This document shows, piece by piece, positions 1 to 64,000 of a stretch of DNA of 64,000 nt. Where the stretch lies: positions 1 to 64,000 of IMG/VR virus record IMGVR_UViG_3300008117_000081; one strand, given 5' to 3'. The stretch's first letter is position 1. Each line of letters begins with the position of its first letter. Position numbers and translations under genes: made by a program. The notes below the pieces were generated by a model. That model searched no databases. It was not told the DNA's origin and worked only from the letters and a program-made list of their open reading frames with translations. This DNA comes from a virus.

Positions 1-59
1 TAGTTTTATTAACGTTGTGACGCTGATCTAATAGCAGCGACTTATCAAAAGGAGACGAT

Positions 60-521
60 ATGGCACAACATAAAGCAAGTTTAGAAAGAGTGATGAGAGC
101 ATCACTCAAACACAAGAGAGCCGGAACTGAGGTGGCGACTGCTATCTTAGCTATCGAAGCTATGGTTCTCACTACTATCTCACAGAATGAAATGGTAGAA
201 AACTCAGACAAGAAAGCGCTAGGTAGATGCAGAGCTGCAGTCTCGCACAAAGCTTTTGGCAAGCGATTAGCAGACGCTATTACTACTATCGATGCTATCA
301 TCGAAGCTGACTCACTCAGTGTCGAAGCTGAAGATAAGTCTTTAGTAGGTCAGCATAAGCAAGGACTGCTAGCTGTATGTCGTCAGGGTATGGCTTCTAA
401 GTCACTTGGTAAGCAAGTAGCTGATATGGTGAGCAAAGCTGAACAAGCTATCGATTTACTAATCGCAGCATATCCGCTAGACGCAGACCTTGTTGCAATC
501 AAGGCTATCCTTGAGTCATAG
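60..521 (+). CDS. Helical-repeat protein of unknown function (153 aa)
   Basis: Start ATG follows an AAGGAGACGAT ribosome site. The protein contains three degenerate copies of a unit of about 45 residues, each with a K-x-[AS]-L start, a [KR]-x-x-[GA]-[KT]-x-[VL]-A-[DT] segment and a following A-I-[DE]-A/L helix (roughly residues 5-38, 52-85 and 100-135). All are predicted helical from composition. No enzyme motif is visible. It lies just ahead of the tail fibre genes on the same strand and may be a late or structural protein; this is inference only. Confidence 0.7.
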   Translation: MAQHKASLERVMRASLKHKRAGTEVATAILAIEAMVLTTISQNEMVENSDKKALGRCRAAVSHKAFGKRLADAITTIDAIIEADSLSVEAEDKSLVGQHKQGLLAVCRQGMASKSLGKQVADMVSKAEQAIDLLIAAYPLDADLVAIKAILES

Positions 522-529
522 GGCAACTT

Positions 530-721
530 ATGAGTATAAAGTTTTTAAATATGTCTAATTTACTAGAGAGGTTGTTAAATGGCACGCAAAAAGAAAATGG
601 CGCCAAAGCAGTCGATGATGCAGAAACTAATGATGAAAATCAAAGAGATGATGCAGAAAGCGATGAGCATGATGTCACGGAAAAAGTAGTCAAGAAGAAG
701 AAAATTAAAAAGAGACTATAA
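530..721 (+). CDS. Small charged protein, acidic middle and lysine-rich tail (63 aa)
   Basis: ATG preceded by AGGG eight bases upstream. The middle is rich in Asp, Glu and Asn, and the last dozen residues are almost all Lys or Arg. A second open frame (579-689) lies wholly inside it in another reading frame, so one of the two may be a shadow. Function not recognised. Confidence 0.5.
   Translation: MSIKFLNMSNLLERLLNGTQKENGAKAVDDAETNDENQRDDAESDEHDVTEKVVKKKKIKKRL
579..689 (+). CDS. Alternative nested frame: Met/Lys-rich 36-aa basic peptide
   Basis: ATG with GAGAGG upstream. The peptide begins MARKKKM and has eleven methionines spread through a basic amphipathic stretch. It lies entirely within the 530-721 frame. 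The strong Met/Lys periodicity could mark a real short helical peptide, or could simply be the other-frame reading of an acidic gene. Confidence 0.4.
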   Translation: MARKKKMAPKQSMMQKLMMKIKEMMQKAMSMMSRKK

Positions 722-727
722 GGGAAT

Positions 728-750
728 GAGGTCCTAGGACCTCTTTCTTT
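728..750 (+). terminator. Rho-independent terminator before the tail fibre gene
   Basis: A perfect 16-base palindrome GAGGTCCTAGGACCTC is followed by TTTCTTT. It separates the small-protein cluster from the fibre gene that starts only 12 bases later, so the fibre would be read through or have its own start. Confidence 0.7.
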
Positions 751-761
751 ACAGGAGAAAC

Positions 762-2924
762 ATGGCTAACGTAAAAATAAGTGAACTAACAGAGACCACA
801 TCTATCGGCGCAAATGACATTCTGCCCGTAGTAGACATAGCAAATACACAAACAAAAAAGATAAAAGTTAGCAGTTTGGCAGCTAATGGTCCTATCAAAG
901 ATGCCTTAGACAATAAAGTTAGTAAGACTGGCGATACGATGTCAGGTACACTTACCGTAAATCCTGTTTCAGGAAATGCAGCGGAATTTCTTGACTTAAA
1001 TATAGGAGTTCCTTCTTGGGGTCCTAATTACCTTGCTGTCGTGATGGAAGACGGTAGTCCAAAGCAATTCTATGCAGGATCAGGAGATCAACTAGGAGCC
1101 TTTGCTGGAACCGCTTCTAAAAGAGTCGTTCTTGCTTCAGGTTTTACATCTGGAGCTAATTCTGGACTAGTACAGGTTGGTTCAGGCGACGCGCAAGTAA
1201 GTGGAAACTCTGGAATGGTGGATATTTTTTCTGGCCCTGCTACTGGAGGAGTTTCCGGAGCTGCTAGATTGCTATCTGGAACCGGAGGTTCAAGCTCTGG
1301 AGCTGCGATTGTACGTACTGGAGCCGCACAAAGCACTGGCCCTATTGAGCTTGTTTCAGGTAACGCGTCTGCTGGCAACTCTGGCAACATCCTATTATAT
1401 ACAGGTACTGCTACAGGAACTAGGGGTAGTGTTTTAACTAATACTGAAATGAACTTTCAGACATTAGGTAAAATAACAAACTTAATAAACGGTACAAGTG
1501 CACAAGATGCAGTCACTGTTTCTCAGCTATCTCAAAAACAAGACCTACTAGTTTCTGCGACCAACATAAAGACTATAAACGGATCTTCTATCCTAGGATC
1601 AGGTGATCTAGTTATTAGTGGAGGTGGTGGGGCTGACGCTACAACTACTACAAAAGGTATCATACAATTAAGCGGTGATTTAAGCGGAACCGCAGATTCG
1701 CCTAGTGTGCCAGGATTAGCTACACTTCAATCTGAGTTAGTCGTGCTTGAATCAGATATAGCCTTAAAACAAGACCTACTAGTTTCTGCGACCAACATAA
1801 AGACTATAAACGGATCTTCTATCCTAGGATCAGGTGATCTAGTTATTAGTGGAGGTGGTGGGGCTGTAACCTCTGTAAATACACAAACTGGAGACGTAGT
1901 ATTAACTAAGTCAGATATAGGCTTATCAGATGTAGATAATACTAGTGATGCAGATAAGCCAGTTAGTACAGCTACCCAGACAGCGCTAGATTTAAAGGCA
2001 GATAGCTCTGCGCTAGCTTTAAAACAAGACCTACTAGTTTCTGCGACCAACATAAAGACTATAAACGGATCTTCTATCCTAGGATCAGGTGATCTAGTTA
2101 TTAGTGGAGGTGGTGGAGCTGTAACCTCTGTAAATACACAAACTGGAGACGTAGTATTAACTAAGTCAGATATAGGCTTATCAGATGTAGATAATGTAAG
2201 CGCAGCAAATCTAAGAGATAGGGCAACTCATACTGGTGCGCAGCTAGCTTCTACTATATCTGATTTTACGACTGCAGTTCAAGCAGTAACAATAGACGCT
2301 TCAAAAATTGGCTCAGGCCTAGTATCAAATGCAGAATTTGATTATCTTAATGGGGTAACTTCAGCAATTCAGACTCAACTGGATACAAAACAAGCTACCA
2401 TAACGGCTGGCACGACTTCTCAATATTGGCGCGGCGATAAAACTTTTCAAACGCTAAACGCTACAGCAGTCACTAACACACCTTCTGGTACTATATCGTC
2501 TACAACAGTACAAGCTGCAATTAATGAATTAAATACGGAAAAGCAAGCCACTCTCGTTTCTGCGACAAACATAAAGACCATAAATGGTTCTTCTATACTA
2601 GGATCAGGTAATTTAGTTGTTGGATCAGCCTACTCTGCTTCTTTAATTTCTGCCCTGGACATTGACTGGAGTTTATCAGAGATATTCTATAGAGACATCT
2701 CACTAAGTTCCACTTTCACTTTCTCTAATTTAGTTGAAGGAAAGTGTATCTCTATAATTTTAACAAATACTTCTGGTTTGACCCTTACGGTATCTTTTCC
2801 TTCTGGTATATACAAAGAAGCCGGCACATTACAAATTGCAGCAAATTCTGCTGCAGTGTATACTTTTATTAGGGCAAATAGTAAAACTTATTTGTCATCA
2901 GTAACTGGTCTTTCTAACGTTTAA
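762..2924 (+). CDS. Tail fibre-like protein with repeated modules (720 aa)
   Basis: Start follows a CAGGAGAAAC ribosome site. The N-terminus (K-I-S-E-L-T, then N-D-I-L-P-V-V-D) is typical of phage tail-fibre proteins. Residues 90-240 are Gly/Ser/Thr/Ala-rich with low complexity. Residues about 255-630 carry three near-identical copies plus a fourth partial copy of a unit ending in S-I-L-G-S-G-[DN]-L-V, interleaved with the tail-fibre motif T-G-D-V-V-L-T-K-S-D-I-G-L. The C-terminal 80 residues are unique and may be the tip. Likely part of the host-recognition apparatus. Attachment and receptor are unknown. Confidence 0.8.
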   Translation: MANVKISELTETTSIGANDILPVVDIANTQTKKIKVSSLAANGPIKDALDNKVSKTGDTMSGTLTVNPVSGNAAEFLDLNIGVPSWGPNYLAVVMEDGSPKQFYAGSGDQLGAFAGTASKRVVLASGFTSGANSGLVQVGSGDAQVSGNSGMVDIFSGPATGGVSGAARLLSGTGGSSSGAAIVRTGAAQSTGPIELVSGNASAGNSGNILLYTGTATGTRGSVLTNTEMNFQTLGKITNLINGTSAQDAVTVSQLSQKQDLLVSATNIKTINGSSILGSGDLVISGGGGADATTTTKGIIQLSGDLSGTADSPSVPGLATLQSELVVLESDIALKQDLLVSATNIKTINGSSILGSGDLVISGGGGAVTSVNTQTGDVVLTKSDIGLSDVDNTSDADKPVSTATQTALDLKADSSALALKQDLLVSATNIKTINGSSILGSGDLVISGGGGAVTSVNTQTGDVVLTKSDIGLSDVDNVSAANLRDRATHTGAQLASTISDFTTAVQAVTIDASKIGSGLVSNAEFDYLNGVTSAIQTQLDTKQATITAGTTSQYWRGDKTFQTLNATAVTNTPSGTISSTTVQAAINELNTEKQATLVSATNIKTINGSSILGSGNLVVGSAYSASLISALDIDWSLSEIFYRDISLSSTFTFSNLVEGKCISIILTNTSGLTLTVSFPSGIYKEAGTLQIAANSAAVYTFIRANSKTYLSSVTGLSNV
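1535..2195 (+). repeat. Near-identical 100-bp direct repeats inside the tail fibre gene
   Basis: A 100-base unit beginning AAAACAAGACCTACTAG occurs at 1535-1634, 1766-1865 and 2021-2120 with almost no differences, and a diverged partial copy sits near 2560-2620. A second unit of 78 bases (1863-1940 and 2118-2195) is also duplicated. Near-identity at DNA level points to recent duplication or gene conversion, which would allow fibre length to change by recombination. Confidence 0.9.
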
Positions 2925-2938
2925 TTATGGAGAGCTAG

Positions 2939-5326
2939 ATGTCGTCCAAACCTTTTTCTTTTTTAAAAAAAAGAACAACTACCATTTTAAACAAATTACA
3001 AAATGCAGAATATAGGGGACTATACGGACCTACACTAGAAATACAAGACATATTGATTTTACCAGATGATTCAATTATTGTTGTTGGCTCATTTATCGGC
3101 TTCGTTGATCCTAACGGTATTAATTATTATTGTGGTAATATTGTCAAATTTTTAGCGGATGGTAGCATAGACACTACATTTCAAAATAACGCAGGTTTAG
3201 GATTTAATGGTAATACTAATACAATAGCTACTGACGGAACTAGCCTATATGTAGGTGGAGGTTTTACTCAATTTGGTAATACTGCTAATAATGCCAAATA
3301 TATAGCTAAATTAAGCACATCAGGTGTATTTGATACAGCGTTTAGCGACAACCTAGATTTAGTATCTGGAACTAAATCATTTGCAACTTCTGGTTTTAAC
3401 AGTGCTGTTAACACAATAGCCATTGATGTAACTAGCCTATATGTAGGCGGACAATTCACTCAATTTAAAAATACTGCCAATAATGCTAATCGCATAGCTA
3501 AATTAAGCACATCAGGCGTATTTGATACAGCATTTAGCGACAACCTAGATGTAGTACCTGGAACAAAAGCCACAACTTCTGGTTTTAATAATAGGGTTTA
3601 CACAATAGCCATTGATGTAACTAGCCTATATGTGGGCGGAGAGTTTACTCAATTTAAAAATATTGCTAATGCTAGAAAGATAGCTAAATTAAGCACATCA
3701 GGCGTATTTGATACGGTTTTCGGTAATAATGTAACCAGCTCCTCTTTTGGGAATGGCGATGTCTATGCAATAGTCATTGATGGAACTAGCCTATATGTAG
3801 GTGGACGTATATACGACTTTAATGCTACCAATAACGCTAGAGGTGTAGCTAAATTAAGCACATCAGGCGTATTTGATACAGCTTTTAGCAATAACCTAGA
3901 TGTAGTGTCTGGAGTAAAAGCCACAACTTCTGGTTTTAGCCCTACTTCACTAACAGGAACTGTTGGTTCTTGCACTGTAAGATGTGTGGCTATAAAAGGA
4001 ACAGACCTATATGTAGGTGGAGATATGCTTGCATTTAAAAATTCTGCGTGCTTAGGTTTTGCAAAGTTAAACACTTCTGGCGTATTTCAAAATCTTATAC
4101 AAAATAAATACGGATCCGGTAATGCAGATTCATGTGCCGTAGACGCTAATGGTAATATCTATATAGGAACTGTTACTTACAACGGAACTAGAACTCAATC
4201 AATATGTAAAATTTTACCAAACGGCACCTTAGATACTGCATTTCAAAATAATATAGGCATAGGATTTAATGGCAGGGTTCTCACAATAGTCATTGACGGA
4301 ACTAGCCTATATGTAGGCGGACAATTCACTCAATTTGGTAATACTGCTAATAACGCAAGATACATAGCTAAATTAAGCACATCAGGCGTATTTGATACAG
4401 CTTTTAGCAACAACCTAGATGTAGTGTCTGGAACAAAAGCCACAACTTCTGGTTTTAATAATTATGTTGGGGCAATAGCCATTGATGGAACTAGTCTATA
4501 TGTAGGCGGACAATTCACTCAATTTAAAAATACCGCTAATAATGCTAATCGCATAGCTAAATTAAGCACATCAGGCGTATTTGATACAGCGTTTAGTGAT
4601 AATCTAGACGTAGTATCTGGAGTAAAAGCCACAACTTCTGGGTTTAATAGTATCGTTTACACAATGGCTATTAATGGAACTAGCCTATATGTAGGTGGAG
4701 GTTTTACTCAATTTGGTAATACTGCTAATAATGCCAAATATATAGCTAAATTAAGCACATCAGGCGTATTTGATACAGCGTTTAGCGACAACCTAGATGT
4801 AGTGCCTGGAACAAAGGCCGCAACTTCTGGATTTAATAATGCCGTTTATACAATGGCTATTGATGGAACTAGTCTATATGTTGCTGGATTTTTTACTCAA
4901 TTTAAAAATACCGCTAATAATGCCAAATATATAGCTAAATTAAGCACATCAGGCGTATTCGATACAGCGTTTAGCGATAATCTAGACGTAGTATCTGGAG
5001 TAAAAGCCACAACTTCTGGGTTTAATAGCTCTGTTTGGGGTATTGCAATTGTCGGTACTATTTTGTATGTTGCTGGATTTTTTACTCAATTTAAAAATAC
5101 TGCCAATAATGCTAATCACATAGCTAAATTAAGCACATCAGGTGTATTTGATACAGCGTTTAGCGACAACCTAGATGTAGTACCTGGAACAAAAGCCACA
5201 ACTTCTGGATCTCAGAATTCATTGACTGGAATAAAATACAGCTCAGTTTACGGTAGCTTAATTATTTTTTCTGATGGACTAATACTCTTCAATCAGTTAC
5301 CTTATTCAGGCGTTATGATAATATAG
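2939..5326 (+). CDS. Beta-propeller-like repeat protein, probable tail fibre or adhesin (795 aa)
   Basis: ATG follows GGAGAGCTAG. Nearly the whole protein is built of repeats of about 58-62 residues with the core T-S-L-Y-V-G-G-x-F-T-Q-F-x-N, then A-K-L-S-T-S-G-V-F-D-T-A-F. This resembles the DUF5122/delta-60 type beta-propeller repeats found in surface proteins. It lies directly after the fibre gene with 14 bases between, so it is probably part of the same distal tail structure. The N-terminal 60 residues and C-terminal 30 residues are non-repeated. No catalytic motif seen. Confidence 0.75.
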   Translation: MSSKPFSFLKKRTTTILNKLQNAEYRGLYGPTLEIQDILILPDDSIIVVGSFIGFVDPNGINYYCGNIVKFLADGSIDTTFQNNAGLGFNGNTNTIATDGTSLYVGGGFTQFGNTANNAKYIAKLSTSGVFDTAFSDNLDLVSGTKSFATSGFNSAVNTIAIDVTSLYVGGQFTQFKNTANNANRIAKLSTSGVFDTAFSDNLDVVPGTKATTSGFNNRVYTIAIDVTSLYVGGEFTQFKNIANARKIAKLSTSGVFDTVFGNNVTSSSFGNGDVYAIVIDGTSLYVGGRIYDFNATNNARGVAKLSTSGVFDTAFSNNLDVVSGVKATTSGFSPTSLTGTVGSCTVRCVAIKGTDLYVGGDMLAFKNSACLGFAKLNTSGVFQNLIQNKYGSGNADSCAVDANGNIYIGTVTYNGTRTQSICKILPNGTLDTAFQNNIGIGFNGRVLTIVIDGTSLYVGGQFTQFGNTANNARYIAKLSTSGVFDTAFSNNLDVVSGTKATTSGFNNYVGAIAIDGTSLYVGGQFTQFKNTANNANRIAKLSTSGVFDTAFSDNLDVVSGVKATTSGFNSIVYTMAINGTSLYVGGGFTQFGNTANNAKYIAKLSTSGVFDTAFSDNLDVVPGTKAATSGFNNAVYTMAIDGTSLYVAGFFTQFKNTANNAKYIAKLSTSGVFDTAFSDNLDVVSGVKATTSGFNSSVWGIAIVGTILYVAGFFTQFKNTANNANHIAKLSTSGVFDTAFSDNLDVVPGTKATTSGSQNSLTGIKYSSVYGSLIIFSDGLILFNQLPYSGVMII
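3290..5215 (+). repeat. Tandem DNA repeats of about 180 bp coding the propeller blades
   Basis: The string AAATTAAGCACATCAGG followed by GTATTTGATAC recurs about nine times (for example near 3309, 3500, 3685, 3852, 4371, 4560, 4748, 4938 and 5127). Neighbouring copies differ at few positions, so the array is likely to expand or contract. Confidence 0.85.
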
Positions 5327-5347
5327 TAAATTTAAAAAAATATATAA

Positions 5348-6142
5348 TCAAAACTTAAACAGTCTTCGTGTTATTAGTACCGATATCATCAGTAAGATAA
5401 CCCTAAATGCTGCCTTGCCATAGATCTTGTATTGTAATAGTTTTGAAACTTCTCGAGTGCCGCTCTCGCTCTGCTTCTCTTTCAACTCTTGCACCTGCTT
5501 CTCGAGCTCATCGCGCTTCTTGATACCTTGAGTCATTCGCCATTTCCAGTCAATAGACTTATAGTAGTCGATCTCTTTGTTTATTGAATCTATTTGTTTC
5601 TCTAGACGCGCGATACGATCTGCAAGATTGTCAATCTGATCAATATCTCGCGTGCCCTTCAACGTGATCTCGGAAGTAATCACAAACAACATAAGGGCAA
5701 AAATCGATGCTCTAAGAATGCCTACAAACCATTTCTGAATACCTGGATCTGCTCTGTAGCCAGATAAGAATATGAAGCAAACCTCTGTCAGTATGGCCTG
5801 AAGCCAGGTCTTTGCTGTAATCTCGCCTTCGCCATAGAAAGGCAAGGCTTCACTCACCAGAAATCCCGTGATTGTACTTAGCAATATGAAATATGATATG
5901 AATTGAAATGAAAATTTACTCAGAATCTTATTAACCTGACGCTTAAATTTAGCTTTGCGCCAGCGTTCAAGTTCGGCTGGAGTTAAGAGTGTATATACAT
6001 CTATGGGATCATCTTTGAGAACTATTCTAACTAGTTGATTTATCTCGTCTAGAAAAGATAGACTCACCTCGTCTTCGTCTTCGGTGACAGAGACAAAGCC
6101 CTTGCGTATCTTTTCGGCCTGCTTCTCTAGGTCTTCATTCAT
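5348..6142 (-). CDS. Membrane protein with coiled-coil segment (264 aa)
   Basis: About three hydrophobic segments lie near residues 75-95, 108-128 and 140-158, followed by a charged coiled coil (roughly 170-225, many E-K-Q and L-E-K heptads) and a last hydrophobic segment at 243-258 ending in basic residues. No family recognised. Transcription probably starts at a GGTATAAT box whose TATAAT lies exactly six bases before the ATG, giving a leaderless message. That links it to the late-type promoters in this window. It faces the fibre genes tail to tail. Confidence 0.7.
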   Translation of the reverse strand: MNEDLEKQAEKIRKGFVSVTEDEDEVSLSFLDEINQLVRIVLKDDPIDVYTLLTPAELERWRKAKFKRQVNKILSKFSFQFISYFILLSTITGFLVSEALPFYGEGEITAKTWLQAILTEVCFIFLSGYRADPGIQKWFVGILRASIFALMLFVITSEITLKGTRDIDQIDNLADRIARLEKQIDSINKEIDYYKSIDWKWRMTQGIKKRDELEKQVQELKEKQSESGTREVSKLLQYKIYGKAAFRVILLMISVLITRRLFKF

Positions 6143-6148
6143 TTAACT

Positions 6149-6156
6149 ATTATACC
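6149..6156 (-). promoter_or_regulatory. Motif B (GGTATAAT), leaderless promoter for the membrane protein gene
   Basis: Minus-strand GGTATAAT with six bases between TATAAT and the ATG at 6142. No recognisable -35 element. Same arrangement as at 15919, 26375 and 56450. Confidence 0.65.
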
Positions 6157-6200
6157 GAGCTTAACTAGCAGCCAATACATTTCAGTTCTATGCAGACCTT

Positions 6201-6620
6201 TTACGAATAGCGCGACTCTATCCATACGAACATCTCCTGTATCTTAGCTTCAGAGGCCGCTCTGTCGTTCCAGAATCTACATAGACCACTTGGATGAGGC
6301 AGAGCAAAGTGCTCTATATCAGCTAGACCTAAACCGTAAGAAGCCTGTTTTCCAAGAGTGATTATTTTCGTATCGAAGATTCCGTGAAATTTTTGCTTGA
6401 TATTGACTAGTTCTAGCTTGATAACCTTATTACTAAGTGGCTTGTTGCCTTCTGTTTTATAGTCAACTAGATTTATATAGGTCAACTCATAGTCACTGCC
6501 ATTGAATAGCTTATCTATAAACTGTCGTGATTTTGTAGTTGGGTGAAAAGGTGAACAGTCGGGTGACGCAGAGCTAGGATTACTGCCTACTATTATCAAT
6601 TGCTTTTTGATCAAACTCAT
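6201..6620 (-). CDS. Uracil-DNA glycosylase-superfamily-like protein (139 aa)
   Basis: An early V-G-S-N-P-S motif and a late L-P-H-P-S-G-L-x-R-x-W-N-D motif match the nucleotide-pocket and H-P-S loops of small phage UDG-superfamily proteins. These bind a DNA base in repair or base-modification pathways. At 139 aa it is shorter than a full UDG, so activity is not certain. It sits beside dCMP deaminase and thymidylate/hydroxymethylase-type genes, which fits a role in handling modified or uracil bases. Confidence 0.65.
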   Translation of the reverse strand: MSLIKKQLIIVGSNPSSASPDCSPFHPTTKSRQFIDKLFNGSDYELTYINLVDYKTEGNKPLSNKVIKLELVNIKQKFHGIFDTKIITLGKQASYGLGLADIEHFALPHPSGLCRFWNDRAASEAKIQEMFVWIESRYS

Positions 6621-6801
6621 ATGAATATCTTTTTATTTTAGTCAGTGTACTGTTCATTTCGTAGTAATCTATGACTTTTAATTTAGCAAAAACAATCAAC
6701 AACCTAAATGTGTTATTTCTAGTCGTTCCAAAGATGTGCTCATAGCTATCAAAGTTTGTAGCTGAGTTTGTAGAAGCCTTCCGGCGTGGTCTCTTGTTCA
6801 A
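6580..6801 (-). CDS. Small protein with the microprotein helical core (up to 73 aa)
   Basis: Overlaps the end of the dCMP deaminase gene and the start of the UDG-like gene. The middle reads R-L-L-I-V-F-A-K-L-K-V-I-D-Y-Y-E, matching the helical core of the small genes at 40-55 kb. The true start is unclear and could be a non-ATG codon further in. Kept because of the core match. Confidence 0.45.
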   Translation of the reverse strand: MNKRPRRKASTNSATNFDSYEHIFGTTRNNTFRLLIVFAKLKVIDYYEMNSTLTKIKRYSYEFDQKAIDNSRQ

Positions 6802-7192
6802 TCCTAAGATCCTTCATGTTTATGTTATGATCTCTGTACAGATCTCTACATACAACCTGCGTTATTCCAGCCTGCCACATTAGTCTAAGGCATTTCTGGC
6901 AGGGACTAAGTGTTATAACTAGAGTGCAGTTATCTATGCAGATGCCAGACTTAGCGCAGTGCGAGATAAGATTATCCTCAGCATGAATCATATACTCGTA
7001 TTTTTCAGGTCGAGTCTTGGGCAGTAGATGATCTGGTGCACCGCGAACGAAGCCATTATGCGCAGTTGCCACCACCATGCCGGTATCGTTCTTAATAAGA
7101 ATAGCACCAACCTTAGTTTCAGCATCATGTGATCTAGCTGACACTGCTACGGCCATGCTCATCCAGTATTCTAGCTTACTTGGTCGCGTCAT
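6749..7192 (-). CDS. Deoxycytidylate (dCMP) deaminase (147 aa)
   Basis: Zinc-dependent deaminase of the dCMP type, converting dCMP to dUMP. The H-A-E motif (about residue 73) and P-C-Q-K-C (about 98) supply the three zinc ligands and the catalytic Glu, and the length matches the family. ATG overlaps the upstream gene by four bases (ATGA). In this phage it would supply dUMP to ThyX and compete with the putative dCMP hydroxymethylase for dCMP. Confidence 0.9.
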   Translation of the reverse strand: MTRPSKLEYWMSMAVAVSARSHDAETKVGAILIKNDTGMVVATAHNGFVRGAPDHLLPKTRPEKYEYMIHAEDNLISHCAKSGICIDNCTLVITLSPCQKCLRLMWQAGITQVVCRDLYRDHNINMKDLRIEQETTPEGFYKLSYKL

Positions 7193-8049
7193 ACGTCGTC
7201 AATTGTTAGTGGTCTAGACGAATACCAGTCTCTATGTCTCTTAGACAAGAAAGATTCGATAGTCAGCGTTCGAGACCTTGAAATCCAGCGACGAGGTTTA
7301 GGTAGTTCACCTTGAGCCTCTATTTCTACGAGTACCTTGTCAGTAAATCCAAATTTATTATAAATCTGATCTTCGTTAGTTTTTCCATATGCGTAGACGC
7401 TGCCGTTCCAGTCTGTCATCGGAGTCTTGTCTGTCTGCGTAATTATTACATTCTTAATTTGCCATTTAACAATGGCTTCGCCAAACGCCGTATTTGCATC
7501 ATATATCGTATCGCCGATTTTAAGATTAGTTGCAAAATTATAAGCTTCTTGTTCAGTGCTAAATGCTATTATTTTTTTCTTATTAAGATTTCTAGCTTTA
7601 TTTTTCTTTTTTGCTAGCTGCTTGCCTTCTTTAAATGGATCAAAGTCATTTTCTTTTGAAAAGATTATGGCTTCTGCTTGAGCATCATCTAGTTCAAGTT
7701 CATATGATCGACTAGGATATCTTATTGTTAAGCAGACCACGTCTTTGCCTAAACCGCCACTTGAATTAATTGCTTTTGCGAATACGAAACCTTCATCCTT
7801 ATGAACAACTAGGAATTTAGTTTTATTGCCGCTGCCATGTCGCCTGACATAGTTTCTTGTTTTATCTGTAGAAATCCAGACTATCGAATAAACTTCACCT
7901 ACATTTACATGAGCGTAGTCTTCAAAAGACTTCATTATGGTTTTACTTTGCTCATAATATTCTGCGTTTTTAATTCTTTTTTTATCTTCTTCTGAAAGCG
8001 TCACGTCCATACTGTCCTCTATTTTATGAATTGATCTAGATTCTTCCAT
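7189..8049 (-). CDS. Conserved-looking hypothetical protein (286 aa)
   Basis: Mixed alpha/beta composition with a basic linker (around residues 140-160, many Lys/Asn) and no motif I recognise. Its stop overlaps the dCMP deaminase start, and its start overlaps the ThyX-like gene by 31 bases, so it is translated in the nucleotide-metabolism operon. Function unknown. Confidence 0.7.
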   Translation of the reverse strand: MEESRSIHKIEDSMDVTLSEEDKKRIKNAEYYEQSKTIMKSFEDYAHVNVGEVYSIVWISTDKTRNYVRRHGSGNKTKFLVVHKDEGFVFAKAINSSGGLGKDVVCLTIRYPSRSYELELDDAQAEAIIFSKENDFDPFKEGKQLAKKKNKARNLNKKKIIAFSTEQEAYNFATNLKIGDTIYDANTAFGEAIVKWQIKNVIITQTDKTPMTDWNGSVYAYGKTNEDQIYNKFGFTDKVLVEIEAQGELPKPRRWISRSRTLTIESFLSKRHRDWYSSRPLTIDDV

Positions 8050-8570
8050 TCTACCCTTAGAATACCCTCTATGACTTTTCTATAATTCTCTATTTCTTTT
8101 GGTAATTTCTTTTGCCTAAGAAAAGAAACCCAATTTGACAACCTACCCGCCACTATAAGTTCATTATAAACAGTTATTGGTGTTAGTAGCTGAGCTGTAA
8201 ATCTAGAAGCTCCGTCCATAACTATCCCCTTATGATTTAGCAGTAAGGCTTCTGTTGTTATTTTTATATAGTTCGCAATCTCACTCTTGTCTTCTAGAGT
8301 TTCGCCATCTATAGAAGATACATCAGGAATATAGGCCTCAACATTCTCAGAGGGGGTTGTGATAATGTTGAGGCCGTATTGTGACAGATTTAACTGCACA
8401 AAAAGTGGACATTTTATAACTAAAACTGCAGAAGATATCTCTAGCAGTTTAACGTTGGTTTTCGCTCTAAAGTAATGATCCTGCAGATCCTGCAGCAGTC
8501 TGCCATCGCCCGCAAAAGATAAGGGCGCCACAAAACCTTTGTCTAGCAAATTAATCTTGTTTAGCAGCAC
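8019..8570 (-). CDS. ThyX-fold protein lacking the RHR flavin motif (183 aa)
   Basis: The N-terminus I-N-L-L-D-K-G-F-V and the order of later blocks (K-C-P-L-F-V, then E-A-Y-I-P, then G-x-x-x-x-A-S-R-x-x-x-x-L-x-x-x-x-x-Y-N-E, then W-V-S-F-L) follow flavin-dependent thymidylate synthase ThyX. At the place where ThyX has R-Q-x-x-R-H-R it reads Q-L-N-L-S-Q-Y-G, so the signature FAD/dUMP residues are missing. A canonical ThyX is encoded at 28860. This copy is either inactive with a regulatory or scaffold role, or has a changed chemistry. The fold assignment is by eye. Confidence 0.6.
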   Translation of the reverse strand: MLLNKINLLDKGFVAPLSFAGDGRLLQDLQDHYFRAKTNVKLLEISSAVLVIKCPLFVQLNLSQYGLNIITTPSENVEAYIPDVSSIDGETLEDKSEIANYIKITTEALLLNHKGIVMDGASRFTAQLLTPITVYNELIVAGRLSNWVSFLRQKKLPKEIENYRKVIEGILRVEWKNLDQFIK

Positions 8571-9043
8571 TATTCTTCCTCTTTATTAGCCTCAATAAGG
8601 CCTGCAGGAATCACTGGGCCGTCATCTGAAAGGGCAGCCTCAAGAATTCCAGTAGCCACGATATCTTCCCAATTTGCCTCGATATAATCTACTGTGCCTT
8701 CGTCTAAAAATGCCGAAGACTTATTGAAGTCTTTGGTTAAAGCATAGACCATCGCATGATGTTGCTCGCGCTCCCACATGCAACCAACTGTTTCAACCAT
8801 CTCATAGAAGTCGAACGGGCCTCGCATTGTTGAGGCTAGTATATTAGGTTTATTTCTAGAACCAGTATTGACTGCAACAATAAACTTCTCATTTATAATT
8901 TTAGAGAAATCCATCGTGCCTTCCATAAGCTCTGCACAGAAATCTTCTGACTGAGTCAGTGGTTTGGCCACAGTTAGACTGTCATCTTTCTTAGGTGAAA
9001 CTTTGTCTTTGTGACTTTGAGTTGAATCTGGAATAAAGCTCAT
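8570..9043 (-). CDS. Hypothetical protein (157 aa)
   Basis: Polar N-terminal 40 residues, then a mixed domain with F-I-V-A-V-N-T-G-S-R and an acidic C-terminus. Its stop abuts the ThyX-like start and its ATG overlaps the next gene by four bases. No family recognised. Confidence 0.65.
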   Translation of the reverse strand: MSFIPDSTQSHKDKVSPKKDDSLTVAKPLTQSEDFCAELMEGTMDFSKIINEKFIVAVNTGSRNKPNILASTMRGPFDFYEMVETVGCMWEREQHHAMVYALTKDFNKSSAFLDEGTVDYIEANWEDIVATGILEAALSDDGPVIPAGLIEANKEEE

Positions 9044-9582
9044 TTTGACCCCCTACTGTCAATTGAATCTCTCACTGCCAAGTCTGCTATAAACTCCTCA
9101 AATATTTTGAGTAGTTTTCTATTTTCATTTTGATACTCTTTATCTTCATTCTTGCTATAGCGATTATGATCTTTCTTTTTTTGTAGCTCATCGCCTATCA
9201 GTGGCTTGCCATTTATAAATAATTCGTCTTCTACTCTCACAACTATTAAATCAAGCTCTGATGAGATGAATCGCCTAGCATCATCCACTATTTCTATAGA
9301 GTCAATTGCAAAATCGTAAACCTGAAAGCTAGTGTCATGATCAAGGTGATTTCGCACCATAATGCAATCGCCAAAAGAAAGGTCGTAGAGCTCCTTATCA
9401 AAATTTTCGCCAACCAGAAAATCTCCGCCGCTATAATAGGCTCTCATGTTGCAGCTTAATCGCAAGTGGTCGTCTAAGTCTTGAAAGGTAATACCAGATT
9501 CTTTAACGATTGAATTCAAGTTTTTAAACTTGATTCGCACTATGTCATTTTTTTTAATGCCAAGATCTCGTATTTTATTCAT
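9040..9582 (-). CDS. Paralogue A of a 'KKxDIVRxKF' protein pair (180 aa)
   Basis: Begins with G-I-K-K-N-D-I-V-R-I-K-F and contains Y-S-G-G-D-F-L-V, E-L-F-I-N-G-[KE] and a C-terminal L-x-x-F-x-E-F-[IV]. The protein at 37434-37919 shares all four blocks in order. Function unknown. The start lacks a clear ribosome site and lies eight bases after a motif A site, so the message may be nearly leaderless. Confidence 0.65.
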   Translation of the reverse strand: MNKIRDLGIKKNDIVRIKFKNLNSIVKESGITFQDLDDHLRLSCNMRAYYSGGDFLVGENFDKELYDLSFGDCIMVRNHLDHDTSFQVYDFAIDSIEIVDDARRFISSELDLIVVRVEDELFINGKPLIGDELQKKKDHNRYSKNEDKEYQNENRKLLKIFEEFIADLAVRDSIDSRGSK

Positions 9583-10105
9583 GTTTATTTATCGAATCTG
9601 TCGAAGCAGATAGTTCCTCTTCTAGAGTCTGAGTAGCATGAGCATCCCTTAATTCTTCAACTGATATAAGTTCAAGCAGCTGATATGGAACAGACAAGTA
9701 GATGCCTTCACCATAATGCCCACTGAGATGAAACCTAGAGTCTCTAGACTTAAGTTGGCTAATTTTTTCTACCAGCTCTGAGTCATCTACTGTAGCAGAC
9801 TTTAGACTACTTACAAAATCATTTACATTTATGGTATCTACTATAAACTGCCTAAATGATGCTGGCATGTTCTTAAACATCTGTATTCTTTTTTGTCTTA
9901 ACAGCTTTTCATGTTCAAGTTGAAGTTCTTTCAATTCCACTTCTTCTTTAGATGACAACCCAGGCCCTATATGCAGTGAATAGGCTGGATTGATGGTTAA
10001 GTGACCTGAACTTGTGCCCGTAGTGCTAATAATTGGATTTACGTTCGCACCACTAGCCCCCATTACTGAATCTATATAGGCTTTTGTTACTGCGTCGTCC
10101 ATCAT
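9575..10105 (-). CDS. Hypothetical protein with Gly/Ser-rich N-terminus and coiled coil (176 aa)
   Basis: Residues 15-50 are Ser/Thr/Gly-rich, 50-75 form a charged helix (K-E-E-V-E-L-K-E-L-Q), and the rest is mixed. A motif A promoter lies within its last codons. ATGA overlap with the upstream thymidylate synthase-fold gene suggests translational coupling. No family recognised. Confidence 0.6.
   Translation of the reverse strand: MMDDAVTKAYIDSVMGASGANVNPIISTTGTSSGHLTINPAYSLHIGPGLSSKEEVELKELQLEHEKLLRQKRIQMFKNMPASFRQFIVDTINVNDFVSSLKSATVDDSELVEKISQLKSRDSRFHLSGHYGEGIYLSVPYQLLELISVEELRDAHATQTLEEELSASTDSINKHE
9590..9601 (-). promoter_or_regulatory. Motif A site upstream of 9040-9582
   Basis: Minus strand ACAGATTCGATA followed by AATAAACATG. 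It sits inside the end of the upstream coding frame, where it encodes T-D-S-I. Confidence 0.55.
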
Positions 10106-10902
10106 CGCCTTCCTAGCATCTTGAGGATTTTTTCTTCATCTCTGTCATAGGTATGAATAGAGTCAACCATATGTGTATATGGACCTAGCTTCAGATCTGG
10201 GTAGATATCACTGAGCTCTTTAATCATATCTTCTGCTAGCGATATAAACCACGGCAAGTCATAGACTAGACCTAAAGTAAGATCGTTGCTTCGCATGTGA
10301 ACTCTGAACAACAACCTATCATCCCTGATATGGAAGTTGCCGTCTAAGGTACAAGTCATATCCTTGTTACCCTTATAGAAATGCTCTGGTAAGCTAAAAC
10401 GCAGTATAGCCTGCCGTGTATCCTTATCAGATCTCAGCGCATCAACGCACCACTCCCAGGGAGTTCGCATAACTCTGCCGCTATTGTCAATAAGATAATT
10501 GACCACCTGATCTGAGATAAGACCTTGCAGATTATTAAACAGCTCATACTTAGGGTTGCCATGCGACTTGTTATGCTTAACTAGATAGCCATAAGCTGAG
10601 TTTATTGTATCATCTGGATTTGCGATATCAAGCCAAAACTTAGATGCTTCAGCAAAGTCGACTGCTTTGTTGGAGCCAGAATTGTAGAGTCCACATTCTT
10701 TCGCTGTATAGCTTGCAATAGTCTTGTTGCGTGCGGCATCATGTGTAACTATCGTCTCACTTTTTGGCTCTGCGATCTGAAAGGCATAATACATCTTCTC
10801 ACGGACTCGCTGACCTCGCGGTGAACAAATGTGATCTGGATTATCATAGACGTCAGCTAGAACACCTAGATATGCTTCATGTATATTGTTAAATTTCTTC
10901 AT
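10102..10902 (-). CDS. Thymidylate synthase-fold enzyme, probable dCMP hydroxymethylase (266 aa)
   Basis: ThyA-fold protein. Visible blocks are Y-G (around residue 120), R-Q-A-I-L-R, the catalytic Cys in D-M-T-C-T-L, and the phosphate-site Arg in R-S-N-D. Twenty residues separate the Cys from this Arg and 31 separate it from the Asp in G-L-V-Y-D-L, the same spacings as in E. coli ThyA (C146, R166, N177). ThyA has Asn at that last position to read uracil. Asp there is the hallmark of T4-type dCMP hydroxymethylase. So it probably makes 5-hydroxymethyl-dCMP, or methylates dCMP, for modified phage DNA. Start chosen at the ATG after GGAGGGGAC. Confidence 0.7.
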   Translation of the reverse strand: MKKFNNIHEAYLGVLADVYDNPDHICSPRGQRVREKMYYAFQIAEPKSETIVTHDAARNKTIASYTAKECGLYNSGSNKAVDFAEASKFWLDIANPDDTINSAYGYLVKHNKSHGNPKYELFNNLQGLISDQVVNYLIDNSGRVMRTPWEWCVDALRSDKDTRQAILRFSLPEHFYKGNKDMTCTLDGNFHIRDDRLLFRVHMRSNDLTLGLVYDLPWFISLAEDMIKELSDIYPDLKLGPYTHMVDSIHTYDRDEEKILKMLGRR

Positions 10903-10924
10903 GTCCCCTCCATGACAATTATAC

Positions 10925-11290
10925 TTAATCATCATATTCAGTTTCACCAAGTACCGTCTCTAAATTAAGAGACCAAAACCCATAGCCTTTTGATTTATTT
11001 GTTAGTTTTTTCATTAGTGAACCAACTCGCTTACTAAGATGGCCATATACAAAAGTAGACTCTTTCGTATTGTGGTCTGGGCTATAGTTGCGTAATGCTA
11101 TAAAAACTTCCGTCATTAGATATGAGCGGATATCGGCCATAGTCCAGCCGCTGTTGCCTAAGCTTACGCAATCATTGTTTTTACTTAGACAGGCCTCGTT
11201 CCAGTTTTTTCTAACTGAATTAGCCATGTAGCTTTCAATCATCGGTGCATATTTAAGCACCATTTCATTAGTTATTGTTCTCACTTCCAT
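10925..11290 (-). CDS. Sigma-70 region-2-like small protein (121 aa)
   Basis: The run A-D-I-R-S-Y-L-M-T-E-V-F-I-A-L followed by F-V-Y-G-H-L-S-K-R-V resembles sigma region 2 (the D-L-x-Q-E and F-x-x-Y-x-x-x-R pattern), after a helix M-I-E-S-Y-M-A-N-S-V. No region 3 or 4 follows. It may be a core-polymerase-binding or promoter-melting fragment. Resemblance by eye only. Confidence 0.4.
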   Translation of the reverse strand: MEVRTITNEMVLKYAPMIESYMANSVRKNWNEACLSKNNDCVSLGNSGWTMADIRSYLMTEVFIALRNYSPDHNTKESTFVYGHLSKRVGSLMKKLTNKSKGYGFWSLNLETVLGETEYDD

Positions 11291-11777
11291 GCTTCCTCAC
11301 TAGTGACTCTATTAAATAGAGTATATTTTTACGATGAACTTGATTGCTCACACTTGTAATACTGTCTTCTCTAGTAACCTGATCATTGTATTCTGCAATA
11401 GCAAAAAAGTCTTCGAATATATCTTCTTCGCGACGTGCTTTTCGCTGCAGCTGCTTAATTGCCTTAAATGTCTTGGTTCTAGTTGGTTCTTTATTCGTAG
11501 ATACCCTTGTATATAGATGAGAAAAATTATCTACAACTGACTCAGTTATATTTGACTTAGTTGCAGCATAATCTATCGTATAGCCATTAATAGTCTGAGT
11601 ACGTCTAACACACTCAGTGATTAATCGACCTAGAAAACTAGGATCGTCGGCAGGAGGAAACCACGGCATCGACTCTGCTCTTATTGTCTTCAAATCACTA
11701 GACATCTTTAGTCTTATAAGAGGTGCACCTGGATCAATACTACTTGTTAAAGACTTTAGGCGATCATCAAACTTCAT
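11268..11777 (-). CDS. Hypothetical basic protein (169 aa)
   Basis: A proline/tryptophan segment near residue 38 and a basic helical stretch (K-A-I-K-Q-L-Q-R-K-A-R-R) near 110. It overlaps the sigma-like gene by 23 bases and the upstream gene by four, so all three form one translation unit. Could act with the sigma-like protein; unproven. Confidence 0.6.
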   Translation of the reverse strand: MKFDDRLKSLTSSIDPGAPLIRLKMSSDLKTIRAESMPWFPPADDPSFLGRLITECVRRTQTINGYTIDYAATKSNITESVVDNFSHLYTRVSTNKEPTRTKTFKAIKQLQRKARREEDIFEDFFAIAEYNDQVTREDSITSVSNQVHRKNILYLIESLVRKHGSENNN

Positions 11778-12484
11778 ACGGTGCTCCTTTCATCAATTGA
11801 ATATATAGGTTTATTCTGATGAGTCATAATTTTTAGCTTCGTAATATTTGCAAGCGCAGGTAAACTTCCATCATTAGCATAGAGCACTATCCAGTTGCTG
11901 AATCTAGCGGCAAGCTCTGCATCTCGTATGTCTAGCTTTTTAGACTTAATCAGACCAACTATATGATTTCTTAGACAACGCATTTTTTTACTGGCTGATC
12001 TTTTCTGCTTTACTTCTTCTGCATTGAATAGATCAGCAATCTCATTTATTCTTTTTGAATCAGCGTGACGATTATACATGCTAAGTTTATTTTCTACATT
12101 TTTAATAATTATGTTCATGACACCGTCGTCTTCAACGCAGAACATTTTCTTCACTAGAAAAATTTTGCCGTCTATTTCTTTAGTAGCAAAATTGTAACGC
12201 AGTGAATCTGTTTGCTCACCTTCTGAGTTAACTATCTCAAACTGAAAGAAATTAGGATCTAGGTCCCAGACGTTTTCTGAAAGAGCATTGAGCTCCGCAG
12301 ATTTTGCATATCTTCTAACTATATCACGCACGTTTGTTCCCCATGTAGACTCTAGCTGATCTGGATCAATTTCTAGCCTATCTGGAAACTTCGATAGGTC
12401 TTCGTTCAGACCACATTGATATGGCTCAATAAGCCTGGATATGTCATCCATCTCTTCATAGACACGATCTTTAAAAATAGACAT
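11774..12484 (-). CDS. Hypothetical protein (236 aa)
   Basis: Acidic N-terminal 60 residues, a beta-rich middle, and a basic segment near 155-180 (K-Q-K-R-S-A-S-K-K-M-R). First gene of the three-gene unit that ends with the sigma-like protein. Family not recognised. Confidence 0.65.
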   Translation of the reverse strand: MSIFKDRVYEEMDDISRLIEPYQCGLNEDLSKFPDRLEIDPDQLESTWGTNVRDIVRRYAKSAELNALSENVWDLDPNFFQFEIVNSEGEQTDSLRYNFATKEIDGKIFLVKKMFCVEDDGVMNIIIKNVENKLSMYNRHADSKRINEIADLFNAEEVKQKRSASKKMRCLRNHIVGLIKSKKLDIRDAELAARFSNWIVLYANDGSLPALANITKLKIMTHQNKPIYSIDERSTV

Positions 12485-12516
12485 GGTAACTCCTAAAACG
12501 TTTGAAATTTAACAAG

Positions 12517-12801
12517 CTATGCTACTCCATAACCTAGTTCTTTTGCTTTTGTTAGAGATAGTGTGCCAGATTTTTCGCCACTACGTCTCGTGCGTTTAAT
12601 TTCGAATCTGTCAAAGTACACGAATTTCCCGTCAGATTCTTCAACCTGATAAACGGTACCTTCAGCATCTTGAAAATGACCGCCGACTCCGACTTCATTC
12701 ACTACTGCCTGAGTAGCCTCCTTTAATTCTTCCAAGAACTTCTTGTAAGCCTCTTTCTTCTTCTCTAGCTCGATATATTTCATCTGTGTAGAGCTTAGCA
12801 T
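12517..12801 (-). CDS. Conserved phage protein of unknown function (94 aa)
   Basis: Charged N-terminal helix, then a compact domain with G-G-H-F-Q-D-A-E-G-T-V-Y-Q-V, F-V-Y-F-D and L-S-L-T-K-A. This layout is familiar from small phage proteins without known function. ATG at 12801 has GGAGGTACTAG upstream, which decides the start. Confidence 0.7.
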   Translation of the reverse strand: MLSSTQMKYIELEKKKEAYKKFLEELKEATQAVVNEVGVGGHFQDAEGTVYQVEESDGKFVYFDRFEIKRTRRSGEKSGTLSLTKAKELGYGVA

Positions 12802-13033
12802 CTAGTACCTCCAGTTTTTGACCTATTTTTGTTCCGGGAGTAGCAAACTCCCACATGAGTGTTTCTGAATTTCCGCTATAAAAAATCAATAAATCTAGAT
12901 TATCTAGAAAAGATATTAGTTTTATTATGGACTTCGATCCTTCTGGCAGCATATTCCTCTTATAAAGAGGGCACAACCAAATCCTATTAGTTGTGCCCGA
13001 TGATAGAACAGCGGGGTTAATCTGTTCTAGCAT
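12695..13033 (-). CDS. Small protein with microprotein-type core (112 aa, long overlap)
   Basis: The middle reads K-L-I-S-F-L-D-N-L-D-L-L-I-F-Y-S, similar to the helical core of the small-gene family. Its end overlaps the next gene by 107 bases in another frame, which is unusual even here; the C-terminal half may be incidental. Start ATG is directly after the stop of 13034-13180. Confidence 0.5.
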   Translation of the reverse strand: MLEQINPAVLSSGTTNRIWLCPLYKRNMLPEGSKSIIKLISFLDNLDLLIFYSGNSETLMWEFATPGTKIGQKLEVLDAKLYTDEIYRAREEERGLQEVLGRIKGGYSGSSE

Positions 13034-13180
13034 TTAATCTATATAAATTCCAATTCTTAGAACTAGAACTAGATCACTAGTCTCAATGCCAGTATCTGAT
13101 TCTACTTGAGTAAATTCAACAAGTTTGTCCAAGCATGCCAAAAAATTTTCAACTATCTGAATTTTATCACTAACTCTCAT
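13034..13180 (-). CDS. Microprotein (48 aa)
   Basis: Begins M-R-V-S-D-K-I-Q-I-V-E-N-F-L-A-C-L-D-K-L, a helix resembling the small-gene family core. A motif A site ends eight bases before the ATG and there is no clear ribosome site. The stop is next to the following ATG. Confidence 0.5.
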   Translation of the reverse strand: MRVSDKIQIVENFLACLDKLVEFTQVESDTGIETSDLVLVLRIGIYID

Positions 13181-13187
13181 GTATTAA

Positions 13188-13199
13188 TATCGAATCTGT
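13188..13199 (-). promoter_or_regulatory. Motif A site upstream of 13034-13180
   Basis: Minus strand ACAGATTCGATA, overlapping the stop codon of the upstream membrane protein gene. Confidence 0.55.
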
Positions 13200-13393
13200 C
13201 AGAGTTTTCTAGTGAGTTCGGTGTAGAGAGCGAGTGGCCAAAGTATATGATTAGTGAAGCCCATAAGTAGAAATACAAGTATGTTGAGCTGTCCACCCAT
13301 AAGTGCAGTGCCAAATTTATCAGCGTTTCTGTAATGTATGAAAAGATTTACGACTGATCCTATGAAAAGCCAACCTAGAATAATTGCGTTCAT
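13199..13393 (-). CDS. Small membrane protein (64 aa)
   Basis: Two hydrophobic segments (residues 3-19 and 37-56) separated by a polar loop with R-N-A-D-K-F. ATGA overlap with the UvdE gene. Function unknown. Confidence 0.6.
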   Translation of the reverse strand: MNAIILGWLFIGSVVNLFIHYRNADKFGTALMGGQLNILVFLLMGFTNHILWPLALYTELTRKL

Positions 13394-14406
13394 TGTTTAC
13401 CTCGCAAATAATCTAACAATTTTATAGAGGCTAAATTCTTACTCTTGCTTTCACACATTATGTCAAAGTCTTTTCTGAAGCCCGAGATCCAGTCATTGCA
13501 TGCCAGATTCCAGTAGTCGTCTGAATGAGCTCTTAAAGCTGTTTTTTTGTAGCCAGCACTTAATAGTAGTGCAAGATCAGGTTTTTCATCTGACGAATGA
13601 TCGGCAAAAACTGATTGTTTAGATATACTATAGTGCATACTAGGTCTTATACCTCGCCAACTTTCTATAACCTGCTTAACGCTGTCTGAGTCAGGTTCGA
13701 TATATTTGCCTGTGTTTATCCAGTGATGGTGTACATCTAAAACTAATGCGACATGTTGTTTAAGTTTAATTGTCTCATCTAGGCTATAACTAAACTCGTC
13801 ATTTTCTATTGTGATTAGATTTCTAGCCACATCAGATAGTCGACCTAGGTTTTTTATAAGCGTAGAGGTACCGCCTTTACCACCAATATGTATATTTATC
13901 TTGCAGCCATCTTGAAAAGATTTGCCGTAGCCAAGCCATCGAGCCATATCCGCATGATATTCAAACTCTTCTAGTGACCTGTCTACCACATCGTCCTTGT
14001 CACTCGCTAGCACAGTAAACTGAGCTGGGTGAAAGGAAACCTTGATGCCTAGATCCCGCGTCTTGCCACCTATATGCGTTAATTCTTTTTCAAGCTTCGA
14101 TTGTAGTTCGCAGCTTTTCCAGAAGCTGATCCAATTTGGATGTGTGTATAGCGGGCATATATCACTGCTGATGCGAAACATACGCAATTCAGGATCCAGT
14201 GTTCCCACATAGTCTATAATTCCGCCGAGTGCAGCTAGGTTATGATCTAGTATTGAGTGCAATCGCTCCTCTGCGACAGAGCGCTTCTGTTTATTTGCCC
14301 ACGTAAACGTGGTCGTACGACAGTTAAGTCGTGACTCGATAGCCTCTAGCTCTTTTGCTGGAAGCTCAATATCATGCATATATTTGCAGGCAAAGCCAAG
14401 TCGCAT
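13390..14406 (-). CDS. uvdE: UV damage endonuclease UvdE/UVDE (338 aa)
   Basis: TIM-barrel metal-dependent endonuclease that nicks DNA beside UV photoproducts. Characteristic blocks in order: R-L-G-F-A-C at the start, N-L-A-A-L-G, M-F-R-I-S-S-D, S-F-H-P-A-Q-F-T-V-L, N-I-H-I-G-G-K-G, I-E-N-D-E, V-L-D-V-H-H-H-W and M-H-Y-S. The conserved His, Glu and Asp of the metal site lie in these blocks. Length fits the family. A TATAAT lies 28 bases before the ATG, with an AAAGAGG ribosome site. It gives the phage its own alternative excision repair. Confidence 0.92.
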   Translation of the reverse strand: MRLGFACKYMHDIELPAKELEAIESRLNCRTTTFTWANKQKRSVAEERLHSILDHNLAALGGIIDYVGTLDPELRMFRISSDICPLYTHPNWISFWKSCELQSKLEKELTHIGGKTRDLGIKVSFHPAQFTVLASDKDDVVDRSLEEFEYHADMARWLGYGKSFQDGCKINIHIGGKGGTSTLIKNLGRLSDVARNLITIENDEFSYSLDETIKLKQHVALVLDVHHHWINTGKYIEPDSDSVKQVIESWRGIRPSMHYSISKQSVFADHSSDEKPDLALLLSAGYKKTALRAHSDDYWNLACNDWISGFRKDFDIMCESKSKNLASIKLLDYLRGKQ

Positions 14407-14461
14407 ACTACCTCTTTTTATAATCTTAAAGATATTATACGTTTATGAAATTACAGAGTAA

Positions 14462-14803
14462 TTATAGGCCAAACATTTTCAATATCTGTTCATCGGATAG
14501 TTTGTAAGTGTCTAGGCATGTGCAGCGATATAGATCGAAATCACCTACATCCAGCAGTGCTAGCATTGTTTGCATATGCACGTGTGGGCCAAATATTTCA
14601 TTATGATGGCATTCTGATGACTGCTTCACCTCGAACTCCCATCTTAGTTCTTGAGCTATTTGTATTCTATCGCTTATATTTTTTTTAATCTCATTTTTTG
14701 TCTTAATTCTCTCTGAGGAATTGAGCTGCTTACGAATCGCAGTCGTCTCCCTATCCGAGCTATTTTTTTCAATAAGTCTTTTTCTTTTATAATTAGCTGT
14801 CAT
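14462..14803 (-). CDS. Hypothetical charged protein (113 aa)
   Basis: The first 60 residues are strongly charged and helical (many K, R, E). The second half has several Cys and His (S-E-C-H-H-N, R-C-T-C-L-D), which might bind a metal. Not recognised. Confidence 0.6.
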   Translation of the reverse strand: MTANYKRKRLIEKNSSDRETTAIRKQLNSSERIKTKNEIKKNISDRIQIAQELRWEFEVKQSSECHHNEIFGPHVHMQTMLALLDVGDFDLYRCTCLDTYKLSDEQILKMFGL

Positions 14804-14829
14804 ATGGTTGTGGCTTTAATTTTACGCTA

Positions 14830-15390
14830 TTAGAGATTTATACTATGAAATAGCGAATTAAGATCTAGTTTTTTGCTTGGATCTAGTTCTGCTCTGTGTC
14901 TATGCAGTTCACTATCTCCAGCACTCAGTCGCACCGAAAGCCCAGGTATCTTTGATAGACTGCCCCAGAGTTTATGTATATGCGGAGATATGTTATCATC
15001 AGAGTGTATTGTGCCCAAATGCATTAGTGCGGCCAAATATAGCTGTCTACCAAGACCTTTTTTTTGATGCTCTGGTATAGTTGACGCCCAGTTAACTGTA
15101 TTCTTATAGATTTTGTCGTTGCCGACATCTTGAGAATCTGATGTATTCATTATGCTTACAGGTTCGGGGTTATTTTTCTCATATAACGTATGAATTCTAG
15201 CGTTGCTGTTGCTTCCGCGTACTTTAAACTGCTTATAGATCAGACCGTTTGGCAGCTGCTTGTTTACCACCGATATATTTCTTCTGTCTGCTTCTGGATT
15301 CTTAACTTCTGCGTCCGCAGGACTTATTGAATTTAGTAAAACTTTATTTAGCTGCCACTGACCATTTTCAGATATGTGTAGTTTTTCCAT
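14830..15390 (-). CDS. NGQW-tagged GNAT-like acetyltransferase (186 aa)
   Basis: Residues 1-16 carry the tag I-S-E-N-G-Q-W-Q-L-N-K shared with proteins at 36066, 55772 and 57175. Residues about 99-126 read N-W-A-S-T-I-P-E-H-Q-K-K-G-L-G-R, the Q/R-x-x-G-x-G acetyl-CoA loop of GNAT N-acetyltransferases, followed by a helix. The substrate is unknown. It lies seven bases after the gene at 15397-15912, which has a leaderless late-type promoter, so it is likely made late and could be packaged in the virion. That last point is inference. Confidence 0.7.
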   Translation of the reverse strand: MEKLHISENGQWQLNKVLLNSISPADAEVKNPEADRRNISVVNKQLPNGLIYKQFKVRGSNSNARIHTLYEKNNPEPVSIMNTSDSQDVGNDKIYKNTVNWASTIPEHQKKGLGRQLYLAALMHLGTIHSDDNISPHIHKLWGSLSKIPGLSVRLSAGDSELHRHRAELDPSKKLDLNSLFHSINL

Positions 15391-15396
15391 ATTTAA

Positions 15397-15912
15397 TTAA
15401 AGATAATCAAGTAATGCTTTTTTTAGTTTTTTTAATTTACTTTTAAGATTATTTTCAGGTGCTTTTCTAGAATACTTTTCGTCGCCCTTATTGTATTTCT
15501 GAGATATAAGCTTTACGTTGCCCGAGGCGTATCCTTTATTGTTGTTCTTGCGGTTCATTGACATCTTCTTACCATGCTTTTTCTCGGCAGAAGCATAGCG
15601 CTTCGCTGCAGCACCTGTCTTAGTCTTCATATGCCCTGAAGAGTGACCCTTCTTGCCATTTTGGCCGCTACGCGTGCCAGGCTTACCTTTTTCACGCCGC
15701 TTAGCCTGAAGAACCTGCTGATAGCCGCGCTCTTTATGGCCAGGTGTTTTGCGATCTCTTCGCAATTTTGTTAGCATTTTCTTATACTTAGCCGGGTCCT
15801 TGTCTTTCCAATAGTTGGGCCCCTTATTTAGATCAGAGGCAACCTGCTCTTCGAGCCAGATTAGGTCATCATAAATTTCTTGTAAAGAATCAAGCAGCTT
15901 AGTGTTTTCCAT
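15397..15912 (-). CDS. Basic Lys-rich protein with HNH-like C-terminal pattern (171 aa)
   Basis: Very basic throughout (R-R-D-R-K-T-P-G-H-K-E-R-G, many K-K-G). Residues around 120-142 read N-R-K-N-N-N-K-G-Y-A-S-G-N-V-K-L-I-S, close to the N-x-x-G-Y-x-x-x-N-V segment of HNH or homing-type proteins. The upstream histidines needed for catalysis are not obvious. Could be a DNA-binding virion or core protein. TATAAT lies exactly six bases before its ATG. Confidence 0.6.
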   Translation of the reverse strand: MENTKLLDSLQEIYDDLIWLEEQVASDLNKGPNYWKDKDPAKYKKMLTKLRRDRKTPGHKERGYQQVLQAKRREKGKPGTRSGQNGKKGHSSGHMKTKTGAAAKRYASAEKKHGKKMSMNRKNNNKGYASGNVKLISQKYNKGDEKYSRKAPENNLKSKLKKLKKALLDYL

Positions 15913-15918
15913 ACCTAT

Positions 15919-15926
15919 ATTATACC
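15919..15926 (-). promoter_or_regulatory. Motif B (GGTATAAT), leaderless promoter
   Basis: Minus-strand GGTATAAT, six bases, then ATG at 15912. It drives the basic protein and probably the tagged acetyltransferase behind it. Confidence 0.65.
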
Positions 15927-15958
15927 ATATAATTTACTATAAATAGCCTCTGACACTG

Positions 15959-16177
15959 CTACAGTTGGCTTGTTTCTGTGTTTTCTATTAGTCTTTTTAA
16001 TTCATCAAAACTATGACTAACCCTATAACAACGACCATTAAATATAGATACATAGGCCTCATCTCTAACCATAGAGATTACAGTTATTTCATTTAATTTT
16101 ATGCTAAGATCATACTCGACTATGTCTCCTTGATCGTTCTTTCTGAGGCCTTTTAAGGCGATCCTACTATTGTCCAC
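15959..16177 (-). CDS. Hypothetical small protein (72 aa)
   Basis: Beta-rich composition with a short acidic C-terminal helix (F-D-E-L-K-R-L-I-E). Start overlaps the end of the gene upstream by 11 bases. Function unknown. Confidence 0.55.
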   Translation of the reverse strand: MDNSRIALKGLRKNDQGDIVEYDLSIKLNEITVISMVRDEAYVSIFNGRCYRVSHSFDELKRLIENTETSQL

Positions 16178-16391
16178 AGTTGTCCTTTATGTTTCGCTTG
16201 GTTAAGAAGCTAAACTCAAAACCAAAACGCTCCATTTCATCCATATTCCAATAATTATTTAATGGCGCCATTATGCTTAAATTATAAAGAGTGCACTCTA
16301 GTGCACCCAATACATTGTAGGCGTCTGTACCTTGCTCGTCATAGGTCCAGCGCCATTTGTGGCTTCTTAAGTTTAAGCCAAAGTTACTCAT
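16167..16391 (-). CDS. Hypothetical protein (74 aa)
   Basis: Start taken at the ATG overlapping the VWA gene stop (ATGA); a longer frame would begin inside that gene. Contains W-R-W-T-Y-D-E-Q-G and a segment M-D-E-M-E-R-F-G-F-E. Probably translated with the VWA gene. Not recognised. Confidence 0.55.
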   Translation of the reverse strand: MSNFGLNLRSHKWRWTYDEQGTDAYNVLGALECTLYNLSIMAPLNNYWNMDEMERFGFEFSFLTKRNIKDNCGQ

Positions 16392-17869
16392 CGCTTCACA
16401 CTGCCTGGAATCTGTACTGTCTTTGCCCACGGTTCATTTTTAAACGGATGATCCGTAGTACCATCCTTGCTGATGATAAACACAGTATTTGGAAACCTGC
16501 CATTTGGGCCTACCAGCTTCTTTGTATCAACATGGCTGTAGTAGCCATCGGTTAAGATAATCGCTAGGTCAGGTCTAGATTTTGCAATCACGCGGAATGA
16601 ATCTTCTAGGCATGTTCCGCCTGACTGAATATCTTCACGCTTGATACGCTGACCTCGCTTGTAGTCTTCGCGATAATAGTTAGAAGTATGAAACATATTG
16701 AGTGTACACTTCCTAGCGCCAACACGCAAGAACTCATCTACGATATCTAGGAAGTTATTTGCTTCTTCGATGGAGATAGATCCTGATGTGTCGATAAAAT
16801 TATCTAGCTTAGGTTCTTCTCCATTCTTATTGCCTGGTGCTTTTGCGCCATAGCGTTTGCTCTTACGAGTCCATGATTTGACGCGAAAGTTGGCAGGAAG
16901 CGAGGACTTCATCGCCTGAAGAATCAGACGTTTGTAGTCTAGCTCTGCTCTGCGCTGCTTAATATGGTCAAGTAGTTCTCTGATATGACCTGGCAGCTCA
17001 TCGTGGCCAAACTTGCATTTAATCATTGCACGCTTAACTAGATCTTCAGTTGCTTCAAGCATATCTTTTTCTTCACTTGAGCCATCCCAGTGGTGAACAT
17101 CAGTTGTTTTTGGAAGATCGCCGCTGCTTGCACCACCACCTGCGTTGCCATCCTTATTGTCTTGATCTTCCGGATCTGGATCCTGAAATCTTTCCATTAG
17201 CTTTTCGTAATAGTGCTCAGCTGGCTGACGTGCTTCCCATTGAACTATTTTGCCATTTTTGTCTGTGTCGAAGAAATCTTTGATGTCGATACCTGAGCCA
17301 CAGCAGTCTGGATTTTCGCATGGCAAGGACGCGAATTGGCCTGGCTTACGCGGCGGACACTGAGGGCATCCGGCTGGAAGATCTTTAATGAATTGGTTAA
17401 TTGCCATGTCCATAGCGATGTTCATGAGCTGACGCTTATGGCTTGATAGTTTCATGAATGGAACACGTAGCGGATGCTTGTGAGTAATATGATAGAGCTC
17501 ATGCAATAAAACTGCTTTACGTTGTACTTCATTTAGTTTACGACAGAAAAAATATGGATTTAACAGCATATCCCAGCGCTTCAACTCAGCATTAAACATA
17601 ACACCAGCAGTTGGAATCACGTGGCTATAGGTCATGTTCATACACTGAAGTACAGAGCCCATGAATGGATTTGTTTTAGTCGTCTGAAATATTGCGGTTT
17701 GCAAACATTGCTTTTGTTCGTCTGCACCCACCATTTCGCGCTTCGCAGCTTCTAGGGCTTCTTCACGAGATCGCATGCCAGCTTCTTTGGCTTTGCGCTT
17801 TAGTTCTTCAAGATGTTGTTTCTCTTCTTCTGTGAGATCTAGAGCTTGAGTTTGACTTTGGTTTGACAT
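16388..17869 (-). CDS. VWA-like metallopeptidase-type protein, MoxR partner (493 aa)
   Basis: N-terminal coiled region, then H-E-L-Y-H-I-T-H-K-H near residue 128 (an H-E-x-x-H zinc motif), a Cys cluster near 178-200 (C-P-Q-C-P-P, C-E-N-P-D-C-C), an acidic Gly-rich linker, and a C-terminal VWA-like domain with D-T-S-G-S at about 373 (the MIDAS motif) and G-G-T. This is the layout of DUF2201-type VWA metallopeptidases that partner MoxR ATPases. The MoxR gene is at 19038-20195. Such pairs are known to remodel or metallate target complexes; the phage target is unknown. Confidence 0.8.
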   Translation of the reverse strand: MSNQSQTQALDLTEEEKQHLEELKRKAKEAGMRSREEALEAAKREMVGADEQKQCLQTAIFQTTKTNPFMGSVLQCMNMTYSHVIPTAGVMFNAELKRWDMLLNPYFFCRKLNEVQRKAVLLHELYHITHKHPLRVPFMKLSSHKRQLMNIAMDMAINQFIKDLPAGCPQCPPRKPGQFASLPCENPDCCGSGIDIKDFFDTDKNGKIVQWEARQPAEHYYEKLMERFQDPDPEDQDNKDGNAGGGASSGDLPKTTDVHHWDGSSEEKDMLEATEDLVKRAMIKCKFGHDELPGHIRELLDHIKQRRAELDYKRLILQAMKSSLPANFRVKSWTRKSKRYGAKAPGNKNGEEPKLDNFIDTSGSISIEEANNFLDIVDEFLRVGARKCTLNMFHTSNYYREDYKRGQRIKREDIQSGGTCLEDSFRVIAKSRPDLAIILTDGYYSHVDTKKLVGPNGRFPNTVFIISKDGTTDHPFKNEPWAKTVQIPGSVKR

Positions 17870-18597
17870 TTGCCCTCCGTTTGATTATTTATCGAATCTG
17901 TTGGGGTCAAAAGCACCTCATGTGTTTTATCGCCTAGGTTTTTTAGCTGATTAATTACATAGTTTATTTCTCTTTCACTTTTTTTAAATTGTCTAACATA
18001 GTAGTTTCTTGTAGATTTAGTGGAACTGTCATCTACAGCATTTGCTTTATATTCTAGAGTTTGCCTAAGAAGACTTTTTAGTTCTTTTTTTAGATAATTA
18101 ATTTGTCTTACTTTTTCTTTAGCCTCACGCTCTTTTTCTTCTTTCTTTAGTTGAACAAGCGTCTTTCTTTTCTTTATAGCAGGCGGATCAAAGTCCATAG
18201 AAAAGTCAGTCAGCATTGCATCGATAACTATATCGTCAAACTGTTCTTGTGTTAGTTTTTTAATAGAAGAAGGCGTGTAGAACTTGTAGTCTACATACAT
18301 GCACTGTACTAAGTCGTCGGAATTGTCTTCTTCTATTAGATTAGAAATTCTACTAATAGATACGGCTAGATATATCTTAGTGTTAGGATAATAGGAGTAG
18401 TCAATTATAGTCGGCTCGTAGTAGGACACTTCTTCATATTTATCTACTCTTAATCCATTCTCTTTTATGCAGTTCTCTGCTAGAGAATGCATATATGATA
18501 GTATCTCGTGTGTTTTATGCCCTGTAACTGACTGTATGTTAGTTACTAAGCACTTGCAGACGTTGTATTCTCTTAGAACTTTCTTTTTTCTTGCCAT
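17839..18597 (-). CDS. Hypothetical protein with Lys-rich coiled coil (252 aa)
   Basis: Tyr-rich N-terminal domain (Y-Y-E-P-T-I-I-D-Y-S-Y-Y-P), then a charged helix of about 60 residues (K-K-E-E-K-E-R-E-A-K-E-K). The C-terminal 30 bases overlap the VWA gene start. Lies between the MoxR and VWA genes and may belong to that system. Not recognised. Confidence 0.6.
   Translation of the reverse strand: MARKKKVLREYNVCKCLVTNIQSVTGHKTHEILSYMHSLAENCIKENGLRVDKYEEVSYYEPTIIDYSYYPNTKIYLAVSISRISNLIEEDNSDDLVQCMYVDYKFYTPSSIKKLTQEQFDDIVIDAMLTDFSMDFDPPAIKKRKTLVQLKKEEKEREAKEKVRQINYLKKELKSLLRQTLEYKANAVDDSSTKSTRNYYVRQFKKSEREINYVINQLKNLGDKTHEVLLTPTDSINNQTEGKCQTKVKLKL
17890..17901 (-). promoter_or_regulatory. Motif A site upstream of the VWA gene
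   Basis: Minus strand ACAGATTCGATA, about 20 bases before the VWA ATG, which has its own CGGAGGGC ribosome site. It lies within the last codons of the upstream gene and encodes T-D-S-I there. Confidence 0.6.
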
Positions 18598-18609
18598 TAT
18601 GGTACTTAC

Positions 18610-18948
18610 CTAAGCTGGAATTAATATAGTATTATCTTCAATTACGAATATATAAGTAGTTGTATTTTTTATACTTGCTAATACTTCTACTGCACCAGAG
18701 TCATATAATTTAATGCTTGTTCCATGTGGCCAACCAAATCTTACGCCGTGCTCTTTCAGAATATTTTGTGTCTTTACGGGTAGTTCGATAGATTTAACTT
18801 CTTTAGATTTTTGGTCTTTTAATAGTTTTTGACCAATGATAGCCCTAGTAAGTTTATGATAAAGTTGTATTTCTTCGTTTCTAAGTTTTATCATTTCATT
18901 AGTTGAATTAACTAGATTTATTACTTTAGTGAGCATCTCATTATTCAT
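18610..18948 (-). CDS. Hypothetical protein (112 aa)
   Basis: Helical first half, then a beta-rich part with H-G-V-R-F-G-W-P-H-G-T-S-I. Sits between the MoxR terminator and the 252-aa gene. Function unknown. Confidence 0.6.
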   Translation of the reverse strand: MNNEMLTKVINLVNSTNEMIKLRNEEIQLYHKLTRAIIGQKLLKDQKSKEVKSIELPVKTQNILKEHGVRFGWPHGTSIKLYDSGAVEVLASIKNTTTYIFVIEDNTILIPA

Positions 18949-18960
18949 AAAACCTCATTT

Positions 18961-18999
18961 AAAAAAGGCCGCATGGACAAAGGGATAAACCATGCGGCC
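18961..18999 (-). terminator. Rho-independent terminator after the MoxR gene
   Basis: On the minus strand a perfect 10-bp stem GGCCGCATGG/CCATGCGGCC with a 13-base loop is followed by TTTTTT. It ends the MoxR transcript at 19038 and separates it from the genes behind it. Confidence 0.9.
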
Positions 19000-19037
19000 G
19001 AATTGCCTATAATTCTACAGGCTTAAAAGCGTATTGG

Positions 19038-20195
19038 TTAATCTTTTCCTACGCTTCTATCTAATCTAATATTACCTTTCAATACTTTTGTCAAGTCAGG
19101 GTGGCGAGCAACAAAATCACGGAAGAAAGTGGTGATAGAACCTTTGCTCTGCTTGAAACCGCACTGCTTGATAAGATTGATGGCCTGATCGGAAGGAATG
19201 ATCTTGGCAACCTCTGCCATTGTATTCTCGCCAACAAGACCTTTATCTTTGTCATCGTCGATCGTACAAGAATAATACTGAGCGATTGATTCCACTGTAA
19301 CAGCAATCATATCGCCTTTATAAGAGTTAGGATCAGATTGCTTTTCAAGACGCTTGAGAGCTTTCTTTTTGTCTGCAATAAGATCTTTAGCAGTAACCGG
19401 AGCTTCGTCATAACAGAACTTGTGATACTCATTACCGATGTCACGGCCTAGAATGGATGTCATGGTCTCGCGGTGGAGACGACGATCTGCACCTACACCT
19501 GCTTTCTCCGCAGCATTGACTTTGGACCAGGTACGAGGCGAGATATACTTGCCGTTGTCGCCGATGGACTTTGTGTCCTTGTAGACCCAGACACCTGATT
19601 TAATGAACATCTGCACTGTGTCATGCCAGCCTGCTGATTCGATGTAATCAATGAAGGAGATTGCATCGTATTCGACCTCGTATTCCTCGAAGCGGTTACG
19701 AAGAGCGGCATCCATGGCATTCACATCATATTCTGCCGTGTCTGGGTTGATACAGGACGCTACGATCCAGCCTTGTGGCAGCTCGTATTTATTTATTTTA
19801 CGGTCGGTTAGAAGCTGCATGAGACAGTTCATGACACCGGTTGTGCCGCGGTTAGGTTCCTCGAGAAGAATAAGACCTTGGCCTCTTGTTGGCCAGAAAT
19901 CAGGTAGACAATGAGTCGTGCGCTTGGTGCCTCTGTCATCTGAGACAGTTTCAGGAAACCCGATAAGGTCGGGAGCTTCGTAGTAGGCAATGCGTAGGTC
20001 AAGAAAACCGAAATCAGGATCTGCATCGATACCTGCCTCTGGAAAACCCGTGACCCTCATTACATCTACAAACTTTTGACAGATCTGAGATTTACCCAGA
20101 CCAGCATCGCCTGTAAATAGCGGATTAAATACATCGTCATTCTTGCGTGCTGCCATTGCAAGCTTTAGCACCTCTAAGATTCTAATTGGCTTCAT
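19038..20195 (-). CDS. MoxR-family AAA+ ATPase (385 aa)
   Basis: Walker A G-D-A-G-L-G-K-S near residue 31, Walker B L-I-L-L-E-E-P-N-R near 110, sensor-1 region V-A-S-C-I-N-P and an Arg-finger region A-L-R-N-R-F. This order is typical of MoxR ATPases, which work with VWA proteins as chaperones. The VWA partner is three genes downstream in the same direction. The C-terminal 200 residues are less conserved. The target complex is unknown. Confidence 0.85.
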   Translation of the reverse strand: MKPIRILEVLKLAMAARKNDDVFNPLFTGDAGLGKSQICQKFVDVMRVTGFPEAGIDADPDFGFLDLRIAYYEAPDLIGFPETVSDDRGTKRTTHCLPDFWPTRGQGLILLEEPNRGTTGVMNCLMQLLTDRKINKYELPQGWIVASCINPDTAEYDVNAMDAALRNRFEEYEVEYDAISFIDYIESAGWHDTVQMFIKSGVWVYKDTKSIGDNGKYISPRTWSKVNAAEKAGVGADRRLHRETMTSILGRDIGNEYHKFCYDEAPVTAKDLIADKKKALKRLEKQSDPNSYKGDMIAVTVESIAQYYSCTIDDDKDKGLVGENTMAEVAKIIPSDQAINLIKQCGFKQSKGSITTFFRDFVARHPDLTKVLKGNIRLDRSVGKD

Positions 20196-20485
20196 TCGTT
20201 CTCCTTTGTAATATCATTGTCGAACTTCGACAATATGTATTTCTTCAAATGATCGGGTATTAGATTCATGTTTATGTTTTTTAGGTCAGGCTTTTTAGCC
20301 TTACTTTTTCTTTCTGTTTTTTCGCCGTATAGGGACTCTGCCTCTTCTAGCGAGAGAAGTTTAACTGGCTGACTTGTAATACTAGATATAGGATTTACCT
20401 GATTATTGTCAGCAGGTGGTAGCACTTCTATTTTTCCACCTTTTTCTAAAAATTCTCTTACAAGTTCTTCATTTGTTTTACTCAT
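20192..20485 (-). CDS. Small phage protein with 'FLEKGGKIEV' motif (97 aa)
   Basis: Near the N-terminus it reads E-F-L-E-K-G-G-K-I-E-V-L-P-P; the protein at 41433 has F-L-A-R-G-G-K-I-E-V. This short motif is common in small phage proteins of unknown function. The rest is Pro/Lys-rich. ATGA overlap with MoxR, motif A site 19 bases upstream. Confidence 0.6.
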   Translation of the reverse strand: MSKTNEELVREFLEKGGKIEVLPPADNNQVNPISSITSQPVKLLSLEEAESLYGEKTERKSKAKKPDLKNINMNLIPDHLKKYILSKFDNDITKENE

Positions 20486-20503
20486 CTTAACCTCTTGATT
20501 TTA

Positions 20504-20515
20504 TATCGAATCTGC
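20504..20515 (-). promoter_or_regulatory. Motif A site upstream of 20192-20485
   Basis: Minus strand GCAGATTCGATA followed by TAAAATC and AGAGG before ATG. A box related to GACACTGCTACGCC lies about 40 bases upstream at 20554-20568, as at the other motif A cassettes. Confidence 0.6.
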
Positions 20516-20528
20516 CAAAGCAAGACCA

Positions 20529-20536
20529 GGTATAAT
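20529..20536 (+). promoter_or_regulatory. Motif B (GGTATAAT) upstream of the ClpP-like gene
   Basis: GGTATAAT about 40 bases before the plus-strand ATG at 20579. Unlike the leaderless cases, this message would have a short leader with an AAGGGA ribosome site. Confidence 0.5.
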
Positions 20537-20578
20537 GCTAGATATAGTATGCTGCCGTGGCAGTGTCAAGGGACATAT

Positions 20579-21148
20579 ATGAACGACAGGCGACAGACTG
20601 ATTTTGATATTCTCATAGAGCATGGTATAGATATACGCGGCAGAATAATCTACTTGCAGGGCGAAGTCGACAGTGAGAACATACATAAGTTTGTTAAGTT
20701 GATAAAGTATCTAGATAAAACAGATGGCGAAATATTAGTAGTGCTTGACTCAAGCGGCGGAGATGTCAATCTTGGTTTTGCGGCCTATGATGCTATAAAA
20801 GACTGCGGAAATGCTGTTACCGTTAAGGTAATAGGCGTAGCGATGAGTATGGGTAGCATCATATTGCAAGCGGCAGATGTTAGAGTCATGAGTAAGCATT
20901 CAAGATTGATGATACATAGAGGTCAGATGGATGTCAATGGTCATTTTAATGATGTTAAGCGTGCAGTACAAGAAAATGATGAGATGGATAAGATCTGCAT
21001 GGCTATTTATTTATCTAAGATAAATGAAAAAGATTCAGGTTTTAAGCTAGCGCAACTCCAAAAAATGATGGACTTTGATACTTATATTTCTTCAGAAAAA
21101 GCTCTTGATCTAGGTCTAATAGACGAGATAGAGGGCGAAGACGACTAA
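20579..21148 (+). CDS. ClpP-like serine protease (189 aa)
   Basis: ClpP/crotonase-fold protease. Nucleophile Ser in G-V-A-M-S-M-G-S, catalytic His in L-M-I-H-R-G, and an Asp candidate in F-D-T-Y-I-S-S-E-K-A-L-D-L-G-L-I-D. S-S-G-G-D-V matches the oxyanion-loop strand. Start taken at the ATG after AAGGGACAT; a longer frame begins at 20495 with no ribosome site. One of only a few plus-strand genes in this half. A second ClpP-like gene is at 27141, so mixed rings are possible. Confidence 0.8.
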   Translation: MNDRRQTDFDILIEHGIDIRGRIIYLQGEVDSENIHKFVKLIKYLDKTDGEILVVLDSSGGDVNLGFAAYDAIKDCGNAVTVKVIGVAMSMGSIILQAADVRVMSKHSRLMIHRGQMDVNGHFNDVKRAVQENDEMDKICMAIYLSKINEKDSGFKLAQLQKMMDFDTYISSEKALDLGLIDEIEGEDD

Positions 21149-21150
21149 TA

Positions 21151-21303
21151 TTATTTAATTTTGACTTTTCGCCTCTTGCATTCATAGGTCATATACTTAG
21201 ACTTGCCAACAATCTCTTTACCCATTTTTATACAGTTATCTCTTTCAATGAAGAAGCCTTGCTCCACATATCCGTGACTCATTTGAATAACTAGCAACCA
21301 CAT
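21151..21303 (-). CDS. Small protein (50 aa)
   Basis: Hydrophobic start M-W-L-L-V-I-Q-M, then G-F-F-I-E-R-D-N-C-I-K and a basic tail. Resembles short phage proteins with a hydrophobic lead and a D-x-C motif. Stop lies three bases from the end of the ClpP-like gene on the other strand. Confidence 0.5.
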   Translation of the reverse strand: MWLLVIQMSHGYVEQGFFIERDNCIKMGKEIVGKSKYMTYECKRRKVKIK

Positions 21304-21304
21304 C

Positions 21305-21508
21305 CTAATCATCCCATTCCTTTCTGGCAGAATAGATTTTAGCCATCTTATAAAGAGAATAGATTACCAAGAGTCCACCAAACAATATACTATTGCTAAA
21401 AAAGAAATAATTAAGTATTGCACTTAAAATCACTAGCATAAGAATAGCGGGAGGAAAACACAGCGTCAGTCCAAGTATCATCAATAGTAAGTACCTAGTG
21501 TAATTCAT
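21305..21508 (-). CDS. Small membrane protein (67 aa)
   Basis: Start at the ATG after GGAGAGTT; the frame extends further upstream without a ribosome site. Two long hydrophobic segments (residues 5-30 and 33-53). Function unknown. Confidence 0.6.
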   Translation of the reverse strand: MNYTRYLLLMILGLTLCFPPAILMLVILSAILNYFFFSNSILFGGLLVIYSLYKMAKIYSARKEWDD

Positions 21509-21789
21509 AACTCTCCTAGTCCCAGCAGTTGAACCGCAATATGGGTAGCCAAACACAGTCTGTCTTGCTCAGACATTGGCCATTCAAGTGTGCATATCTT
21601 TAGTATCTTATTGGTATATCTGTTGTTCTCGTAGATATCAGACACAAATACAGTGTTAAAGTAATTTATAAGAGTCTCTTCATCTAGTTCAAATAGTCGC
21701 AACTGCAGGTTCCACAAACAAACCGTCATACTGTTTACTGTTTCGTAATCAAATACATGAGTTGGTTTGTGGACTATAACCTTAGCCAT
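21505..21789 (-). CDS. Hypothetical protein (94 aa)
   Basis: Start at the ATG after CGGAGCAAG. Predominantly helical, with W-N-L-Q-L-R-L-F-E-L-D-E near residue 32. ATGA overlap with the membrane gene and an eight-base overlap with the upstream gene. Not recognised. Confidence 0.6.
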   Translation of the reverse strand: MAKVIVHKPTHVFDYETVNSMTVCLWNLQLRLFELDEETLINYFNTVFVSDIYENNRYTNKILKICTLEWPMSEQDRLCLATHIAVQLLGLGEL

Positions 21790-22069
21790 CTTGCTCCGAC
21801 TCCCATGCATTATCTGATATTTTAAGTTTAGGTAAAAAAGCTATTGGCGGTAGCATGCCTGCTCGCTCTATGGCTACTAAAATGTCTTCTGCAAGTTTTG
21901 CATTAGCCTCCGGGTGCGACCAGCCCGACTCAAGTGTTTCATATATGATCTTTCTCATGTCTGATCTCTTCACTTTGCCCTCCGTATCCTCTTGCTCATT
22001 ATACGGACACCATTTGGTGCGGCACGGAACTGAACAGAAAGGGCATTCCATGTTACTCATCATTATCAT
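21782..22069 (-). CDS. Zinc-binding-like small protein (95 aa)
   Basis: N-terminal Cys cluster C-P-F-C-S-V-P-C, then T-K-W-C-P-Y-N-E suggests a zinc site. The second half (T-L-E-S-G-W-S-H-P-E-A-N, ending P-P-I) resembles a short helical segment seen in many phage hypotheticals. Several in-frame ATG codons near the start leave the exact start open. Confidence 0.6.
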   Translation of the reverse strand: MIMMSNMECPFCSVPCRTKWCPYNEQEDTEGKVKRSDMRKIIYETLESGWSHPEANAKLAEDILVAIERAGMLPPIAFLPKLKISDNAWESEQDG

Positions 22070-22220
22070 CTACCGCTATTTGCTTTATCGCAGAGTTAAC
22101 GCCTAGTACGAAAAGCGGAATAAATAGCAGACATATGGTTTGCGTTACAAAATCTTCTGATATGTAGAACAATTTACAACTTAGGCCTAAGCCTGCGCTT
22201 GCTAAAAATAATCTAATCAT
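22053..22220 (-). CDS. Small membrane protein (55 aa)
   Basis: Two hydrophobic stretches (residues 2-14 and 27-44), acidic end D-D-N-D-E. Its ATG overlaps the stop of 22217-22375 as ATGA. Not recognised. Confidence 0.5.
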   Translation of the reverse strand: MIRLFLASAGLGLSCKLFYISEDFVTQTICLLFIPLFVLGVNSAIKQIAVDDNDE

Positions 22221-22375
22221 TTTGGTACACACCTTGCTTTAATTTTTAAGCCCTGACCCTCTAACTCCAGAGAGGTAGATAAAGCCTTAAGACACGTTGC
22301 ACTATTGTCAAAGTCAATAGATGTTACTGCAGGGTATTGTCCCAGAGACACAACTATTAGTATTAATGTATACAT
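22217..22375 (-). CDS. Small exported-type protein (52 aa)
   Basis: Hydrophobic lead M-Y-T-L-I-L-I-V-V-S-L then a polar domain with two Cys (A-T-C-L, A-R-C-V-P-K). The layout fits short secreted phage proteins. Translationally coupled to 22053-22220. Confidence 0.55.
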   Translation of the reverse strand: MYTLILIVVSLGQYPAVTSIDFDNSATCLKALSTSLELEGQGLKIKARCVPK

Positions 22376-22382
22376 ATTAACC

Positions 22383-22802
22383 TCAAAAACTAAGATTTAT
22401 TGCGTGCGTTATCACTCCGAAAGATACTAAAGTATCTAGTGACAATTTAGTATCTTCGTACTCGAATAGTGGTATTTTAAAATCAAGCCCAACAACAGGC
22501 GTTATCCCGCCGATTGAAGGTGGTTCTATCATTCTGTCACGAAATTTTTTGAAATTAGTATTGTAACCGCCTAGCATAAAATCAATATTGTCACTTATTT
22601 TAGTTGCAGATATTGGACCCATTATATTTCCGCATGCAGAGTCTTTACCCGATATTAGACCAAGTCTGAAATCTTTAGAGCCAGCCATGGCTATAACATA
22701 CTCATTATGGATCGTTCCCATACCGCCTTTAATAGGATTACAGTAGGGAAGGTCTTTTGCTAAATAATGATGTGTAATACCGCCATAGATAAGTGACAAC
22801 AT
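22383..22802 (-). CDS. Hypothetical protein (139 aa)
   Basis: Gly-rich with alternating hydrophobic residues (M-L-G-G-Y-N-T-N-F, L-G-L-I-S-G-K), which might form beta strands. It begins two bases before the end of the thioredoxin gene. Could be an envelope protein, but no signal peptide is clear. Confidence 0.6.
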   Translation of the reverse strand: MLSLIYGGITHHYLAKDLPYCNPIKGGMGTIHNEYVIAMAGSKDFRLGLISGKDSACGNIMGPISATKISDNIDFMLGGYNTNFKKFRDRMIEPPSIGGITPVVGLDFKIPLFEYEDTKLSLDTLVSFGVITHAINLSF

Positions 22803-22803
22803 G

Positions 22804-23133
22804 CTATTTCCCCTTTGTTGATTTTATTACATTCTCAGTAAATTGTTTTAAAAATTTTTCGTCAACAGAACCTAAAATTCTAGCAACCTCTTTATCGCCT
22901 TCAAGGAACACTGTCGTTGGCACGCCTTCAACTGCAAATTTATTCGCTAGGTTAGGATTCTTATCGATGTCGACCTCTTGCATGTCAAGCTTTAGTTCTT
23001 TTACTACTTTATCGATAACCGGCTTGTAGTCTTTGCACGGCTTGCACCACTCGGCTGAAAATTTAATTATTCTTACTTCTGCACTTGCAGCAAGCGAAAA
23101 ACATAAAGTAGTTAAAATTAATAATGCTTTCAT
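22804..23133 (-). CDS. Secreted thioredoxin-like protein (109 aa)
   Basis: An N-terminal signal peptide (M-K-A-L-L-I-L-T-T-L-C-F-S-L-A-A-S-A) is followed by a thioredoxin fold with active site W-C-K-P-C and the cis-proline loop G-V-P-T-T. It would act in the periplasm rather than reduce the phage ribonucleotide reductase in the cytoplasm. A motif A site and AGAGG ribosome site precede it. Possible roles: folding of exported phage proteins or changing host envelope disulfides. Confidence 0.85.
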   Translation of the reverse strand: MKALLILTTLCFSLAASAEVRIIKFSAEWCKPCKDYKPVIDKVVKELKLDMQEVDIDKNPNLANKFAVEGVPTTVFLEGDKEVARILGSVDEKFLKQFTENVIKSTKGK

Positions 23134-23148
23134 AAAACCTCTTTTTTA

Positions 23149-23160
23149 TATCGAATTTGT
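23149..23160 (-). promoter_or_regulatory. Motif A site upstream of the thioredoxin gene
   Basis: Minus strand ACAAATTCGATA, one mismatch from consensus, 15 bases before the ATG. Confidence 0.5.
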
Positions 23161-23168
23161 TATTGTTT

Positions 23169-23363
23169 TTATTTGTTTAAGTTTTTATTGTTATTTTCAA
23201 TTTCAAGTTGAGCAATTTCTTGATCTAATTCTTTAAGTTTTTTTTGATAAAAGCCATCTATTTTTTCTTTTAGATTTTGTTCAAATTGCCATTCAAGCAG
23301 AATTCTAGTTGCTTGCTCAAATGATTTTGGTACTTTTTTCTTTTTTCGTGAAACAGAAACCAT
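23169..23363 (-). CDS. Small coiled-coil protein (64 aa)
   Basis: Basic N-terminus R-K-K-K-K-V then a continuous charged helix (L-K-E-L-D-Q-E-I-A-Q-L). GGAGG ribosome site. Function unknown. Confidence 0.55.
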   Translation of the reverse strand: MVSVSRKKKKVPKSFEQATRILLEWQFEQNLKEKIDGFYQKKLKELDQEIAQLEIENNNKNLNK

Positions 23364-23381
23364 GCTTCCTCCTAAAACGTT

Positions 23382-23402
23382 ATTATTGCATCATGCAATA
23401 AT
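23382..23402 (-). repeat. Inverted repeat in an intergenic gap
   Basis: ATTATTGCATCATGCAATAAT is a near-perfect palindrome between 23423 and 23363. There is no T-run behind it, so it may be an operator or a weak terminator. Confidence 0.4.
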
Positions 23403-23422
23403 GATATTATACAAATTTTATT

Positions 23423-23716
23423 TTAAGCTTCGTAAATGAATGTCTGTGACTCTTTCTCGGTGACAACCATTATCTTGATATGTTCTCTAGGCAGTATGGT
23501 CCATTCATAGTCTAGTAGAATTATCTTTTCATCGATTTTAGCTTGCTGTAAGTTTAGATAAATTACTTCTGCTATATGCTGATCTGATTTGTTCTTCGAG
23601 CTCATTATATCGGCAGCAGCTAGCCTAGACTCAACCATCCAGTACATAAGCTCATGATGATGATCTAGCTTTATAAGTCTTTTTAAGCACTCTATCTTGT
23701 TATTCAATGTAGACAT
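23423..23716 (-). CDS. Hypothetical protein with microprotein-like N-terminus (97 aa)
   Basis: Start at the ATG after GGGAGTCGATTGC. Residues 7-22 (K-I-E-C-L-K-R-L-I-K-L-D-H-H-H-E) look like the small-family helical core, here fused to a further 60 residues. It overlaps the neighbouring small genes. Confidence 0.5.
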   Translation of the reverse strand: MSTLNNKIECLKRLIKLDHHHELMYWMVESRLAAADIMSSKNKSDQHIAEVIYLNLQQAKIDEKIILLDYEWTILPREHIKIMVVTEKESQTFIYEA

Positions 23717-23864
23717 GCAATCGACTCCCTTCTCCAATATCTTCTAGCAATGCACGATCGATATATATGATGTTTATATTAGCTAAAAACTCAAGATAAT
23801 CCATTATTATGGCACTTTCAAGATACATCTGCATCCTGTCAGCGGATTTTAAATTAAACGTCAT
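23700..23864 (-). CDS. Microprotein (54 aa)
   Basis: Core I-M-D-Y-L-E-F-L-A-N-I-N-I-I-Y-I-D matches the family pattern. Start uncertain: ATG chosen, but TTG and GTG codons lie upstream in frame. Overlaps both neighbours. Confidence 0.45.
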   Translation of the reverse strand: MTFNLKSADRMQMYLESAIIMDYLEFLANINIIYIDRALLEDIGEGSRLHVYIE

Positions 23865-23875
23865 AATAAAAGTGC

Positions 23876-24067
23876 TTATCCCCACCAACTTGAACCTATG
23901 CTGTGCTCTTTTCTGTATGCGTCTAGAGCTGTTTTACCTTCGTCTAATAGTATGGCTAACTCAAATGCCATAGGTGTTCTTCTAACGTGACGTACGCCTA
24001 GATTTAGTCGTTGAAGAACCAAAATTAAGTTCAGGCATACATCTACAGCGTCTACCTCTTGATTCAT
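23876..24067 (-). CDS. Microprotein (63 aa)
   Basis: Core C-L-N-L-I-L-V-L-Q-R-L-N-L-G-V-R matches the family pattern. ATG lies just beyond the ligase stop; ligase and this gene are probably one translation unit. Confidence 0.5.
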   Translation of the reverse strand: MNQEVDAVDVCLNLILVLQRLNLGVRHVRRTPMAFELAILLDEGKTALDAYRKEHSIGSSWWG

Positions 24068-24068
24068 A

Positions 24069-25319
24069 TTACTTAGCCTTATCATCACGCCATCTCATAA
24101 AAACAGGAAAACGCATGACTCCGTCCTCAGTTAGCTCCTGGTATTTTATCTCTGCTATTCGCCCTATAAATTCTTGACCGTTGCTCCAGATATATAGTCT
24201 ATCTTCGTCAGAGAAGCCAGTGCCGCATCTGCAGGCAATGCCATTCTCTTGGATTAATTCTAGACCACCAAGTGTGCCTTGATTTCTAGTGCCTGCTTCG
24301 CCTTCATAAAAACCTCTAACAGTGCAATCCTGTGACTGCATAGTCTTTAATTTAAGTAGTTTATTAGATTTTTTGCCAAGATAATATGGAATATCTGGCA
24401 GTAGCATTGCGCCTTCATAGCCGTAGCTCAAGCAGTCTCGCTCAAATTTAAGAGCTTCGTCTAGTGAGTTTATGAATTTTTGTGACACCATTACAACGTT
24501 AGGCTCAAATGATTTTTGAAGATTACCTAATATATCTAGCCTTTCTTTTGTTTTTAGCTTGAACTGCTTGCTGTCCCATTCTTGATAGGGAACATATCCA
24601 AATACATAGTACTTGACGTCACCGACCACAGTCCCTCGCTTGCTGGCAAACGCTGACTTCTGCATAGACTGAAAGTCATCAGACATAATCTCACCATCAA
24701 ACACATGTTGACCACTAGGAAAGCTGCGCTTTAATGACTCTACTATGGATGGAAAGTTGTGAAACTCTGTTCCAGCCCTAGAGTAGAGAGTTACTTCGCC
24801 TTCATTTATTACAGCTAGGCATCTGTAGCCATCAAACTTAGGACTAGCATAGACGCCTTTAGAAATTATATCTTTCAGGTTCTTGCAAGATTTTCCGTCT
24901 TTGGCCAACATTACGTCAAATAGCGGTATGTCAAACCCAGCTTCTGCTGCTGTTTCAGCGCTGAAACCCGCCTTAAGATCTTTTCTTAAAATTTTAAGAT
25001 ACCAGTCTTGCTGCTGCTTGGAGCACTTGATTAGAAAGAATACAACCTCTATTCTAGCTTCATTGCCAGTTATTTCGCGCTTTTCTAGTCTAGAAAGTAA
25101 CTGCATGAATTCATCATGTAGGTCTGGGAAAGCTACGCCTTCATTAATCAATGACTGACCTAGATCCATTTTATTTATGTAGAAGATTCTTTTGTAGTTA
25201 AGCGCAGCGTCTAGTAGTTGAGCTAGACGCTGATCGCTAGAATATTTTTTAAGTAAAGCAAATTTACCATTCTTACTGCTCTCATCAGATATAGCCTGCA
25301 AAATATCGAGCTCTTTCAC
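24069..25319 (-). CDS. ATP-dependent DNA ligase (416 aa)
   Basis: Adenylation motif I S-P-K-F-D-G-Y-R-C near residue 178 (Lys is the AMP acceptor). Motif III-like D-G-E-I near 226, motif IV-like Y-G-Y-E-G-A-M-L near 312, and motif V-like K-L-L-K-L-K near 332 follow in order. The C-terminal part resembles an OB domain (R-I-A-E-I-K-Y). It seals nicks during phage replication and repair. Its start overlaps the stop of the lipoprotein protease by one base. Confidence 0.9.
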   Translation of the reverse strand: MKELDILQAISDESSKNGKFALLKKYSSDQRLAQLLDAALNYKRIFYINKMDLGQSLINEGVAFPDLHDEFMQLLSRLEKREITGNEARIEVVFFLIKCSKQQQDWYLKILRKDLKAGFSAETAAEAGFDIPLFDVMLAKDGKSCKNLKDIISKGVYASPKFDGYRCLAVINEGEVTLYSRAGTEFHNFPSIVESLKRSFPSGQHVFDGEIMSDDFQSMQKSAFASKRGTVVGDVKYYVFGYVPYQEWDSKQFKLKTKERLDILGNLQKSFEPNVVMVSQKFINSLDEALKFERDCLSYGYEGAMLLPDIPYYLGKKSNKLLKLKTMQSQDCTVRGFYEGEAGTRNQGTLGGLELIQENGIACRCGTGFSDEDRLYIWSNGQEFIGRIAEIKYQELTEDGVMRFPVFMRWRDDKAK

Positions 25320-26137
25320 TAGTCCTCCTTAGCAAAACGATCTAGAACTCCCACTACCGGAGTCATAAATACTGCGTCTGCGCCTACGGCGACGTTGATT
25401 CCTACTACTTCACCTTTGCTATTGATAACAGGTCCACCACTCATGCCTTTTACTAAGTAACCGTTGCCCTTGTAAGCGAATCCTTCGTTGCCTAAGGCAA
25501 TAAAGTTTGTACAGGCTGCAGGAATTTTAAGATTCGCAAACCCGCAAGTTCGCAGAAGTTCACCTGGCAACAGATCAACACTTTCAGCTAAAGGAAGCTT
25601 CTCAAACTCAGAAAAATCACCCTGAAGAACCGCAAAGTCTCTAAAAGAAAATTCACTAGTTAGTGCAATTGGCTCAACTTTAAGCTCTTTGCCTTCAGAA
25701 TCTAGTACTTTAAATTTATCTGGTTGATTATTAATCAGCCTTGTAAGAAGAGAGTTAGAATTTTTAAGCATAGCTCTCATTTCTCTTAGTCTCTTTTCAC
25801 AAAGAAACTTGGGATGGACATTTGTACAATCAGTTCTCTCTATTTCTATAGCTATAGCTTTTACAAAACCAGCAGTTGTCGTTTGAATTTCTTTTTTGTT
25901 TTCTAAAAGTTGCTTTGAAATTTCCACACAATGACCAGCCGTAATAGCTCTTCTATTAGAGATAACAAAAGCAGTACAGCCACCACCATTTGGACTTCTA
26001 ATTTGGAAGATAGCGTGATGCTTGCCGCTTGTTGGCTTTACAACCCTATAGCTGTTTGCTTGGCTAATTTCATTGCTAGCTTTGGGAGCGCACGCAGCTA
26101 CTAAAGCGACTAATAATACTAATGTCATCTGTTTCAT
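25319..26137 (-). CDS. Lipoprotein trypsin-like serine protease (272 aa)
   Basis: Signal peptide with lipobox V-A-A-C-A near residue 16 implies membrane anchoring. Catalytic triad candidates are His in I-T-A-G-H-C, Asp in F-R-D-F-A-V, and Ser in G-M-S-G-G-P-V. This is a chymotrypsin/V8-like fold in the periplasm or outer membrane. AAGGAG ribosome site. An exported protease is unusual in a phage early or middle region; it might modify the envelope or exclude other phages. Confidence 0.8.
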   Translation of the reverse strand: MKQMTLVLLVALVAACAPKASNEISQANSYRVVKPTSGKHHAIFQIRSPNGGGCTAFVISNRRAITAGHCVEISKQLLENKKEIQTTTAGFVKAIAIEIERTDCTNVHPKFLCEKRLREMRAMLKNSNSLLTRLINNQPDKFKVLDSEGKELKVEPIALTSEFSFRDFAVLQGDFSEFEKLPLAESVDLLPGELLRTCGFANLKIPAACTNFIALGNEGFAYKGNGYLVKGMSGGPVINSKGEVVGINVAVGADAVFMTPVVGVLDRFAKED

Positions 26138-26357
26138 TTTTCTCCTTGTGAGCTATGAGTATCTGTTTGGCTTTTAAAATGACGGCTGACTCAAATTCAG
26201 ACTGTGCTCTTTTGCTCATCAACTCCAGCGCACAAAACAGATGATGATTGTCTAATCCGCTTTTTTCTAAAGATTCAATAAGATCGTAAGCTCTTGATTT
26301 TTCGTGTTTTTCTTGTTTCTCTACTATTCTAGTAGACTCGTAAAACATATAATTCAT
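26076..26357 (-). CDS. Hypothetical helical protein (93 aa)
   Basis: Charged, mostly helical (E-K-Q-E-K-H-E-K-S-R-A, A-L-E-L-M-S-K-R-A-Q). GGAGGT ribosome site. Overlaps the protease gene start by 62 bases and diverges from the sigma-like gene. Not recognised. Confidence 0.55.
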   Translation of the reverse strand: MNYMFYESTRIVEKQEKHEKSRAYDLIESLEKSGLDNHHLFCALELMSKRAQSEFESAVILKAKQILIAHKEKNETDDISIISRFSSCVRSQS

Positions 26358-26374
26358 TTATACCTCCTGCTAAT

Positions 26375-26382
26375 GGTATAAT
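26375..26382 (+). promoter_or_regulatory. Motif B (GGTATAAT), leaderless promoter
   Basis: GGTATAAT, six bases, then ATG at 26389. No -35 box seen. Confidence 0.65.
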
Positions 26383-26388
26383 AGTGAC

Positions 26389-26868
26389 ATGAAAAATGAG
26401 CATCATCAAAAACTAATAGAAGACCTATTTAAAGAATATCTACCAGATATACATGAGCTTGCATCGCGCAAATCCAAAAAGTATCCGGATAGAATTACTC
26501 ATCCAAATGATCTCTATGATGCTGGATTGCATGGACTAATGCTTGCAATACGTGATTTTGATAGTCAAAAACACGGTGCATCCGGATTTAGAACATACGC
26601 CAGATCAAGAATTGATGGCATAATGCAAGATCATTGCACTGGAAACAGATCCTTCGGCAAGGAAGGAGTCGTAGATCCAGCGGTTGAGTTGGCTTCAAGA
26701 GCTAGCGCCGCTAAACAAAAGCAAGCATCTGCTGCAAAAGAAACACCTCCGGCTCTACCAGAGAGTGGCGATCTGCCACCGCCTATGCCAGAGGCCAACG
26801 ATCTGCCACCATCTTTACCATCCGATAACCAACCACCACCTATTCCTGGGCAGAATCGTCGCCCTTAG
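26389..26868 (+). CDS. Sigma-70 region-2 protein with Pro-rich tail (159 aa)
   Basis: Residues 15-85 match sigma region 2: H-E-L-A-S-R-K-S-K-K-Y, then N-D-L-Y-D-A-G-L-H-G-L-M-L-A-I-R-D-F-D and F-R-T-Y-A-R-S-R-I-D-G-I. No regions 3 or 4 follow. Instead there is a low-complexity tail with repeated D-L-P-P-x-[ML]-P units. It could bind core RNA polymerase as an alternative or anti-sigma-like factor. The leaderless late-type promoter suggests timing similar to the main phage sigma. Confidence 0.7.
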   Translation: MKNEHHQKLIEDLFKEYLPDIHELASRKSKKYPDRITHPNDLYDAGLHGLMLAIRDFDSQKHGASGFRTYARSRIDGIMQDHCTGNRSFGKEGVVDPAVELASRASAAKQKQASAAKETPPALPESGDLPPPMPEANDLPPSLPSDNQPPPIPGQNRRP

Positions 26869-27172
26869 TAAGCACGTCTTTCACATCTTTATCAAATTGA
26901 AGATTGAAGACAACGGACTCTGCTGCTTTTTTTGGTGCATCCCATAGACTATCTTGAAAAGACTCATGAGCGCTAGACAGCATCCATTTGCACATTTCAA
27001 GCTTAATCTCTAGTTGATTTTCAAACGAATTGTCAGCTGTAAATTTATCTAATGCAACTTGCAACTCAGCTGATAACGGCACGTTAAAGTGTGTGGCATA
27101 CTTTATAACATTTGCACAATCTTCGTTTGAAATCGTTACTTTATTTTTTACTTCGTCTGTTTGATCTGGCAT
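26840..27172 (-). CDS. Conserved phage protein of unknown function (110 aa)
   Basis: C-terminal part L-E-M-C-K-W-M-L-S-S-A-H-E and F-Q-D-S-L-W-D-A-P-K-K-A is a pattern I associate with conserved phage hypotheticals. GGAGGAC ribosome site, motif A upstream. Ends 29 bases inside the convergent sigma-like gene. Confidence 0.65.
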   Translation of the reverse strand: MPDQTDEVKNKVTISNEDCANVIKYATHFNVPLSAELQVALDKFTADNSFENQLEIKLEMCKWMLSSAHESFQDSLWDAPKKAAESVVFNLQFDKDVKDVLTKGDDSAQE

Positions 27173-27812
27173 TTGTCCTCCTCTTTTTTGTTTTTTTATC
27201 GAATCTGTTTAAGTTCTTCTTTTCCAAGTTCAAAACTTTTCCGTATGTTTTTTCTGGTGCAATATCTATTTGATACATAGTTAGAGGCTTTATGTGAGGC
27301 ATACCTATGAAGTCGACTATACCAAACTTCCTGCAGTCTTCTGCACTAAGATATAGATCGCGAGAATCGTTGTCTTTAATTATTTTTTTAAGTTGATCTA
27401 AGGATTTTCCGCAGCGTTTAGCGAGAAAAGCCATAAAAGACTCGTTCATTCTTTTGCACTCATCTACATTTTTCTGTAGACTCTCTATAGGACCATAGTC
27501 ACCACCAGTAGCCTGATGTATCATCACCCTCGATGATCTTCCGCAGAAACGATGATCACCTGCAGCAAGCAAGACTGCACCGCAGCTCATTGCTTTACCC
27601 ATACACACGGTGATTATAGGACTGGCGACCTGCTCTATGGTTTCCAGCATAGAATTAAGTGAATCAAGTGAACCACCATATGAGTCTATGTAGACTATGA
27701 TGGGGACTCCAGGATCACTTACCGCTCTAGAAATCAAATGCTTTCTAAAGTTTCTCGCAGACTGTTCTGTAAATTCGTTAACCACAATGTCATCGATCGA
27801 ATTGTCAGACAT
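27141..27812 (-). CDS. clpP: ClpP-like protease subunit (223 aa)
   Basis: I-V-Y-I-D-S-Y-G-G-S-L (oxyanion strand), nucleophile Ser in G-K-A-M-S-C-G-A-V, catalytic His in V-M-I-H-Q-A, and Asp candidate in S-R-D-L-Y-L-S-A-E. About 30 basic residues are appended at the C-terminus (K-K-T-K-K-R-R). Likely the peptidase of the ClpA-ClpS set at 29946-32592. The ClpP-like gene at 20579 could form a second ring. Confidence 0.85.
   Translation of the reverse strand: MSDNSIDDIVVNEFTEQSARNFRKHLISRAVSDPGVPIIVYIDSYGGSLDSLNSMLETIEQVASPIITVCMGKAMSCGAVLLAAGDHRFCGRSSRVMIHQATGGDYGPIESLQKNVDECKRMNESFMAFLAKRCGKSLDQLKKIIKDNDSRDLYLSAEDCRKFGIVDFIGMPHIKPLTMYQIDIAPEKTYGKVLNLEKKNLNRFDKKTKKRRTNARSNRRSKK
27197..27208 (-). 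promoter_or_regulatory. Motif A site upstream of 26840-27172
   Basis: Minus strand ACAGATTCGATA followed by an A-rich stretch and GAGGAGGAC. It lies inside the last part of the ClpP gene. Confidence 0.6.
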
Positions 27813-27842
27813 AAAATCCTTTTTATCAAAAGCAAATATCTG

Positions 27843-28067
27843 CTATTTGATATGGTTATCCTCAGAAAGAATAATTCTCTCTGCTTTATCTTCTAGTTCT
27901 AGCTGTGTATAGATATTTTCTATAATCTCCATTGCTGCTGCATGAGCTACTTGCCTTATAAAGTCCTGTATACCAGGAGGCCATCCTACTGCTTCATAGG
28001 GTGGAGGATAGGCATTTATACTGTTTTTAACCATATTATCGACCATATAGCGATCATGTTTTAACAT
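27843..28067 (-). CDS. Hypothetical protein (74 aa)
   Basis: Contains Y-P-P-P-Y-E-A-V-G-W-P-P-G-I then a helical second half. Overlaps the upstream gene by seven bases. Not recognised. Confidence 0.55.
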   Translation of the reverse strand: MLKHDRYMVDNMVKNSINAYPPPYEAVGWPPGIQDFIRQVAHAAAMEIIENIYTQLELEDKAERIILSEDNHIK

Positions 28068-28414
28068 ATAAATTTCACCTCTGGCAAAAGACCAAGATAG
28101 GCTTTTGAGCCTCCGGACACAAATCTTGTATCTATACTACTTGCTATGTCTTCTGCTAATTCTATAGCTAACATTTTGTATTTATAGTCATCTGAAAACA
28201 ACGCCACAATATAATTAGGTTTTTTGTCATCAAGCTTAATTTTTGCAAGATTAACACCTAGCTTAAAAGTATCTAAGTTATTGGACTTTTCCGTAGTTAG
28301 TGCTATCAATTGCAGTGCTTGCTCTTTAAAAGCTTTAGAGTTATTTGGCTCATATATGCGCTTTTCTACAAATGCAACCTGAGAGCAGAGCATGAATCTG
28401 AGTAAATCCATCAT
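28061..28414 (-). CDS. Hypothetical protein (117 aa)
   Basis: Mostly helical with repeated A-L-x-L-I-A-L segments; no motif. ATG follows an AGGAGG site. Lies between ClpP and ThyX genes. Confidence 0.6.
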   Translation of the reverse strand: MMDLLRFMLCSQVAFVEKRIYEPNNSKAFKEQALQLIALTTEKSNNLDTFKLGVNLAKIKLDDKKPNYIVALFSDDYKYKMLAIELAEDIASSIDTRFVSGGSKAYLGLLPEVKFIC

Positions 28415-28422
28415 AAGACCTC

Positions 28423-28863
28423 CTAGTCTTCATCGTCTAAAAAAATGTCGTCTATATCGTCAGGAAACTGAGTGTAATATAGATTATTAAATACTGCTAT
28501 TTGCTCGTCTAATTCTTTTTTTGCTATAATTTTCTTATTCTGCTTATGTAAGTACATAAGCCTCCACTTAATTCTTTTCCATGTTCGCCAAACGGGGCAT
28601 AGCCATCTTACGAAAAAGTTAGGTGCCTCATAGGAACTATTTATGCAGTTTGATCCAACGCTAAACTGCAAAGATATACCCTTACCGCTACTACTCTCCC
28701 ATAAAGTTATAAAACAACGCTTAAGTGTAAACTGCATCTTATTTATTATGCGTTCGTCATAGCGAACCTCGTAATTAATTCCATTTGGCCAATTTTCTGG
28801 CGTACTAGAAATAAGCATCTCTTCTACTCTTTCAAGCAATATGAGTATATGCTCTTTTTTCAT
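28423..28863 (-). CDS. Hypothetical protein (146 aa)
   Basis: Start taken at the ATG overlapping the ThyX stop (ATGA). Trp-rich central region (W-L-C-P-V-W-R-T-W-K-R) and a very acidic C-terminus. Function unknown. Confidence 0.6.
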   Translation of the reverse strand: MKKEHILILLERVEEMLISSTPENWPNGINYEVRYDERIINKMQFTLKRCFITLWESSSGKGISLQFSVGSNCINSSYEAPNFFVRWLCPVWRTWKRIKWRLMYLHKQNKKIIAKKELDEQIAVFNNLYYTQFPDDIDDIFLDDED

Positions 28864-29564
28864 CTGGTTTTCCAACCTGCCGCCTCTGCTATAACTGGAA
28901 AAGCCTGTGTTAGCTGACTTTTTATTTCTTCAGCAATATCTCTGTGCTCTTTCTGAGTTGACGGATCAGTTCTTAAATTAACATAGTGCACCCATGATCT
29001 TAGAGTGCCGTTCATGAACATACGAGTTCTGGCTTGCACCGGAAGCACTGCGCGAGCAGTTTCTTTAGCTATACCGTTGTCCAAAGCCCACTTATAGTGA
29101 TCAAATGCTGACCGCCAGTTTTCTAGTTGGCGATCTTCCCATTCTTGCTTTACTGCTTCATCTAGATCGTCTATAGAGTTCTGTCTGTTTTTTACATCTT
29201 GTCTTCTTGCTACAAACAACTCTATACCGCTTTCGTCAACCGACTGATAGCGCTGACTAAACTCCTGGAAGCTGAACGATCTATGCCTAAGTATCTGAGC
29301 CGAGATAGCTCTGGAAGTCTCTATCTCAAATGTAGCGTTACCTGTTTCTAATATTGACCAGTGACCATGATTCATGCAGTATCTGATGAGGCCTGCGTAG
29401 CTAGGATTTTTCTGATCTGAAGAGCTTACTCTAGCCATGTAAGCGACTAGACCTTCTAGCGACTGCACATTATTAATAAAGACATCAGCACCGTCATCTG
29501 ATTCAAGTAGATGGTTCATATATGAATCGTCTATCTTTGTATGTGCTACAAGCCTTACTTGCAT
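28860..29564 (-). CDS. thyX: Flavin-dependent thymidylate synthase ThyX (234 aa)
   Basis: Methylates dUMP to dTMP using FAD. The signature is complete: R-H-R-S-F-S-F-Q-E-F-S-Q-R-Y near residue 93, plus A-R-V-S-S near 43, the dUMP-site segment E-T-A-R-A-V-L-P and W-V-H-Y-V-N-L-R. Length fits the family. Works downstream of dCMP deaminase (6749). A degenerate ThyX-like protein is at 8019. Confidence 0.93.
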   Translation of the reverse strand: MQVRLVAHTKIDDSYMNHLLESDDGADVFINNVQSLEGLVAYMARVSSSDQKNPSYAGLIRYCMNHGHWSILETGNATFEIETSRAISAQILRHRSFSFQEFSQRYQSVDESGIELFVARRQDVKNRQNSIDDLDEAVKQEWEDRQLENWRSAFDHYKWALDNGIAKETARAVLPVQARTRMFMNGTLRSWVHYVNLRTDPSTQKEHRDIAEEIKSQLTQAFPVIAEAAGWKTR

Positions 29565-29574
29565 GTACCCTCAT

Positions 29575-29820
29575 TTATTTTAATAATCTATATACACTTT
29601 TTGTAGCTTTTAACTTTATGTGGTAGTCTACTTCCTGTAAAGTTTCTCTATAGGAAAGAACTGCGACTACCGTAAAATCTACTAAAAACTGAATCGCTAT
29701 TGCAATAATTATACTATAGCCAAACATAAAAATGCCTAACATATTTAATGAATAACTTATGTACATAAAAGCAGCCAGTATCTTTTTTGATGTCTCTCCA
29801 AAACTATAAAGATTAAGCAT
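29575..29820 (-). CDS. Small membrane protein (81 aa)
   Basis: Two or three hydrophobic segments (residues 14-33, 35-54) and a basic C-terminus. Not recognised. Confidence 0.55.
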   Translation of the reverse strand: MLNLYSFGETSKKILAAFMYISYSLNMLGIFMFGYSIIIAIAIQFLVDFTVVAVLSYRETLQEVDYHIKLKATKSVYRLLK

Positions 29821-29827
29821 CTTTTCC

Positions 29828-29974
29828 TTACTCTGGCGCTAGGCTCCAGTTAATAGTATTGTAGAGTACATATTCCATCGCTGGAGTCATCTCTATTTCT
29901 AATTCAAGTTTTACCAAAAAAGCTACTAATCTATAGTAGCGAACGCTATCCTGCTGTGCCAGGGTCAACTGCAT
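29828..29974 (-). CDS. Microprotein overlapping clpA (48 aa)
   Basis: ATG lies inside the end of clpA with a perfect GGAGGTGGCGG ribosome site. Core R-L-V-A-F-L-V-K-L-E-L-E-I matches the small-gene family. The strong ribosome site supports real translation. Confidence 0.65.
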   Translation of the reverse strand: MQLTLAQQDSVRYYRLVAFLVKLELEIEMTPAMEYVLYNTINWSLAPE

Positions 29975-32246
29975 CCGCCACCTCCTCTTGCTGCTTTGGT
30001 TTTATGAATTCAAGTTTAATCTCGTTATCTACTAATATAACTTTTACTGTATCACCAGCTTCAACTTCTTTTTTAAGAAGTGGTTTAACAAGAGGTTTGA
30101 CTATAAGATCATCTATTAGCTTTTTAATAGGCCTAGCACCCATCTCTGGATCATAGCCTTTGTCTGCCATGAATTCTTTTGCCTTTTTACTTGCAGTTAA
30201 TTTTATGCCTTTTGCCATTAGCTTTACTTGTGCAACTTTTATAAATTTTTCTACTATTTTAATGATAACATCTTTTTGCAATGAATCAAACAATACAACG
30301 CCTGTAAGTTTGTTTCTAAATTCCGGGCTAAATGTATCCTTTAATACGCCATCCATACTCTTTGCTTTTGCATTCTTTGCATCGTCATCATCGCTAGTTA
30401 TTCCAACCGGTTTTTTAGTTCTAGCGGCCTGTGAAGCTCCAGCATTCGATGTCATTAGTATAAGCACATTGCCAAAATCTACCTTATTATCTCTGCCATC
30501 TGTCATCTGCGCACCGTCAATGATGCCTAATAATGCGTCATAGACTTTCTTATTTGCCTTTTCAATCTCATCAAGAAGCAAGATAGTGTGCGGATACTTC
30601 ATTATCTCATTGGTGAGTACACCACCTTGATCGTGTCCCTCATAGCCTGGAGGAGCTCCGAACAACTTTGCAACGGCGTGCTCTTCAGAGAATTCTGACA
30701 TATTGAGCTGAAAGAAATGCGAGTCAGTTTGTGCAGCTATCTGCTTTGCCAACTCGGTCTTCCCTGTTCCTGTTGGGCCTAGCAATAAAAAAGAACCTAT
30801 CGGCTGACCCTCGTCTCGCAATCCAGCTTTGGCTAATTCGACCTGCTCAGTTACTCGATCAATCGCCGAATCCTGACCAAAAATAGTAGATTTTATATTT
30901 TTAGCTATATCGACATAAGTTTCTTTACTACGAGTTTTTTTGAAAGCAGACACCGGCGTTCCAGTAATGGAAGAAACTATCTCCTCTACGTCGTCTACTG
31001 TAGCATCAACTCTTTCCGCCTTAAGTGTAGTTTTAATTCTAGCACCGACTGAGTCGGCTATAGATATGGCCTTGTCCGGAAAAAACTGACTGGTTACATA
31101 CTGTTTTGATAGATCGACTATTCGCTCTAGAACTTCTCTAGAGTATTTAACTCCGTGATAAGACTCTAGTACGGGCTTTATTCCCTGTTCTAGTATGCGA
31201 AGAGTCTCTTCTGCTGAAGGCTCTTCAATTTTTACTACCTGAAATCTGCGCATAAGTGCTTTATCTTTAAGAATCTTCTGGTTGTATTCATCATCTGTTG
31301 TTGCACCGATACAGCTAAGATCGCCATTGGCAAGACCAGGCTTAATCATGTTAGCTAGATCCACACCTTCCTTGCTTCCACCTGCGCCTGCGCCCATCAC
31401 CTGATGCACTTCGTCTATGAATAGTATGGCGTTAATGCCTTCTTTTTCTTTCATAGTCTTAAGATCTTGCAGTACACCCTTGACCTTGTCTTCAAATTCA
31501 CCACGAAACTTTGAACCAGCCAATATGTTGCCTACATTCAATGAGTATATTCTTGATTTTTTAAGTGACTCTGGTACTAAATTCTGCTCAATCATAGAGG
31601 CTAGACCCTCGACTACTGCTGTTTTACCAACACCTGGTAAACCAACAAGCATAGGGTTTTTCTTCTTATAATGAGCTAGAATTTCTACCATCCGCTCTAC
31701 TTCTTTTCGTCTACCAATTAGTGGATCTATGAGTTTCTTGCTTGCTCTGGCATTTAAGTCATCGCATAGTTCTCCTATAAACTTATATTTACCGCGTGCG
31801 CCAGGCGAAGATTCTGGATCATGCTTGTAGCCAGATTTTTTTAAGAAGTAGATTATGTACATGTCAGGATCAGACTTTCCTAGCACATGTATGGCATTTA
31901 TCATATCTTCAAAATACATTGGTCGCTGATCTTTGCTTGCAGCTTTTTTCATAAGATCAAATACTTTGCTCAACTCTGGAGTCATTGCTGGTTCCAGTTG
32001 AGATGATCTGTTCATAAGTGTTTTAACTTGACTAAATATCTCAAGTTGTGCGTCTTCTACCTCTATATGATTGTCTAGAGAATCTTTTAAGAACTCTATG
32101 TCTGCGCCTTTTGCTTTTAAAAAAGATATATTTTCTTTAAAATCTTCTTTTAGACAATAGCGAAAGAACTTACATACAGATATTGTGTTTATATTAGACT
32201 CAGCTATAACACCATTAATGACTTCTTCTGTAATCTTGTTAGTCAT
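29946..32246 (-). CDS. clpA: ClpA-like double AAA+ unfoldase (766 aa)
   Basis: N-domain (residues 1-150), first AAA+ with Walker A G-L-P-G-V-G-K-T and Walker B L-F-I-D-E-V-H, second AAA+ with G-P-T-G-T-G-K-T and L-L-L-D-E-I-E-K. The first part of AAA2 and the C-terminal D2 helices follow (P-E-F-R-N-K-L, D-P-E-M-G-A-R-P). No ClpB middle domain, so ClpA type. At the ClpP-docking loop, where ClpA has I-G-L, it reads P-V-G-I, a related but altered tripeptide that may suit phage ClpP. ClpS lies eight bases upstream. Confidence 0.9.
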   Translation of the reverse strand: MTNKITEEVINGVIAESNINTISVCKFFRYCLKEDFKENISFLKAKGADIEFLKDSLDNHIEVEDAQLEIFSQVKTLMNRSSQLEPAMTPELSKVFDLMKKAASKDQRPMYFEDMINAIHVLGKSDPDMYIIYFLKKSGYKHDPESSPGARGKYKFIGELCDDLNARASKKLIDPLIGRRKEVERMVEILAHYKKKNPMLVGLPGVGKTAVVEGLASMIEQNLVPESLKKSRIYSLNVGNILAGSKFRGEFEDKVKGVLQDLKTMKEKEGINAILFIDEVHQVMGAGAGGSKEGVDLANMIKPGLANGDLSCIGATTDDEYNQKILKDKALMRRFQVVKIEEPSAEETLRILEQGIKPVLESYHGVKYSREVLERIVDLSKQYVTSQFFPDKAISIADSVGARIKTTLKAERVDATVDDVEEIVSSITGTPVSAFKKTRSKETYVDIAKNIKSTIFGQDSAIDRVTEQVELAKAGLRDEGQPIGSFLLLGPTGTGKTELAKQIAAQTDSHFFQLNMSEFSEEHAVAKLFGAPPGYEGHDQGGVLTNEIMKYPHTILLLDEIEKANKKVYDALLGIIDGAQMTDGRDNKVDFGNVLILMTSNAGASQAARTKKPVGITSDDDDAKNAKAKSMDGVLKDTFSPEFRNKLTGVVLFDSLQKDVIIKIVEKFIKVAQVKLMAKGIKLTASKKAKEFMADKGYDPEMGARPIKKLIDDLIVKPLVKPLLKKEVEAGDTVKVILVDNEIKLEFIKPKQQEEVADAVDPGTAG

Positions 32247-32253
32247 ATTGCTC

Positions 32254-32592
32254 CTAGTTCTTCTCTATTGTAAATAATAGCATCTTTATTTCTTTAGCTC
32301 TCTGTGGTACTATTTGAGACAGTGATTCTTTTATAGTGTTTATAAGCACTAGCTTCATTTCTGCGACCTCTTTACTATAAGTTCCGCATCTGCCTTTGCC
32401 TTCTGTGTGAACAACATTTGCTAAATCTAGTGCCTGCTGATAATTCATCTCAAAGGCATTAGATAGTATGATTATGACCTCGTCATATGAGGTGTGCTGG
32501 TTATTGTGAACTATAACGTCATACTTTGACGGCTCTCGTATACTCTCTTTTTCTGCGACTGCAACATCCGTTAGTTCTTTAGTGCTTGACAT
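32254..32592 (-). CDS. clpS: ClpS-like N-degron adaptor (112 aa)
   Basis: After a flexible N-terminus the fold blocks match ClpS: Y-D-V-I-V-H-N-N-Q-H-T (ClpS usually has H-N-D-D), A-L-D-L-A-N-V-V-H-T-E-G-K-G (the His of the N-end pocket) and V-A-E-M-K. ClpS hands substrates to ClpA. The two pocket Asp residues are replaced by Asn and Gln, so substrate choice may differ. Directly upstream of clpA. Confidence 0.8.
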   Translation of the reverse strand: MSSTKELTDVAVAEKESIREPSKYDVIVHNNQHTSYDEVIIILSNAFEMNYQQALDLANVVHTEGKGRCGTYSKEVAEMKLVLINTIKESLSQIVPQRAKEIKMLLFTIEKN

Positions 32593-32599
32593 ATTAACC

Positions 32600-32770
32600 T
32601 CATAATTTTCTTTCTTTTATACATCTAGAAAGATCTCTGTATGTACTTGTATTCTCTAAACACTTAACATAATGCTGCTGGCATTTTAACTGGAGTTTTT
32701 CAACATAGTCAGCGGAATCTCTGCCAGACGTAACACTGCACAGAAGCACGATCGTCCTTATTAAATCCAT
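32600..32770 (-). CDS. Small exported Cys protein (56 aa)
   Basis: Hydrophobic lead M-D-L-I-R-T-I-V-L-L, then Cys pattern L-K-C-x(6)-V-K-C-L and S-R-C-I near the end. A similar layout is seen at 50134. GGAGG ribosome site. Confidence 0.55.
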   Translation of the reverse strand: MDLIRTIVLLCSVTSGRDSADYVEKLQLKCQQHYVKCLENTSTYRDLSRCIKERKL

Positions 32771-32794
32771 GCTTACCTCCTTTGTTTAATTATA

Positions 32795-33112
32795 CTATTC
32801 ACGACGACGATTTCTACCGCCTGCAGCGTAAACAAGCCCAGATGAGCGCGACTTACCGGAGTTAGCCTTCAGATTATTTCCTAGATTAGAAGTCTTGCTG
32901 CGCAATTTAGTTGATTCAATAATATACTTAGTAAGCTCAGGGTCAGAGTTGATCTGAATATCTGCTCCTGTTTTGTGATCAAAGATCATATTACCAGTAT
33001 ACCTAGTAACAGTTTCGTTAGCGCAATCTTCGCATACGCCTATTTTTCCAGGTTTTTTAGGTGTTAGCTCAAATTCACATTGGCAACAAGTGCAAACTAT
33101 AATTTTACTCAT
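32795..33112 (-). CDS. Zinc-ribbon-like small protein (105 aa)
   Basis: C-T-C-C-Q-C near residue 7 and C-E-D-C near 27 make a plausible zinc ribbon. The C-terminus is basic (G-G-R-N-R-R-R-E). CGGAGG ribosome site and a motif A site upstream. Could be nucleic-acid binding. Confidence 0.65.
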   Translation of the reverse strand: MSKIIVCTCCQCEFELTPKKPGKIGVCEDCANETVTRYTGNMIFDHKTGADIQINSDPELTKYIIESTKLRSKTSNLGNNLKANSGKSRSSGLVYAAGGRNRRRE

Positions 33113-33133
33113 GTAAATCCTCCGTTAAAAAAA

Positions 33134-33145
33134 AATCGAATCTGT
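33134..33145 (-). promoter_or_regulatory. Motif A site upstream of 32795-33112
   Basis: Minus strand ACAGATTCGATT, 22 bases before the ATG with CGGAGG between. It diverges from the nrd promoter. Confidence 0.6.
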
Positions 33146-33167
33146 TGATGTTTAATGGCTAGTGCAT

Positions 33168-33175
33168 GGTATAAT
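33168..33175 (+). promoter_or_regulatory. Motif B (GGTATAAT) promoter for nrdB-nrdA
   Basis: GGTATAAT about 160 bases before nrdB. A weak TTGATG lies 19 bases upstream of TATAAT. Long leader, so this copy is not leaderless. Confidence 0.55.
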
Positions 33176-33206
33176 TTTCATAACACAATGCGGATAAGGG
33201 AAATAG

Positions 33207-33275
33207 ATGAAAAATAGATATAATAAATTCAATAACTTATCATATTCAAGAATTAACTATCACCCACGTATCTAA
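33207..33275 (+). CDS. Possible 22-aa leader peptide upstream of nrdB
   Basis: ATG after AAGGGA. The peptide is rich in Asn, Tyr and Ser (M-K-N-R-Y-N-K-F-N-N). It could be a regulatory leader or chance. Confidence 0.3.
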   Translation: MKNRYNKFNNLSYSRINYHPRI

Positions 33276-33334
33276 TGCACTAGTTATTCTACGCTAAACA
33301 AGCAAAAATAGAAAAGCTCATAAAAGGAGTAGCG

Positions 33335-34363
33335 ATGTCTCTTACTCAGAAACGAGAAGTATATAAACCTTTCGAGTATCCAAAAGCCTTCGAGTATTTT
33401 GAAAAACAACAGCAGGCTCACTGGCTTCCAACAGAAGTAAGTATGGCAGGGGACATAAACGATTGGAAAACTTCTCTTAATGAAGTAGAGAGATCGGTTG
33501 TTGGCAACGTCCTTAAAGGCTTTACTCAAGCAGAAATTCATGTAGAAGACTATTGGTCTAGAAAAGTTGCTAAATGGTTTGTTAAACCAGAAGTTTGCAT
33601 GATGGCAAATACTTTTGCAGGCATGGAGGCGATACATATCTGGGGTTATTCTTATCTCAATGATTCTCTTGGTCTCGACGACTATGCAGCATTTCTTAAA
33701 GATGACGCAACGGTTGCAAAATTAAATAGATTAAAAGATATTAAAGCAATAAAGACAAGCAAAGAAGAGATAGCAAGATCACTCGCTGTATTTTCTGCCT
33801 TCACAGAAGGCGTACACTTGTTCTCTAGTTTTGCCATCCTACTAAACTTTTCTCGCTTTAATAAATTAAAAGGCGTTGGTCAAATAGTAACTTGGTCTAT
33901 TAGAGACGAGTCGCTTCATAGTGAAGCTGGTTGCTGGTTATTCAGAGAATACTGCAAAGAAAATCCAGGCGTCAAAGAGGCCGTAGAAGAAGATATCTAT
34001 GAGGCTGCAAGACTTACTGTTAAGCTAGAAGACGACTTCATTGATATGTGCTTCAAAAGTCCTACTGGCGACGTATCAGTAGATAAGATGTTCAACCTAG
34101 GTGTTGAGGGTCTAGATAAAGACGACCTAAAGCAATACATCAGATATAGAACTAACACTAAGCTTCAGGATCTAGGTTACTCTAGTAACTGGAAGAATAT
34201 AGACAAGGACGCAATAAAGCGCATGGAGTGGTTCGACGCTCTCAGCGCTGGAGTAGAGTTTCAGGATTTCTTTGCACAGAGAGTTACTACTTACTCTAAG
34301 GGTGTAAGTTCTAATTGGAATATTGACTATGTATTTGGAGGTAGCGATGCAGAAAACGACTAA
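33335..34363 (+). CDS. nrdB: Ribonucleotide reductase class I small subunit NrdB (342 aa)
   Basis: Di-iron radical protein. Iron ligands and radical Tyr blocks: Q-A-E-I-H-V-E-D-Y-W, then E-A-I-H-I-W-G-Y-S-Y, then F-T-E-G-V-H and R-D-E-S-L-H. AAAAGGAG ribosome site. It overlaps nrdA by 17 bases. Provides the radical for reduction of ribonucleotides. Confidence 0.95.
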   Translation: MSLTQKREVYKPFEYPKAFEYFEKQQQAHWLPTEVSMAGDINDWKTSLNEVERSVVGNVLKGFTQAEIHVEDYWSRKVAKWFVKPEVCMMANTFAGMEAIHIWGYSYLNDSLGLDDYAAFLKDDATVAKLNRLKDIKAIKTSKEEIARSLAVFSAFTEGVHLFSSFAILLNFSRFNKLKGVGQIVTWSIRDESLHSEAGCWLFREYCKENPGVKEAVEEDIYEAARLTVKLEDDFIDMCFKSPTGDVSVDKMFNLGVEGLDKDDLKQYIRYRTNTKLQDLGYSSNWKNIDKDAIKRMEWFDALSAGVEFQDFFAQRVTTYSKGVSSNWNIDYVFGGSDAEND

Positions 34364-36056
34364 GCTAGAAGAGTTGAAATCAAAAGGTGAAGCGCCAGAC
34401 TGGATGACCGAAGAAGGCTACGCTACTATCTCAAAAGGCTATCTACTAGAGGGCGAAACTCCGCGCTCTATGTATAGAAGAGTAGCTAGAGCTGCAGCAG
34501 AAGCCATAAACAACAAGCAGCTTGAGGCTAGGTTTTTTGACGTAATGTACAACAAGAACTGGCTTTGCCCTGCTTCGCCGGTGCTCAGTAATCTCGGCAC
34601 TAACAGAGGACTTCCTATATCTTGCTTCGGTATTGATACACCAGATTCTGTAGATGGCATCTATAAATCACTACATGAGATGGCTATGCTTACAAAGCAT
34701 GGTGGCGGAGTAGGAATATCGCTAGATAGAATAAGAGCTCGCGGAGAGTTAATTAGAGGCGGATCAAATGGAAAGTCTGAGGGTATAGTGCCATGGGCAA
34801 AATGCTATGATACAGCTATTATCGCTACTTCACAAGGTAATGTTCGTCGCGGAGCAGCCTCTCTTAACCTAAGAGTTACACATAAAGATTTTGAAGAGTT
34901 CCTGTCGATTAGACGACCTCAAGGTGATGTAAACAGGCAGTGTCTTAATCTGCATCAGTGTGCAGTTGTCTCAGATGATTTTATGAATAAGGTAGAGAAC
35001 GGAAATTCAGAAGCAAGACAACGCTGGATCGAGCTGCTTAAAACTAGACTTGAAACAGGCGAACCCTACATCATGTTTGAGGATACAGTCAACAACTCTG
35101 CTCCTCAAGCCTATAAGAATAATAATCTAAAAGTATCAATGACCAATATTTGCAGTGAGATTACTCTGTTTACAGACGATGATCACAGTTTTATATGCTG
35201 CCTATCGTCTATAAATCTAGTCAAATGGGATGAGTGGAAGAATACTGATCTCGTCAACCTGACGGTCCAGTTTTTAAATGGTGTACTAAATGAGTTCATC
35301 AACAGAGCTAGACATCTGCCAGGCTTCGTGCGCTCGGTGAGATCAGCCGTCAAGGGTAGAGCCATTGGCATAGGTGTTTTAGGTTGGCATACTCTGCTTC
35401 AGCAGAAGAATCTGCCATTTGATTCATTTGACTCTATGATGCTAAACGCAGAGGTTTTTAAGAACATACATGAGTCTGCTGTTGATGAATCGCGCAAGAT
35501 GGCAAAAATACATGGCGAGCCTGAGTGGTGCAGAGGAACTGGAATGTACAACTCACATCTTATTGCAGTTGCTCCTACTAGGTCAAACTCTATCATATCC
35601 GGCGATGTGAGTCCTGGTATTGAGCCGATCATAGCAAATGCCTATACAGACAAAACGGCTAAAGGCGTATTCATCAGAAAGAATAAAGAACTTGCTGTCA
35701 TACTAGACAAATATGGCAAGAACACAGACGAGACCTGGAGATCAATACTTGTAGACAACGGTTCGGTTCAGCAGTTAAAATTTCTATCTGAATCAGAGAA
35801 AGAAGTATTTAAGACTGCATACGAGATAAATCAGAAATCTATCATTAGACAAGCAGGTCAAAGACAAAAATTCATAGATCAAGCCCAGTCTTTAAACCTA
35901 TTCTTTCCAGCAGACGCGGATCCTAAATGGTTCCACGAAGTACATATAGATGCCTGGAAAGCCGGTGTAAAGACTCTGTATTATTGCAGATCTAGCTCGG
36001 TTATAAAAGGGGACATGGCTAGTAGAGGCGATGAGTGTAAATCGTGCGAGAGTTAA
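34347..36056 (+). CDS. nrdA: Ribonucleotide reductase class I large subunit NrdA, compact form (569 aa)
   Basis: Catalytic blocks: first redox Cys in P-I-S-C-F, N-I-C-S-E-I-T with the Asn, thiyl Cys and Glu, second redox Cys in I-C-C-L-S-S-I-N-L, the Tyr pair in T-L-Y-Y-C-R, and a C-terminal C-K-S-C-E-S thiol pair. It lacks the N-terminal ATP-cone of long forms, so overall activity control by dATP is probably absent. Start chosen at the ATG after GGAGGTAGCG. Confidence 0.95.
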   Translation: MQKTTKLEELKSKGEAPDWMTEEGYATISKGYLLEGETPRSMYRRVARAAAEAINNKQLEARFFDVMYNKNWLCPASPVLSNLGTNRGLPISCFGIDTPDSVDGIYKSLHEMAMLTKHGGGVGISLDRIRARGELIRGGSNGKSEGIVPWAKCYDTAIIATSQGNVRRGAASLNLRVTHKDFEEFLSIRRPQGDVNRQCLNLHQCAVVSDDFMNKVENGNSEARQRWIELLKTRLETGEPYIMFEDTVNNSAPQAYKNNNLKVSMTNICSEITLFTDDDHSFICCLSSINLVKWDEWKNTDLVNLTVQFLNGVLNEFINRARHLPGFVRSVRSAVKGRAIGIGVLGWHTLLQQKNLPFDSFDSMMLNAEVFKNIHESAVDESRKMAKIHGEPEWCRGTGMYNSHLIAVAPTRSNSIISGDVSPGIEPIIANAYTDKTAKGVFIRKNKELAVILDKYGKNTDETWRSILVDNGSVQQLKFLSESEKEVFKTAYEINQKSIIRQAGQRQKFIDQAQSLNLFFPADADPKWFHEVHIDAWKAGVKTLYYCRSSSVIKGDMASRGDECKSCES

Positions 36057-36074
36057 TCTCTCGCACTATTTTAT
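36044..36074 (+). terminator. Rho-independent terminator of nrdBA
   Basis: Perfect 9-bp stem GTGCGAGAG/CTCTCGCAC with a five-base loop that holds the nrdA stop codon, followed by TATTTTAT. Confidence 0.8.
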
Positions 36075-36689
36075 AGTATTTGCGGGACTTCTTTCTTGAT
36101 ATTTTAAGTTGAGATATTTTCTAACATACGGATGGCTTTTTACCTGGTCATCCGATGCTTTAATTGCGCCCGTCACGCCGTTCTTCCAGGCATAGACGCG
36201 TCTTAGTTCATCTCTTGGAAAGACTCTAGACAGCCTGCTCCAGTGTTTGTTGGCAAGCTCTTTGTCTGCGTTTTCATTCGAGTTTACATATGAGGTTATC
36301 TCATTATGATCTTTATCTAAGAGTGACCCATACTTAGCTTTGATGTCGGGGTTTTTTCCGACTATCTCTTTAATAGTATGAGGCATTAGACCTGTTAGGC
36401 CAGCAGCTGAATCACCTCTATTCAATCCGTAGTTTACCGTCTTATGTTTCTTGTTTTTACCACTAGAACTTTCTATGAAAGCAATGTGATGAAGATCTGG
36501 ATGAAGGCTCACCTGCTCGTTTGAACTGCTATCTTGCGGAGCGTAGGGAATTTTCTGTGTGTTTAGTTGACCTGGATCCTGCGACAGCATGCCCGCTAGT
36601 GCAGCTGCAGTAAACAGTGAAGCCTTATTGAGGCTCTTCTCCAGAGTCCATTGGCCGTTGCTTGATATCTTTAAGACTTCTTTGCTCAT
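36066..36689 (-). CDS. NGQW-tagged lysozyme/transglycosylase-like protein (207 aa)
   Basis: Residues 8-18 carry the tag I-S-S-N-G-Q-W-T-L-E-K. Residues 70-110 read I-A-F-I-E-S-S-S-G-K, N-Y-G-L-N-R-G-D-S-A-A-G-L and G-L-M-P-H-T, the order of the SLT-type fold, with Glu73 as the likely catalytic acid. It would cut peptidoglycan. The tag shared with other late proteins suggests delivery in the virion rather than a holin-dependent endolysin; this is inference. Confidence 0.7.
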   Translation of the reverse strand: MSKEVLKISSNGQWTLEKSLNKASLFTAAALAGMLSQDPGQLNTQKIPYAPQDSSSNEQVSLHPDLHHIAFIESSSGKNKKHKTVNYGLNRGDSAAGLTGLMPHTIKEIVGKNPDIKAKYGSLLDKDHNEITSYVNSNENADKELANKHWSRLSRVFPRDELRRVYAWKNGVTGAIKASDDQVKSHPYVRKYLNLKYQERSPANTIK

Positions 36690-37014
36690 CTTTTACCTTA
36701 AGTTTTTTTAGATTACCTCTGTAAGAGCAGACAGCACAAACTTTTATTTCAAACTCACCGTCTAGTCTTTTAAATTGAATCTTTTTAAACTCTGTTTTGC
36801 CACAATTTTCACATATAGGCTCTATAGGCTCAATCTCAATACCTCTACTGCGACTTTCCTTTACCTTCTCTTCTCTTTCTTCAAGCTGGTCTATGCAATT
36901 TGAATTTACTAATTTTCTAAGTTTTGTAACTTCTCTTTTTAATTTTTCGTTCTCTTGCTCCAGCTTCTTGTATCTTTTCCAGTCTTCTGGTGAATCTTTC
37001 TTGCCACGTCCCAT
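36625..37014 (-). CDS. Coiled-coil protein with zinc finger (129 aa)
   Basis: Charged helix E-Q-E-N-E-K-L-K-R-E-V-T-K-L then C-E-N-C-G-K and C-A-V-C-S-Y, a four-Cys zinc site. Start at the ATG after GTGGGGGTT. Its end overlaps the tagged lysozyme by 65 bases. Possibly a DNA-binding or virion protein. Confidence 0.65.
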   Translation of the reverse strand: MGRGKKDSPEDWKRYKKLEQENEKLKREVTKLRKLVNSNCIDQLEEREEKVKESRSRGIEIEPIEPICENCGKTEFKKIQFKRLDGEFEIKVCAVCSYRGNLKKLKVKDEQRSLKDIKQRPMDSGEEPQ

Positions 37015-37086
37015 AACCCCCACTTTTAAGAAGTTATAATAACTTAATTATATCATATATTTAGTCAAGTAAGCCCTATTACAAAG

Positions 37087-37092
37087 TATAAT
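37087..37092 (+). promoter_or_regulatory. TATAAT box seven bases before the start of 37100-37429
   Basis: AGTATAAT, seven bases, then ATG. Similar to the leaderless motif B sites but with A in place of the first G. Confidence 0.4.
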
Positions 37093-37099
37093 GTTTTAC

Positions 37100-37429
37100 A
37101 TGACTTATAGTGACCATGATATGCAATCATTCATGAATCTTTGCCCTTTATGTAAAGGTTATACTTTCTCATCTCACTGGATGAGCGAGTATTCGCGGGA
37201 CTGGATGAAGTGCAGGAGCTGCGGCTACATGGAGCTGCGCTCTGTTTCTACAGCTAGAATATATAGCAAGCTATGCCCAGATAGGCTTAATGAACCGTTC
37301 AACGAACCTGTTACTCCTGAGCTTATCAAGGGTGCTGTCAATATTGGAATATACGGAGATAGAAATCATAGCTGCCATAATAGCTGCACCAGCGACGCTT
37401 CCGGTTGTAAGAATAAAGAATATAAATAG
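37100..37429 (+). CDS. Zinc-finger protein (109 aa)
   Basis: C-P-L-C-K near residue 15 and C-R-S-C-G near 38 form a zinc ribbon, and further Cys/His lie at the C-terminus. Start taken at the second ATG, next to the TATAAT box. The last 159 bases overlap a minus-strand frame (37271-37441), so one of the two may be wrong at that end. Confidence 0.5.
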   Translation: MTYSDHDMQSFMNLCPLCKGYTFSSHWMSEYSRDWMKCRSCGYMELRSVSTARIYSKLCPDRLNEPFNEPVTPELIKGAVNIGIYGDRNHSCHNSCTSDASGCKNKEYK

Positions 37430-37441
37430 TACCTTAAACAT
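37271..37441 (-). CDS. Small membrane or exported protein (56 aa)
   Basis: Hydrophobic lead M-F-K-V-L-F-I-F-F-I-L with a second hydrophobic stretch. ATG overlaps the end of the upstream gene with a GGAGAAGG ribosome site. It overlaps the plus-strand zinc-finger gene antisense. Confidence 0.45.
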   Translation of the reverse strand: MFKVLFIFFILTTGSVAGAAIMAAMISISVYSNIDSTLDKLRSNRFVERFIKPIWA

Positions 37442-37919
37442 CCTTCTCCTTTTTAAGCGAATCATTTATCGCTTTACTAGTTAAATATCGTTCTACGAAT
37501 TCGACAAATAAATCTAGATGCTTTTCATCGCCTGTATTGGTAAGTTTTTCTCCATTTATAAGCAATTCACTGTCGGACATGATCATGCAGATCTTATGGT
37601 CTTCGCTTACAAACTTATAAGCAGCATCTATAACATCAATAGCTGCTACTATATCTTGAGGTATGTCAAATTCGCCACCATCAAGATGGTTAAGTAGCTC
37701 AAGCGTTTCTTGAGGACTAGCGTTGTCAGGAAAGTCTTTCTTAACTAGAAAGTCTCCGCCATAGGTAAAGGCAAGTATGTTAGCTCCGAGTTCCCATTCA
37801 CCTACAAGCTGATAGCTTTGTCTTCTTTTATTCGTACCTTTGACGCCAACAAGATCGCGCATCTCAATGAACTTTACACGAACAATGTCACCTTTTTTGA
37901 TTCCAACAAATTTACTCAT
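37434..37919 (-). CDS. Paralogue B of the 'KKxDIVRxKF' pair (161 aa)
   Basis: Shares G-I-K-K-G-D-I-V-R-V-K-F, Y-G-G-D-F-L-V, E-L-L-I-N-G-E and F-V-E-F-V with the protein at 9040. AAAGGAT ribosome site and motif A promoter upstream. Function unknown. Confidence 0.65.
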   Translation of the reverse strand: MSKFVGIKKGDIVRVKFIEMRDLVGVKGTNKRRQSYQLVGEWELGANILAFTYGGDFLVKKDFPDNASPQETLELLNHLDGGEFDIPQDIVAAIDVIDAAYKFVSEDHKICMIMSDSELLINGEKLTNTGDEKHLDLFVEFVERYLTSKAINDSLKKEKDV

Positions 37920-37938
37920 AGTTATCCTTTTAGAAATA

Positions 37939-37950
37939 TATCGATTCTGT
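37939..37950 (-). promoter_or_regulatory. Motif A site upstream of 37434-37919
   Basis: Minus strand ACAGAATCGATA with AAAGGAT before the ATG. The TGACACTGCTACGCC box lies 20 bases upstream (37971-37985). Confidence 0.65.
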
Positions 37951-37982
37951 TGTAGCCTATAGCGGTATTCGGCGTAGCAGTG

Positions 37983-38465
37983 TCAGCGCCCCCGCTGAAT
38001 TTTACCGGCAATCCACCGCCTAACTCCGTAATAAATTTTAACTGTAAAAATAAAAGGTTTTGCTAGTATAATTTTATTTCTATGGTCAGCGGACAACACT
38101 ATGTCTCTAGCATGCTCTGGATTCTTAAGCATGGCCGCAGTGTATGCTACATTATAAAAAAACAACTTATATAGAATAACCATATATCTAAATAAGAATA
38201 GATTTATTGAGATTCGATTGGCAGTATCCAGCACTCTATATCTAAAACCTTTATCTGGATCAGACTTATATACTACATCAACATTCAATAACTCAAATAA
38301 AGAACTTGAGCCTAGGTCTGCATACCATCTTGCTTCGCTCCACTTATTCTTAATGTCGCCGTTTATGCGGCCTACTCTTTGTCCCCAAAACTCAAAACAT
38401 TTTAATGTAGTTATCATGTGCTTTCTACCCTTATCTCGTAGAGCTAGGTACTCTCTTTGATCCAT
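37983..38465 (-). CDS. Hypothetical protein with hydrophobic middle (160 aa)
   Basis: Start at the ATG after AAAGGACTAGCGTT. A hydrophobic stretch near residues 90-115 (I-N-L-F-L-F-R-Y-M-V-I-L) may be a membrane segment. Basic C-terminus. Not recognised. Confidence 0.6.
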   Translation of the reverse strand: MDQREYLALRDKGRKHMITTLKCFEFWGQRVGRINGDIKNKWSEARWYADLGSSSLFELLNVDVVYKSDPDKGFRYRVLDTANRISINLFLFRYMVILYKLFFYNVAYTAAMLKNPEHARDIVLSADHRNKIILAKPFIFTVKIYYGVRRWIAGKIQRGR

Positions 38466-38469
38466 AACG

Positions 38470-38649
38470 CTAGTCCTTTTTATATTTTGTTTTTCTTGTA
38501 TAGGTTTTAGCACTCTTAAAAGTTTTAGAGGGCTTATGTGGTGCTCTAGGCGATTTGTGCATTTTAATGTATAGATTTAGACAGCCCAAGCATTGATGCT
38601 TGGGCATTTTTTTACCGTTAAATTTAGGATGCTTTTCACATCTGGTCAT
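38470..38649 (-). CDS. Small basic zinc-binding-like protein (59 aa)
   Basis: M-T-R-C-E-K-H-P then C-L-G-C-L, giving C/H and C-x-x-C pairs, followed by a Lys-rich tail. This layout is familiar among phage hypotheticals. The hairpin near 38583 lies inside this gene. Confidence 0.6.
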   Translation of the reverse strand: MTRCEKHPKFNGKKMPKHQCLGCLNLYIKMHKSPRAPHKPSKTFKSAKTYTRKTKYKKD

Positions 38650-38714
38650 TTAAACTCTGATAAAAGCGTTACACAAAACAATAGTATTATTATATTTTTT
38701 ACTATGGGATCCAT
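38646..38714 (-). CDS. Possible 22-aa hydrophobic peptide
   Basis: M-D-P-I-V-K-N-I-I-I-L-L-F then a short polar end; ATGA overlap with the next gene. No clear ribosome site. Confidence 0.35.
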   Translation of the reverse strand: MDPIVKNIIILLFCVTLLSEFK

Positions 38715-38715
38715 A

Positions 38716-39228
38716 TTAAACTAAGTGCCTAAGATTTTCAGGCACAGATTCCGCGACTATTGAGCTCTTTGCTTTTGAAGTTTTTTCAACCTTTAACTCT
38801 TCTAGTCTGGAATTAAGGGCTTCTTGAACTTCTTGCTCGGAGTCTGTACCTGCAGTTGCTTTAAGTAATTTACGAAGCTCTTTTACCTGTGAATCGCCGT
38901 TACCTACACGAGAAACAGATTTACCTGAACCACTAGAGCTCTGATGCTTTACATTGCCATTCAAGCGCGGATCCTTCTTAATCCAGTTAGAGATTAATCC
39001 GCTGCAATACTTACTATAATCTACGTCGCTAGTCATCTTTCCTGCAAATTCTGTAGAAGAAGTTATTGATCCATCTTTGAGACCAGTTATTAGAATTTCT
39101 CTTACTTTTTTCTTGTGATCTGAGGTGATAACACTTTTGACGTCTTCACCAGGATTAAAGCTCACACCGCTGTTTTCCAACACACTAGTGATTGCCTGAA
39201 ACGTTGCTTCCCGCTGATTTTGGGCCAT
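38716..39228 (-). CDS. Diverged member of the 'IPAHLRHL' paralogue family (170 aa)
   Basis: Ends V-P-E-N-L-R-H-L-V, and matches the proteins at 50935, 52310 and 53340 in order: an N-terminal T-x-x-x-V-L, D-x-x-K-x-[VK]-x-x-I-[LC]-x-[TK]-[GN]-[LF], then Y-x-x-G-L-[IV]-[SN]-N-W-[IL]-[RK]-K and V-[KR]-[EA]-L-[RK]-[KQ]-L-L. Function unknown; possibly nucleic-acid associated by its charge. Confidence 0.65.
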   Translation of the reverse strand: MAQNQREATFQAITSVLENSGVSFNPGEDVKSVITSDHKKKVREILITGLKDGSITSSTEFAGKMTSDVDYSKYCSGLISNWIKKDPRLNGNVKHQSSSGSGKSVSRVGNGDSQVKELRKLLKATAGTDSEQEVQEALNSRLEELKVEKTSKAKSSIVAESVPENLRHLV

Positions 39229-39268
39229 AAAAATCCTTATGTTGCTAAGACCGAGACATTCGGTCCTT

Positions 39269-39379
39269 TCATTTATTCTTATACTTAATCAATTTATAAG
39301 CATAATAAGCAATTACAAGCGGCACTGCGCCTGGTACAACGAGTGCCGCTAAAACTTTTAGTAAAGCATTCTTCTTCAC
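39269..39379 (-). CDS. Small membrane peptide (36 aa, GTG start)
   Basis: K-K-N-A-L-L-K-V-L-A-A-L-V-V-P-G then a second hydrophobic run and a basic tail. The GTG start is one base beyond the upstream stop. Holin-like in size, but this is not evidence of that role. Confidence 0.5.
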   Translation of the reverse strand: MKKNALLKVLAALVVPGAVPLVIAYYAYKLIKYKNK

Positions 39380-39380
39380 A

Positions 39381-39611
39381 TTAACCCTTTATGAACTGCA
39401 TAATGGCTTTTTTCTGCTCTTCAGTAAGAGAATCAAAATTAATCTTTGAAGAACTATTAGTTTGATTTTTTTCGACAAACTCTTTTACGTCGTCTAAAAC
39501 CTCTAGTATTGCTTTCGCCTTGCTAATCCCAAAACTAACAACAAACTTATCATCATTAAATATGGAGATAGTCTTATGGCCTTTATACTCACCGACTTCT
39601 GTTCTAAACAT
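39381..39611 (-). CDS. Conserved-type small phage protein (76 aa)
   Basis: K-T-I-S-I-F-N-D-D-K-F and F-G-I-S-K-A-K-A-I-L-E are a pattern I recognise from phage hypotheticals. Polar linker then a helix. Motif A site and AAGGGG ribosome site upstream. Confidence 0.65.
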   Translation of the reverse strand: MFRTEVGEYKGHKTISIFNDDKFVVSFGISKAKAILEVLDDVKEFVEKNQTNSSSKINFDSLTEEQKKAIMQFIKG

Positions 39612-39640
39612 ACAAACCCCTTTTGTTTTTCATGATATGA

Positions 39641-39652
39641 AATCGAGCCTGT
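39641..39652 (-). promoter_or_regulatory. Motif A site (variant) upstream of 39381-39611
   Basis: Minus strand ACAGGCTCGATT, two changes from the commonest form, 30 bases before the ATG. Confidence 0.5.
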
Positions 39653-39656
39653 TATA

Positions 39657-39908
39657 TTATAACTTATCGTATCTAGACTTTATTAGAAAAATAAAGATAA
39701 GAGCAATTAATAGTTCACCCATAAATATTGTGCCACTGACAAATAAGGCTTCAAGAAATATAGCGGCGTTTCTAAGCACTACACCTGAAAATAGTCCAAT
39801 GGCCATAAGATTATCATCTCGTTCAGATAGTCCAAGCCTATCCAATACTTTATGATGAAACTTAAAAAAATAAATAATTGTAGCAGCTAGAAAAATAAGT
39901 GAAAACAC
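39657..39908 (-). CDS. Small membrane protein (83 aa, GTG start)
   Basis: Three hydrophobic segments (residues 1-14, 34-52, 60-76). GTG overlaps the stop of the microprotein upstream (TAGTG). Function unknown. Confidence 0.55.
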   Translation of the reverse strand: MFSLIFLAATIIYFFKFHHKVLDRLGLSERDDNLMAIGLFSGVVLRNAAIFLEALFVSGTIFMGELLIALIFIFLIKSRYDKL

Positions 39909-40027
39909 TAGCTATCTCCTTTGAACCAGTCATGCAGCATGAGTACTTGAAGTCCATCTACACTCGTGTCTAGTTCTTCAAAAGTTATAATATCTAATTT
40001 ATAGAATATCCTGTATATTGTCGCCAT
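39908..40027 (-). CDS. Microprotein (39 aa)
   Basis: ATG lies inside the end of the receiver-domain gene. Core R-I-F-Y-K-L-D-I-I-T-F-E-E-L is nearly identical to the core of 42826-42930. Stop overlaps the next start. Confidence 0.6.
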   Translation of the reverse strand: MATIYRIFYKLDIITFEELDTSVDGLQVLMLHDWFKGDS

Positions 40028-40337
40028 CGCCTGATGCCTGTTTAATTTTTTCATTTAACCTCACTATCATAGCTGTAATTCTTGATCTGCCTACTGGATT
40101 AGCGCTAACACACTCGATCTTTTTAGGAGCAAGGTGCAGATTTTCTTCTAAAAAGCACATGATATCATAGCCTGTTTTTTCTCTGCCATCTGAATCAAAA
40201 GAAGCCAGATCATGATCAAGTAGTAGCAGATCCCATGGACCATTTCGCTCTAGCTGCCTTATGCCTTCATTAAAATTTCTTACCAGCACATGAGCCTCAG
40301 TGAGTTCACGTGTGTCGTCTATTGCTAATATTCTCAT
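39999..40337 (-). CDS. Cyclic-phosphate processing receiver-domain-like protein (112 aa)
   Basis: Receiver-like fold: I-L-A-I-D-D-T-R at the start, L-L-L-D-H-D-L at the phospho-acceptor strand, T-G-Y-D-I-M and S-A-N-P-V-G near the end. D-H-D-L and N-P-V-G are the marks of the stand-alone cyclic-phosphate processing receiver family in phages. Substrate unknown; might act on nucleotide signals. Confidence 0.7.
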   Translation of the reverse strand: MRILAIDDTRELTEAHVLVRNFNEGIRQLERNGPWDLLLLDHDLASFDSDGREKTGYDIMCFLEENLHLAPKKIECVSANPVGRSRITAMIVRLNEKIKQASGDGDNIQDIL

Positions 40338-40732
40338 ATCTGAGGTAACCCTAGTAAGATCTGCTCAATCTCTACTTCTTGCAAACACGTCTCAATGGCT
40401 TTAATACTAAAAAAATTTCGTTGACCATCTAGCATAAGCGAGATTCCCACTATGTGGTTTGACGCATCAGTTTTTTGCCTTGTTAGATACTTACTTTTAG
40501 CATAATTTCTGAATTTTCTGTGCTTTTTAGTAAATGTTGCAAGTTTTTTGCAGGCATTTTTATAGCCTGTAAATGCTAAGTTAAATTCTTTAATAAGCTC
40601 TTTTGATAAAGAATCTGTTTTTTTAAACTTATCTCTTAGTCTACCAGCCTTAGATCGCTTGCGACTTCTGTCAAACGCTAGGGCGTTGCGCTCTTGTATT
40701 AGTTTAAATAATCTAATCGCATCACTGTTCAC
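40334..40732 (-). CDS. Basic hypothetical protein (132 aa, GTG start)
   Basis: Start taken at GTG overlapping the upstream stop; the frame extends further upstream. Basic helical middle (R-S-R-K-R-S-K-A-G-R-L-R). Not recognised. Confidence 0.5.
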   Translation of the reverse strand: MNSDAIRLFKLIQERNALAFDRSRKRSKAGRLRDKFKKTDSLSKELIKEFNLAFTGYKNACKKLATFTKKHRKFRNYAKSKYLTRQKTDASNHIVGISLMLDGQRNFFSIKAIETCLQEVEIEQILLGLPQI

Positions 40733-40910
40733 CCTCGTCCTCCTGATTAGTAAGTTGATTTTCAACCTCAAGCTGAAGACTGTATAGCGACGTCATTGCC
40801 TGGCGAGCAGTAGAAGCAAGGTCTGCAGAAATAGTAGTTTCTTCAAGAAACTTGAAGTACTGCTTGCCTTCTTCTAGCATTCGCCAGGTCGGATGTTCTT
40901 CAAAGCGCAT
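40722..40910 (-). CDS. Small helical protein (62 aa)
   Basis: Helical with an acidic C-terminal end; overlaps both neighbours by about ten bases. Not recognised. Confidence 0.55.
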   Translation of the reverse strand: MRFEEHPTWRMLEEGKQYFKFLEETTISADLASTARQAMTSLYSLQLEVENQLTNQEDEGEQ

Positions 40911-41211
40911 TTGTCATCTCTTCTACTAATAGTTTATCTATTTGTCTATCTAGCCATTGAGTGTAGTATCTATGAATAGCCTTATCGTTTTGACCATGCA
41001 TATCTTCATATGAAGGCCTGCCGCAGTCAATCCACATCTTAAACACTGCACCACTCGGTCTGTTATATGGAGAGTATGGCATCATACCGACGTACTTGTC
41101 GCCATCGTATACTAAATGAAAGTTCTTTATGTTGTCCTCTTCGTACTCTTTCTCCTCTATTAAATGATAGCCATTATAAGTGCAAATAATTGCGTCTTCG
41201 TTAATGCTCAT
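40900..41211 (-). CDS. Hypothetical protein (103 aa)
   Basis: Beta-rich first half (G-Y-H-L-I-E-E-K, H-L-V-Y-D-G-D-K), then P-Y-N-R-P-S-G-A-V-F. Not recognised. Confidence 0.6.
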   Translation of the reverse strand: MSINEDAIICTYNGYHLIEEKEYEEDNIKNFHLVYDGDKYVGMMPYSPYNRPSGAVFKMWIDCGRPSYEDMHGQNDKAIHRYYTQWLDRQIDKLLVEEMTNAL

Positions 41212-41220
41212 ACGACTCCT

Positions 41221-41433
41221 TTAAAAGTGAAGTATTTTATCATCCAATTCTGACTTTACAGAGCTAACCTTAACAAGTGAATCAGTTAGTGAACTGATTA
41301 GCGCTGGAGAGCCTACTATATTTTGATTTTGCAGCGAAGCTAGAAGGCTAAGTATGCTCTCCTTTGTGTAGTCCAGTTCAATTCTTAGCTGACGGACTTT
41401 CTTTTCTTTAATTAAGCTATCTATATTTTCCAT
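41221..41433 (-). CDS. Small helical protein (70 aa)
   Basis: Charged helical throughout with I-L-S-L-L-A-S-L-Q near the middle. Its ATG overlaps the stop of 41433-41663 by one base. Confidence 0.55.
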   Translation of the reverse strand: MENIDSLIKEKKVRQLRIELDYTKESILSLLASLQNQNIVGSPALISSLTDSLVKVSSVKSELDDKILHF

Positions 41434-41663
41434 TACTCCTCCACCTGTATGCCCTGTGATCTTAACAAGGCCATTACTTCTTTTTCATGCTTAGTGCCTA
41501 CTACTTTATCGAGCAATTTTTGTGCATCGATTTTCTTTGATTTTGCTTCAGTCATTGAGCCAATAACTTCAATTTTTCCACCACGCGCTAGAAAAGAATC
41601 AGTTGATTCGAGTTTAAGAGCCGCAATTCTTTTTTGTTCTTCTGTTGCATACCACTTAATCAT
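41433..41663 (-). CDS. Small phage protein with 'FLARGGKIEV' motif (76 aa)
   Basis: Shares the F-L-x-x-G-G-K-I-E-V motif with 20192-20485, followed by a Lys-rich helix. AAGGGGG ribosome site, motif A upstream. Function unknown. Confidence 0.6.
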   Translation of the reverse strand: MIKWYATEEQKRIAALKLESTDSFLARGGKIEVIGSMTEAKSKKIDAQKLLDKVVGTKHEKEVMALLRSQGIQVEE

Positions 41664-41689
41664 AAAACCCCCTTATGATGTTGTCAAAA

Positions 41690-41701
41690 TATCGAATCGG
41701 T
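41690..41701 (-). promoter_or_regulatory. Motif A site upstream of 41433-41663
   Basis: Minus strand ACCGATTCGATA, 27 bases before the ATG. Confidence 0.55.
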
Positions 41702-41902
41702 TTAGGTCCATATTTTCAATTTGGTCAAAATCATTATAAGTTCACCGCGCATATCAGACTCTGCCCATGTAAGCTGAAAGGAAAGAGACTCCAGCTCAGT
41801 CTCTACTGACTTCTTTAAGCTATTCATAGCATCGTTTTGATATTCAGGTTTGCGCAGCTGCTGACAGATATTACTCAGATAGGTTTTCTGAATCTGTAAC
41901 AA
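41702..41902 (-). CDS. Small helical protein (about 66 aa, start uncertain)
   Basis: Helical; ends G-E-L-I-M-I-L-T-K-L-K-I-W-T, which recalls the microprotein core at its C-terminus. A TTG start inside the upstream gene is assumed; the open frame goes further upstream. Confidence 0.4.
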   Translation of the reverse strand: MLQIQKTYLSNICQQLRKPEYQNDAMNSLKKSVETELESLSFQLTWAESDMRGELIMILTKLKIWT

Positions 41903-42353
41903 CTCGCGTAATTTCGTTGCTGTTGAATTCAAGCGCCTCCTCAAACTTAACAAACAACTCAGTTGCCTCAGTTATCTTGTTGTTGTTCAGCTTAAAATCT
42001 TCTTTTGCTGCGTCAGCTATCTTAAGCAGCTCATCTACTGCTAATCTCACTTTTGCTTCTTTTTCATCTCTTACAATTGATAGATAAGATAAGCCGTTAC
42101 CAAAATCATAAGCAATGACAGGAAGTCCAAACTCATTTCTACCTACCTGTAAGTCAGCCTCTTTCATAAGCTTTTCAAAGTCTATTTCTTCAATTAATGT
42201 TGGCGACTTAATCATAAACTTAAAATCGCCGTACTTCTCTTTTACTGTCTGGGCCTTACTTTTATCTTGAAGTTCTTTCTTCAGAGCAGAAAGCTCTCTG
42301 AACTCTTTATTCAGCTCTTGAAGTCTAGCGTTTATCAGCTTTAAATCATCCAT
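41871..42353 (-). CDS. Hypothetical protein with N-terminal coiled coil (160 aa)
   Basis: Residues 5-40 form a charged coiled coil (L-Q-E-L-N-K-E-F-R-E-L), then a mixed domain with V-I-A-Y-D-F-G-N-G. Not recognised. Confidence 0.6.
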   Translation of the reverse strand: MDDLKLINARLQELNKEFRELSALKKELQDKSKAQTVKEKYGDFKFMIKSPTLIEEIDFEKLMKEADLQVGRNEFGLPVIAYDFGNGLSYLSIVRDEKEAKVRLAVDELLKIADAAKEDFKLNNNKITEATELFVKFEEALEFNSNEITRVVTDSENLSE

Positions 42354-42367
42354 TTTAGTCCTTTTAT

Positions 42368-42526
42368 CTATGCAAATTCCAGTCTTTCAATTACTAGTAG
42401 TGCTTCGTCGTAGGTACCAACAGGAACTAGAATGCCCTTGCCACACACATATAAGCCATCTTTTTCCCAAATAATCCTTAGATCACCAGAAGTATCAAAA
42501 GTCATTCCATCTGAAAAAACTAACAT
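42368..42526 (-). CDS. Conserved-type small phage protein (52 aa)
   Basis: V-F-S-D-G-M-T-F-D-T-S-G then K-D-G-L-Y-V-C-G-K-G-I-L is a familiar short phage pattern, all beta. GGAGGC ribosome site. Function unknown. Confidence 0.65.
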   Translation of the reverse strand: MLVFSDGMTFDTSGDLRIIWEKDGLYVCGKGILVPVGTYDEALLVIERLEFA

Positions 42527-42535
42527 AATGCCTCC

Positions 42536-42619
42536 TTAGCTAAAAATTCTAATAAAATAAAGAACTACACAGCCATTTAATATAGTCCAAATGTACACAC
42601 CAAGTCGATTGTCATCCAT
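42536..42619 (-). CDS. Possible small membrane peptide (27 aa)
   Basis: A single hydrophobic run V-Y-I-W-T-I-L-N-G-C-V-V-L. Follows motif A by 25 bases. Confidence 0.4.
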   Translation of the reverse strand: MDDNRLGVYIWTILNGCVVLYFIRIFS

Positions 42620-42643
42620 ATTTTCCCCTTTTTCATATGATTA

Positions 42644-42655
42644 TATCGATTCTGT
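42644..42655 (-). promoter_or_regulatory. Motif A site upstream of 42536-42619
   Basis: Minus strand ACAGAATCGATA, then TAATC and GGGG before the ATG. Confidence 0.6.
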
Positions 42656-42660
42656 TAAGG

Positions 42661-42816
42661 CTAGCTATCATCTGACTTTCTTTCTAAAGAAATCATTGCA
42701 GCGCAAAAACCAACAAAAATTAGAGTTATAAAGCGTAATAAAATGATATCTGTTGTTGTTGCAGTTATAGCATTTAATATAAGTAGGACAAAATAGAAGA
42801 TCTGATTACTGTTCAT
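42661..42816 (-). CDS. Small membrane protein (51 aa)
   Basis: Two hydrophobic segments (residues 6-18, 24-42), charged end. AGAGGC ribosome site located behind the microprotein stop. Confidence 0.55.
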   Translation of the reverse strand: MNSNQIFYFVLLILNAITATTTDIILLRFITLIFVGFCAAMISLERKSDDS

Positions 42817-42825
42817 TATTGCCTC

Positions 42826-42930
42826 TTAATATATGTTAAAGTTATGCCAGTATTCTTCGAAAGTTATAATGTCTAGCTTTAGCAGAACTAGTGCTAGATC
42901 AACCAACTCATCGTTAAATAGAGTCGTCAT
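42826..42930 (-). CDS. Microprotein (34 aa), clear family member
   Basis: Core L-A-L-V-L-L-K-L-D-I-I-T-F-E-E-Y-W. The ATG lies inside the end of the 116-aa gene upstream, and the stop is ten bases before the next start. Confidence 0.65.
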   Translation of the reverse strand: MTTLFNDELVDLALVLLKLDIITFEEYWHNFNIY

Positions 42931-43264
42931 CTAACACACCTAGTTTATTAACAAAAGAGTATAGGCGTCCGCCAAGCCGCATGCCGTCTTCAAATGGAAA
43001 CGTCGCTCCGTCATAGCTAACAAACCACTCGAAGTTTTTCTGCCATAGTCTAGCAGGTATATTAAGTAGGTCAAATGCTCTGTTTATAGCCGTCTTAGTC
43101 GTTGCTGTTCGCCAACCGCCAGAATTAAGAGTAATAGACTTGTCGCTGTGCTGTGTAAAAACAGTTGTATTATGTAATACAACTTGATAAAAGCACCAAT
43201 GATCAGTATAAGTCGTTACTATACCATTTCTTCGCTTCTGAAATGTATATGCTCGGGCGCTCAT
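42914..43264 (-). CDS. Conserved-type phage protein (116 aa)
   Basis: I-T-L-N-S-G-G-W-R-T-A-T-T-K-T-A-I-N is a block I recognise from phage hypotheticals. It carries W-F-V-S-Y-D-G near the C-terminus. Its start lies inside the microprotein gene upstream. Confidence 0.65.
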   Translation of the reverse strand: MSARAYTFQKRRNGIVTTYTDHWCFYQVVLHNTTVFTQHSDKSITLNSGGWRTATTKTAINRAFDLLNIPARLWQKNFEWFVSYDGATFPFEDGMRLGGRLYSFVNKLGVLDDDSI

Positions 43265-43349
43265 AAGCAGACACTCCTAATTTATGAAAAACTATGATCA
43301 ACATCATGCGAGTCTGACCATTGTCTAATCTATATCTAGTTAGATTCAT
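43203..43349 (-). CDS. Microprotein (48 aa)
   Basis: Core M-M-L-I-I-V-F-H-K-L-G-V-S-A-Y-E. The second half overlaps the next gene. A motif A site ends eight bases before the ATG, without a ribosome site. Confidence 0.55.
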   Translation of the reverse strand: MNLTRYRLDNGQTRMMLIIVFHKLGVSAYERPSIYISEAKKWYSNDLY

Positions 43350-43495
43350 AGCTTGTTATCGAATCTGTTCTGGTTGGTTGGCAGCTTATAATTATTGGCT
43401 GTAGTCACGTATCTGACGACCATAGATGAAGTTACAGTCAATACAAACATAAAAATTAAGGCAAGAACTGCAGTGATTGTGACATCTAAGAACAT
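43346..43495 (-). CDS. Small membrane protein (49 aa)
   Basis: One long hydrophobic segment (residues 5-28). Its stop overlaps the next ATG (ATGA), and its C-terminus is encoded by the motif A site. Confidence 0.55.
   Translation of the reverse strand: MFLDVTITAVLALIFMFVLTVTSSMVVRYVTTANNYKLPTNQNRFDNKL
43357..43368 (-). promoter_or_regulatory. Motif A site upstream of 43203-43349
   Basis: Minus strand ACAGATTCGATA, eight bases before ATG, inside the end of the upstream membrane protein gene. Confidence 0.6.
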
Positions 43496-43734
43496 AGTAT
43501 CTCCTTTTCTGCTAGCCAGTTAAGATAACCATTAGTTACTAAACTCTCCTCGTCCCCACCACTATAGTAGCAGTTCCACGAGTCATCAGCTGGATCAAAG
43601 AACATAACTTCAATATTTTTAGTTACTTTTATATCATAAAGAAATTTCTCTCCAGAGTTCCACTGGACTCCTTCTTCAAAGAAGAATTCCCACTTTTCAT
43701 GTACAAAGTCTGGATCTCTTTCTGGCTTTTTCAT
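43486..43734 (-). CDS. Duplicated small protein, copy 2 (82 aa)
   Basis: R-D-P-D-F-V-x-x-x-W-x-F and Q-W-N-S are shared with the next gene upstream, as is a C-terminal Y-[LI]-N-W. Tandem paralogues of unknown function, joined by ATGA. Confidence 0.65.
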   Translation of the reverse strand: MKKPERDPDFVHEKWEFFFEEGVQWNSGEKFLYDIKVTKNIEVMFFDPADDSWNCYYSGGDEESLVTNGYLNWLAEKEILCS

Positions 43735-43994
43735 GCTCGATCCAATAGTATATTTTCAAGTTGCCAATTTATATAAGCTTCATATACTTTTTCTGCATCG
43801 CCCAATTCACCAACTTGGTCGTGGTCGTAGCGCTTCCAGTTATCCCAGAGTTCGTCGTAGAAGACTATACTCTCTCGTCTTTGCTCTATATAGAAAGTCT
43901 GATCGCCAGTTGAATTCCACTGCAGCATCTCTTTGAAGTAAAAATGCCATGATGCTAGCACAAAGTCAGGAGATCTACTTGGTTTTTCTGGCAT
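43731..43994 (-). CDS. Duplicated small protein, copy 1 (87 aa)
   Basis: R-S-P-D-F-V-L-A-S-W-H-F-Y-F and L-Q-W-N-S, the same layout as the following gene. GGAGG ribosome site. It follows the tRNA gene closely. Confidence 0.65.
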   Translation of the reverse strand: MPEKPSRSPDFVLASWHFYFKEMLQWNSTGDQTFYIEQRRESIVFYDELWDNWKRYDHDQVGELGDAEKVYEAYINWQLENILLDRA

Positions 43995-44011
43995 ATGAAC
44001 CTCCTAAAAAT

Positions 44012-44088
44012 TGGTGGGACCACCAGGACTTGAACCTGGAACCACCCGGTTATGAGCCGGGAGCTCTAACCAATTGAGCTATAATCCC
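44012..44088 (-). tRNA. tRNA with CAT anticodon (Met or lysidine-Ile)
   Basis: 77 bases including encoded CCA. Acceptor GGGATTA/TGGTCCC, D-arm GCTC/GAGC, anticodon arm CCCGG-CTCATAA-CCGGG, T-arm CCAGG-TTCAAGT-CCTGG. The anticodon stem lacks the three G-C pairs of initiators, so it is elongator tRNA-Met or tRNA-Ile (CAT read as lysidine). Sequence alone does not decide. Confidence 0.95.
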
Positions 44089-44094
44089 ACTATG

Positions 44095-44406
44095 TTATCT
44101 AACAGCAACTGAATTAGCTAATAGGTAAACGTATTCTTCTTCTGATAAGTTGAAGAAATCTCCGCCCTCTAGCTCATTAAAGCTATATTTTCTAAAGTTA
44201 AAAGAAGCTGGATCTATAGGTGCTCGCTTTTGTGGTAAACCATTTACTGCTATTAAAAATGCCTTAGATCCGAAACTAACTATATTCTCTGACTGCAGAG
44301 TATCCATAAAATCTACTCCAAATATTGTCCTGTAGATGTTGAACACAAAATCTACTTTAAGTTTTTGTTTATCTTTAGGTAGACAAGACATATCAACACC
44401 ACCCAC
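44095..44406 (-). CDS. Hypothetical protein (103 aa)
   Basis: Mixed alpha/beta with K-V-D-F-V-F-N-I-Y-R and F-L-I-A-V-N-G-L-P. Seven bases upstream of the tRNA on the same strand, so probably co-transcribed. The start could be either of two ATGs. Confidence 0.6.
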   Translation of the reverse strand: MGGVDMSCLPKDKQKLKVDFVFNIYRTIFGVDFMDTLQSENIVSFGSKAFLIAVNGLPQKRAPIDPASFNFRKYSFNELEGGDFFNLSEEEYVYLLANSVAVR

Positions 44407-44416
44407 ACGTAGACTA

Positions 44417-44548
44417 TCATCTAAAACTTCCTGGAGGTTCTACTAGAAGCCTCTGCTCTTCTACTTGCTGCTGATCTGACCTAAGATGTTCACATGAGCT
44501 GCATGAATAGAAAAAAAGTAATAAAAAAAGTACAATATATGTTTTCAT
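44417..44548 (-). CDS. Small lipoprotein (43 aa)
   Basis: Signal M-K-T-Y-I-V-L-F-L-L-L-F-F-Y-S-C with a lipobox-like end, then a Gln/Glu-rich tail. CGGAGG ribosome site. Size fits an outer spanin subunit, but there is no partner gene beside it. Confidence 0.55.
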   Translation of the reverse strand: MKTYIVLFLLLFFYSCSSCEHLRSDQQQVEEQRLLVEPPGSFR

Positions 44549-44564
44549 ATAACCTCCGTTTTAA

Positions 44565-44576
44565 TTTCGAATCTGT
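44565..44576 (-). promoter_or_regulatory. Motif A site upstream of the small lipoprotein
   Basis: Minus strand ACAGATTCGAAA, then CGGAGG and ATG at 44548. Confidence 0.55.
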
Positions 44577-44581
44577 TAATG

Positions 44582-44773
44582 TCAATTGTAGTTGTCGTAT
44601 ACATCAGTGTCGTCTGGATCCCAGTTATTTGTTTCTAGTAATTTGCGAGTCATTTTAGTCATATTATAAGCCGAAACATAAGCAGAATCAAAGACGTCTA
44701 GTGATTCTACATCAGCTATGCAATCAGCATTGATACAGAAATATCTTATTGTGTACTCGATCAGACGTCCCAA
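44582..44773 (-). CDS. Small acidic protein (63 aa)
   Basis: Acidic C-terminus (D-P-D-D-T-D-V-Y-D). Two Cys near residues 13-18. Not recognised. Overlaps the next gene by 13 bases. Confidence 0.55.
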   Translation of the reverse strand: MGRLIEYTIRYFCINADCIADVESLDVFDSAYVSAYNMTKMTRKLLETNNWDPDDTDVYDNYN

Positions 44774-44949
44774 AATAGATCTCCAGGTTTTAGCAGTTTA
44801 AGTTTCATCAATACAACTATTAGCTTTAGTTTAACTAGTCTAGATTTTACTTTTTTATTATTAGATAACCAATTAGTTATAGTAATAAAAGTAATTATGC
44901 AAGCTATCGCTGCAACAAGTGCTAGTGTGAGCCAGAGTAGTAATATCAT
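44761..44949 (-). CDS. Membrane microprotein (62 aa)
   Basis: N-terminal hydrophobic segment (residues 1-25), then basic residues and L-I-V-V-L-M-K-L-K-L-L-K-P-G-D, which matches the family core. Suggests a membrane-anchored version. Start chosen just beyond the upstream stop. Confidence 0.5.
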   Translation of the reverse strand: MILLLWLTLALVAAIACIITFITITNWLSNNKKVKSRLVKLKLIVVLMKLKLLKPGDLFWDV

Positions 44950-44959
44950 CTGTTTAATC

Positions 44960-45163
44960 TCATTCTCCGGCAATCAAGAACTCCAGCATTATAGAGCAGG
45001 CTTCCGCTGCTGTATAAAAAACATAGGTCATAAAGCTAGCGCCCAAGCAAGGCATAACCTCGCCGAGCGCTATAAACATAAAACTAAGGTTAAAGCATAT
45101 AGCACTAAATATCAGCGATATCAGATAGCAGGCTGAATATTTGGCTATAAGCAATCTTCTCAT
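44960..45163 (-). CDS. Small membrane protein (67 aa)
   Basis: Hydrophobic along most of its length (residues 10-35 and 40-64). ATG follows the stop of 45160-45327 with a four-base overlap. Not recognised. Confidence 0.55.
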   Translation of the reverse strand: MRRLLIAKYSACYLISLIFSAICFNLSFMFIALGEVMPCLGASFMTYVFYTAAEACSIMLEFLIAGE

Positions 45164-45327
45164 ACGTATTCGTCGTCAGTTATCTCGAAACCTTTAATAA
45201 TCTTAAGTGAGATCGCTGGATCACTAGAAACTAGCTCAAATGCAAACTCCCGGGCTTCATCTTCGCCCTGAAACTCTCTGATTGAATGTCCAACTGTGTC
45301 GTCTGAATAGTAAACGTAATAGTTCAT
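45160..45327 (-). CDS. Small protein (55 aa)
   Basis: M-N-Y-Y-V-Y-Y-S-D-D-T-V, E-F-Q-G-E-D-E-A-R-E and K-I-I-K-G-F-E-I. A beta-alpha-beta small fold is likely. ATGA overlaps on both sides. Confidence 0.6.
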   Translation of the reverse strand: MNYYVYYSDDTVGHSIREFQGEDEAREFAFELVSSDPAISLKIIKGFEITDDEYV

Positions 45328-45569
45328 CTTTCTCCTTGATTAGTGTACTCTGATGCCCAGAGACACATGTTATATATGTTCCATAAGTGTGTTGCTTCAA
45401 CTATGGCTTCTTCTGCTTTTCTATGCTGCGAAGATGGACCAACATTGAGACAATAGTGACAGAAAACGAAAGCATAGTTAGAGATTGCGTCTCTGAAATC
45501 ATGCTCTAGACTCATCTCGGTGTCGCATTTCATGCATCTAGTCATGTGAGAGTAATCAATTTTTATCAT
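45324..45569 (-). CDS. Lar-like zinc protein (81 aa)
   Basis: C-M-K-C-D near residue 12 and C-H-Y-C-L near 37, followed by E-E-A-I-V-E-A-T-H-L-W-N. This four-Cys plus W-N layout resembles Lar-type restriction alleviation proteins. Assignment by pattern only. Confidence 0.55.
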   Translation of the reverse strand: MIKIDYSHMTRCMKCDTEMSLEHDFRDAISNYAFVFCHYCLNVGPSSQHRKAEEAIVEATHLWNIYNMCLWASEYTNQGER

Positions 45570-45581
45570 TGAATCTCTTTT

Positions 45582-45719
45582 TCATACGTCATAGCCTCGT
45601 GATTGCCAGAAATTCGCTAACTTATTAAAGATAAAAAATAGTTCATGGTAGCTTTCCATAAGCTCTAATTTATCTAGCGTCGTCTCTAGACCTATAATAG
45701 CACGCTCTGAACTACTCAC
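45582..45719 (-). CDS. Microprotein (45 aa, GTG start)
   Basis: Core G-L-E-T-T-L-D-K-L-E-L-M-E-S-Y-H-E-L. The GTG overlaps the stop of the phosphoesterase gene. Good core match. Confidence 0.6.
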   Translation of the reverse strand: MSSSERAIIGLETTLDKLELMESYHELFFIFNKLANFWQSRGYDV

Positions 45720-46249
45720 TACAACTCCACTGTTATAGGATTTGAAACTATATCTAGGTTTGGCAAGTTATCTATAGCTGCTGCTAGTGACTTTGATCCA
45801 ACGTTGCCACCAGGACAGAGGTCGAGTTGACCATAGGCTGGACCATGTGTTATAAGTATATTAGTATCTGGCAGGATACTGTTGTAGATATCGGCTAGCT
45901 CAGCTTCATCTTTCATATAAGCCCAGTTGCCAAATCGCTTAGAATAAGGACTGCCAAATATAGTTAGTCCTTCTATTACAGTATGAGTGTTATGTAGGAT
46001 TTGAACACCTTCGTTCTCGCACATCTGTTGCAAGAGCTGAAATGGCTGTTTGCTAATCTCTACCTCATGATTGCCGCAAATTAATAGTTTATATTTAGCT
46101 CGCTGCTCACCATACCAGTTCAAGAACTTTTTGACTTCTTCGTGAGTCCCATGATAGGTGAAGTCGCCTGCATGAATAATCATGTCGCAAGCTGGCATAA
46201 CTAGCTTCTTATGATGCTGGTGAGTATCACTTATGCATGCTATCTTCAT
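45719..46249 (-). CDS. Metallophosphoesterase (176 aa)
   Basis: Calcineurin-type fold: I-S-D-T-H near residue 6, H-A-G-D-F near 25, C-G-N-H-E near 63, T-H-G-P near 132. All metal-ligand blocks are present. Start taken at ATG overlapping the stop of the microprotein upstream (ATGA). Substrate unknown. Confidence 0.88.
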   Translation of the reverse strand: MKIACISDTHQHHKKLVMPACDMIIHAGDFTYHGTHEEVKKFLNWYGEQRAKYKLLICGNHEVEISKQPFQLLQQMCENEGVQILHNTHTVIEGLTIFGSPYSKRFGNWAYMKDEAELADIYNSILPDTNILITHGPAYGQLDLCPGGNVGSKSLAAAIDNLPNLDIVSNPITVEL

Positions 46250-46374
46250 GTCATCCTCATGTTTGCTAGCCAATAGCTATATAATTTATAGTGCTCGTCC
46301 CACTCAAATCCTAGCCTATCAACCGCAAGCACAAAATCTATAAGTATAAAAAACTCAGTATTAATGCTCTTCAA
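46246..46374 (-). CDS. Microprotein (42 aa, TTG start)
   Basis: Core I-L-I-D-F-V-L-A-V-D-R-L-G-F-E-W. TTG start with GGAG five bases upstream. Coupled to the phosphoesterase by ATGA. Confidence 0.55.
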   Translation of the reverse strand: MKSINTEFFILIDFVLAVDRLGFEWDEHYKLYSYWLANMRMT

Positions 46375-46516
46375 TTGGTCTCCAATAATAAAATAATGAA
46401 GCTATACGAGGTCTAGGAATCTGTAGTCTTATGAGAACGTCATGCAGCTCTCTTATGCACGTCAGATCTTTTTTATAAGAGCGCTCGCTATTACCAGCTA
46501 TTATAGTCGAAGTCAA
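46361..46516 (-). CDS. Microprotein (51 aa, probable TTG start)
   Basis: Core I-R-E-L-H-D-V-L-I-R-L-Q-I-P-R. No ATG or GTG in frame; the TTG at 46516 lies inside the end of the upstream gene with only a weak AAGG site. Confidence 0.5.
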   Translation of the reverse strand: MTSTIIAGNSERSYKKDLTCIRELHDVLIRLQIPRPRIASLFYYWRPIEEH

Positions 46517-46700
46517 ATGCATGCTTTACCTTTGCCACTATGCTATCTTTAAAGCTCATGTTGCGAGTATATATAGCAGTAAAACCATTTCTATGTAGTC
46601 TAACATAGTCTTCTTCTTCGCGTTGAGCTAGATATATTCGCAGTCCAAATATAGCAGAGAACCTATATATGAAAGCCTTAGTCTTCAAGTTCAAGAGCAT
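46491..46700 (-). CDS. Small protein (69 aa)
   Basis: R-F-S-A-I-F-G-L-R-I-Y-L near residue 13 could be a divergent family core, then a charged part. ATG lies inside the end of 46678-46851. Confidence 0.5.
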   Translation of the reverse strand: MLLNLKTKAFIYRFSAIFGLRIYLAQREEEDYVRLHRNGFTAIYTRNMSFKDSIVAKVKHAFDFDYNSW

Positions 46701-46851
46701 CGCTGACTCCAAATCTAGCAGATGTATCATGTAGCATATACGTCCAGAAAAAACTCATAGTAACTAGAGCAAGAGTGTCAGGTCTGTTTATTTCTAGCTT
46801 ATCTAGCATGCTAGAAAAACCTAACACAATTCTAGTATACTTCACCTGCAT
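46678..46851 (-). CDS. Microprotein (57 aa)
   Basis: Core L-G-F-S-S-M-L-D-K-L-E-I-N-R-P-D. ATG at 46851 after GGGGGC; a longer frame begins at 46866. Overlaps neighbours on both sides. Confidence 0.55.
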   Translation of the reverse strand: MQVKYTRIVLGFSSMLDKLEINRPDTLALVTMSFFWTYMLHDTSARFGVSDALELED

Positions 46852-46949
46852 AAACCAAGCCCCCACAGCGTATAAAACATGCGTTTCTTTATATGCATAT
46901 CATAGCTATATGGAATACCGCCACGATAGTATACACTAGGCTTGCTCAT
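46842..46949 (-). CDS. Microprotein, core at the C-terminus (35 aa)
   Basis: Ends R-M-F-Y-T-L-W-G-L-G-L-C-R, where the frame stops in the core. It may be a truncated member or a short variant. ATG overlaps the previous gene. Confidence 0.45.
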   Translation of the reverse strand: MSKPSVYYRGGIPYSYDMHIKKRMFYTLWGLGLCR

Positions 46950-47112
46950 CCAACTCCTCTAAGAGATCTAGCTTGGCTACCAGCTCACGAATATCCATGG
47001 CTGCATCTGCTACGCCATGCCAGTCTTCTTGCTCTAGCTTTAGCTTCAGATACTCGGTCATGCCATGCTTTTCTCTAGTTAATCTGGCTTTCTCACTTTT
47101 GCCGTCAAACAT
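46936..47112 (-). CDS. Small helical protein, core at the C-terminus (58 aa)
   Basis: Charged helices ending I-R-E-L-V-A-K-L-D-L-L-E-E-L. GGAGGCTAAGG ribosome site supports the ATG. Similar segments occur in other phage hypotheticals. Confidence 0.6.
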   Translation of the reverse strand: MFDGKSEKARLTREKHGMTEYLKLKLEQEDWHGVADAAMDIRELVAKLDLLEELDEQA

Positions 47113-47419
47113 CCTTAGCCTCCGGCTCTAGTACAATTCGCTTATCAAACACACCTCGCTCTTCGGCTTTCTTCTTACCTACTTCAAACACACTTTCTTC
47201 TAGGCCATGAGCTTTACAGAGTGCAGCAAGAACCTCTAAAACATCCGCTAGCTCTTCTACTAGCTCAGTATCGGTTGCACCTTTTACTTCTAGTGCTTCT
47301 TCTATGAGCTTCTCGCGTAATAGAGCTTTGAATTCTGTCTCATCCGCCACTCTAATATTTAGTTGTCGTCCGCTGGCTGCTGCTAGCTCTGGAATTCTGT
47401 CTCTAATTAGCTTCTTCAT
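47105..47419 (-). CDS. MazG/PRA-PH-like nucleotide pyrophosphohydrolase (104 aa)
   Basis: K-L-I-R-D-R-I-P-E near the start, E-K-L-I-E-E-A-L-E-V and E-L-A-D-V-L-E-V-L, the E-x-x-E plus E-x-x-D metal pattern of the all-alpha NTP pyrophosphohydrolases. May hydrolyse (d)NTPs or lower ppGpp. ATG overlaps the following stop. Confidence 0.8.
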   Translation of the reverse strand: MKKLIRDRIPELAAASGRQLNIRVADETEFKALLREKLIEEALEVKGATDTELVEELADVLEVLAALCKAHGLEESVFEVGKKKAEERGVFDKRIVLEPEAKDV

Positions 47420-47631
47420 TTCTCCACTTCCTTTATGTTATAGGGATTTGCTATCAGATCTATGTGCTCGCTTGTAGACAAGTCTAGGCAGTCTAGAGCT
47501 GATGCTCCATAGGCTCCATGATGATATTCGCTGCATCTGTAGACGGTATGATCAGTAGTCACTAGATAATAGACTTCTCGCTTAGATATACTAGTACAGC
47601 TTATGGCTAACACTAACATAATTATTCTCAT
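47416..47631 (-). CDS. Small lipoprotein-like protein (71 aa)
   Basis: M-R-I-I-M-L-V-L-A-I-S-C lipobox-like start, then a domain with two Cys. Likely exported. ATGA overlap with the MazG-like gene. Confidence 0.55.
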   Translation of the reverse strand: MRIIMLVLAISCTSISKREVYYLVTTDHTVYRCSEYHHGAYGASALDCLDLSTSEHIDLIANPYNIKEVEK

Positions 47632-47634
47632 GGC

Positions 47635-47748
47635 TTACTCCCAGACTATTACACCGCTCATTAGTATACTCCAATAAGCAGATTCATTGATGACTTCAAG
47701 CTTGAGCAGAACTTTTGCTAAACGTTTAAATTCATTGCCATTATACAT
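47635..47748 (-). CDS. Microprotein (37 aa), clear family member
   Basis: Core R-L-A-K-V-L-L-K-L-E-V-I-N-E-S-A-Y-W; compare 42826. Stop three bases before the lipoprotein ATG. Confidence 0.65.
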   Translation of the reverse strand: MYNGNEFKRLAKVLLKLEVINESAYWSILMSGVIVWE

Positions 47749-47760
47749 TCTATTCCTCAG

Positions 47761-47910
47761 CTAGTCCTCCTCAGTGTAATCATCATAGAAGTGCCGCAGC
47801 AGCAGACTAAGCAGAATTAAGGCATCGCTGTGATCTATAACGCCTAGCTTGCGCAGCAGGAATATCATGCGCTCTTCTAGATACGCGGCGCCCTCATTCC
47901 CAGTCTTCAT
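47761..47910 (-). CDS. Microprotein (49 aa)
   Basis: Core R-M-I-F-L-L-R-K-L-G-V-I-D-H-S-D-A, then a second leucine-rich helix. ATG lies inside the end of the gene upstream. Confidence 0.6.
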   Translation of the reverse strand: MKTGNEGAAYLEERMIFLLRKLGVIDHSDALILLSLLLRHFYDDYTEED

Positions 47911-48019
47911 ACATTCGTCTTACCGCTATAATACTAAACATAATTCTAGCCTCATAGTAGTCTAGTAGGCCTAGGCGCCATACTGCATAGATAACTCCTT
48001 CTTCTATACGCTTATTCAT
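47894..48019 (-). CDS. Microprotein (41 aa)
   Basis: Core V-I-Y-A-V-W-R-L-G-L-L-D-Y-Y-E-A. Its end overlaps the next start by 17 bases. Confidence 0.6.
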   Translation of the reverse strand: MNKRIEEGVIYAVWRLGLLDYYEARIMFSIIAVRRMYEDWE

Positions 48020-48037
48020 TTAGCCAGCGCTTCTTTT

Positions 48038-48148
48038 CTAGTCGCAGTATCTTCCTCTGCTGCCTAGTTTCCAGTTAACTTCGTCGCCTATTATCTCTAT
48101 CCGCCATAAAAAATGCCAGAGCATGTATGTAGCCATACGGTCAGTCAT
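48038..48148 (-). CDS. Microprotein (36 aa)
   Basis: Core Y-M-L-W-H-F-L-W-R-I-E-I-I-G-D-E-V-N-W; ends four bases before... a basic tail. Stop lies 19 bases before the next ATG. Confidence 0.55.
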   Translation of the reverse strand: MTDRMATYMLWHFLWRIEIIGDEVNWKLGSRGRYCD

Positions 48149-48152
48149 AGAG

Positions 48153-48374
48153 CTATTCCAGCATCTTGTCTATAGCTAGAGCTGCTCGGGATTCAGCTAG
48201 CAACTCGTCATCATCATCTGCATACATCTCATACTCTTCTACTAGCTCTTGGTCAGTCATATTGTAGAGTCCTTTAAAACTACTGCCATAGTTAATATGA
48301 TCACTAAGATCAAATGAACTCTCTGTATAGTCAGATAGCATATCTATTAGTTTTTGCCGTGTAGTCTCGTTCAT
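48153..48374 (-). CDS. Small acidic protein (73 aa)
   Basis: Acidic second half (Y-A-D-D-D-D-E-L-L-A-E). No core. First gene before a run of microproteins. A hairpin with GAAA loop lies at 48417-48432, upstream of it. Confidence 0.6.
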   Translation of the reverse strand: MNETTRQKLIDMLSDYTESSFDLSDHINYGSSFKGLYNMTDQELVEEYEMYADDDDELLAESRAALAIDKMLE

Positions 48375-48416
48375 ACTAGATCCTTTGATGGTATAAATAT
48401 ACTGCCTGCTAGAGTA

Positions 48417-48432
48417 CGAGGCTTTCGCCTCG
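48417..48432 (-). other. GAAA-loop hairpin without a T-run
   Basis: Stem CGAGGC/GCCTCG closing a GAAA loop on the minus strand, between two genes. Same loop as the terminators at 51.9-53.3 kb but with no U-run. Confidence 0.5.
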
Positions 48433-48439
48433 CCTAGAT

Positions 48440-48724
48440 CTATTGCTCAAAAGCTGGTTCGTCTACTCTAGATATCAAGTTGAGCTCACTGTCAAGCTCT
48501 AGCTCTGAAATTGTGTCTGAGTCTGCTGCGTGCTTTTCCCAGATAGAGCGAAGAAAGTTATCCATTACTGGGTCAGTTTCGAAAACTCTGCTGCCGCTGG
48601 CGTCATCTTCCCAGGGACCTTCTATAGAGCTGAAATGCTGCTCGCTGCCATCGGCATAGCGCAGGCTGACAAAGCTATTGATATCGCCTTCATATCTGAC
48701 TGATACACTTAGCAACTTAGACAT
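48440..48724 (-). CDS. Hypothetical acidic protein (94 aa)
   Basis: Beta-rich start (L-L-S-V-S-V-R-Y-E-G-D), acidic middle and end. Not recognised. Confidence 0.6.
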   Translation of the reverse strand: MSKLLSVSVRYEGDINSFVSLRYADGSEQHFSSIEGPWEDDASGSRVFETDPVMDNFLRSIWEKHAADSDTISELELDSELNLISRVDEPAFEQ

Positions 48725-48768
48725 GCTGCTCCCTAGTTAGGCTGACTGAATTATCAACCACGCGTTTA

Positions 48769-48780
48769 TATCGGGCCTGC
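48769..48780 (-). promoter_or_regulatory. Motif A site (variant) upstream of 48440-48724
   Basis: Minus strand GCAGGCCCGATA, three changes from consensus but in the right place and orientation. Confidence 0.4.
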
Positions 48781-48806
48781 CGAAGCCAGCTCTGGTATAG
48801 AAATGT

Positions 48807-48840
48807 AAAAAACCAGCAGCGCAGTTTAACTGGCTGCTGG
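48807..48840 (-). terminator. Rho-independent terminator after 48853-49053
   Basis: Minus strand stem CCAGCAGC/GCTGCTGG with a 12-base loop followed by TTTTTT. Confidence 0.85.
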
Positions 48841-48852
48841 CGCTAGTGCTAG

Positions 48853-49053
48853 CTATTCTTCAAAGTCATCACTGTAGTCTTCTAGCTCATCGCCTACATC
48901 TAGGTTCTCGAAGTCTAGTGCAAGAACCTCTTGATCGATGTTCTCGAACTCGCCGTCGTCTGGCAGCTCATCGAACTCGCTAAAGCCAAACTCGTTTTCT
49001 AGGTTTACTGTAAGCTTATAAGGCAAGCCGTCATTCTCATACAAATAGCCCAT
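48853..49053 (-). CDS. Small very acidic protein (66 aa)
   Basis: Start at the ATG after AAAGGAGCGGCT. Over one third Asp/Glu, especially at the end (D-D-F-E-E). Could be a DNA-mimic-like inhibitor; that is only a suggestion from charge. Confidence 0.6.
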   Translation of the reverse strand: MGYLYENDGLPYKLTVNLENEFGFSEFDELPDDGEFENIDQEVLALDFENLDVGDELEDYSDDFEE

Positions 49054-49279
49054 AGCCGCTCCTTTCTGCACTTGCAGTTGTTTGTAAGATAACCTTGGTT
49101 TTTGACTCATAGGAGTCGTATCTGTTAATCTGCTTGAAATCACTCGCTACAGAGTTAAAGAATTCCAGCGCATCCTCTAGCTCATAGAAGTCAGGACTCT
49201 CTGCTATAGTTTCGTCGTCTGCTAGCGAGAAGAACACCGTATATAGCGGATACTTCATAGTGTGCAAAACCAGTCTCAT
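49037..49279 (-). CDS. Hypothetical protein (80 aa)
   Basis: Y-P-L-Y-T-V-F-F-S-L then an acidic helix; overlaps both neighbours. GGAGGTGG ribosome site. Not recognised. Confidence 0.6.
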   Translation of the reverse strand: MRLVLHTMKYPLYTVFFSLADDETIAESPDFYELEDALEFFNSVASDFKQINRYDSYESKTKVILQTTASAERSGYGLFV

Positions 49280-49440
49280 GCCACCTCCTCTGCTATACAG
49301 TCGATTAGCTGCATGTTGGCCTCATAGATCTCTGCCTTTAGTTCTGCCACCTCAACACAGCCTGGACCCCACAACTCCCAGTGAACATCTAGTCGCTTCT
49401 CAAGCTCTTCAATCTTCTCAATAAGCCGTTGCTTTTCCAT
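49276..49440 (-). CDS. 'WGPGxxEV' small helical protein, copy 1 (54 aa)
   Basis: Coiled helix then W-G-P-G-C-V-E-V. The gene at 51601 has F-W-G-P-G-S-A-E-V in the same place. A helical hairpin is likely. Motif A upstream. Confidence 0.6.
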   Translation of the reverse strand: MEKQRLIEKIEELEKRLDVHWELWGPGCVEVAELKAEIYEANMQLIDCIAEEVA

Positions 49441-49467
49441 AAATCCCCCTTTTATCTCATGTGTTTA

Positions 49468-49479
49468 TATCGAATCTGT
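49468..49479 (-). promoter_or_regulatory. Motif A site upstream of 49276-49440
   Basis: Minus strand ACAGATTCGATA, then TAAACAC; ATG at 49440. Confidence 0.6.
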
Positions 49480-49498
49480 TGTAGCAGACCTAGACCTC

Positions 49499-49630
49499 TC
49501 AAACTATACTAATTTTATGCAGAGTATTTATCCAGATTGCTTTCCTGTAGCCTCTAAATTCAAAAACTACAAGAACAAATGCCATTCCCCATATAGTTTT
49601 AAGCAGTAGTAGATCGCCTTCGCTGTCCAT
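49499..49630 (-). CDS. Small membrane protein (43 aa)
   Basis: A hydrophobic segment (M-A-F-V-L-V-V-F) inside a peptide of microprotein length. Overall layout suggests a divergent family member, but the core is not clear. Confidence 0.45.
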   Translation of the reverse strand: MDSEGDLLLLKTIWGMAFVLVVFEFRGYRKAIWINTLHKISIV

Positions 49631-49645
49631 GTCTAGTTCAGCCTG

Positions 49646-49819
49646 CTAGAAATCACTGTTGAATAGCCTGAGCACTCGTTCTCTAAAAGAGCTGTAGTCT
49701 CTCTTATTTAGAATGCCTAACTTGCTCATAGCCAGCATGATGCTTATACACCTAGTCATCTTGTTTAGCTGATCTCGCTCTCTAGAGACCTTTCGCTGAA
49801 TTCTTTTCTCATAGAACAT
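49646..49819 (-). CDS. Microprotein (57 aa)
   Basis: Basic N-terminal 18 residues, then core C-I-S-I-M-L-A-M-S-K-L-G-I-L-N-K-R-D-Y. Confidence 0.6.
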   Translation of the reverse strand: MFYEKRIQRKVSRERDQLNKMTRCISIMLAMSKLGILNKRDYSSFRERVLRLFNSDF

Positions 49820-49829
49820 CTAGACCTCC

Positions 49830-50020
49830 CTAGTTTAAAAAACTCCACATAATCTCGTGATTTATGAGCTCGCAGTTCCGGCTCGCTATAGCCTCTAGAT
49901 CGCTGCCCGTTATTATCTCTAGTCTAAATAGGCCACTAAAAAGCAGCGCTCCATAACCTTTCTCCGATAGCGCAGCAGAGCCTTTCCTTGAAAGTCACAT
50001 AGCTCTGTCATACTACTCAT
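49830..50020 (-). pseudogene. Split microprotein gene (possible frameshift)
   Basis: An ATG frame of 33 codons (50020-49919) has no core after its first half. A second frame, open from 49994 to 49830, carries F-R-L-E-I-I-T-G-S-D-L-E but has no usual start codon. Joining them by a frame change would give a normal member of about 60 residues. It could be a broken gene, a programmed frameshift or a base error. Confidence 0.45.
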
Positions 50021-50111
50021 CTCCTATACCTAGCCTAGCTACTATATCTAGCATAACCCAGCTCATCCAGTATCTTAGACGTGTAGTTTTTCTACTAGTT
50101 ATTGCCACCAT
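50013..50111 (-). CDS. Microprotein (32 aa)
   Basis: Ends W-V-M-L-D-I-V-A-R-L-G-I-G-D-E, the core at the C-terminus. The stop overlaps the next ATG. Confidence 0.55.
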   Translation of the reverse strand: MVAITSRKTTRLRYWMSWVMLDIVARLGIGDE

Positions 50112-50133
50112 AATCTACTCCAGTTCGTGCGAT

Positions 50134-50340
50134 TTACCGTTTTTCCATGCACTTTCTGAGGTCATCTGCCATATCGTATGACATTCTTGCTCTGGGGCTA
50201 TGGATACATTTGGCATAATATTTGTGACAGTCTTTTTGAGCTTCTTCTGAGCTTAACCTTGCGTCTCTGGCTACCCCGGAGGTTGCTACCGTTATTTGAC
50301 ATAGGAGTGCGATGGTTTTGATTATTTCGATTGCTTCCAT
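50134..50340 (-). CDS. Small exported-type Cys protein (68 aa)
   Basis: Hydrophobic lead, then C-H-K-Y-Y-A-K-C-I and R-K-C-M near the end; layout like 32600-32770. AGGAGT ribosome site. Confidence 0.6.
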   Translation of the reverse strand: MEAIEIIKTIALLCQITVATSGVARDARLSSEEAQKDCHKYYAKCIHSPRARMSYDMADDLRKCMEKR

Positions 50341-50453
50341 AAGAGGTTACTCCTTTTGCTATATAGAGATTGAACTCGCCCTGATCCTGTTGCAACGCCT
50401 ATTCGCAGCAGCATATCAAGCACTAGCATCGTTAGTCTAAAGTCTAGACACAT
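50322..50453 (-). CDS. Microprotein (43 aa)
   Basis: Core L-T-M-L-V-L-D-M-L-L-R-I-G-V-A-T-G. Overlaps the next start by 19 bases and holds that gene's ribosome site. Confidence 0.55.
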   Translation of the reverse strand: MCLDFRLTMLVLDMLLRIGVATGSGRVQSLYSKRSNLLWKQSK

Positions 50454-50467
50454 AACTTACTACCTCA

Positions 50468-50695
50468 CTATATACCTAGTCTAGACAGTATTCTGCCCAT
50501 CATAAAGCTAATCAGAAGACCTAGGAGCTTGTCTGCTTCTACATAGGTATCAGCCCTACTTGGAGAGCTAGAAGCCTCACCTGCCTGGGACGAGGCTTCG
50601 ACTTCGTCAACTTTAGAATTGCTACTAGAGCTCTCAGAGGCTAGACCGCCTAGACCTACTAGCGAGCGCTCTAAATCTGCTTCATAAACCACCAT
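50468..50695 (-). CDS. Small Ser/Glu-rich protein with hydrophobic end (75 aa)
   Basis: Low-complexity Ser/Glu middle (S-S-S-S-N-S-K), ending K-L-L-G-L-L-I-S-F-M-M-G-R-I-L-S-R-L-G-I, which resembles the core at the C-terminus. Confidence 0.5.
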   Translation of the reverse strand: MVVYEADLERSLVGLGGLASESSSSNSKVDEVEASSQAGEASSSPSRADTYVEADKLLGLLISFMMGRILSRLGI

Positions 50696-50717
50696 GAATG
50701 CACCTCTCCGGGTGTCA

Positions 50718-50729
50718 TATCGAATCTGT
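50718..50729 (-). promoter_or_regulatory. Motif A site upstream of 50468-50695
   Basis: Minus strand ACAGATTCGATA, then TGACACCCGGAGAGG; ATG at 50695. Confidence 0.6.
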
Positions 50730-50739
50730 TGGAGTTATA

Positions 50740-50879
50740 CAAGTGATTAATATTACTGGCGTGTGTAGGCGAAGAGGGTGGGGGTCTAGCCGCGAACAGC
50801 CTCGTCCCATGCTCTGGCTCACGTCGGTCACGCGCGCCTGCCGGATGTCAGGCTAGTGGCAGGCCAACTGAGCTCCCGC
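50740..50879 (-). other. GC-rich non-coding stretch, possible structured RNA
   Basis: No convincing frame. GC-rich against an AT-rich genome. A perfect 7-bp stem GCCTGCC/GGCAGGC (50836-50842 with 50858-50864) is visible. The minus strand also contains GGGAGCTCAGTTGG, which recalls a tRNA D-arm, but no complete cloverleaf forms. Lies between the GACACTGCTACGCC box and motif A. Confidence 0.35.
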
Positions 50880-50924
50880 GGCGTAGCAGTGTCAAAAAAA
50901 AGGCAGGAGTGTTATGCTCCTGCC
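50880..50924 (-). terminator. Terminator plus GACACTGCTACGCC box
   Basis: Minus strand stem GGCAGGAG/CTCCTGCC followed by eight T, running straight into GACACTGCTACGCC (50880-50894). The same terminator-box arrangement repeats at 51842, 52264 and 53291. Confidence 0.85.
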
Positions 50925-50934
50925 TGCTAGATGA

Positions 50935-51420
50935 CTAGCCTAACAGATGTCTTAGGTGGGCTGGGATAGCCTCGATCTTGATCTCGACCTTTGGCTTAAG
51001 GCTTTCTAGCTGACTAGTGATCTCTGTTTCGATAGCCTGTCTAGCCTCTTGGTCTGTTGTTATTGCCAGTAGCTGGCGAAGGGCTCTGACTGTCTCATTG
51101 CTGGAACCACGGCGGGATCCAGGATTCTTGGCTGTGTAGCTGAAGCTGCCGCCGCCATTGAACTCTGAGTTCTTCCTAACCCAGTTGTTGATTAGGCCGG
51201 TGACATACTTAGCCAACTCTGCTGGCTGAGAGAAATACTTGGTCTTGCCTTCGTCGCTCATCTCTATCTCGCCTTCTAGGAAGCCGCTGATGAGTATCTG
51301 CTTCAGCTCTGCCTTGTCGCTGTCTGTGAGCACGCTGGCTAGAGTCACGTCGCCGTTCAGGACATAGTCTGGCTTGACTTTAAGGACCGCGTTTGTGACT
51401 GCTCTCTTTTGATTTACCAT
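50935..51420 (-). CDS. 'IPAHLRHL' paralogue family member (161 aa)
   Basis: C-terminal block E-A-I-P-A-H-L-R-H-L-L, central E-G-K-T-K-Y-F-S-Q-P-A-E-L and N-N-W-V-R-K, and a linker with N-P-G-S-R-R-G-S-S-N-E-T-V. Strongly similar to 52310 and 53340, distantly to 38716. Mostly helical; no enzyme motif. Own promoter motif and terminator. Confidence 0.75.
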   Translation of the reverse strand: MVNQKRAVTNAVLKVKPDYVLNGDVTLASVLTDSDKAELKQILISGFLEGEIEMSDEGKTKYFSQPAELAKYVTGLINNWVRKNSEFNGGGSFSYTAKNPGSRRGSSNETVRALRQLLAITTDQEARQAIETEITSQLESLKPKVEIKIEAIPAHLRHLLG

Positions 51421-51470
51421 TTTTAACCCCTTAGTTACAGCCGAGGCGCTAGTGCTTCGGCATATGAATA

Positions 51471-51482
51471 AATCGAGTCGGT
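51471..51482 (-). promoter_or_regulatory. Motif A site (GAGTC form) upstream of 50935-51420
   Basis: Minus strand ACCGACTCGATT; ATG at 51420 about 50 bases on. Confidence 0.5.
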
Positions 51483-51494
51483 TTTTTATAAGGT

Positions 51495-51600
51495 GAGGGA
51501 GCTTTGGGTCGCTGAAGCCTGGCGTTTAAAGAGCAGCTCCCTCGGAGCTTCAGCGTGCGGTTGACCTCATCAGCCGCCAAATTATCGCTTGCGCGAACGG
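51495..51600 (-). ncRNA. Structured RNA candidate with interleaved stems (pseudoknot)
   Basis: On the minus strand, GCTGAAGC (51554-51547) pairs with GCTTCAGC (51518-51511), and GAGGGAGCT (51543-51535) pairs with AGCTCCCTC (51503-51495). The two perfect stems of 8 and 9 bp interleave, giving an H-type pseudoknot. A short hairpin CGC-GCAA-GCG with a GNRA loop lies 5' of it near 51581-51590. No reading frame covers it. It sits behind the 51601 gene and before the next motif A site, so it may be a 3' end or a separate RNA. Confidence 0.55.
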
Positions 51601-51759
51601 TCAATTCTCGATCATAAGGTCAAGCAGCTTAAACTTAAGCTCGCTAATCTCGTAGCCGATCATGACTACTTCTGCACTGCCGGGTCCCCAGAACTCTGCA
51701 TAGACCTTTGCCTTATACTCTAGTAGCTCGATAGCCTGAATCAGCTGCAGTCTTTCCAT
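51601..51759 (-). CDS. 'WGPGxxEV' small helical protein, copy 2 (52 aa)
   Basis: L-I-Q-A-I-E-L-L-E, then F-W-G-P-G-S-A-E-V and a helical end; paralogue of 49276-49440. Motif A 31 bases upstream of the ATG. Confidence 0.65.
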   Translation of the reverse strand: MERLQLIQAIELLEYKAKVYAEFWGPGSAEVVMIGYEISELKFKLLDLMIEN

Positions 51760-51789
51760 AAATTCCCCCCTTTTTATCTCATGTTTGTA

Positions 51790-51801
51790 TATCGAGTCTG
51801 T
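51790..51801 (-). promoter_or_regulatory. Motif A site (GAGTC form) upstream of 51601-51759
   Basis: Minus strand ACAGACTCGATA; the GACACTGCTACGCC box lies 40 bases further upstream (51842-51856). Confidence 0.65.
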
Positions 51802-51841
51802 CGAGGAGTGTGCGCGCTCTGTCTGTCAGCCTAGGCCTGCT

Positions 51842-51879
51842 GGCGTAGCAGTGTCAAAAAAGGAGGGCTTTCGCCCTCC
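51842..51879 (-). terminator. Terminator plus box after 51883-52185
   Basis: Stem GGAGGGC/GCCCTCC with GAAA loop, then TTTTTT running into GACACTGCTACGCC. Confidence 0.9.
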
Positions 51880-51882
51880 GGT

Positions 51883-52185
51883 CTAGAAGTTCTCCAGCAA
51901 TCTGGTTGCCTCGCCATAGCTCTCTTCGAAGTCCTCAGGCTCCATAGCCTCTCTCAGCTCTTCAGCTATCTGTCTAAAATGCTCAACCAGCTCAGTCATC
52001 TGACTCTTATCCATCTCACTAAGTATCGACTCTGTCTGCTGGTCATTAAAGCCTTCGCTGGCTGAATAGATCTCATCAATCTCTTCTTCTGATACTGCAG
52101 TCACAAAACTCTTCACCAGGATGTGTGCACTGGGCGCACTCTCAAAACTCTCAAGAACTGCCAACATGTCATTGGTTGTTATCAA
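51883..52185 (-). CDS. Acidic helical protein (100 aa)
   Basis: Glu/Asp-rich helices (E-E-E-I-D-E-I-Y, E-E-L-R-E-A-M-E-P-E-D). Single-gene cassette with its own promoter motif and terminator. Not recognised. Confidence 0.65.
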   Translation of the reverse strand: MITTNDMLAVLESFESAPSAHILVKSFVTAVSEEEIDEIYSASEGFNDQQTESILSEMDKSQMTELVEHFRQIAEELREAMEPEDFEESYGEATRLLENF

Positions 52186-52236
52186 AGCTGACCTCCTAGC
52201 TGCTGAGATGACCTATTCATCTCATTCATGTTTATA

Positions 52237-52248
52237 TATCGAGTCTGT
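52237..52248 (-). promoter_or_regulatory. Motif A site (GAGTC form) upstream of 51883-52185
   Basis: Minus strand ACAGACTCGATA followed by TATAAACATG; box 15 bases upstream (52264-52278). Confidence 0.65.
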
Positions 52249-52263
52249 CTGAGCTGGCTCGCT

Positions 52264-52303
52264 GGCGTAGCAGTGTCAAAAAAGGCGGGACTTTCGTCCC
52301 GCC
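52264..52303 (-). terminator. Terminator plus box after 52310-52801
   Basis: Stem GGCGGGAC/GTCCCGCC with GAAA loop, then TTTTTT into GACACTGCTACGCC. Confidence 0.9.
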
Positions 52304-52309
52304 TACTAG

Positions 52310-52801
52310 CTAGAACTTAATCAGATGTCTTAGGTGGGCTGGGATCGCATCACTATTTATCTCGACCTTTGGCTTAAGGCTTTCTAGCTGACTAGCGATC
52401 TCGGCTTCGATAGCCTGCTTCGCTTCTGAATCGCTAGTGATAGCCAAGAGCTGGCGAAGGGCTCTGACTGTCTCGTTGCTAGAGCCTTTGCGACTGCCAG
52501 GGTTTTTCACCTGATACTTCTGGCCACCATTCAGCTCGGTGGCCTTACGCAGCCAGTTGTTAACAAGGCCAACCACATACTTTCTTAGCTCTGCTGGCTG
52601 AGAGAAATACTTGGTCTTACCCTCGTCACTCATCTCTACCTCGCCACTCATAAAACCCTTGCAGATGATGTCGACTGTCTTCTCTTTATCTGCACTGGTC
52701 ATCATATCTGCTGCAGAGACCGGACCATCAAACTCATAGGCCACTCCGCGATCTGCTAGTACACTAACAATAGCTGCTACAGTTGCTTTACGCTGATTCA
52801 T
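52310..52801 (-). CDS. 'IPAHLRHL' paralogue family member (163 aa)
   Basis: Begins M-N-Q-R-K-A-T-V-A-A-I, same N-terminus as 53340-53831, and ends I-P-A-H-L-R-H-L-I. Same central blocks as the other copies. GGGGGTT ribosome site. Leader contains the inverted repeat GCAAGC/GCTTGC. Confidence 0.75.
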   Translation of the reverse strand: MNQRKATVAAIVSVLADRGVAYEFDGPVSAADMMTSADKEKTVDIICKGFMSGEVEMSDEGKTKYFSQPAELRKYVVGLVNNWLRKATELNGGQKYQVKNPGSRKGSSNETVRALRQLLAITSDSEAKQAIEAEIASQLESLKPKVEINSDAIPAHLRHLIKF

Positions 52802-52856
52802 ATAACCCCCTAGTTGGCAAGCTTTATGCTTGCTTTGTTGTTATTAGATCGAGTCT
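52801..52856 (-). repeat. 56-bp leader repeat, copy 1 (copy 2 at 53831-53886)
   Basis: The stretch from the ATG back to motif A is identical in both copies, including the GCAAGC/GCTTGC hairpin. It shows that gene and leader were duplicated together, or are kept alike by recombination. Confidence 0.85.
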
Positions 52857-52858
52857 GT
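52847..52858 (-). promoter_or_regulatory. Motif A site (GAGTC form) upstream of 52310-52801
   Basis: Minus strand ACAGACTCGATC at the end of the repeated leader. Confidence 0.6.
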
Positions 52859-52975
52859 TAAAGTGCAGTTCATCATTTTAGGTGTCTGAACTGCCAACTG
52901 CCCACCGGATGCTAATAAGCTAGCCCAAGCCAATGTCCATACAGGACTTTTACAACCATCTGGTTGTTGTTTATA
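52859..52975 (-). ncRNA. Possible small RNA with three hairpins
   Basis: About 117 bases between two motif A sites and without a good frame. Minus-strand hairpins: CAACC-AGAT-GGTTG (52953-52966), GTCC-TGTAT-GGAC (52935-52947), and a 7-bp stem GCAGTTC/GAACTGC (52865-52871 with 52888-52894). The upstream motif A would transcribe it. No T-run at its end. Confidence 0.4.
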
Positions 52976-52987
52976 TATCGAGTCTGT
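52976..52987 (-). promoter_or_regulatory. Motif A site (GAGTC form) before the small RNA candidate
   Basis: Minus strand ACAGACTCGATA followed by TATAAAC. Box at 53011-53025, 23 bases upstream. No protein gene follows directly. Confidence 0.6.
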
Positions 52988-53052
52988 CTGAGCTGGCTTG
53001 CTAGCCTGCTGGCGTAGCAGTGTCAATATATAGAGGAGAGGACAGGCAGAGC

Positions 53053-53232
53053 CTACCCTTTCCTCCAGTACTCCAGATACTTCACCACCTCTTCTCGATC
53101 TCCAAAGAACTCTATCGCCCTCTTCTTATAATCCTCTAACTCTGACTGATTCTTAAACACTCTGCCATTCTGATTCCACTCATGACTGACTATCATCTGA
53201 TCAAGAACACTATCATTATAACTCTCTTCCAT
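53053..53232 (-). CDS. Small charged protein (59 aa)
   Basis: Start at the ATG after GGGGGGTTTT; a longer frame starts at 53256. Helical, charged (E-L-E-D-Y-K-K-R-A), ends in Y-W-R-K-G. Not recognised. Confidence 0.6.
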   Translation of the reverse strand: MEESYNDSVLDQMIVSHEWNQNGRVFKNQSELEDYKKRAIEFFGDREEVVKYLEYWRKG

Positions 53233-53263
53233 AAAACCCCCCTTTATTAATCTCATATTAGTA

Positions 53264-53275
53264 TATCGAGTCTGT
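53264..53275 (-). promoter_or_regulatory. Motif A site (GAGTC form) upstream of 53053-53232
   Basis: Minus strand ACAGACTCGATA followed by TACTAATATG; box 15 bases upstream (53291-53305). Confidence 0.65.
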
Positions 53276-53290
53276 CTGAGCTGGCTTGCT

Positions 53291-53332
53291 GGCGTAGCAG
53301 TGTCAAAAAAAAGAGGGGGACTTTCGTCCCCC
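53291..53332 (-). terminator. Terminator plus box after 53340-53831
   Basis: Stem GGGGGAC/GTCCCCC with GAAA loop, then TCTTTTTTTT into GACACTGCTACGCC. Confidence 0.9.
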
Positions 53333-53339
53333 GATTGAC

Positions 53340-53831
53340 CTATCTGTCTAGCAGATGGCGTAGGTGAGCTGGGATGGCGTCGAAGTTTATCTCGACTTTG
53401 GGTTTGATGGTCTCGAGTTGGCTAGCGATCTCGGCTTCAATCGCTCGTCTCGCGTCCTGGTCATCGGTTATCGTCAGCAGTTGCTTAAGAGCTTTAATCG
53501 TCTCGTTTCCAGATCCTGCTCTAGAACCAGGGTTTTTCACCTGATACTTCTGGCCACCGTTTAGTTCTGGCGCCTTACGTAGCCAGTTGTTAACAAGGCC
53601 AACCACATACTTTCTTAGCTCTGCTGGCTGAGTGAAATACTTGGCCTTGCCTTCATCGCTCATCTCGACCTCGCCTTCTAGAAAACCCTTGCAGATCATG
53701 TCTACTGTCTTAGACCTATCATTCTCGGTCATGAGATCACTCGCATTCACAGGACCGTTGAACTCGTAGCTGATGCCTTTGTCAGAGAGAACGAACAGGA
53801 TCGCAGACACAGTTGCTTTACGCTGATTCAT
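53340..53831 (-). CDS. 'IPAHLRHL' paralogue family member (163 aa)
   Basis: Close copy of 52310-52801 from start to end, with scattered substitutions. Same leader. Function unknown. Three close copies within 3 kb suggest dosage need or diversification. Confidence 0.75.
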   Translation of the reverse strand: MNQRKATVSAILFVLSDKGISYEFNGPVNASDLMTENDRSKTVDMICKGFLEGEVEMSDEGKAKYFTQPAELRKYVVGLVNNWLRKAPELNGGQKYQVKNPGSRAGSGNETIKALKQLLTITDDQDARRAIEAEIASQLETIKPKVEINFDAIPAHLRHLLDR

Positions 53832-53886
53832 ATAACCCCCTAGTTGGCAAGCTTTATGCTTGCTTTGTTGTTATTAGATCGAGTCA
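53831..53886 (-). repeat. 56-bp leader repeat, copy 2
   Basis: Identical to 52801-52856. Confidence 0.85.
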
Positions 53887-53888
53887 GT
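53877..53888 (-). promoter_or_regulatory. Motif A site upstream of 53340-53831
   Basis: Minus strand ACTGACTCGATC. Confidence 0.55.
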
Positions 53889-54179
53889 CTAGACCGGCAA
53901 CCCTTGCGCAGGCGCTGCCCGCCACCGGCCTCGTAGACTATATCGAGCCGGTTTAAAATTATAAAACAGTTTTAACAGGTTTAAAAAAATTTAACCGGTT
54001 AGGACCGGGTAACCTCTAAACCATCTAACCTTACTTCGAGCCGGTCAGGTTCTGGTACCCTGCGAACTCTGGCAGAGCACTTTTTCATAAAAATAGGGCC
54101 CACTGGCCTCTGATCCCTAATAGATCAAACACAGAGGTACCGGTACCCTAATTTTTTTATAATATTTTTTTATTATTTT
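53889..54179. other. Non-coding region with repeats and an AT-rich block, possible origin or control region
   Basis: No supportable gene in about 290 bases. It holds two further motif A-like sites (53941-53952 and 54034-54045, both with GAGCCGG), several CCGGTT/AACCGG and GGTACC words, the palindrome GGTACCGGTACC near 54136-54147, a stem CCTCTG/CAGAGG, and ends in an A/T-only block of about 30 bases (54150-54180). It separates the cassette region from the final microprotein array. Confidence 0.45.
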
Positions 54180-54308
54180 TTAACAGCGTGGCCAGAAATA
54201 ACCGCCGCCTCGCCAACTCGAACACTGACTCATCTCGTGCTTTATAACATCCAGCTTATCTATGAACTCTAGAATATACAACAGATGCTCTAGATCAACT
54301 CTACTCAT
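54180..54308 (-). CDS. Microprotein (42 aa), clear family member
   Basis: Core L-L-Y-I-L-E-F-I-D-K-L-D-V-I-K-H-E-M, then a Gly/Trp tail. ATG overlaps the stop of 54305-54382. Confidence 0.65.
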   Translation of the reverse strand: MSRVDLEHLLYILEFIDKLDVIKHEMSQCSSWRGGGYFWPRC

Positions 54309-54382
54309 AACTCAGCCAACCCCAGCCTCAACAGCGTAAACCACATGCTCAACTCTACATAGAACTCTTCATCAATACTCAT
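54305..54382 (-). CDS. Microprotein (25 aa)
   Basis: L-S-M-W-F-T-L-L-R-L-G-L-A-E-L: little more than the core itself. Overlaps both neighbours. Confidence 0.5.
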   Translation of the reverse strand: MSIDEEFYVELSMWFTLLRLGLAEL

Positions 54383-54635
54383 CATCAAACCGCTCCACTA
54401 GCGTAAATCTTCTCGTGGCCACCACACGACCTGCGTCGTCCCAGAAACTCAAACTCGCGCCATAGACTTCCTGAGGATTCACAAACTCAAAATTACCCAG
54501 CCTATTCAGCGTCAGCTTCGGCCTCTTCTCCCAGACCACCAGATAGTCCATTCCCTCCAGAATACCCAGAGCATTAAACACATCTAGCAGCCGCATCATC
54601 GCGTCAAAATTATCTAGGCTTATAGGTTGATGCAT
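54372..54635 (-). CDS. Microprotein core fused to a longer domain (87 aa)
   Basis: Core M-M-R-L-L-D-V-F-N-A-L-G-I-L-E-G, then a beta-rich domain of 60 residues. Overlaps neighbours by 11 and 26 bases. Confidence 0.6.
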   Translation of the reverse strand: MHQPISLDNFDAMMRLLDVFNALGILEGMDYLVVWEKRPKLTLNRLGNFEFVNPQEVYGASLSFWDDAGRVVATRRFTLVERFDDEY

Positions 54636-54801
54636 ACCAGCTCAGCGCTCCCATCCAGTCCACAAACTCCTGAAACGACGTGGCTCTATCGAGCAAATCC
54701 AGCCGCTGCACCGTGAGAAACATATCTCGCACCACTCGCATATCTTCGCCCGCCATGAGCTCACGCCAGCTCATGGTTCTATACCATGCGCTACGCCGCA
54801 A
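54610..54801 (-). CDS. Microprotein (63 aa)
   Basis: Core R-D-M-F-L-T-V-Q-R-L-D-L-L-D-R-A near residue 25, then F-Q-E-F-V-D-W. Confidence 0.6.
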   Translation of the reverse strand: MRRSAWYRTMSWRELMAGEDMRVVRDMFLTVQRLDLLDRATSFQEFVDWMGALSWYASTYKPR

Positions 54802-54947
54802 TAATAGAGTCTGCTTCCGCTGCCATCAGGCAGCCGGTTCGCCTCTATCATATCGTCTGCTGAGAAAATCCAGATCGTCACCTCGTCACAGACGAAGAGT
54901 CTGCCGATAGTGGCCCAGATAGTCTTGCGTGCTTCAAAGTCTGTCAT
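54771..54947 (-). CDS. Small protein in the array (58 aa)
   Basis: T-I-W-A-T-I-G-R-L-F-V may be a divergent core; the second half is beta-like. Overlaps neighbours on both sides. Confidence 0.5.
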   Translation of the reverse strand: MTDFEARKTIWATIGRLFVCDEVTIWIFSADDMIEANRLPDGSGSRLYYCGVAHGIEP

Positions 54948-55107
54948 AACTAGTTATTATATAGCCTTCGCTGCCCCAATCGATATAGCCAGCCATGCGC
55001 ACACTCACCAGGCCGATTAATCCGAGCTGATGCAGGATGCGAAGCATCGGGCAGATTGCTCGCAGCTCATCGGCCGAATATATGCGCACTTGCTCATTGT
55101 CCGCCAT
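54934..55107 (-). CDS. Microprotein (57 aa)
   Basis: Start at the ATG after CGGAGACGCA. Core C-P-M-L-R-I-L-H-Q-L-G-L-I-G-L-V near residue 20, then a Tyr/Gly tail. Confidence 0.6.
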   Translation of the reverse strand: MADNEQVRIYSADELRAICPMLRILHQLGLIGLVSVRMAGYIDWGSEGYIITSYDRL

Positions 55108-55118
55108 TGCGTCTCCGA

Positions 55119-55253
55119 TCAAGATAGATGACGACCCAGGGTGCTGCCAGTGTGGCAACTAGCTGCGCGGCCGCGAGTATAGGTCTCTATGATATCGCGT
55201 ATGTCTAGCTGTGAGTTTATTACGCCGTTTAGTCTTAGTAGTCGTTGTGGCAT
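55119..55253 (-). CDS. Microprotein (44 aa)
   Basis: Starts directly with the core R-L-L-R-L-N-G-V-I-N-S-Q-L-D-I. The ATG lies inside the end of the next upstream gene. Confidence 0.5.
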   Translation of the reverse strand: MPQRLLRLNGVINSQLDIRDIIETYTRGRAASCHTGSTLGRHLS

Positions 55254-55360
55254 AGCAGCTCTCCGTATTTGATCGCACGCCAGTCTATGTTTAGATTCAA
55301 GAGCGCATAGAGTATGAGCATGCGATGAATCTGATCTTCGGTAAATAGATACTGAGTCAT
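55235..55360 (-). CDS. Microprotein (41 aa), first of the array
   Basis: Core R-M-L-I-L-Y-A-L-L-N-L-N-I-D-W-R-A-I. First gene after the divergent control region. Confidence 0.6.
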   Translation of the reverse strand: MTQYLFTEDQIHRMLILYALLNLNIDWRAIKYGELLCHNDY

Positions 55361-55527
55361 AGTGGTCTCTTAGGTGAGTTAAGTAGTTGTAACCTAACTG
55401 GCAGGGGCCCCCTAACCGCTTCGCGGATCAGGTAAATGCGTGAGAATATTATACTAGATTGACTCGATGAGATGGTAGAATATAGACTATAGAAAAACTG
55501 AGCTACTTAAATGAACAGGAGCATCAC
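55361..55527. promoter_or_regulatory. Divergent control region
   Basis: Separates the leftward microprotein array from the rightward late genes. Plus strand GGTAGAAT near 55472 is one change from motif B. Minus strand AGTATAAT near 55450 could serve the array. GACTCGATGAGA on the plus strand near 55461 recalls motif A in the opposite orientation. Confidence 0.4.
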
Positions 55528-55758
55528 GTGAAAGAATTTCCAGACTGGGACAAGTGGATACTTCAAAAGAAGGCCGATGAGCAGAAACATATTAAGTATC
55601 ATAAAGATGCCGGACATGCATATGCTTCAATAGATCACCCTGCTGCACATGTTCAGCTAAGCAATCCAAAACATCAAGAAAAATTCGACGATCATGTTAA
55701 TAGCTGGTTATCTTTACATGATGAGTCTGGATCAGACAAATATCCGCATGATCACTAA
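55528..55758 (+). CDS. Small His/Asp-rich protein (76 aa, GTG start)
   Basis: GTG after CAGGAGCATCAC. His-rich (K-Y-H-K-D-A-G-H-A-Y, end Y-P-H-D-H). First gene of the late cluster. Not recognised. Confidence 0.6.
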   Translation: MKEFPDWDKWILQKKADEQKHIKYHKDAGHAYASIDHPAAHVQLSNPKHQEKFDDHVNSWLSLHDESGSDKYPHDH

Positions 55759-55771
55759 CACTTAGATATTT

Positions 55772-56404
55772 ATGGAAAAAATATCATATCTACATAACGG
55801 ACAATGGGTACTCGAGAAAGGATCTAGACAGAAGAAAATTCCGTTTAACCCAGATAAGGATATATCTAACAAAGATAGATATAGTGTGCAAGGATGGGTG
55901 ACTGGTGATGTTACTAGTAGTGTAGATAAGCAGGATATTCCTCGCATGAGCGGCAACATGAGAGCTAGAGCTCTTAATAAATTAATGAGACTAGCTCAAT
56001 ATAGAAAAAATCCAATAACTAACAAACTAGAGTTTTTGCTACATAGAGGCGACAATAGTGCTGAAAATTATGCTAGGCGCAATAAGGGCGATCACTATCA
56101 TAACGATGAAATGACAAGTTGGTCATGGACTCCAGGTATTGCTGCAGGTTTTTCACACAATGCTAGTTTCGGAGCAGATGCTAAGCCAGGCGACTTCTCG
56201 AGCGCGTGGGTTCCTGAAGATGACATACATAGTATGCCTAAGATGTATGGACACAGAGGTGGACTGCATGAGCCTGATGGGGCTGCTCTTGGGCCAAACG
56301 AGCCAGACGAAGACTGGGGATCTAGCGCCAAAGAACAGCAGCAGTCTGCATACGGAGAGGATGAGATTCTGGTTGCACCAGGAAAGTTTAAAATCCACAA
56401 ATAA
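55772..56404 (+). CDS. NGQW-tagged ADP-ribosyltransferase-like protein (210 aa)
   Basis: Tag Y-L-H-N-G-Q-W-V-L-E-K at residues 6-16. The rest follows an R-S-E type ADP-ribosyltransferase: L-L-H-R-G at 89-93 (Arg), T-S-W-S-W-T-P at 115-121 (S-x-S), and E-D-E-I-L-V-A-P-G at 196-204 (Glu). NAD-using toxins of this fold modify host proteins; T4 packages Alt in the same way. Substrate unknown. Assignment is by motif order. Confidence 0.65.
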   Translation: MEKISYLHNGQWVLEKGSRQKKIPFNPDKDISNKDRYSVQGWVTGDVTSSVDKQDIPRMSGNMRARALNKLMRLAQYRKNPITNKLEFLLHRGDNSAENYARRNKGDHYHNDEMTSWSWTPGIAAGFSHNASFGADAKPGDFSSAWVPEDDIHSMPKMYGHRGGLHEPDGAALGPNEPDEDWGSSAKEQQQSAYGEDEILVAPGKFKIHK

Positions 56405-56449
56405 AATAGTCTAAAAAGTAAAGGCATACAAGCAGCATGTAGGCTAATC

Positions 56450-56457
56450 GGTATAAT
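56450..56457 (+). promoter_or_regulatory. Motif B (GGTATAAT), leaderless promoter of the sigma gene
   Basis: GGTATAAT, six bases, then ATG at 56464. No -35 box. Confidence 0.7.
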
Positions 56458-56463
56458 CATTTC

Positions 56464-57153
56464 ATGAGCAATAGACTAAAGATTTATTTAGAGCAGATGG
56501 GTGCTATACCGATGCTGACTCTTAAAGAGGAACTCTACTTTGCTAAGCTCGCTTTTGAAGGCGATGAGGCAGCCAAGCAGCGATTAGTAGAGTCAAATCT
56601 GCGACTAGTAGTCTCTATAGCTAAGAAATATACCTATAGCGGCATGGATCTGCTAGATCTTATACAAGAGGGAAATCTTGGCCTCATGAAGGCCGTAGAG
56701 AAATTTGAGTATAAGCGTGGCTATAGATTTAGCACTTATGCAACATGGTGGATACGTCAGTCTATTACTAGAGCCATAGCAGACACTGGAAGAACTGTTC
56801 GACTGCCAGTGCATTTAGTAGAGAGTGTAAATAAAATATTTCAGATCATGAGTCAGCATGTTCGTCTATATGGCAAAGAACCTAATCTAGAAGAACTTAG
56901 TAAACTTATGAACATGAAAGAAGATAAGTTAAAAGATCTGCTAGAGATAGCTAAGATACCACTATCACTAGACAGTAGTCCTAATTCAGAAGAAGACAGA
57001 AGTCTACTAGATAGACTGCATAAGTCTAGCATAGAATTCAGTGCCGACAAGCTAGATACAGAAGATATAGCACGTAACCTAAAGATAATACTGAAAACTC
57101 TTTCACCGCGAGAAGAGAAGATAATGCGTATAAAGTTTGGTATCTCAGACTAG
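56464..57153 (+). CDS. RpoD-like sigma factor lacking region 4.2 (229 aa)
   Basis: Region 1.2 (L-K-I-Y-L-E-Q-M-G), region 2 ([35 protein letters not shown]) and region 3 (R-L-P-V-H) are intact. Region 4.1 begins ([15 protein letters not shown]) and the frame ends two codons later. The helix-turn-helix that binds the -35 box is absent, and no continuation exists in another frame. It should recognise -10-type promoters alone, matching motif B. Its own gene has one. Confidence 0.88.
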
Positions 57154-57174
57154 CAGTCTGATAAAATATAAGCT

Positions 57175-57309
57175 ATGGAAAAAGTTACCTACTTATATAA
57201 TGGTCAGTGGAGCTTAGCGAAGACTGAACAGCCTTTTCAAGCGGGTGAGATTCATGAGCTTGAAGTTCATCCACATATCGATCATCTATATAAAGTAAAA
57301 ACTAAATAA
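57175..57309 (+). CDS. NGQW tag-only short protein (44 aa)
   Basis: M-E-K-V-T-Y-L-Y-N-G-Q-W-S-L-A-K followed by only 28 polar residues. It has the same tag as the enzymes at 14830, 36066 and 55772 but no domain. Could be a remnant of a larger gene or a small virion peptide. Confidence 0.6.
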   Translation: MEKVTYLYNGQWSLAKTEQPFQAGEIHELEVHPHIDHLYKVKTK

Positions 57310-57324
57310 GATAAGAGGCATCTA

Positions 57325-58119
57325 ATGTCGCCACTAGATAAACCAAATCAGCAGTATCCTAAAACAGCCAAGTCATATCCATCTATGATGCCTGATCTTA
57401 TAACTGATATAAGCATCAGAGGCGAATCCTGGGATCAGATAGTTCAAAACAGAGGCATACGCTTTGTGCATCGCATGGCAGCGCCATGCCCTAACATGAA
57501 AAGTCTAGACGATAACAACCACGATCCAGATTGTGCATTTTGCGACAATAGTCAGATAATATATATACAAGAAAAAGAGATATTTGGTGTTTTTACTAAT
57601 AATTCACTAGAAAAACTATTTGAAGTCCAAGGAGTCTGGGAAATAGGGACAGCGGTGATAACGTTCCCTACCGAGTATCCAGATGGCAATCAGGCTGACT
57701 TCAATATATTTGATAAGTTATTGTGCCCTGATTTTCAGATACGTCTAACTGACCTGAGACAATATGACGGAACAAGTGGAGCAACCAGCGTCAAGTATCC
57801 AATAATAAGAGTTTTCGATATATCGTCCGTAGTTAATGGCGCACTTAAGAAGTATGTGCAAGATGTTGATTTTACTATAGTTAATGGCAATATAGTCTGG
57901 GTCGCAGGAAAAGCTCCTAGCTATGATAGCATAGAAGATATAGGTGAAGTGCTATCTATAACATATTCCGCGAATCCTGTGTATAATGTAATGCAGAACA
58001 TGCATGAGATACGCGCCACGCAGCAGATGGTCAATGGTCAAAAAGTAGCTAAACGATTGCCTCAGCATATTATGGTTAAGCGAGATTTTTTATTTAAGCC
58101 GGATGGTAAGGAGCTCTAG
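57325..58119 (+). CDS. Virion/neck-type protein with Cys cluster (264 aa)
   Basis: R-F-V-H-R-M-A-A-P-C-P and D-C-A-F-C-D near residues 45-75 may bind a metal. The rest is beta-rich (D-F-T-I-V-N-G-N-I-V-W). AAGAGGC ribosome site. Position in the late run points to a structural role; the family is not recognised. Confidence 0.6.
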   Translation: MSPLDKPNQQYPKTAKSYPSMMPDLITDISIRGESWDQIVQNRGIRFVHRMAAPCPNMKSLDDNNHDPDCAFCDNSQIIYIQEKEIFGVFTNNSLEKLFEVQGVWEIGTAVITFPTEYPDGNQADFNIFDKLLCPDFQIRLTDLRQYDGTSGATSVKYPIIRVFDISSVVNGALKKYVQDVDFTIVNGNIVWVAGKAPSYDSIEDIGEVLSITYSANPVYNVMQNMHEIRATQQMVNGQKVAKRLPQHIMVKRDFLFKPDGKEL

Positions 58120-58165
58120 CCAGCATTTAAGATATAATGTAAGGGCAAGAGATATTTGGAGTACT

Positions 58166-59677
58166 ATGCCTCAAGCAGCCAGTAAAAAACAATATAGATT
58201 TATGATGCAGATCCTTCATGGGAAAGGCAAGTGCACTCAGGCTCGTGGATGTCCACCTAAAAGTGTAGCCGCAAAATACTCTTCAAATTCAGATGCGCCA
58301 GAAAGTAAAAACAAAAATAGAGGCGGCGATTGGACTAGCGAGCACCATGAAAAACATGGCAAGGGCGAAAAAACAGAGCGCAAATCTAAAAAGAAACTTA
58401 AAAAATCATTTGAGCAATATTATAGAGGACAGGGGGTAGGTCTTGTTGTTACTGACGATAGTGGGCATATTCTTGTTGGCATTGGAAACGATGGTAAATG
58501 GCAAACGCCAGGAGGGCACGTTGATCCCGGTGAAGATTTTGTCCAAGCAGCAAAAAGAGAACTTAAAGAAGAGACAGGACTAGACGCTGGAGATCTAAAT
58601 GAAATTGGTCATGCTAAGATAAACGGTAATGACTCTAAAGTATTTCTAGTAGATTCTTTTGACGGAAAACCAAAAGATACACATGAACTTAAAGATCTGC
58701 AGTTTGCACCTCTTCATAGTCTATTAGACTGGGAACTGCGGGATTGCTGCAGAGTAGGGCTAGAAATGTATGCGCACTCTGCCTTAAAAAAATCCAGCAA
58801 ACTACAAGATCTAGTTATATTAGAGAAACTAAATAAAAATATACTTCGTGGTGATAATCAGCGAACTGCTACATTTGACATAAGTCATGGCGAAGCACTG
58901 AAGCTCATAGGTAATGGCTGCTTCAGAATGCTTAGCACTGCCGTTAAAGATATGAGTGATGAGGATTTTAGAGATGTCAAGATAGATTCCTATACTATAA
59001 GCCTAAGAAAACACATGAATGATGTGTATTCTGGTCGTATAAGTGATGGCCATAAAGTAATACATCAATTTACTAATAAGTCACTGCCTCAGCTCTGTGC
59101 AGATGTCATGTCTGTATTCGAGTGGTACTCAGATGAAGATGAAAAAGTATTCGACATACTAGACGATGAAAAACTTTCAGATGACGCTATATATGGCGGA
59201 CTAGAGCAACTTGCAGATAATTATCGAAAACACAATCTTGCCAATATCTACACTGAAGTAGAAAATATGCGAAAAGAGATACGCAATGGCGTTGCGGTAG
59301 ACCTTCAGCAAGTAGAGTCTAAGATAATGGCGCTATTTGATAAGCTAGAGAATTCGCTACTAACTGTCGTAGATAAGCACAACAAACTAAACCAAGATGC
59401 TGGCAAAGAAATAGAAGATCTAGAGTCTAGGTTGTTAGAACTGCAAGAGAAAGTAGATGAACTTTCTAAAAAACCCTCTAAAGTAGATGTCGTACAATCT
59501 AAAAAGATAGATCCAAAAAAGGTCTACGAAAATGAATACATGTACTTACCTAGACCAAAAATAGAAATAGATAATAAAGGTCAAATATCTATAACATTTG
59601 ACAAAGAATGGACAGATCTAGAAAAATCTAACTTCCTATGTGACATGAAAGCCAGAATAATTAAAAAGGCACGCTAA
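58166..59677 (+). CDS. Nudix-domain structural-region protein (503 aa)
   Basis: Start at the ATG after TTTGGAGTACT; a longer frame begins at 58103. Residues 1-90 are basic (A-A-S-K-K-Q-Y-R-F-M-M). A complete Nudix box lies near 120-143 (G-G-H-V-D-P-G-E, R-E-L-K-E-E-T-G-L). The C-terminal 200 residues are a coiled coil. Nudix enzymes cleave nucleoside diphosphate compounds. A Nudix domain inside the late structural run suggests a virion-borne enzyme or a reused domain. Confidence 0.75.
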   Translation: MPQAASKKQYRFMMQILHGKGKCTQARGCPPKSVAAKYSSNSDAPESKNKNRGGDWTSEHHEKHGKGEKTERKSKKKLKKSFEQYYRGQGVGLVVTDDSGHILVGIGNDGKWQTPGGHVDPGEDFVQAAKRELKEETGLDAGDLNEIGHAKINGNDSKVFLVDSFDGKPKDTHELKDLQFAPLHSLLDWELRDCCRVGLEMYAHSALKKSSKLQDLVILEKLNKNILRGDNQRTATFDISHGEALKLIGNGCFRMLSTAVKDMSDEDFRDVKIDSYTISLRKHMNDVYSGRISDGHKVIHQFTNKSLPQLCADVMSVFEWYSDEDEKVFDILDDEKLSDDAIYGGLEQLADNYRKHNLANIYTEVENMRKEIRNGVAVDLQQVESKIMALFDKLENSLLTVVDKHNKLNQDAGKEIEDLESRLLELQEKVDELSKKPSKVDVVQSKKIDPKKVYENEYMYLPRPKIEIDNKGQISITFDKEWTDLEKSNFLCDMKARIIKKAR

Positions 59678-60399
59678 TGCTAGATGTAGGTCATGAGTTA
59701 GAAAATTTAAAACACAGACTGATGGCAAAAGGCTTTTCTCTAGATGAGGCTGAAAGCATTTGCGATAGTGCATCTGATAATGTAAGAGAAGCTGTAATAG
59801 ATATGGTAGCTGATGCTCTAGAAGAGGCTGTTATAGACGGAGGAGACCATAACTCTCATAAATTTGTACAAGAGCTTATGGCGATACGCGATGGAAATCT
59901 GTTTAAGATAACTACACTATCTGGAAAAACTGACTTTTCGGAACCGCCGTTCCCTATGTTGCCAAAACTACTATCTAATGCAAAAATGGCCCATGATGGC
60001 TCTAGATATAAAAAAATACCTATGCGCGAAAGATCTAGCGAAAGCTCAATGCCAAAAACTATAGAAAACGCAATAAAACAAATCAATAAGCAAAGACTGC
60101 AATTAAAGGCAGACAAGCAGGCAAGACTTGAAAAGCAAAGAGGCGGATCCAGTGATCCTACAGAGTCTATAGACACAATAGAGGCGCTACCTGTGCCGCA
60201 GCATGAATACACATATGATAATTCAAAGTCTGTTGCAACTCAATTTAGAACCGCAAGCGATAAGCAAGATCCTAATTCAAAATGGGTAAGGCCTGCTAAA
60301 AAGGCCGATATGACTGAAAAGCTAGAGCAGATAAATAATCAGCTCCAGGACAGAATAGACGATGCCATACGCTACATTATGGCACAATACGGAGGATGA
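59677..60399 (+). CDS. Hypothetical late protein (240 aa)
   Basis: Helical N-terminus resembling a UBA-like segment (L-M-A-K-G-F-S-L-D-E-A), a basic helix in the middle, and a polar C-terminal half. Overlaps the previous stop by one base. Likely a neck or head-tail protein by position. Confidence 0.6.
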   Translation: MLDVGHELENLKHRLMAKGFSLDEAESICDSASDNVREAVIDMVADALEEAVIDGGDHNSHKFVQELMAIRDGNLFKITTLSGKTDFSEPPFPMLPKLLSNAKMAHDGSRYKKIPMRERSSESSMPKTIENAIKQINKQRLQLKADKQARLEKQRGGSSDPTESIDTIEALPVPQHEYTYDNSKSVATQFRTASDKQDPNSKWVRPAKKADMTEKLEQINNQLQDRIDDAIRYIMAQYGG

Positions 60400-60402
60400 T
60401 CT

Positions 60403-61092
60403 ATGGCTTTTGTTATGTCAGAAGTTGCTCTCCAAAGACTTGTACAGCTAGGAATAGCTAACCTAAAAAATAACAGAGCTGCATTTGATTGCATATTTGC
60501 ACAGTTTCTTAGAAATGAAATGCAGGCGTCCTATGGTCAAGCACACATAGACAAGATATATAATTGGTTTACTACTACAAAAATACCTGTACTACAGGCA
60601 TGGTCCTTTGACCCTACTAAAGTGCCTTCTTTTACGATACATCTTGCAGATGAGAGTGAGGATGAGAGCAGGGCTGCCGTTTCAGATTATTTTGGTTCTG
60701 GCGAGAACTCTGAGATGTTGACTGGTGTCTCTAGCGTTTCATTAGATATAGGGATACATGCCGATAAGTCTAAGGATCATGTTCTTTGGCTTTACTATAT
60801 ACTAAACTATATTCTCTATAAAGAAAAGATGGCTGGGTATAATCTTGGTCTGCAATTATATACATTTAGAGCCTCTGAGTACAATAAAGAGAGCAAGTAT
60901 ATGGCTGATAACGTCTGGTCTAGATGGATAAGATTTAGATGCACAGTCCAGAACTATCTTGAGGGCGATCAATATGTAGAGCCAGTACTAGAGCTAGATA
61001 TAGGTGCTACTACGAACAGCGACATTAATATGTCAGATGGCGATATAGAAGAAGTAGTTACAAACATAAGTCAGTATCGGAGCGATGTATGA
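60403..61092 (+). CDS. Probable tail terminator or neck protein (229 aa)
   Basis: Mixed fold with L-W-L-Y-Y-I-L-N-Y-I-L-Y near residue 128 and an acidic end. Lies two genes before the sheath, where tail completion proteins are usual. No family confirmed. Confidence 0.55.
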   Translation: MAFVMSEVALQRLVQLGIANLKNNRAAFDCIFAQFLRNEMQASYGQAHIDKIYNWFTTTKIPVLQAWSFDPTKVPSFTIHLADESEDESRAAVSDYFGSGENSEMLTGVSSVSLDIGIHADKSKDHVLWLYYILNYILYKEKMAGYNLGLQLYTFRASEYNKESKYMADNVWSRWIRFRCTVQNYLEGDQYVEPVLELDIGATTNSDINMSDGDIEEVVTNISQYRSDV

Positions 61093-61334
61093 ATGATAAT
61101 TTGAAAGCTGAGATAAAAAAAATGGAACTAGAGCGTCATGCCGCCTCTTCAGCGAAAGGACTAGCTCAGAAGAGAGTGAAGTTTGATGTCTGGTTTTCAC
61201 AAAGAAAAGATCTTATACCACCTATACATAAAAAAGAAATATTGGCTGCTGACTTTAAGGCCAGGGGGCTAGAATCAGAAGCCACCATGGAACAGTTTGA
61301 TAGGGCCCTTAAATTATATGGTGTTAGTATTTAA
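61089..61334 (+). CDS. Small late protein (81 aa)
   Basis: Charged helical; ATGA overlap with the previous gene. Last gene before the sheath promoter. Function unknown. Confidence 0.6.
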   Translation: MNDNLKAEIKKMELERHAASSAKGLAQKRVKFDVWFSQRKDLIPPIHKKEILAADFKARGLESEATMEQFDRALKLYGVSI

Positions 61335-61387
61335 CTAAATATGCATGTTATAATGATTAAAGCAATAATGACGCAATAGGAGAAAGT

Positions 61388-63568
61388 ATGGCGATTAATG
61401 TATCCTTCAATGGCGCAACTATTTATAGGCCTGGTGCTTATTCTAAGTTGACAATAGATTTAGGTGGTAATTTTCCGCTTGGTATCGTAGGTCTAGTGGC
61501 AATATTTGGTGAATCTACTAGAGGTAAACCTGGTAGTGAAGAAGCCGATATGTCTAGAAATTTTTTCTTACCTAATCAGATTTCTGAAGTAAGACAAAAA
61601 TACGGATCTGGTCCGATCGTAGATGCGATGAACTTTCTATTTTCTCCAGCTTCTGATGGTGCTGTGCCTAATGGTGCACAGGCTGTTTATATTTATAAAA
61701 CTAATTCGTCCACTAGAGCCACTATGTCATTGCCAAACTCATTCGGCACTGTTCGCTCTCTTGAGCACGGAATAGGTGGAAATACTATTACTTTCTCTGC
61801 AGAAGAAACGGCTGAAGTTGCGCCAATGTCTGAATCATCTGCGGATTTTGACGAGTCACTTATTGCTGCTGGATCATTCGATATCTATGTTAACGGTGTT
61901 AAGAGTTCTGTAAGTGTTGCAGGCGGTTATGCCGACAACGCTGCGCTAGCTGCTGACGCTGCTACGTGGTCTGTTGCTGACGTATCATTTACTGTTAGCG
62001 GCGTTGATGGCGCATCTTCTCTATCTATAGAAATTGATGCAGATCCATTAGCGAGCCGAAATGGTTCTGGTAAAGCACTAGAACTTAAAGATGGCACTGG
62101 TGCACCTCTTGCTGCAATGAATATTGCCGAGGGTCTTGAAGTATCATCTCAAGAATCAAAAATGACACTTACTCTTAAGCAAACAAGAGACTTACTAGAA
62201 GAGCAAGAACTTATTGGCGGTAACGTTGTTATGCAGGTTGGTTTTAGCGGAGCTAGTGCAACTGCTACAGTAGAAGTAACGTCTAGTTCAATTATTCTAG
62301 ATGCTGGCTCAGCGATCTCAATAAGCAAAGAGTCTTATCCAACCCTACTTCAACTAGTTAACGCGATAAATCTTAATCCAGGCTGGAAAGCTTCTCTTAC
62401 TAGCACGCTATATAACTCATTATCACCTAGCGTACTTGATGAAGTTACTATTGGTGCGAAATGTTCAAATTCATTAACTATCAAGCCTGCTCGTATCAAA
62501 AAAGATGCGTCTGAAGTGGCAAGCTTTTTTAAAGATTCATCTATTGCAGATATCGATGATCAATCTGCTGTTGGTCTAGTTGATGCGATGAGTGAAGCTG
62601 GACTTTCTGGTGGAGCTCTTGGAGCAACAACTACGTCTTCTATAACTGCAGCTTTAGCGGCATTCGAAGAGATCAGAGTTAGCGCTGTGGTTCCTCTATT
62701 TTCTAGAGATGCAATCCTAGCCTCAGATACTCCTTCTAGTGATATTGCAGATAACACAACAGATTCCTCGTCTAGCTACACAATACTTGGTATACATCAG
62801 GCAGTTAAGACTCACTGTAACTTAATGAGTACTACAAAAAATAGAAGTGAGAGACAGGCTTATCTTTCTTATAAAAATAGCTTTGATGCATGTAGAGAGA
62901 GATCTGGTCTACTTGCTGATCCGCGTATACAGCTATGTATTCAGGACACTAAGAATACTGATTCTCAGGGTAACATAAAGTGGTTTCAGCCTTGGGCACA
63001 ATCATGTATGCTTGCTGGAGCTCGTTGCGGTTCGCCAATAGGAACTCCTCTAACGTTTAAATTCTTTAATGTTAGCGGAATTAGACACACCTCTCAGTCG
63101 ATGTCTACCCCTGAAGAAGATATCGTACAAGACTTTAATCCTAATGTTAAATACAACGAAGCTATACAAGGCGGAATAACTTTCTTTGAGCAGCCTCAGT
63201 CTGGTGGTATCAGATGTCTTCTTGATAATACCACTTATCAAAAAGACGGAAACTGGGTATACAACAGAGCAAATGTTATGTATGCTGCAGACGTGTTAAG
63301 TTTTGATTTTAGAAATCAACTTGAAAACGTATTTGTTGGTAAAAAGAATACCATATCTGTATCTGAAGTTAGATCTATTGCCTCATCGCTATTAAGCACA
63401 TATCTTGCACAAGGAATAACAGTATCTACTACTGCCGCACCAAATGGCTATAAAGATCTATCTGTTAAGATAACTGGCAATACGATCAACATAAGTTTAG
63501 TAGCTGTTTTAGTTGAAGGCATTGATTTCGTACTTAATGATATAACTATCACAAGAGCTGAAGCTTAA
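61388..63568 (+). CDS. Tail sheath protein (726 aa)
   Basis: N-terminus R-P-G-A-Y-S-K and V-A-I-F-G-E-S-T-R-G-K-P-G are sheath hallmarks, and the C-terminal domain holds W-V-Y-N-R-A-N-V-M-Y-A-A-D and the A-P-N-G-Y region. Residues about 115-450 form an inserted variable part rich in Ser/Ala/Asp. Forms the contractile sheath. TATAAT near 61351 and an AGGAGAAAG site precede it. Confidence 0.92.
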   Translation: MAINVSFNGATIYRPGAYSKLTIDLGGNFPLGIVGLVAIFGESTRGKPGSEEADMSRNFFLPNQISEVRQKYGSGPIVDAMNFLFSPASDGAVPNGAQAVYIYKTNSSTRATMSLPNSFGTVRSLEHGIGGNTITFSAEETAEVAPMSESSADFDESLIAAGSFDIYVNGVKSSVSVAGGYADNAALAADAATWSVADVSFTVSGVDGASSLSIEIDADPLASRNGSGKALELKDGTGAPLAAMNIAEGLEVSSQESKMTLTLKQTRDLLEEQELIGGNVVMQVGFSGASATATVEVTSSSIILDAGSAISISKESYPTLLQLVNAINLNPGWKASLTSTLYNSLSPSVLDEVTIGAKCSNSLTIKPARIKKDASEVASFFKDSSIADIDDQSAVGLVDAMSEAGLSGGALGATTTSSITAALAAFEEIRVSAVVPLFSRDAILASDTPSSDIADNTTDSSSSYTILGIHQAVKTHCNLMSTTKNRSERQAYLSYKNSFDACRERSGLLADPRIQLCIQDTKNTDSQGNIKWFQPWAQSCMLAGARCGSPIGTPLTFKFFNVSGIRHTSQSMSTPEEDIVQDFNPNVKYNEAIQGGITFFEQPQSGGIRCLLDNTTYQKDGNWVYNRANVMYAADVLSFDFRNQLENVFVGKKNTISVSEVRSIASSLLSTYLAQGITVSTTAAPNGYKDLSVKITGNTINISLVAVLVEGIDFVLNDITITRAEA

Positions 63569-63596
63569 TTAGTTATAATCTTAAAACGAGAAATAT

Positions 63597-64000
63597 ATGA
63601 AAAAATTACTAGAACTTGAGAAAAAACTTTTGGAAGCCAGGGAAGCGCTGGAAAAGCAAGCAGCGATGCTAAGCGATGGTTCAGATACTATGAGTGTTGG
63701 CTCTTCTATGGTAAACACTGCAAAATCTGAAGACAGTAAATCTTCACATAAAGGCAAGCGACATAAACTAGATGTCGATGGCGATGGAGAAATTGAAGCT
63801 GAAGATCTTGCGGCTCTTCGTCAAAAAAAGAAGAAGTCTAAAGAGCAGTTAGCTAAATTTGGATCACAGGGTGCACCTTTGGGGTCTAATCTTGGTTCTT
63901 CTATCACTGCTGGTATCTCTGGCGGTGGTGTAAATGTCAAGAAGAAAGAAGATAAGCATCCGGACGAGAAAGAAGATAAGAAGCTTATAGCTGAAGCGCT
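63597..64000 (+). CDS. EF-hand-like late protein, cut by the window end (134+ aa)
   Basis: Charged coiled-coil start (L-L-E-L-E-K-K-L-L-E), then D-V-D-G-D-G-E-I-E-A-E-D near residue 57, a calcium loop of dockerin or EF-hand type with Asp at position 12, then Lys- and Gly-rich segments. TATAAT near 63574 upstream. Possibly a calcium-binding tail protein; no stop reached. Confidence 0.6.
   Translation, partial: MKKLLELEKKLLEAREALEKQAAMLSDGSDTMSVGSSMVNTAKSEDSKSSHKGKRHKLDVDGDGEIEAEDLAALRQKKKKSKEQLAKFGSQGAPLGSNLGSSITAGISGGGVNVKKKEDKHPDEKEDKKLIAEA

Follow-up and report, generated by a model that had tools for sequence, protein, structure and literature searches.

The window analysed here is a stretch of 64,000 nucleotides that forms part of a 97,035-bp record from an uncultured tailed phage, whose tail sheath is nearest to that of Myxococcus phage Mx1 (31%), followed by those of SPO1-like phages. 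Small genes are clustered around the element under study, and several of them carry the promoter-like motif GACTCGATNTA and a strong Shine-Dalgarno sequence. The minus-strand genes around it encode proteins of 52, 100 and 67 aa as well as three paralogues of 161/163 aa (Table 1). GACTCGATNTA occurs in seven copies in the 97-kb record, all on the minus strand and confined to the 2.4-kb cluster at 51469-53885, and the same seven motifs are present in a 166-kb relative. The motif differs from the sigma-70 consensus.

The TGA of the 52-aa gene (51603-51601) lies about 45 nt upstream of the first stem, S1. A paralogue of this gene, 42% identical, was found at 49276-49440, and no homologues were found outside the same phage species. 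From the 3' end of the element it is about 15 nt to the promoter-like motif of the 161-aa gene and about 75 nt to the start codon of this gene.

Four boundaries between 50900 and 53340 (53332, 52304, 51879 and 50925) carry intrinsic terminators of 7-9 bp with a U-tract, each then followed by the 15-mer TGACACTGCTACGCC, and at a fifth boundary (53025) TGACACTGCTACGCC comes after a weaker structure. Both the intrinsic terminator and TGACACTGCTACGCC are missing where the 52-aa gene gives way to the 161-aa gene, and the element is found there instead. No intrinsic terminator was detected at 51495-51600; the last arm, S2', is followed by ACCUUAUAAAAAACC and by no U-tract. Elsewhere in the cluster, at 52845-52990 (minus strand), a promoter-like motif (52984-52974) precedes some 120 nt that contain several hairpins, and no convincing gene appears before the next such motif; this stretch may be another non-coding transcript.

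Table 1. Coordinates of the features at the locus and of the conserved sequences nearby
Feature	Position	Strand	Basis or remark
S1 5' arm CGCUGAAGC	51547..51555	(-)	repeat search
L1 loop UCC, 3 nt; first U able to pair G-U with 51519	51544..51546	(-)	sequence
S2 5' arm GAGGGAGCU	51535..51543	(-)	repeat search
L2 loop, 16 nt, GCUCUUUAAACGCCAG	51519..51534	(-)	sequence
S1 3' arm (S1') GCUUCAGCG	51510..51518	(-)	repeat search
L3 loop ACCCAA, 6 nt	51504..51509	(-)	sequence
S2 3' arm (S2') AGCUCCCUC	51495..51503	(-)	repeat search
GNRA hairpin UCGC-GCAA-GCGA, 4 bp	51585..51596	(-)	sequence; also in predicted folds
Second hairpin GCGG-c-UGAU-gag-GUCA-a-CCGC, between GNRA hairpin and pseudoknot	51557..51577	(-)	predicted
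Competing local hairpin AGCUCC-GAG-GGAGCU, 6 bp, 3-nt loop, -7.4 kcal/mol	51535..51549	(-)	
Upstream 52-aa ORF	51601..51759	(-)	coding codon usage
Promoter-like motif GACTCGATTTA of the next unit	51469..51479	(-)	one of seven copies of GACTCGATNTA
Downstream 161-aa gene	50935..51420	(-)	paralogues 52310-52801, 53340-53831, 38716-39228
15-mer TGACACTGCTACGCC	50880-50894, 51842-51856, 52264-52278, 53011-53025, 53291-53305, 37971-37985	(-)	exact
92-nt element in relatives	L018 2304-2392, L008 3643-3731, L009 3803-3888		
92-nt element in more relatives (L011, L013, L015, L017, L024, L026, L027, L028, L046, L048, others)			

Geometry, strand and folding of the interleaved pairs

Using a repeat search, we found two perfect complementary pairs of 9 bp each that interleave (a-b-a'-b') within a span of 61 nt (51495-51555). 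On the plus strand the pairs are GAGGGAGCT/AGCTCCCTC (51495-51503/51535-51543) and CGCTGAAGC/GCTTCAGCG (51510-51518/51547-51555). An earlier note on this DNA had described interleaved perfect pairs of 8 and 9 bases within 60 bases; the pairs and their interleaving are confirmed, and the lengths and the span are corrected here. GGAGCTT is directly repeated in the same stretch (51498 and 51544), and AGCTCC lies between the two copies.

The RNA would be read from the minus strand, since the neighbouring genes, the promoter-like motifs and the GNRA loop are all found there. The adjacent GNRA-loop hairpin that had been noted earlier is real on this strand, and on the opposite strand the loop becomes TTGC. 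Moreover, the plus-strand reading of the pseudoknot leaves a final loop of 3 nt for a 9-bp stem, a geometry ill suited to an H-type fold. On the minus strand the arms have the topology of an H-type pseudoknot with loops of 3, 16 and 6 nt, the sufficiency of these lengths being judged from general knowledge. Together with the GNRA hairpin and the second hairpin, the pseudoknot would make up a compact fold of about 105 nt. The competing local hairpin shares bases with arms of both S1 and S2.

The earlier note had taken the stretch to be free of reading frames. A 51-codon TTG ORF (51449-51604, minus strand) does run across the element; its codon-usage score of -0.29 is under the first percentile of coding stretches (-0.06), so that it does not look coding, and we discarded a coding reading on these grounds.

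In the 64-kb window this is the sole 9/9 interleaved pair with a span of up to 80 nt, where second-order Markov shuffles lead one to expect 0.017 cases per window. It is also the top H-type pseudoknot by energy on either strand of the whole window. Under a simple additive model, which uses Turner stacking and one fixed pseudoknot penalty of 9.8 kcal/mol and has no loop-length terms, the pseudoknot reaches about -31 kcal/mol, whereas the optimal nested structure of the core has -20. The largest pseudoknot gain elsewhere in the window is -3.9, and that across about 310 kb of related phage loci is -8.3. The two upstream hairpins add -14.5, which brings the whole gap to about -45 (a summed estimate and not a computed ensemble) versus -34.8 for the nested optimum. 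The nested folding of the gap is ordinary, with z of -0.9 on the minus and -1.6 on the plus strand, and was counted against the reading that we prefer.

A chance origin of the interleaving is unlikely. The same had been claimed before, and the expectation of 0.017 per window bears it out, tempered by one of the 60 shuffled windows, which equalled the pseudoknot gain of the element. As about 2% of windows in a many-window scan give such a case, rarity supports a function without proving it. The topology, the loop lengths, the energy and the GNRA loop all suit the minus, that is the coding, strand, and to call the stretch a pseudoknot RNA candidate was fair.

Distribution among relatives and conserved neighbours

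Apart from this record, only three IMG/VR contigs (63, 23 and 166 kb) contain the element. Its copies are 100% identical across 380 bp in all four contigs. With 99.4-100% identity in the flanking kilobases as well, these contigs look like a single species. Since the four known copies are invariant, they offer no compensatory changes in S1 or S2 to compare. Searching IMG/VR with exact and loop-tolerant stem patterns (both S1 arms plus one S2 arm) returned nothing beyond the three identical contigs. The same stem pattern, run over 84,980 bacterial genomes, gave a single hit, in a Rhizobium MAG in which the S2 partner is absent, and this match was attributed to chance. Blastn against phages and plasmids gave no match to the element. 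In Rfam, the single match passing the gathering threshold was a tRNA elsewhere, and nothing covered 51495-51600 at a relaxed threshold.

The 161-aa protein belongs to a phage family of about 160 aa with a conserved NW[LI][RK]K core and several copies per genome. Many other contigs encode this family, those aligned being 31-49% identical. The protein is predicted to be all-helical with a confident model (pLDDT 90); it had no significant match in Pfam, PHROG or PDB, and a search with the structure model found one homologue from an uncultured phage. All three clustered paralogues have a hairpin just 5' of the Shine-Dalgarno sequence (51440-51461, 52816-52834 and 53846-53864), with a conserved stem and a sequence that is divergent in the first copy.

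Distant contigs with genes of the 161-aa family, four of which were checked by DNA, are missing the element, which is therefore not a conserved part of the module. No comparable pseudoknot was found upstream of 161-aa homologues in about 310 kb. A pseudoknot at 5263 of contig L012, also located before a 161-aa homologue, was set aside, its arms forming a long nested stem as well.

The 15-mer TGACACTGCTACGCC was found as an exact match in all 11 records tested, three of which are one species, with one to six copies each. All copies have the same strand within each record, and the reversed control gave zero. The 15-mer lies mostly after a terminator or hairpin and before a promoter-like motif. 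A conserved non-coding element of 92 nt is located upstream of a gene of the 161-aa family, at 53999-54085 (minus strand) in the window, and some 16 contigs besides the present phage species contain it. It was also found in sequences that were not in the model, namely L026 (E 4e-10), L023 (6e-5) and L022 (1e-3). Within the window, the model of this element (R1) matched only 53999-54085 and, weakly, 54092-54135, with no match at 51495-51600. We obtained no Rfam match for the 92-nt element and no RNAalifold consensus fold from a 14-sequence alignment; in a smaller alignment, a GAGU/ACUC pairing between loops is seen repeatedly. It may act either as RNA or as DNA. The 15-mer and the 92-nt element are better conserved than the pseudoknot. 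The latter is a modest candidate, an orphan of a single species, and the module with the 15-mer and the 92-nt element is the more promising subject.

Possible roles of the element

The complementary arms, the position, the strand context, the lack of a terminator match and the non-coding character of the stretch are directly established. Our preferred reading, which we hold tentatively, is that of a strongly folded RNA element in the 3'-UTR of the 52-aa transcript or between the two cistrons. Transcription of the RNA, formation of the knot and its protecting or separating effect on messages are inferred. Three roles had been proposed in the earlier note, and that of a 3' end, or an intercistronic one, fits the position best, since the element comes right after the 52-aa gene at a boundary without terminator and 15-mer; a riboswitch-like leader fits poorly. 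As no U-tract follows, the element is not an ordinary intrinsic terminator. A role as riboswitch or leader for the 161-aa gene seems rather unlikely, and is weakened by the promoter-like motif of this gene (51479-51469), which comes after the element in the 3' direction, so that only read-through RNA would carry the element.

Under the preferred reading, transcription would begin at the promoter-like motif near 51794 and read the 52-aa gene. The nascent RNA would fold the GNRA hairpin, the second hairpin and the local hairpin first and, as S1' and S2' emerge, would refold so that both 9-bp stems form in an H-type pseudoknot. The knot would most likely block 3'-to-5' exonucleases, mark the boundary of two units, or both. 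The 52-aa message would thereby be protected, and the 161-aa gene would be expressed mainly from its own promoter. A narrower version, to which we give little credence, is that of a phage-specific structured RNA which refolds during transcription, from the local hairpin through S1 to the pseudoknot, and thereby terminates or protects a short transcript of early type without a U-tract. The element would then be a pseudoknotted alternative to intrinsic terminators where other boundaries use hairpins and the 15-mer.

Several other explanations have to be weighed. The arms may stem partly from local repetition and their interleaving may have no function, which we regard as possible and yet on the unlikely side. 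The GGAGCTT repeat with AGCTCC between its copies makes added complementarity cheap, one of the 60 shuffled windows equals the element, and the element was seen in one phage species only. However, it is the sole 9/9 case in 64 kb, it beats everything in about 310 kb of related loci, and it lies in a non-coding gap, one of only a few, at which a boundary between transcripts is to be expected. An independent, trans-acting small RNA, either processed from the 52-aa transcript or transcribed from a promoter that went unrecognised, is unlikely. The compact, non-coding fold of about 105 nt with its GNRA hairpin, second hairpin and pseudoknot would suit such an RNA, but there is no promoter-like match directly upstream and no terminator after it, nor is there an Rfam match or conservation in relatives. 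For the independent RNA suggested in the earlier note, no dedicated promoter was recognised.

By analogy with T4 gene 32, a protein might bind the element on read-through transcripts and so control the 52-aa/161-aa pair at the level of translation or RNA. There is a phage precedent, since gp32 of T4 and RB69 binds its own mRNA at a pseudoknot in the leader (PMC535899), and the 161-aa paralogues likewise have 5'-UTR hairpins. Nevertheless, we consider such an operator distinctly improbable: transcripts from the promoter-like motif between the element and the 161-aa gene would lack the element, and the 161-aa protein has no family or PDB match pointing to RNA binding. Least probable, in our view very unlikely, is an element acting at the DNA level, as a protein-binding site or as cruciform inverted repeats near the promoter-like motif at 51475. 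The repeats end about 15 bp upstream of this motif and are present equally on both strands, but interleaved arms are unusual as an operator layout and no such repeats precede the other copies of the promoter motif.

Two further candidates were rejected. For a stimulator of -1 frameshifting or read-through, the stop codon lies 45 nt upstream and no X XXY YYZ heptamer was seen by eye before S1. A hammerhead, suggested by CUGAUGA at 51573-51567, has neither a GAAA core nor an Rfam match.

Comparison with known systems

Like the intrinsic terminators of the same array, the element lies between consecutive transcription units and has GC-rich stems. In contrast to them, it has no simple hairpin with a U-tract, its arms are interleaved and no 15-mer follows. 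In bacterial mRNAs, stabilising stem structures of the REP-like kind exist between cistrons and in 3'-UTRs. The element resembles these in being a strong fold between two same-strand genes without a U-tract, and differs from them in that it would be a pseudoknot rather than a hairpin and has a single copy in the genome.

The host-takeover module of the SPO1 type is built of numerous small genes that have promoter motifs and strong ribosome sites (PMC6873191). The likeness of the present cluster to it is one of layout alone, seen from the arrangement of the genes. With the gene 32 operator of T4 and RB69, the element has in common that two stems interleave in the H-type manner and that the phage RNA concerned is intercistronic. 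The gene 32 knot, of about 28 nt, opens the leader at its 5' end, and UUAAA repeats and the ribosome site of the controlled gene come after it (PMC535899), whereas the element has about 61 nt and a 16-nt interhelix loop and is located after the upstream gene and before the next promoter-like motif. This position argues against an operator of the gene 32 type and does not support such a membership. If the knot forms, it would represent a pseudoknot at a transcript boundary of a DNA phage, where simple hairpins are the rule.
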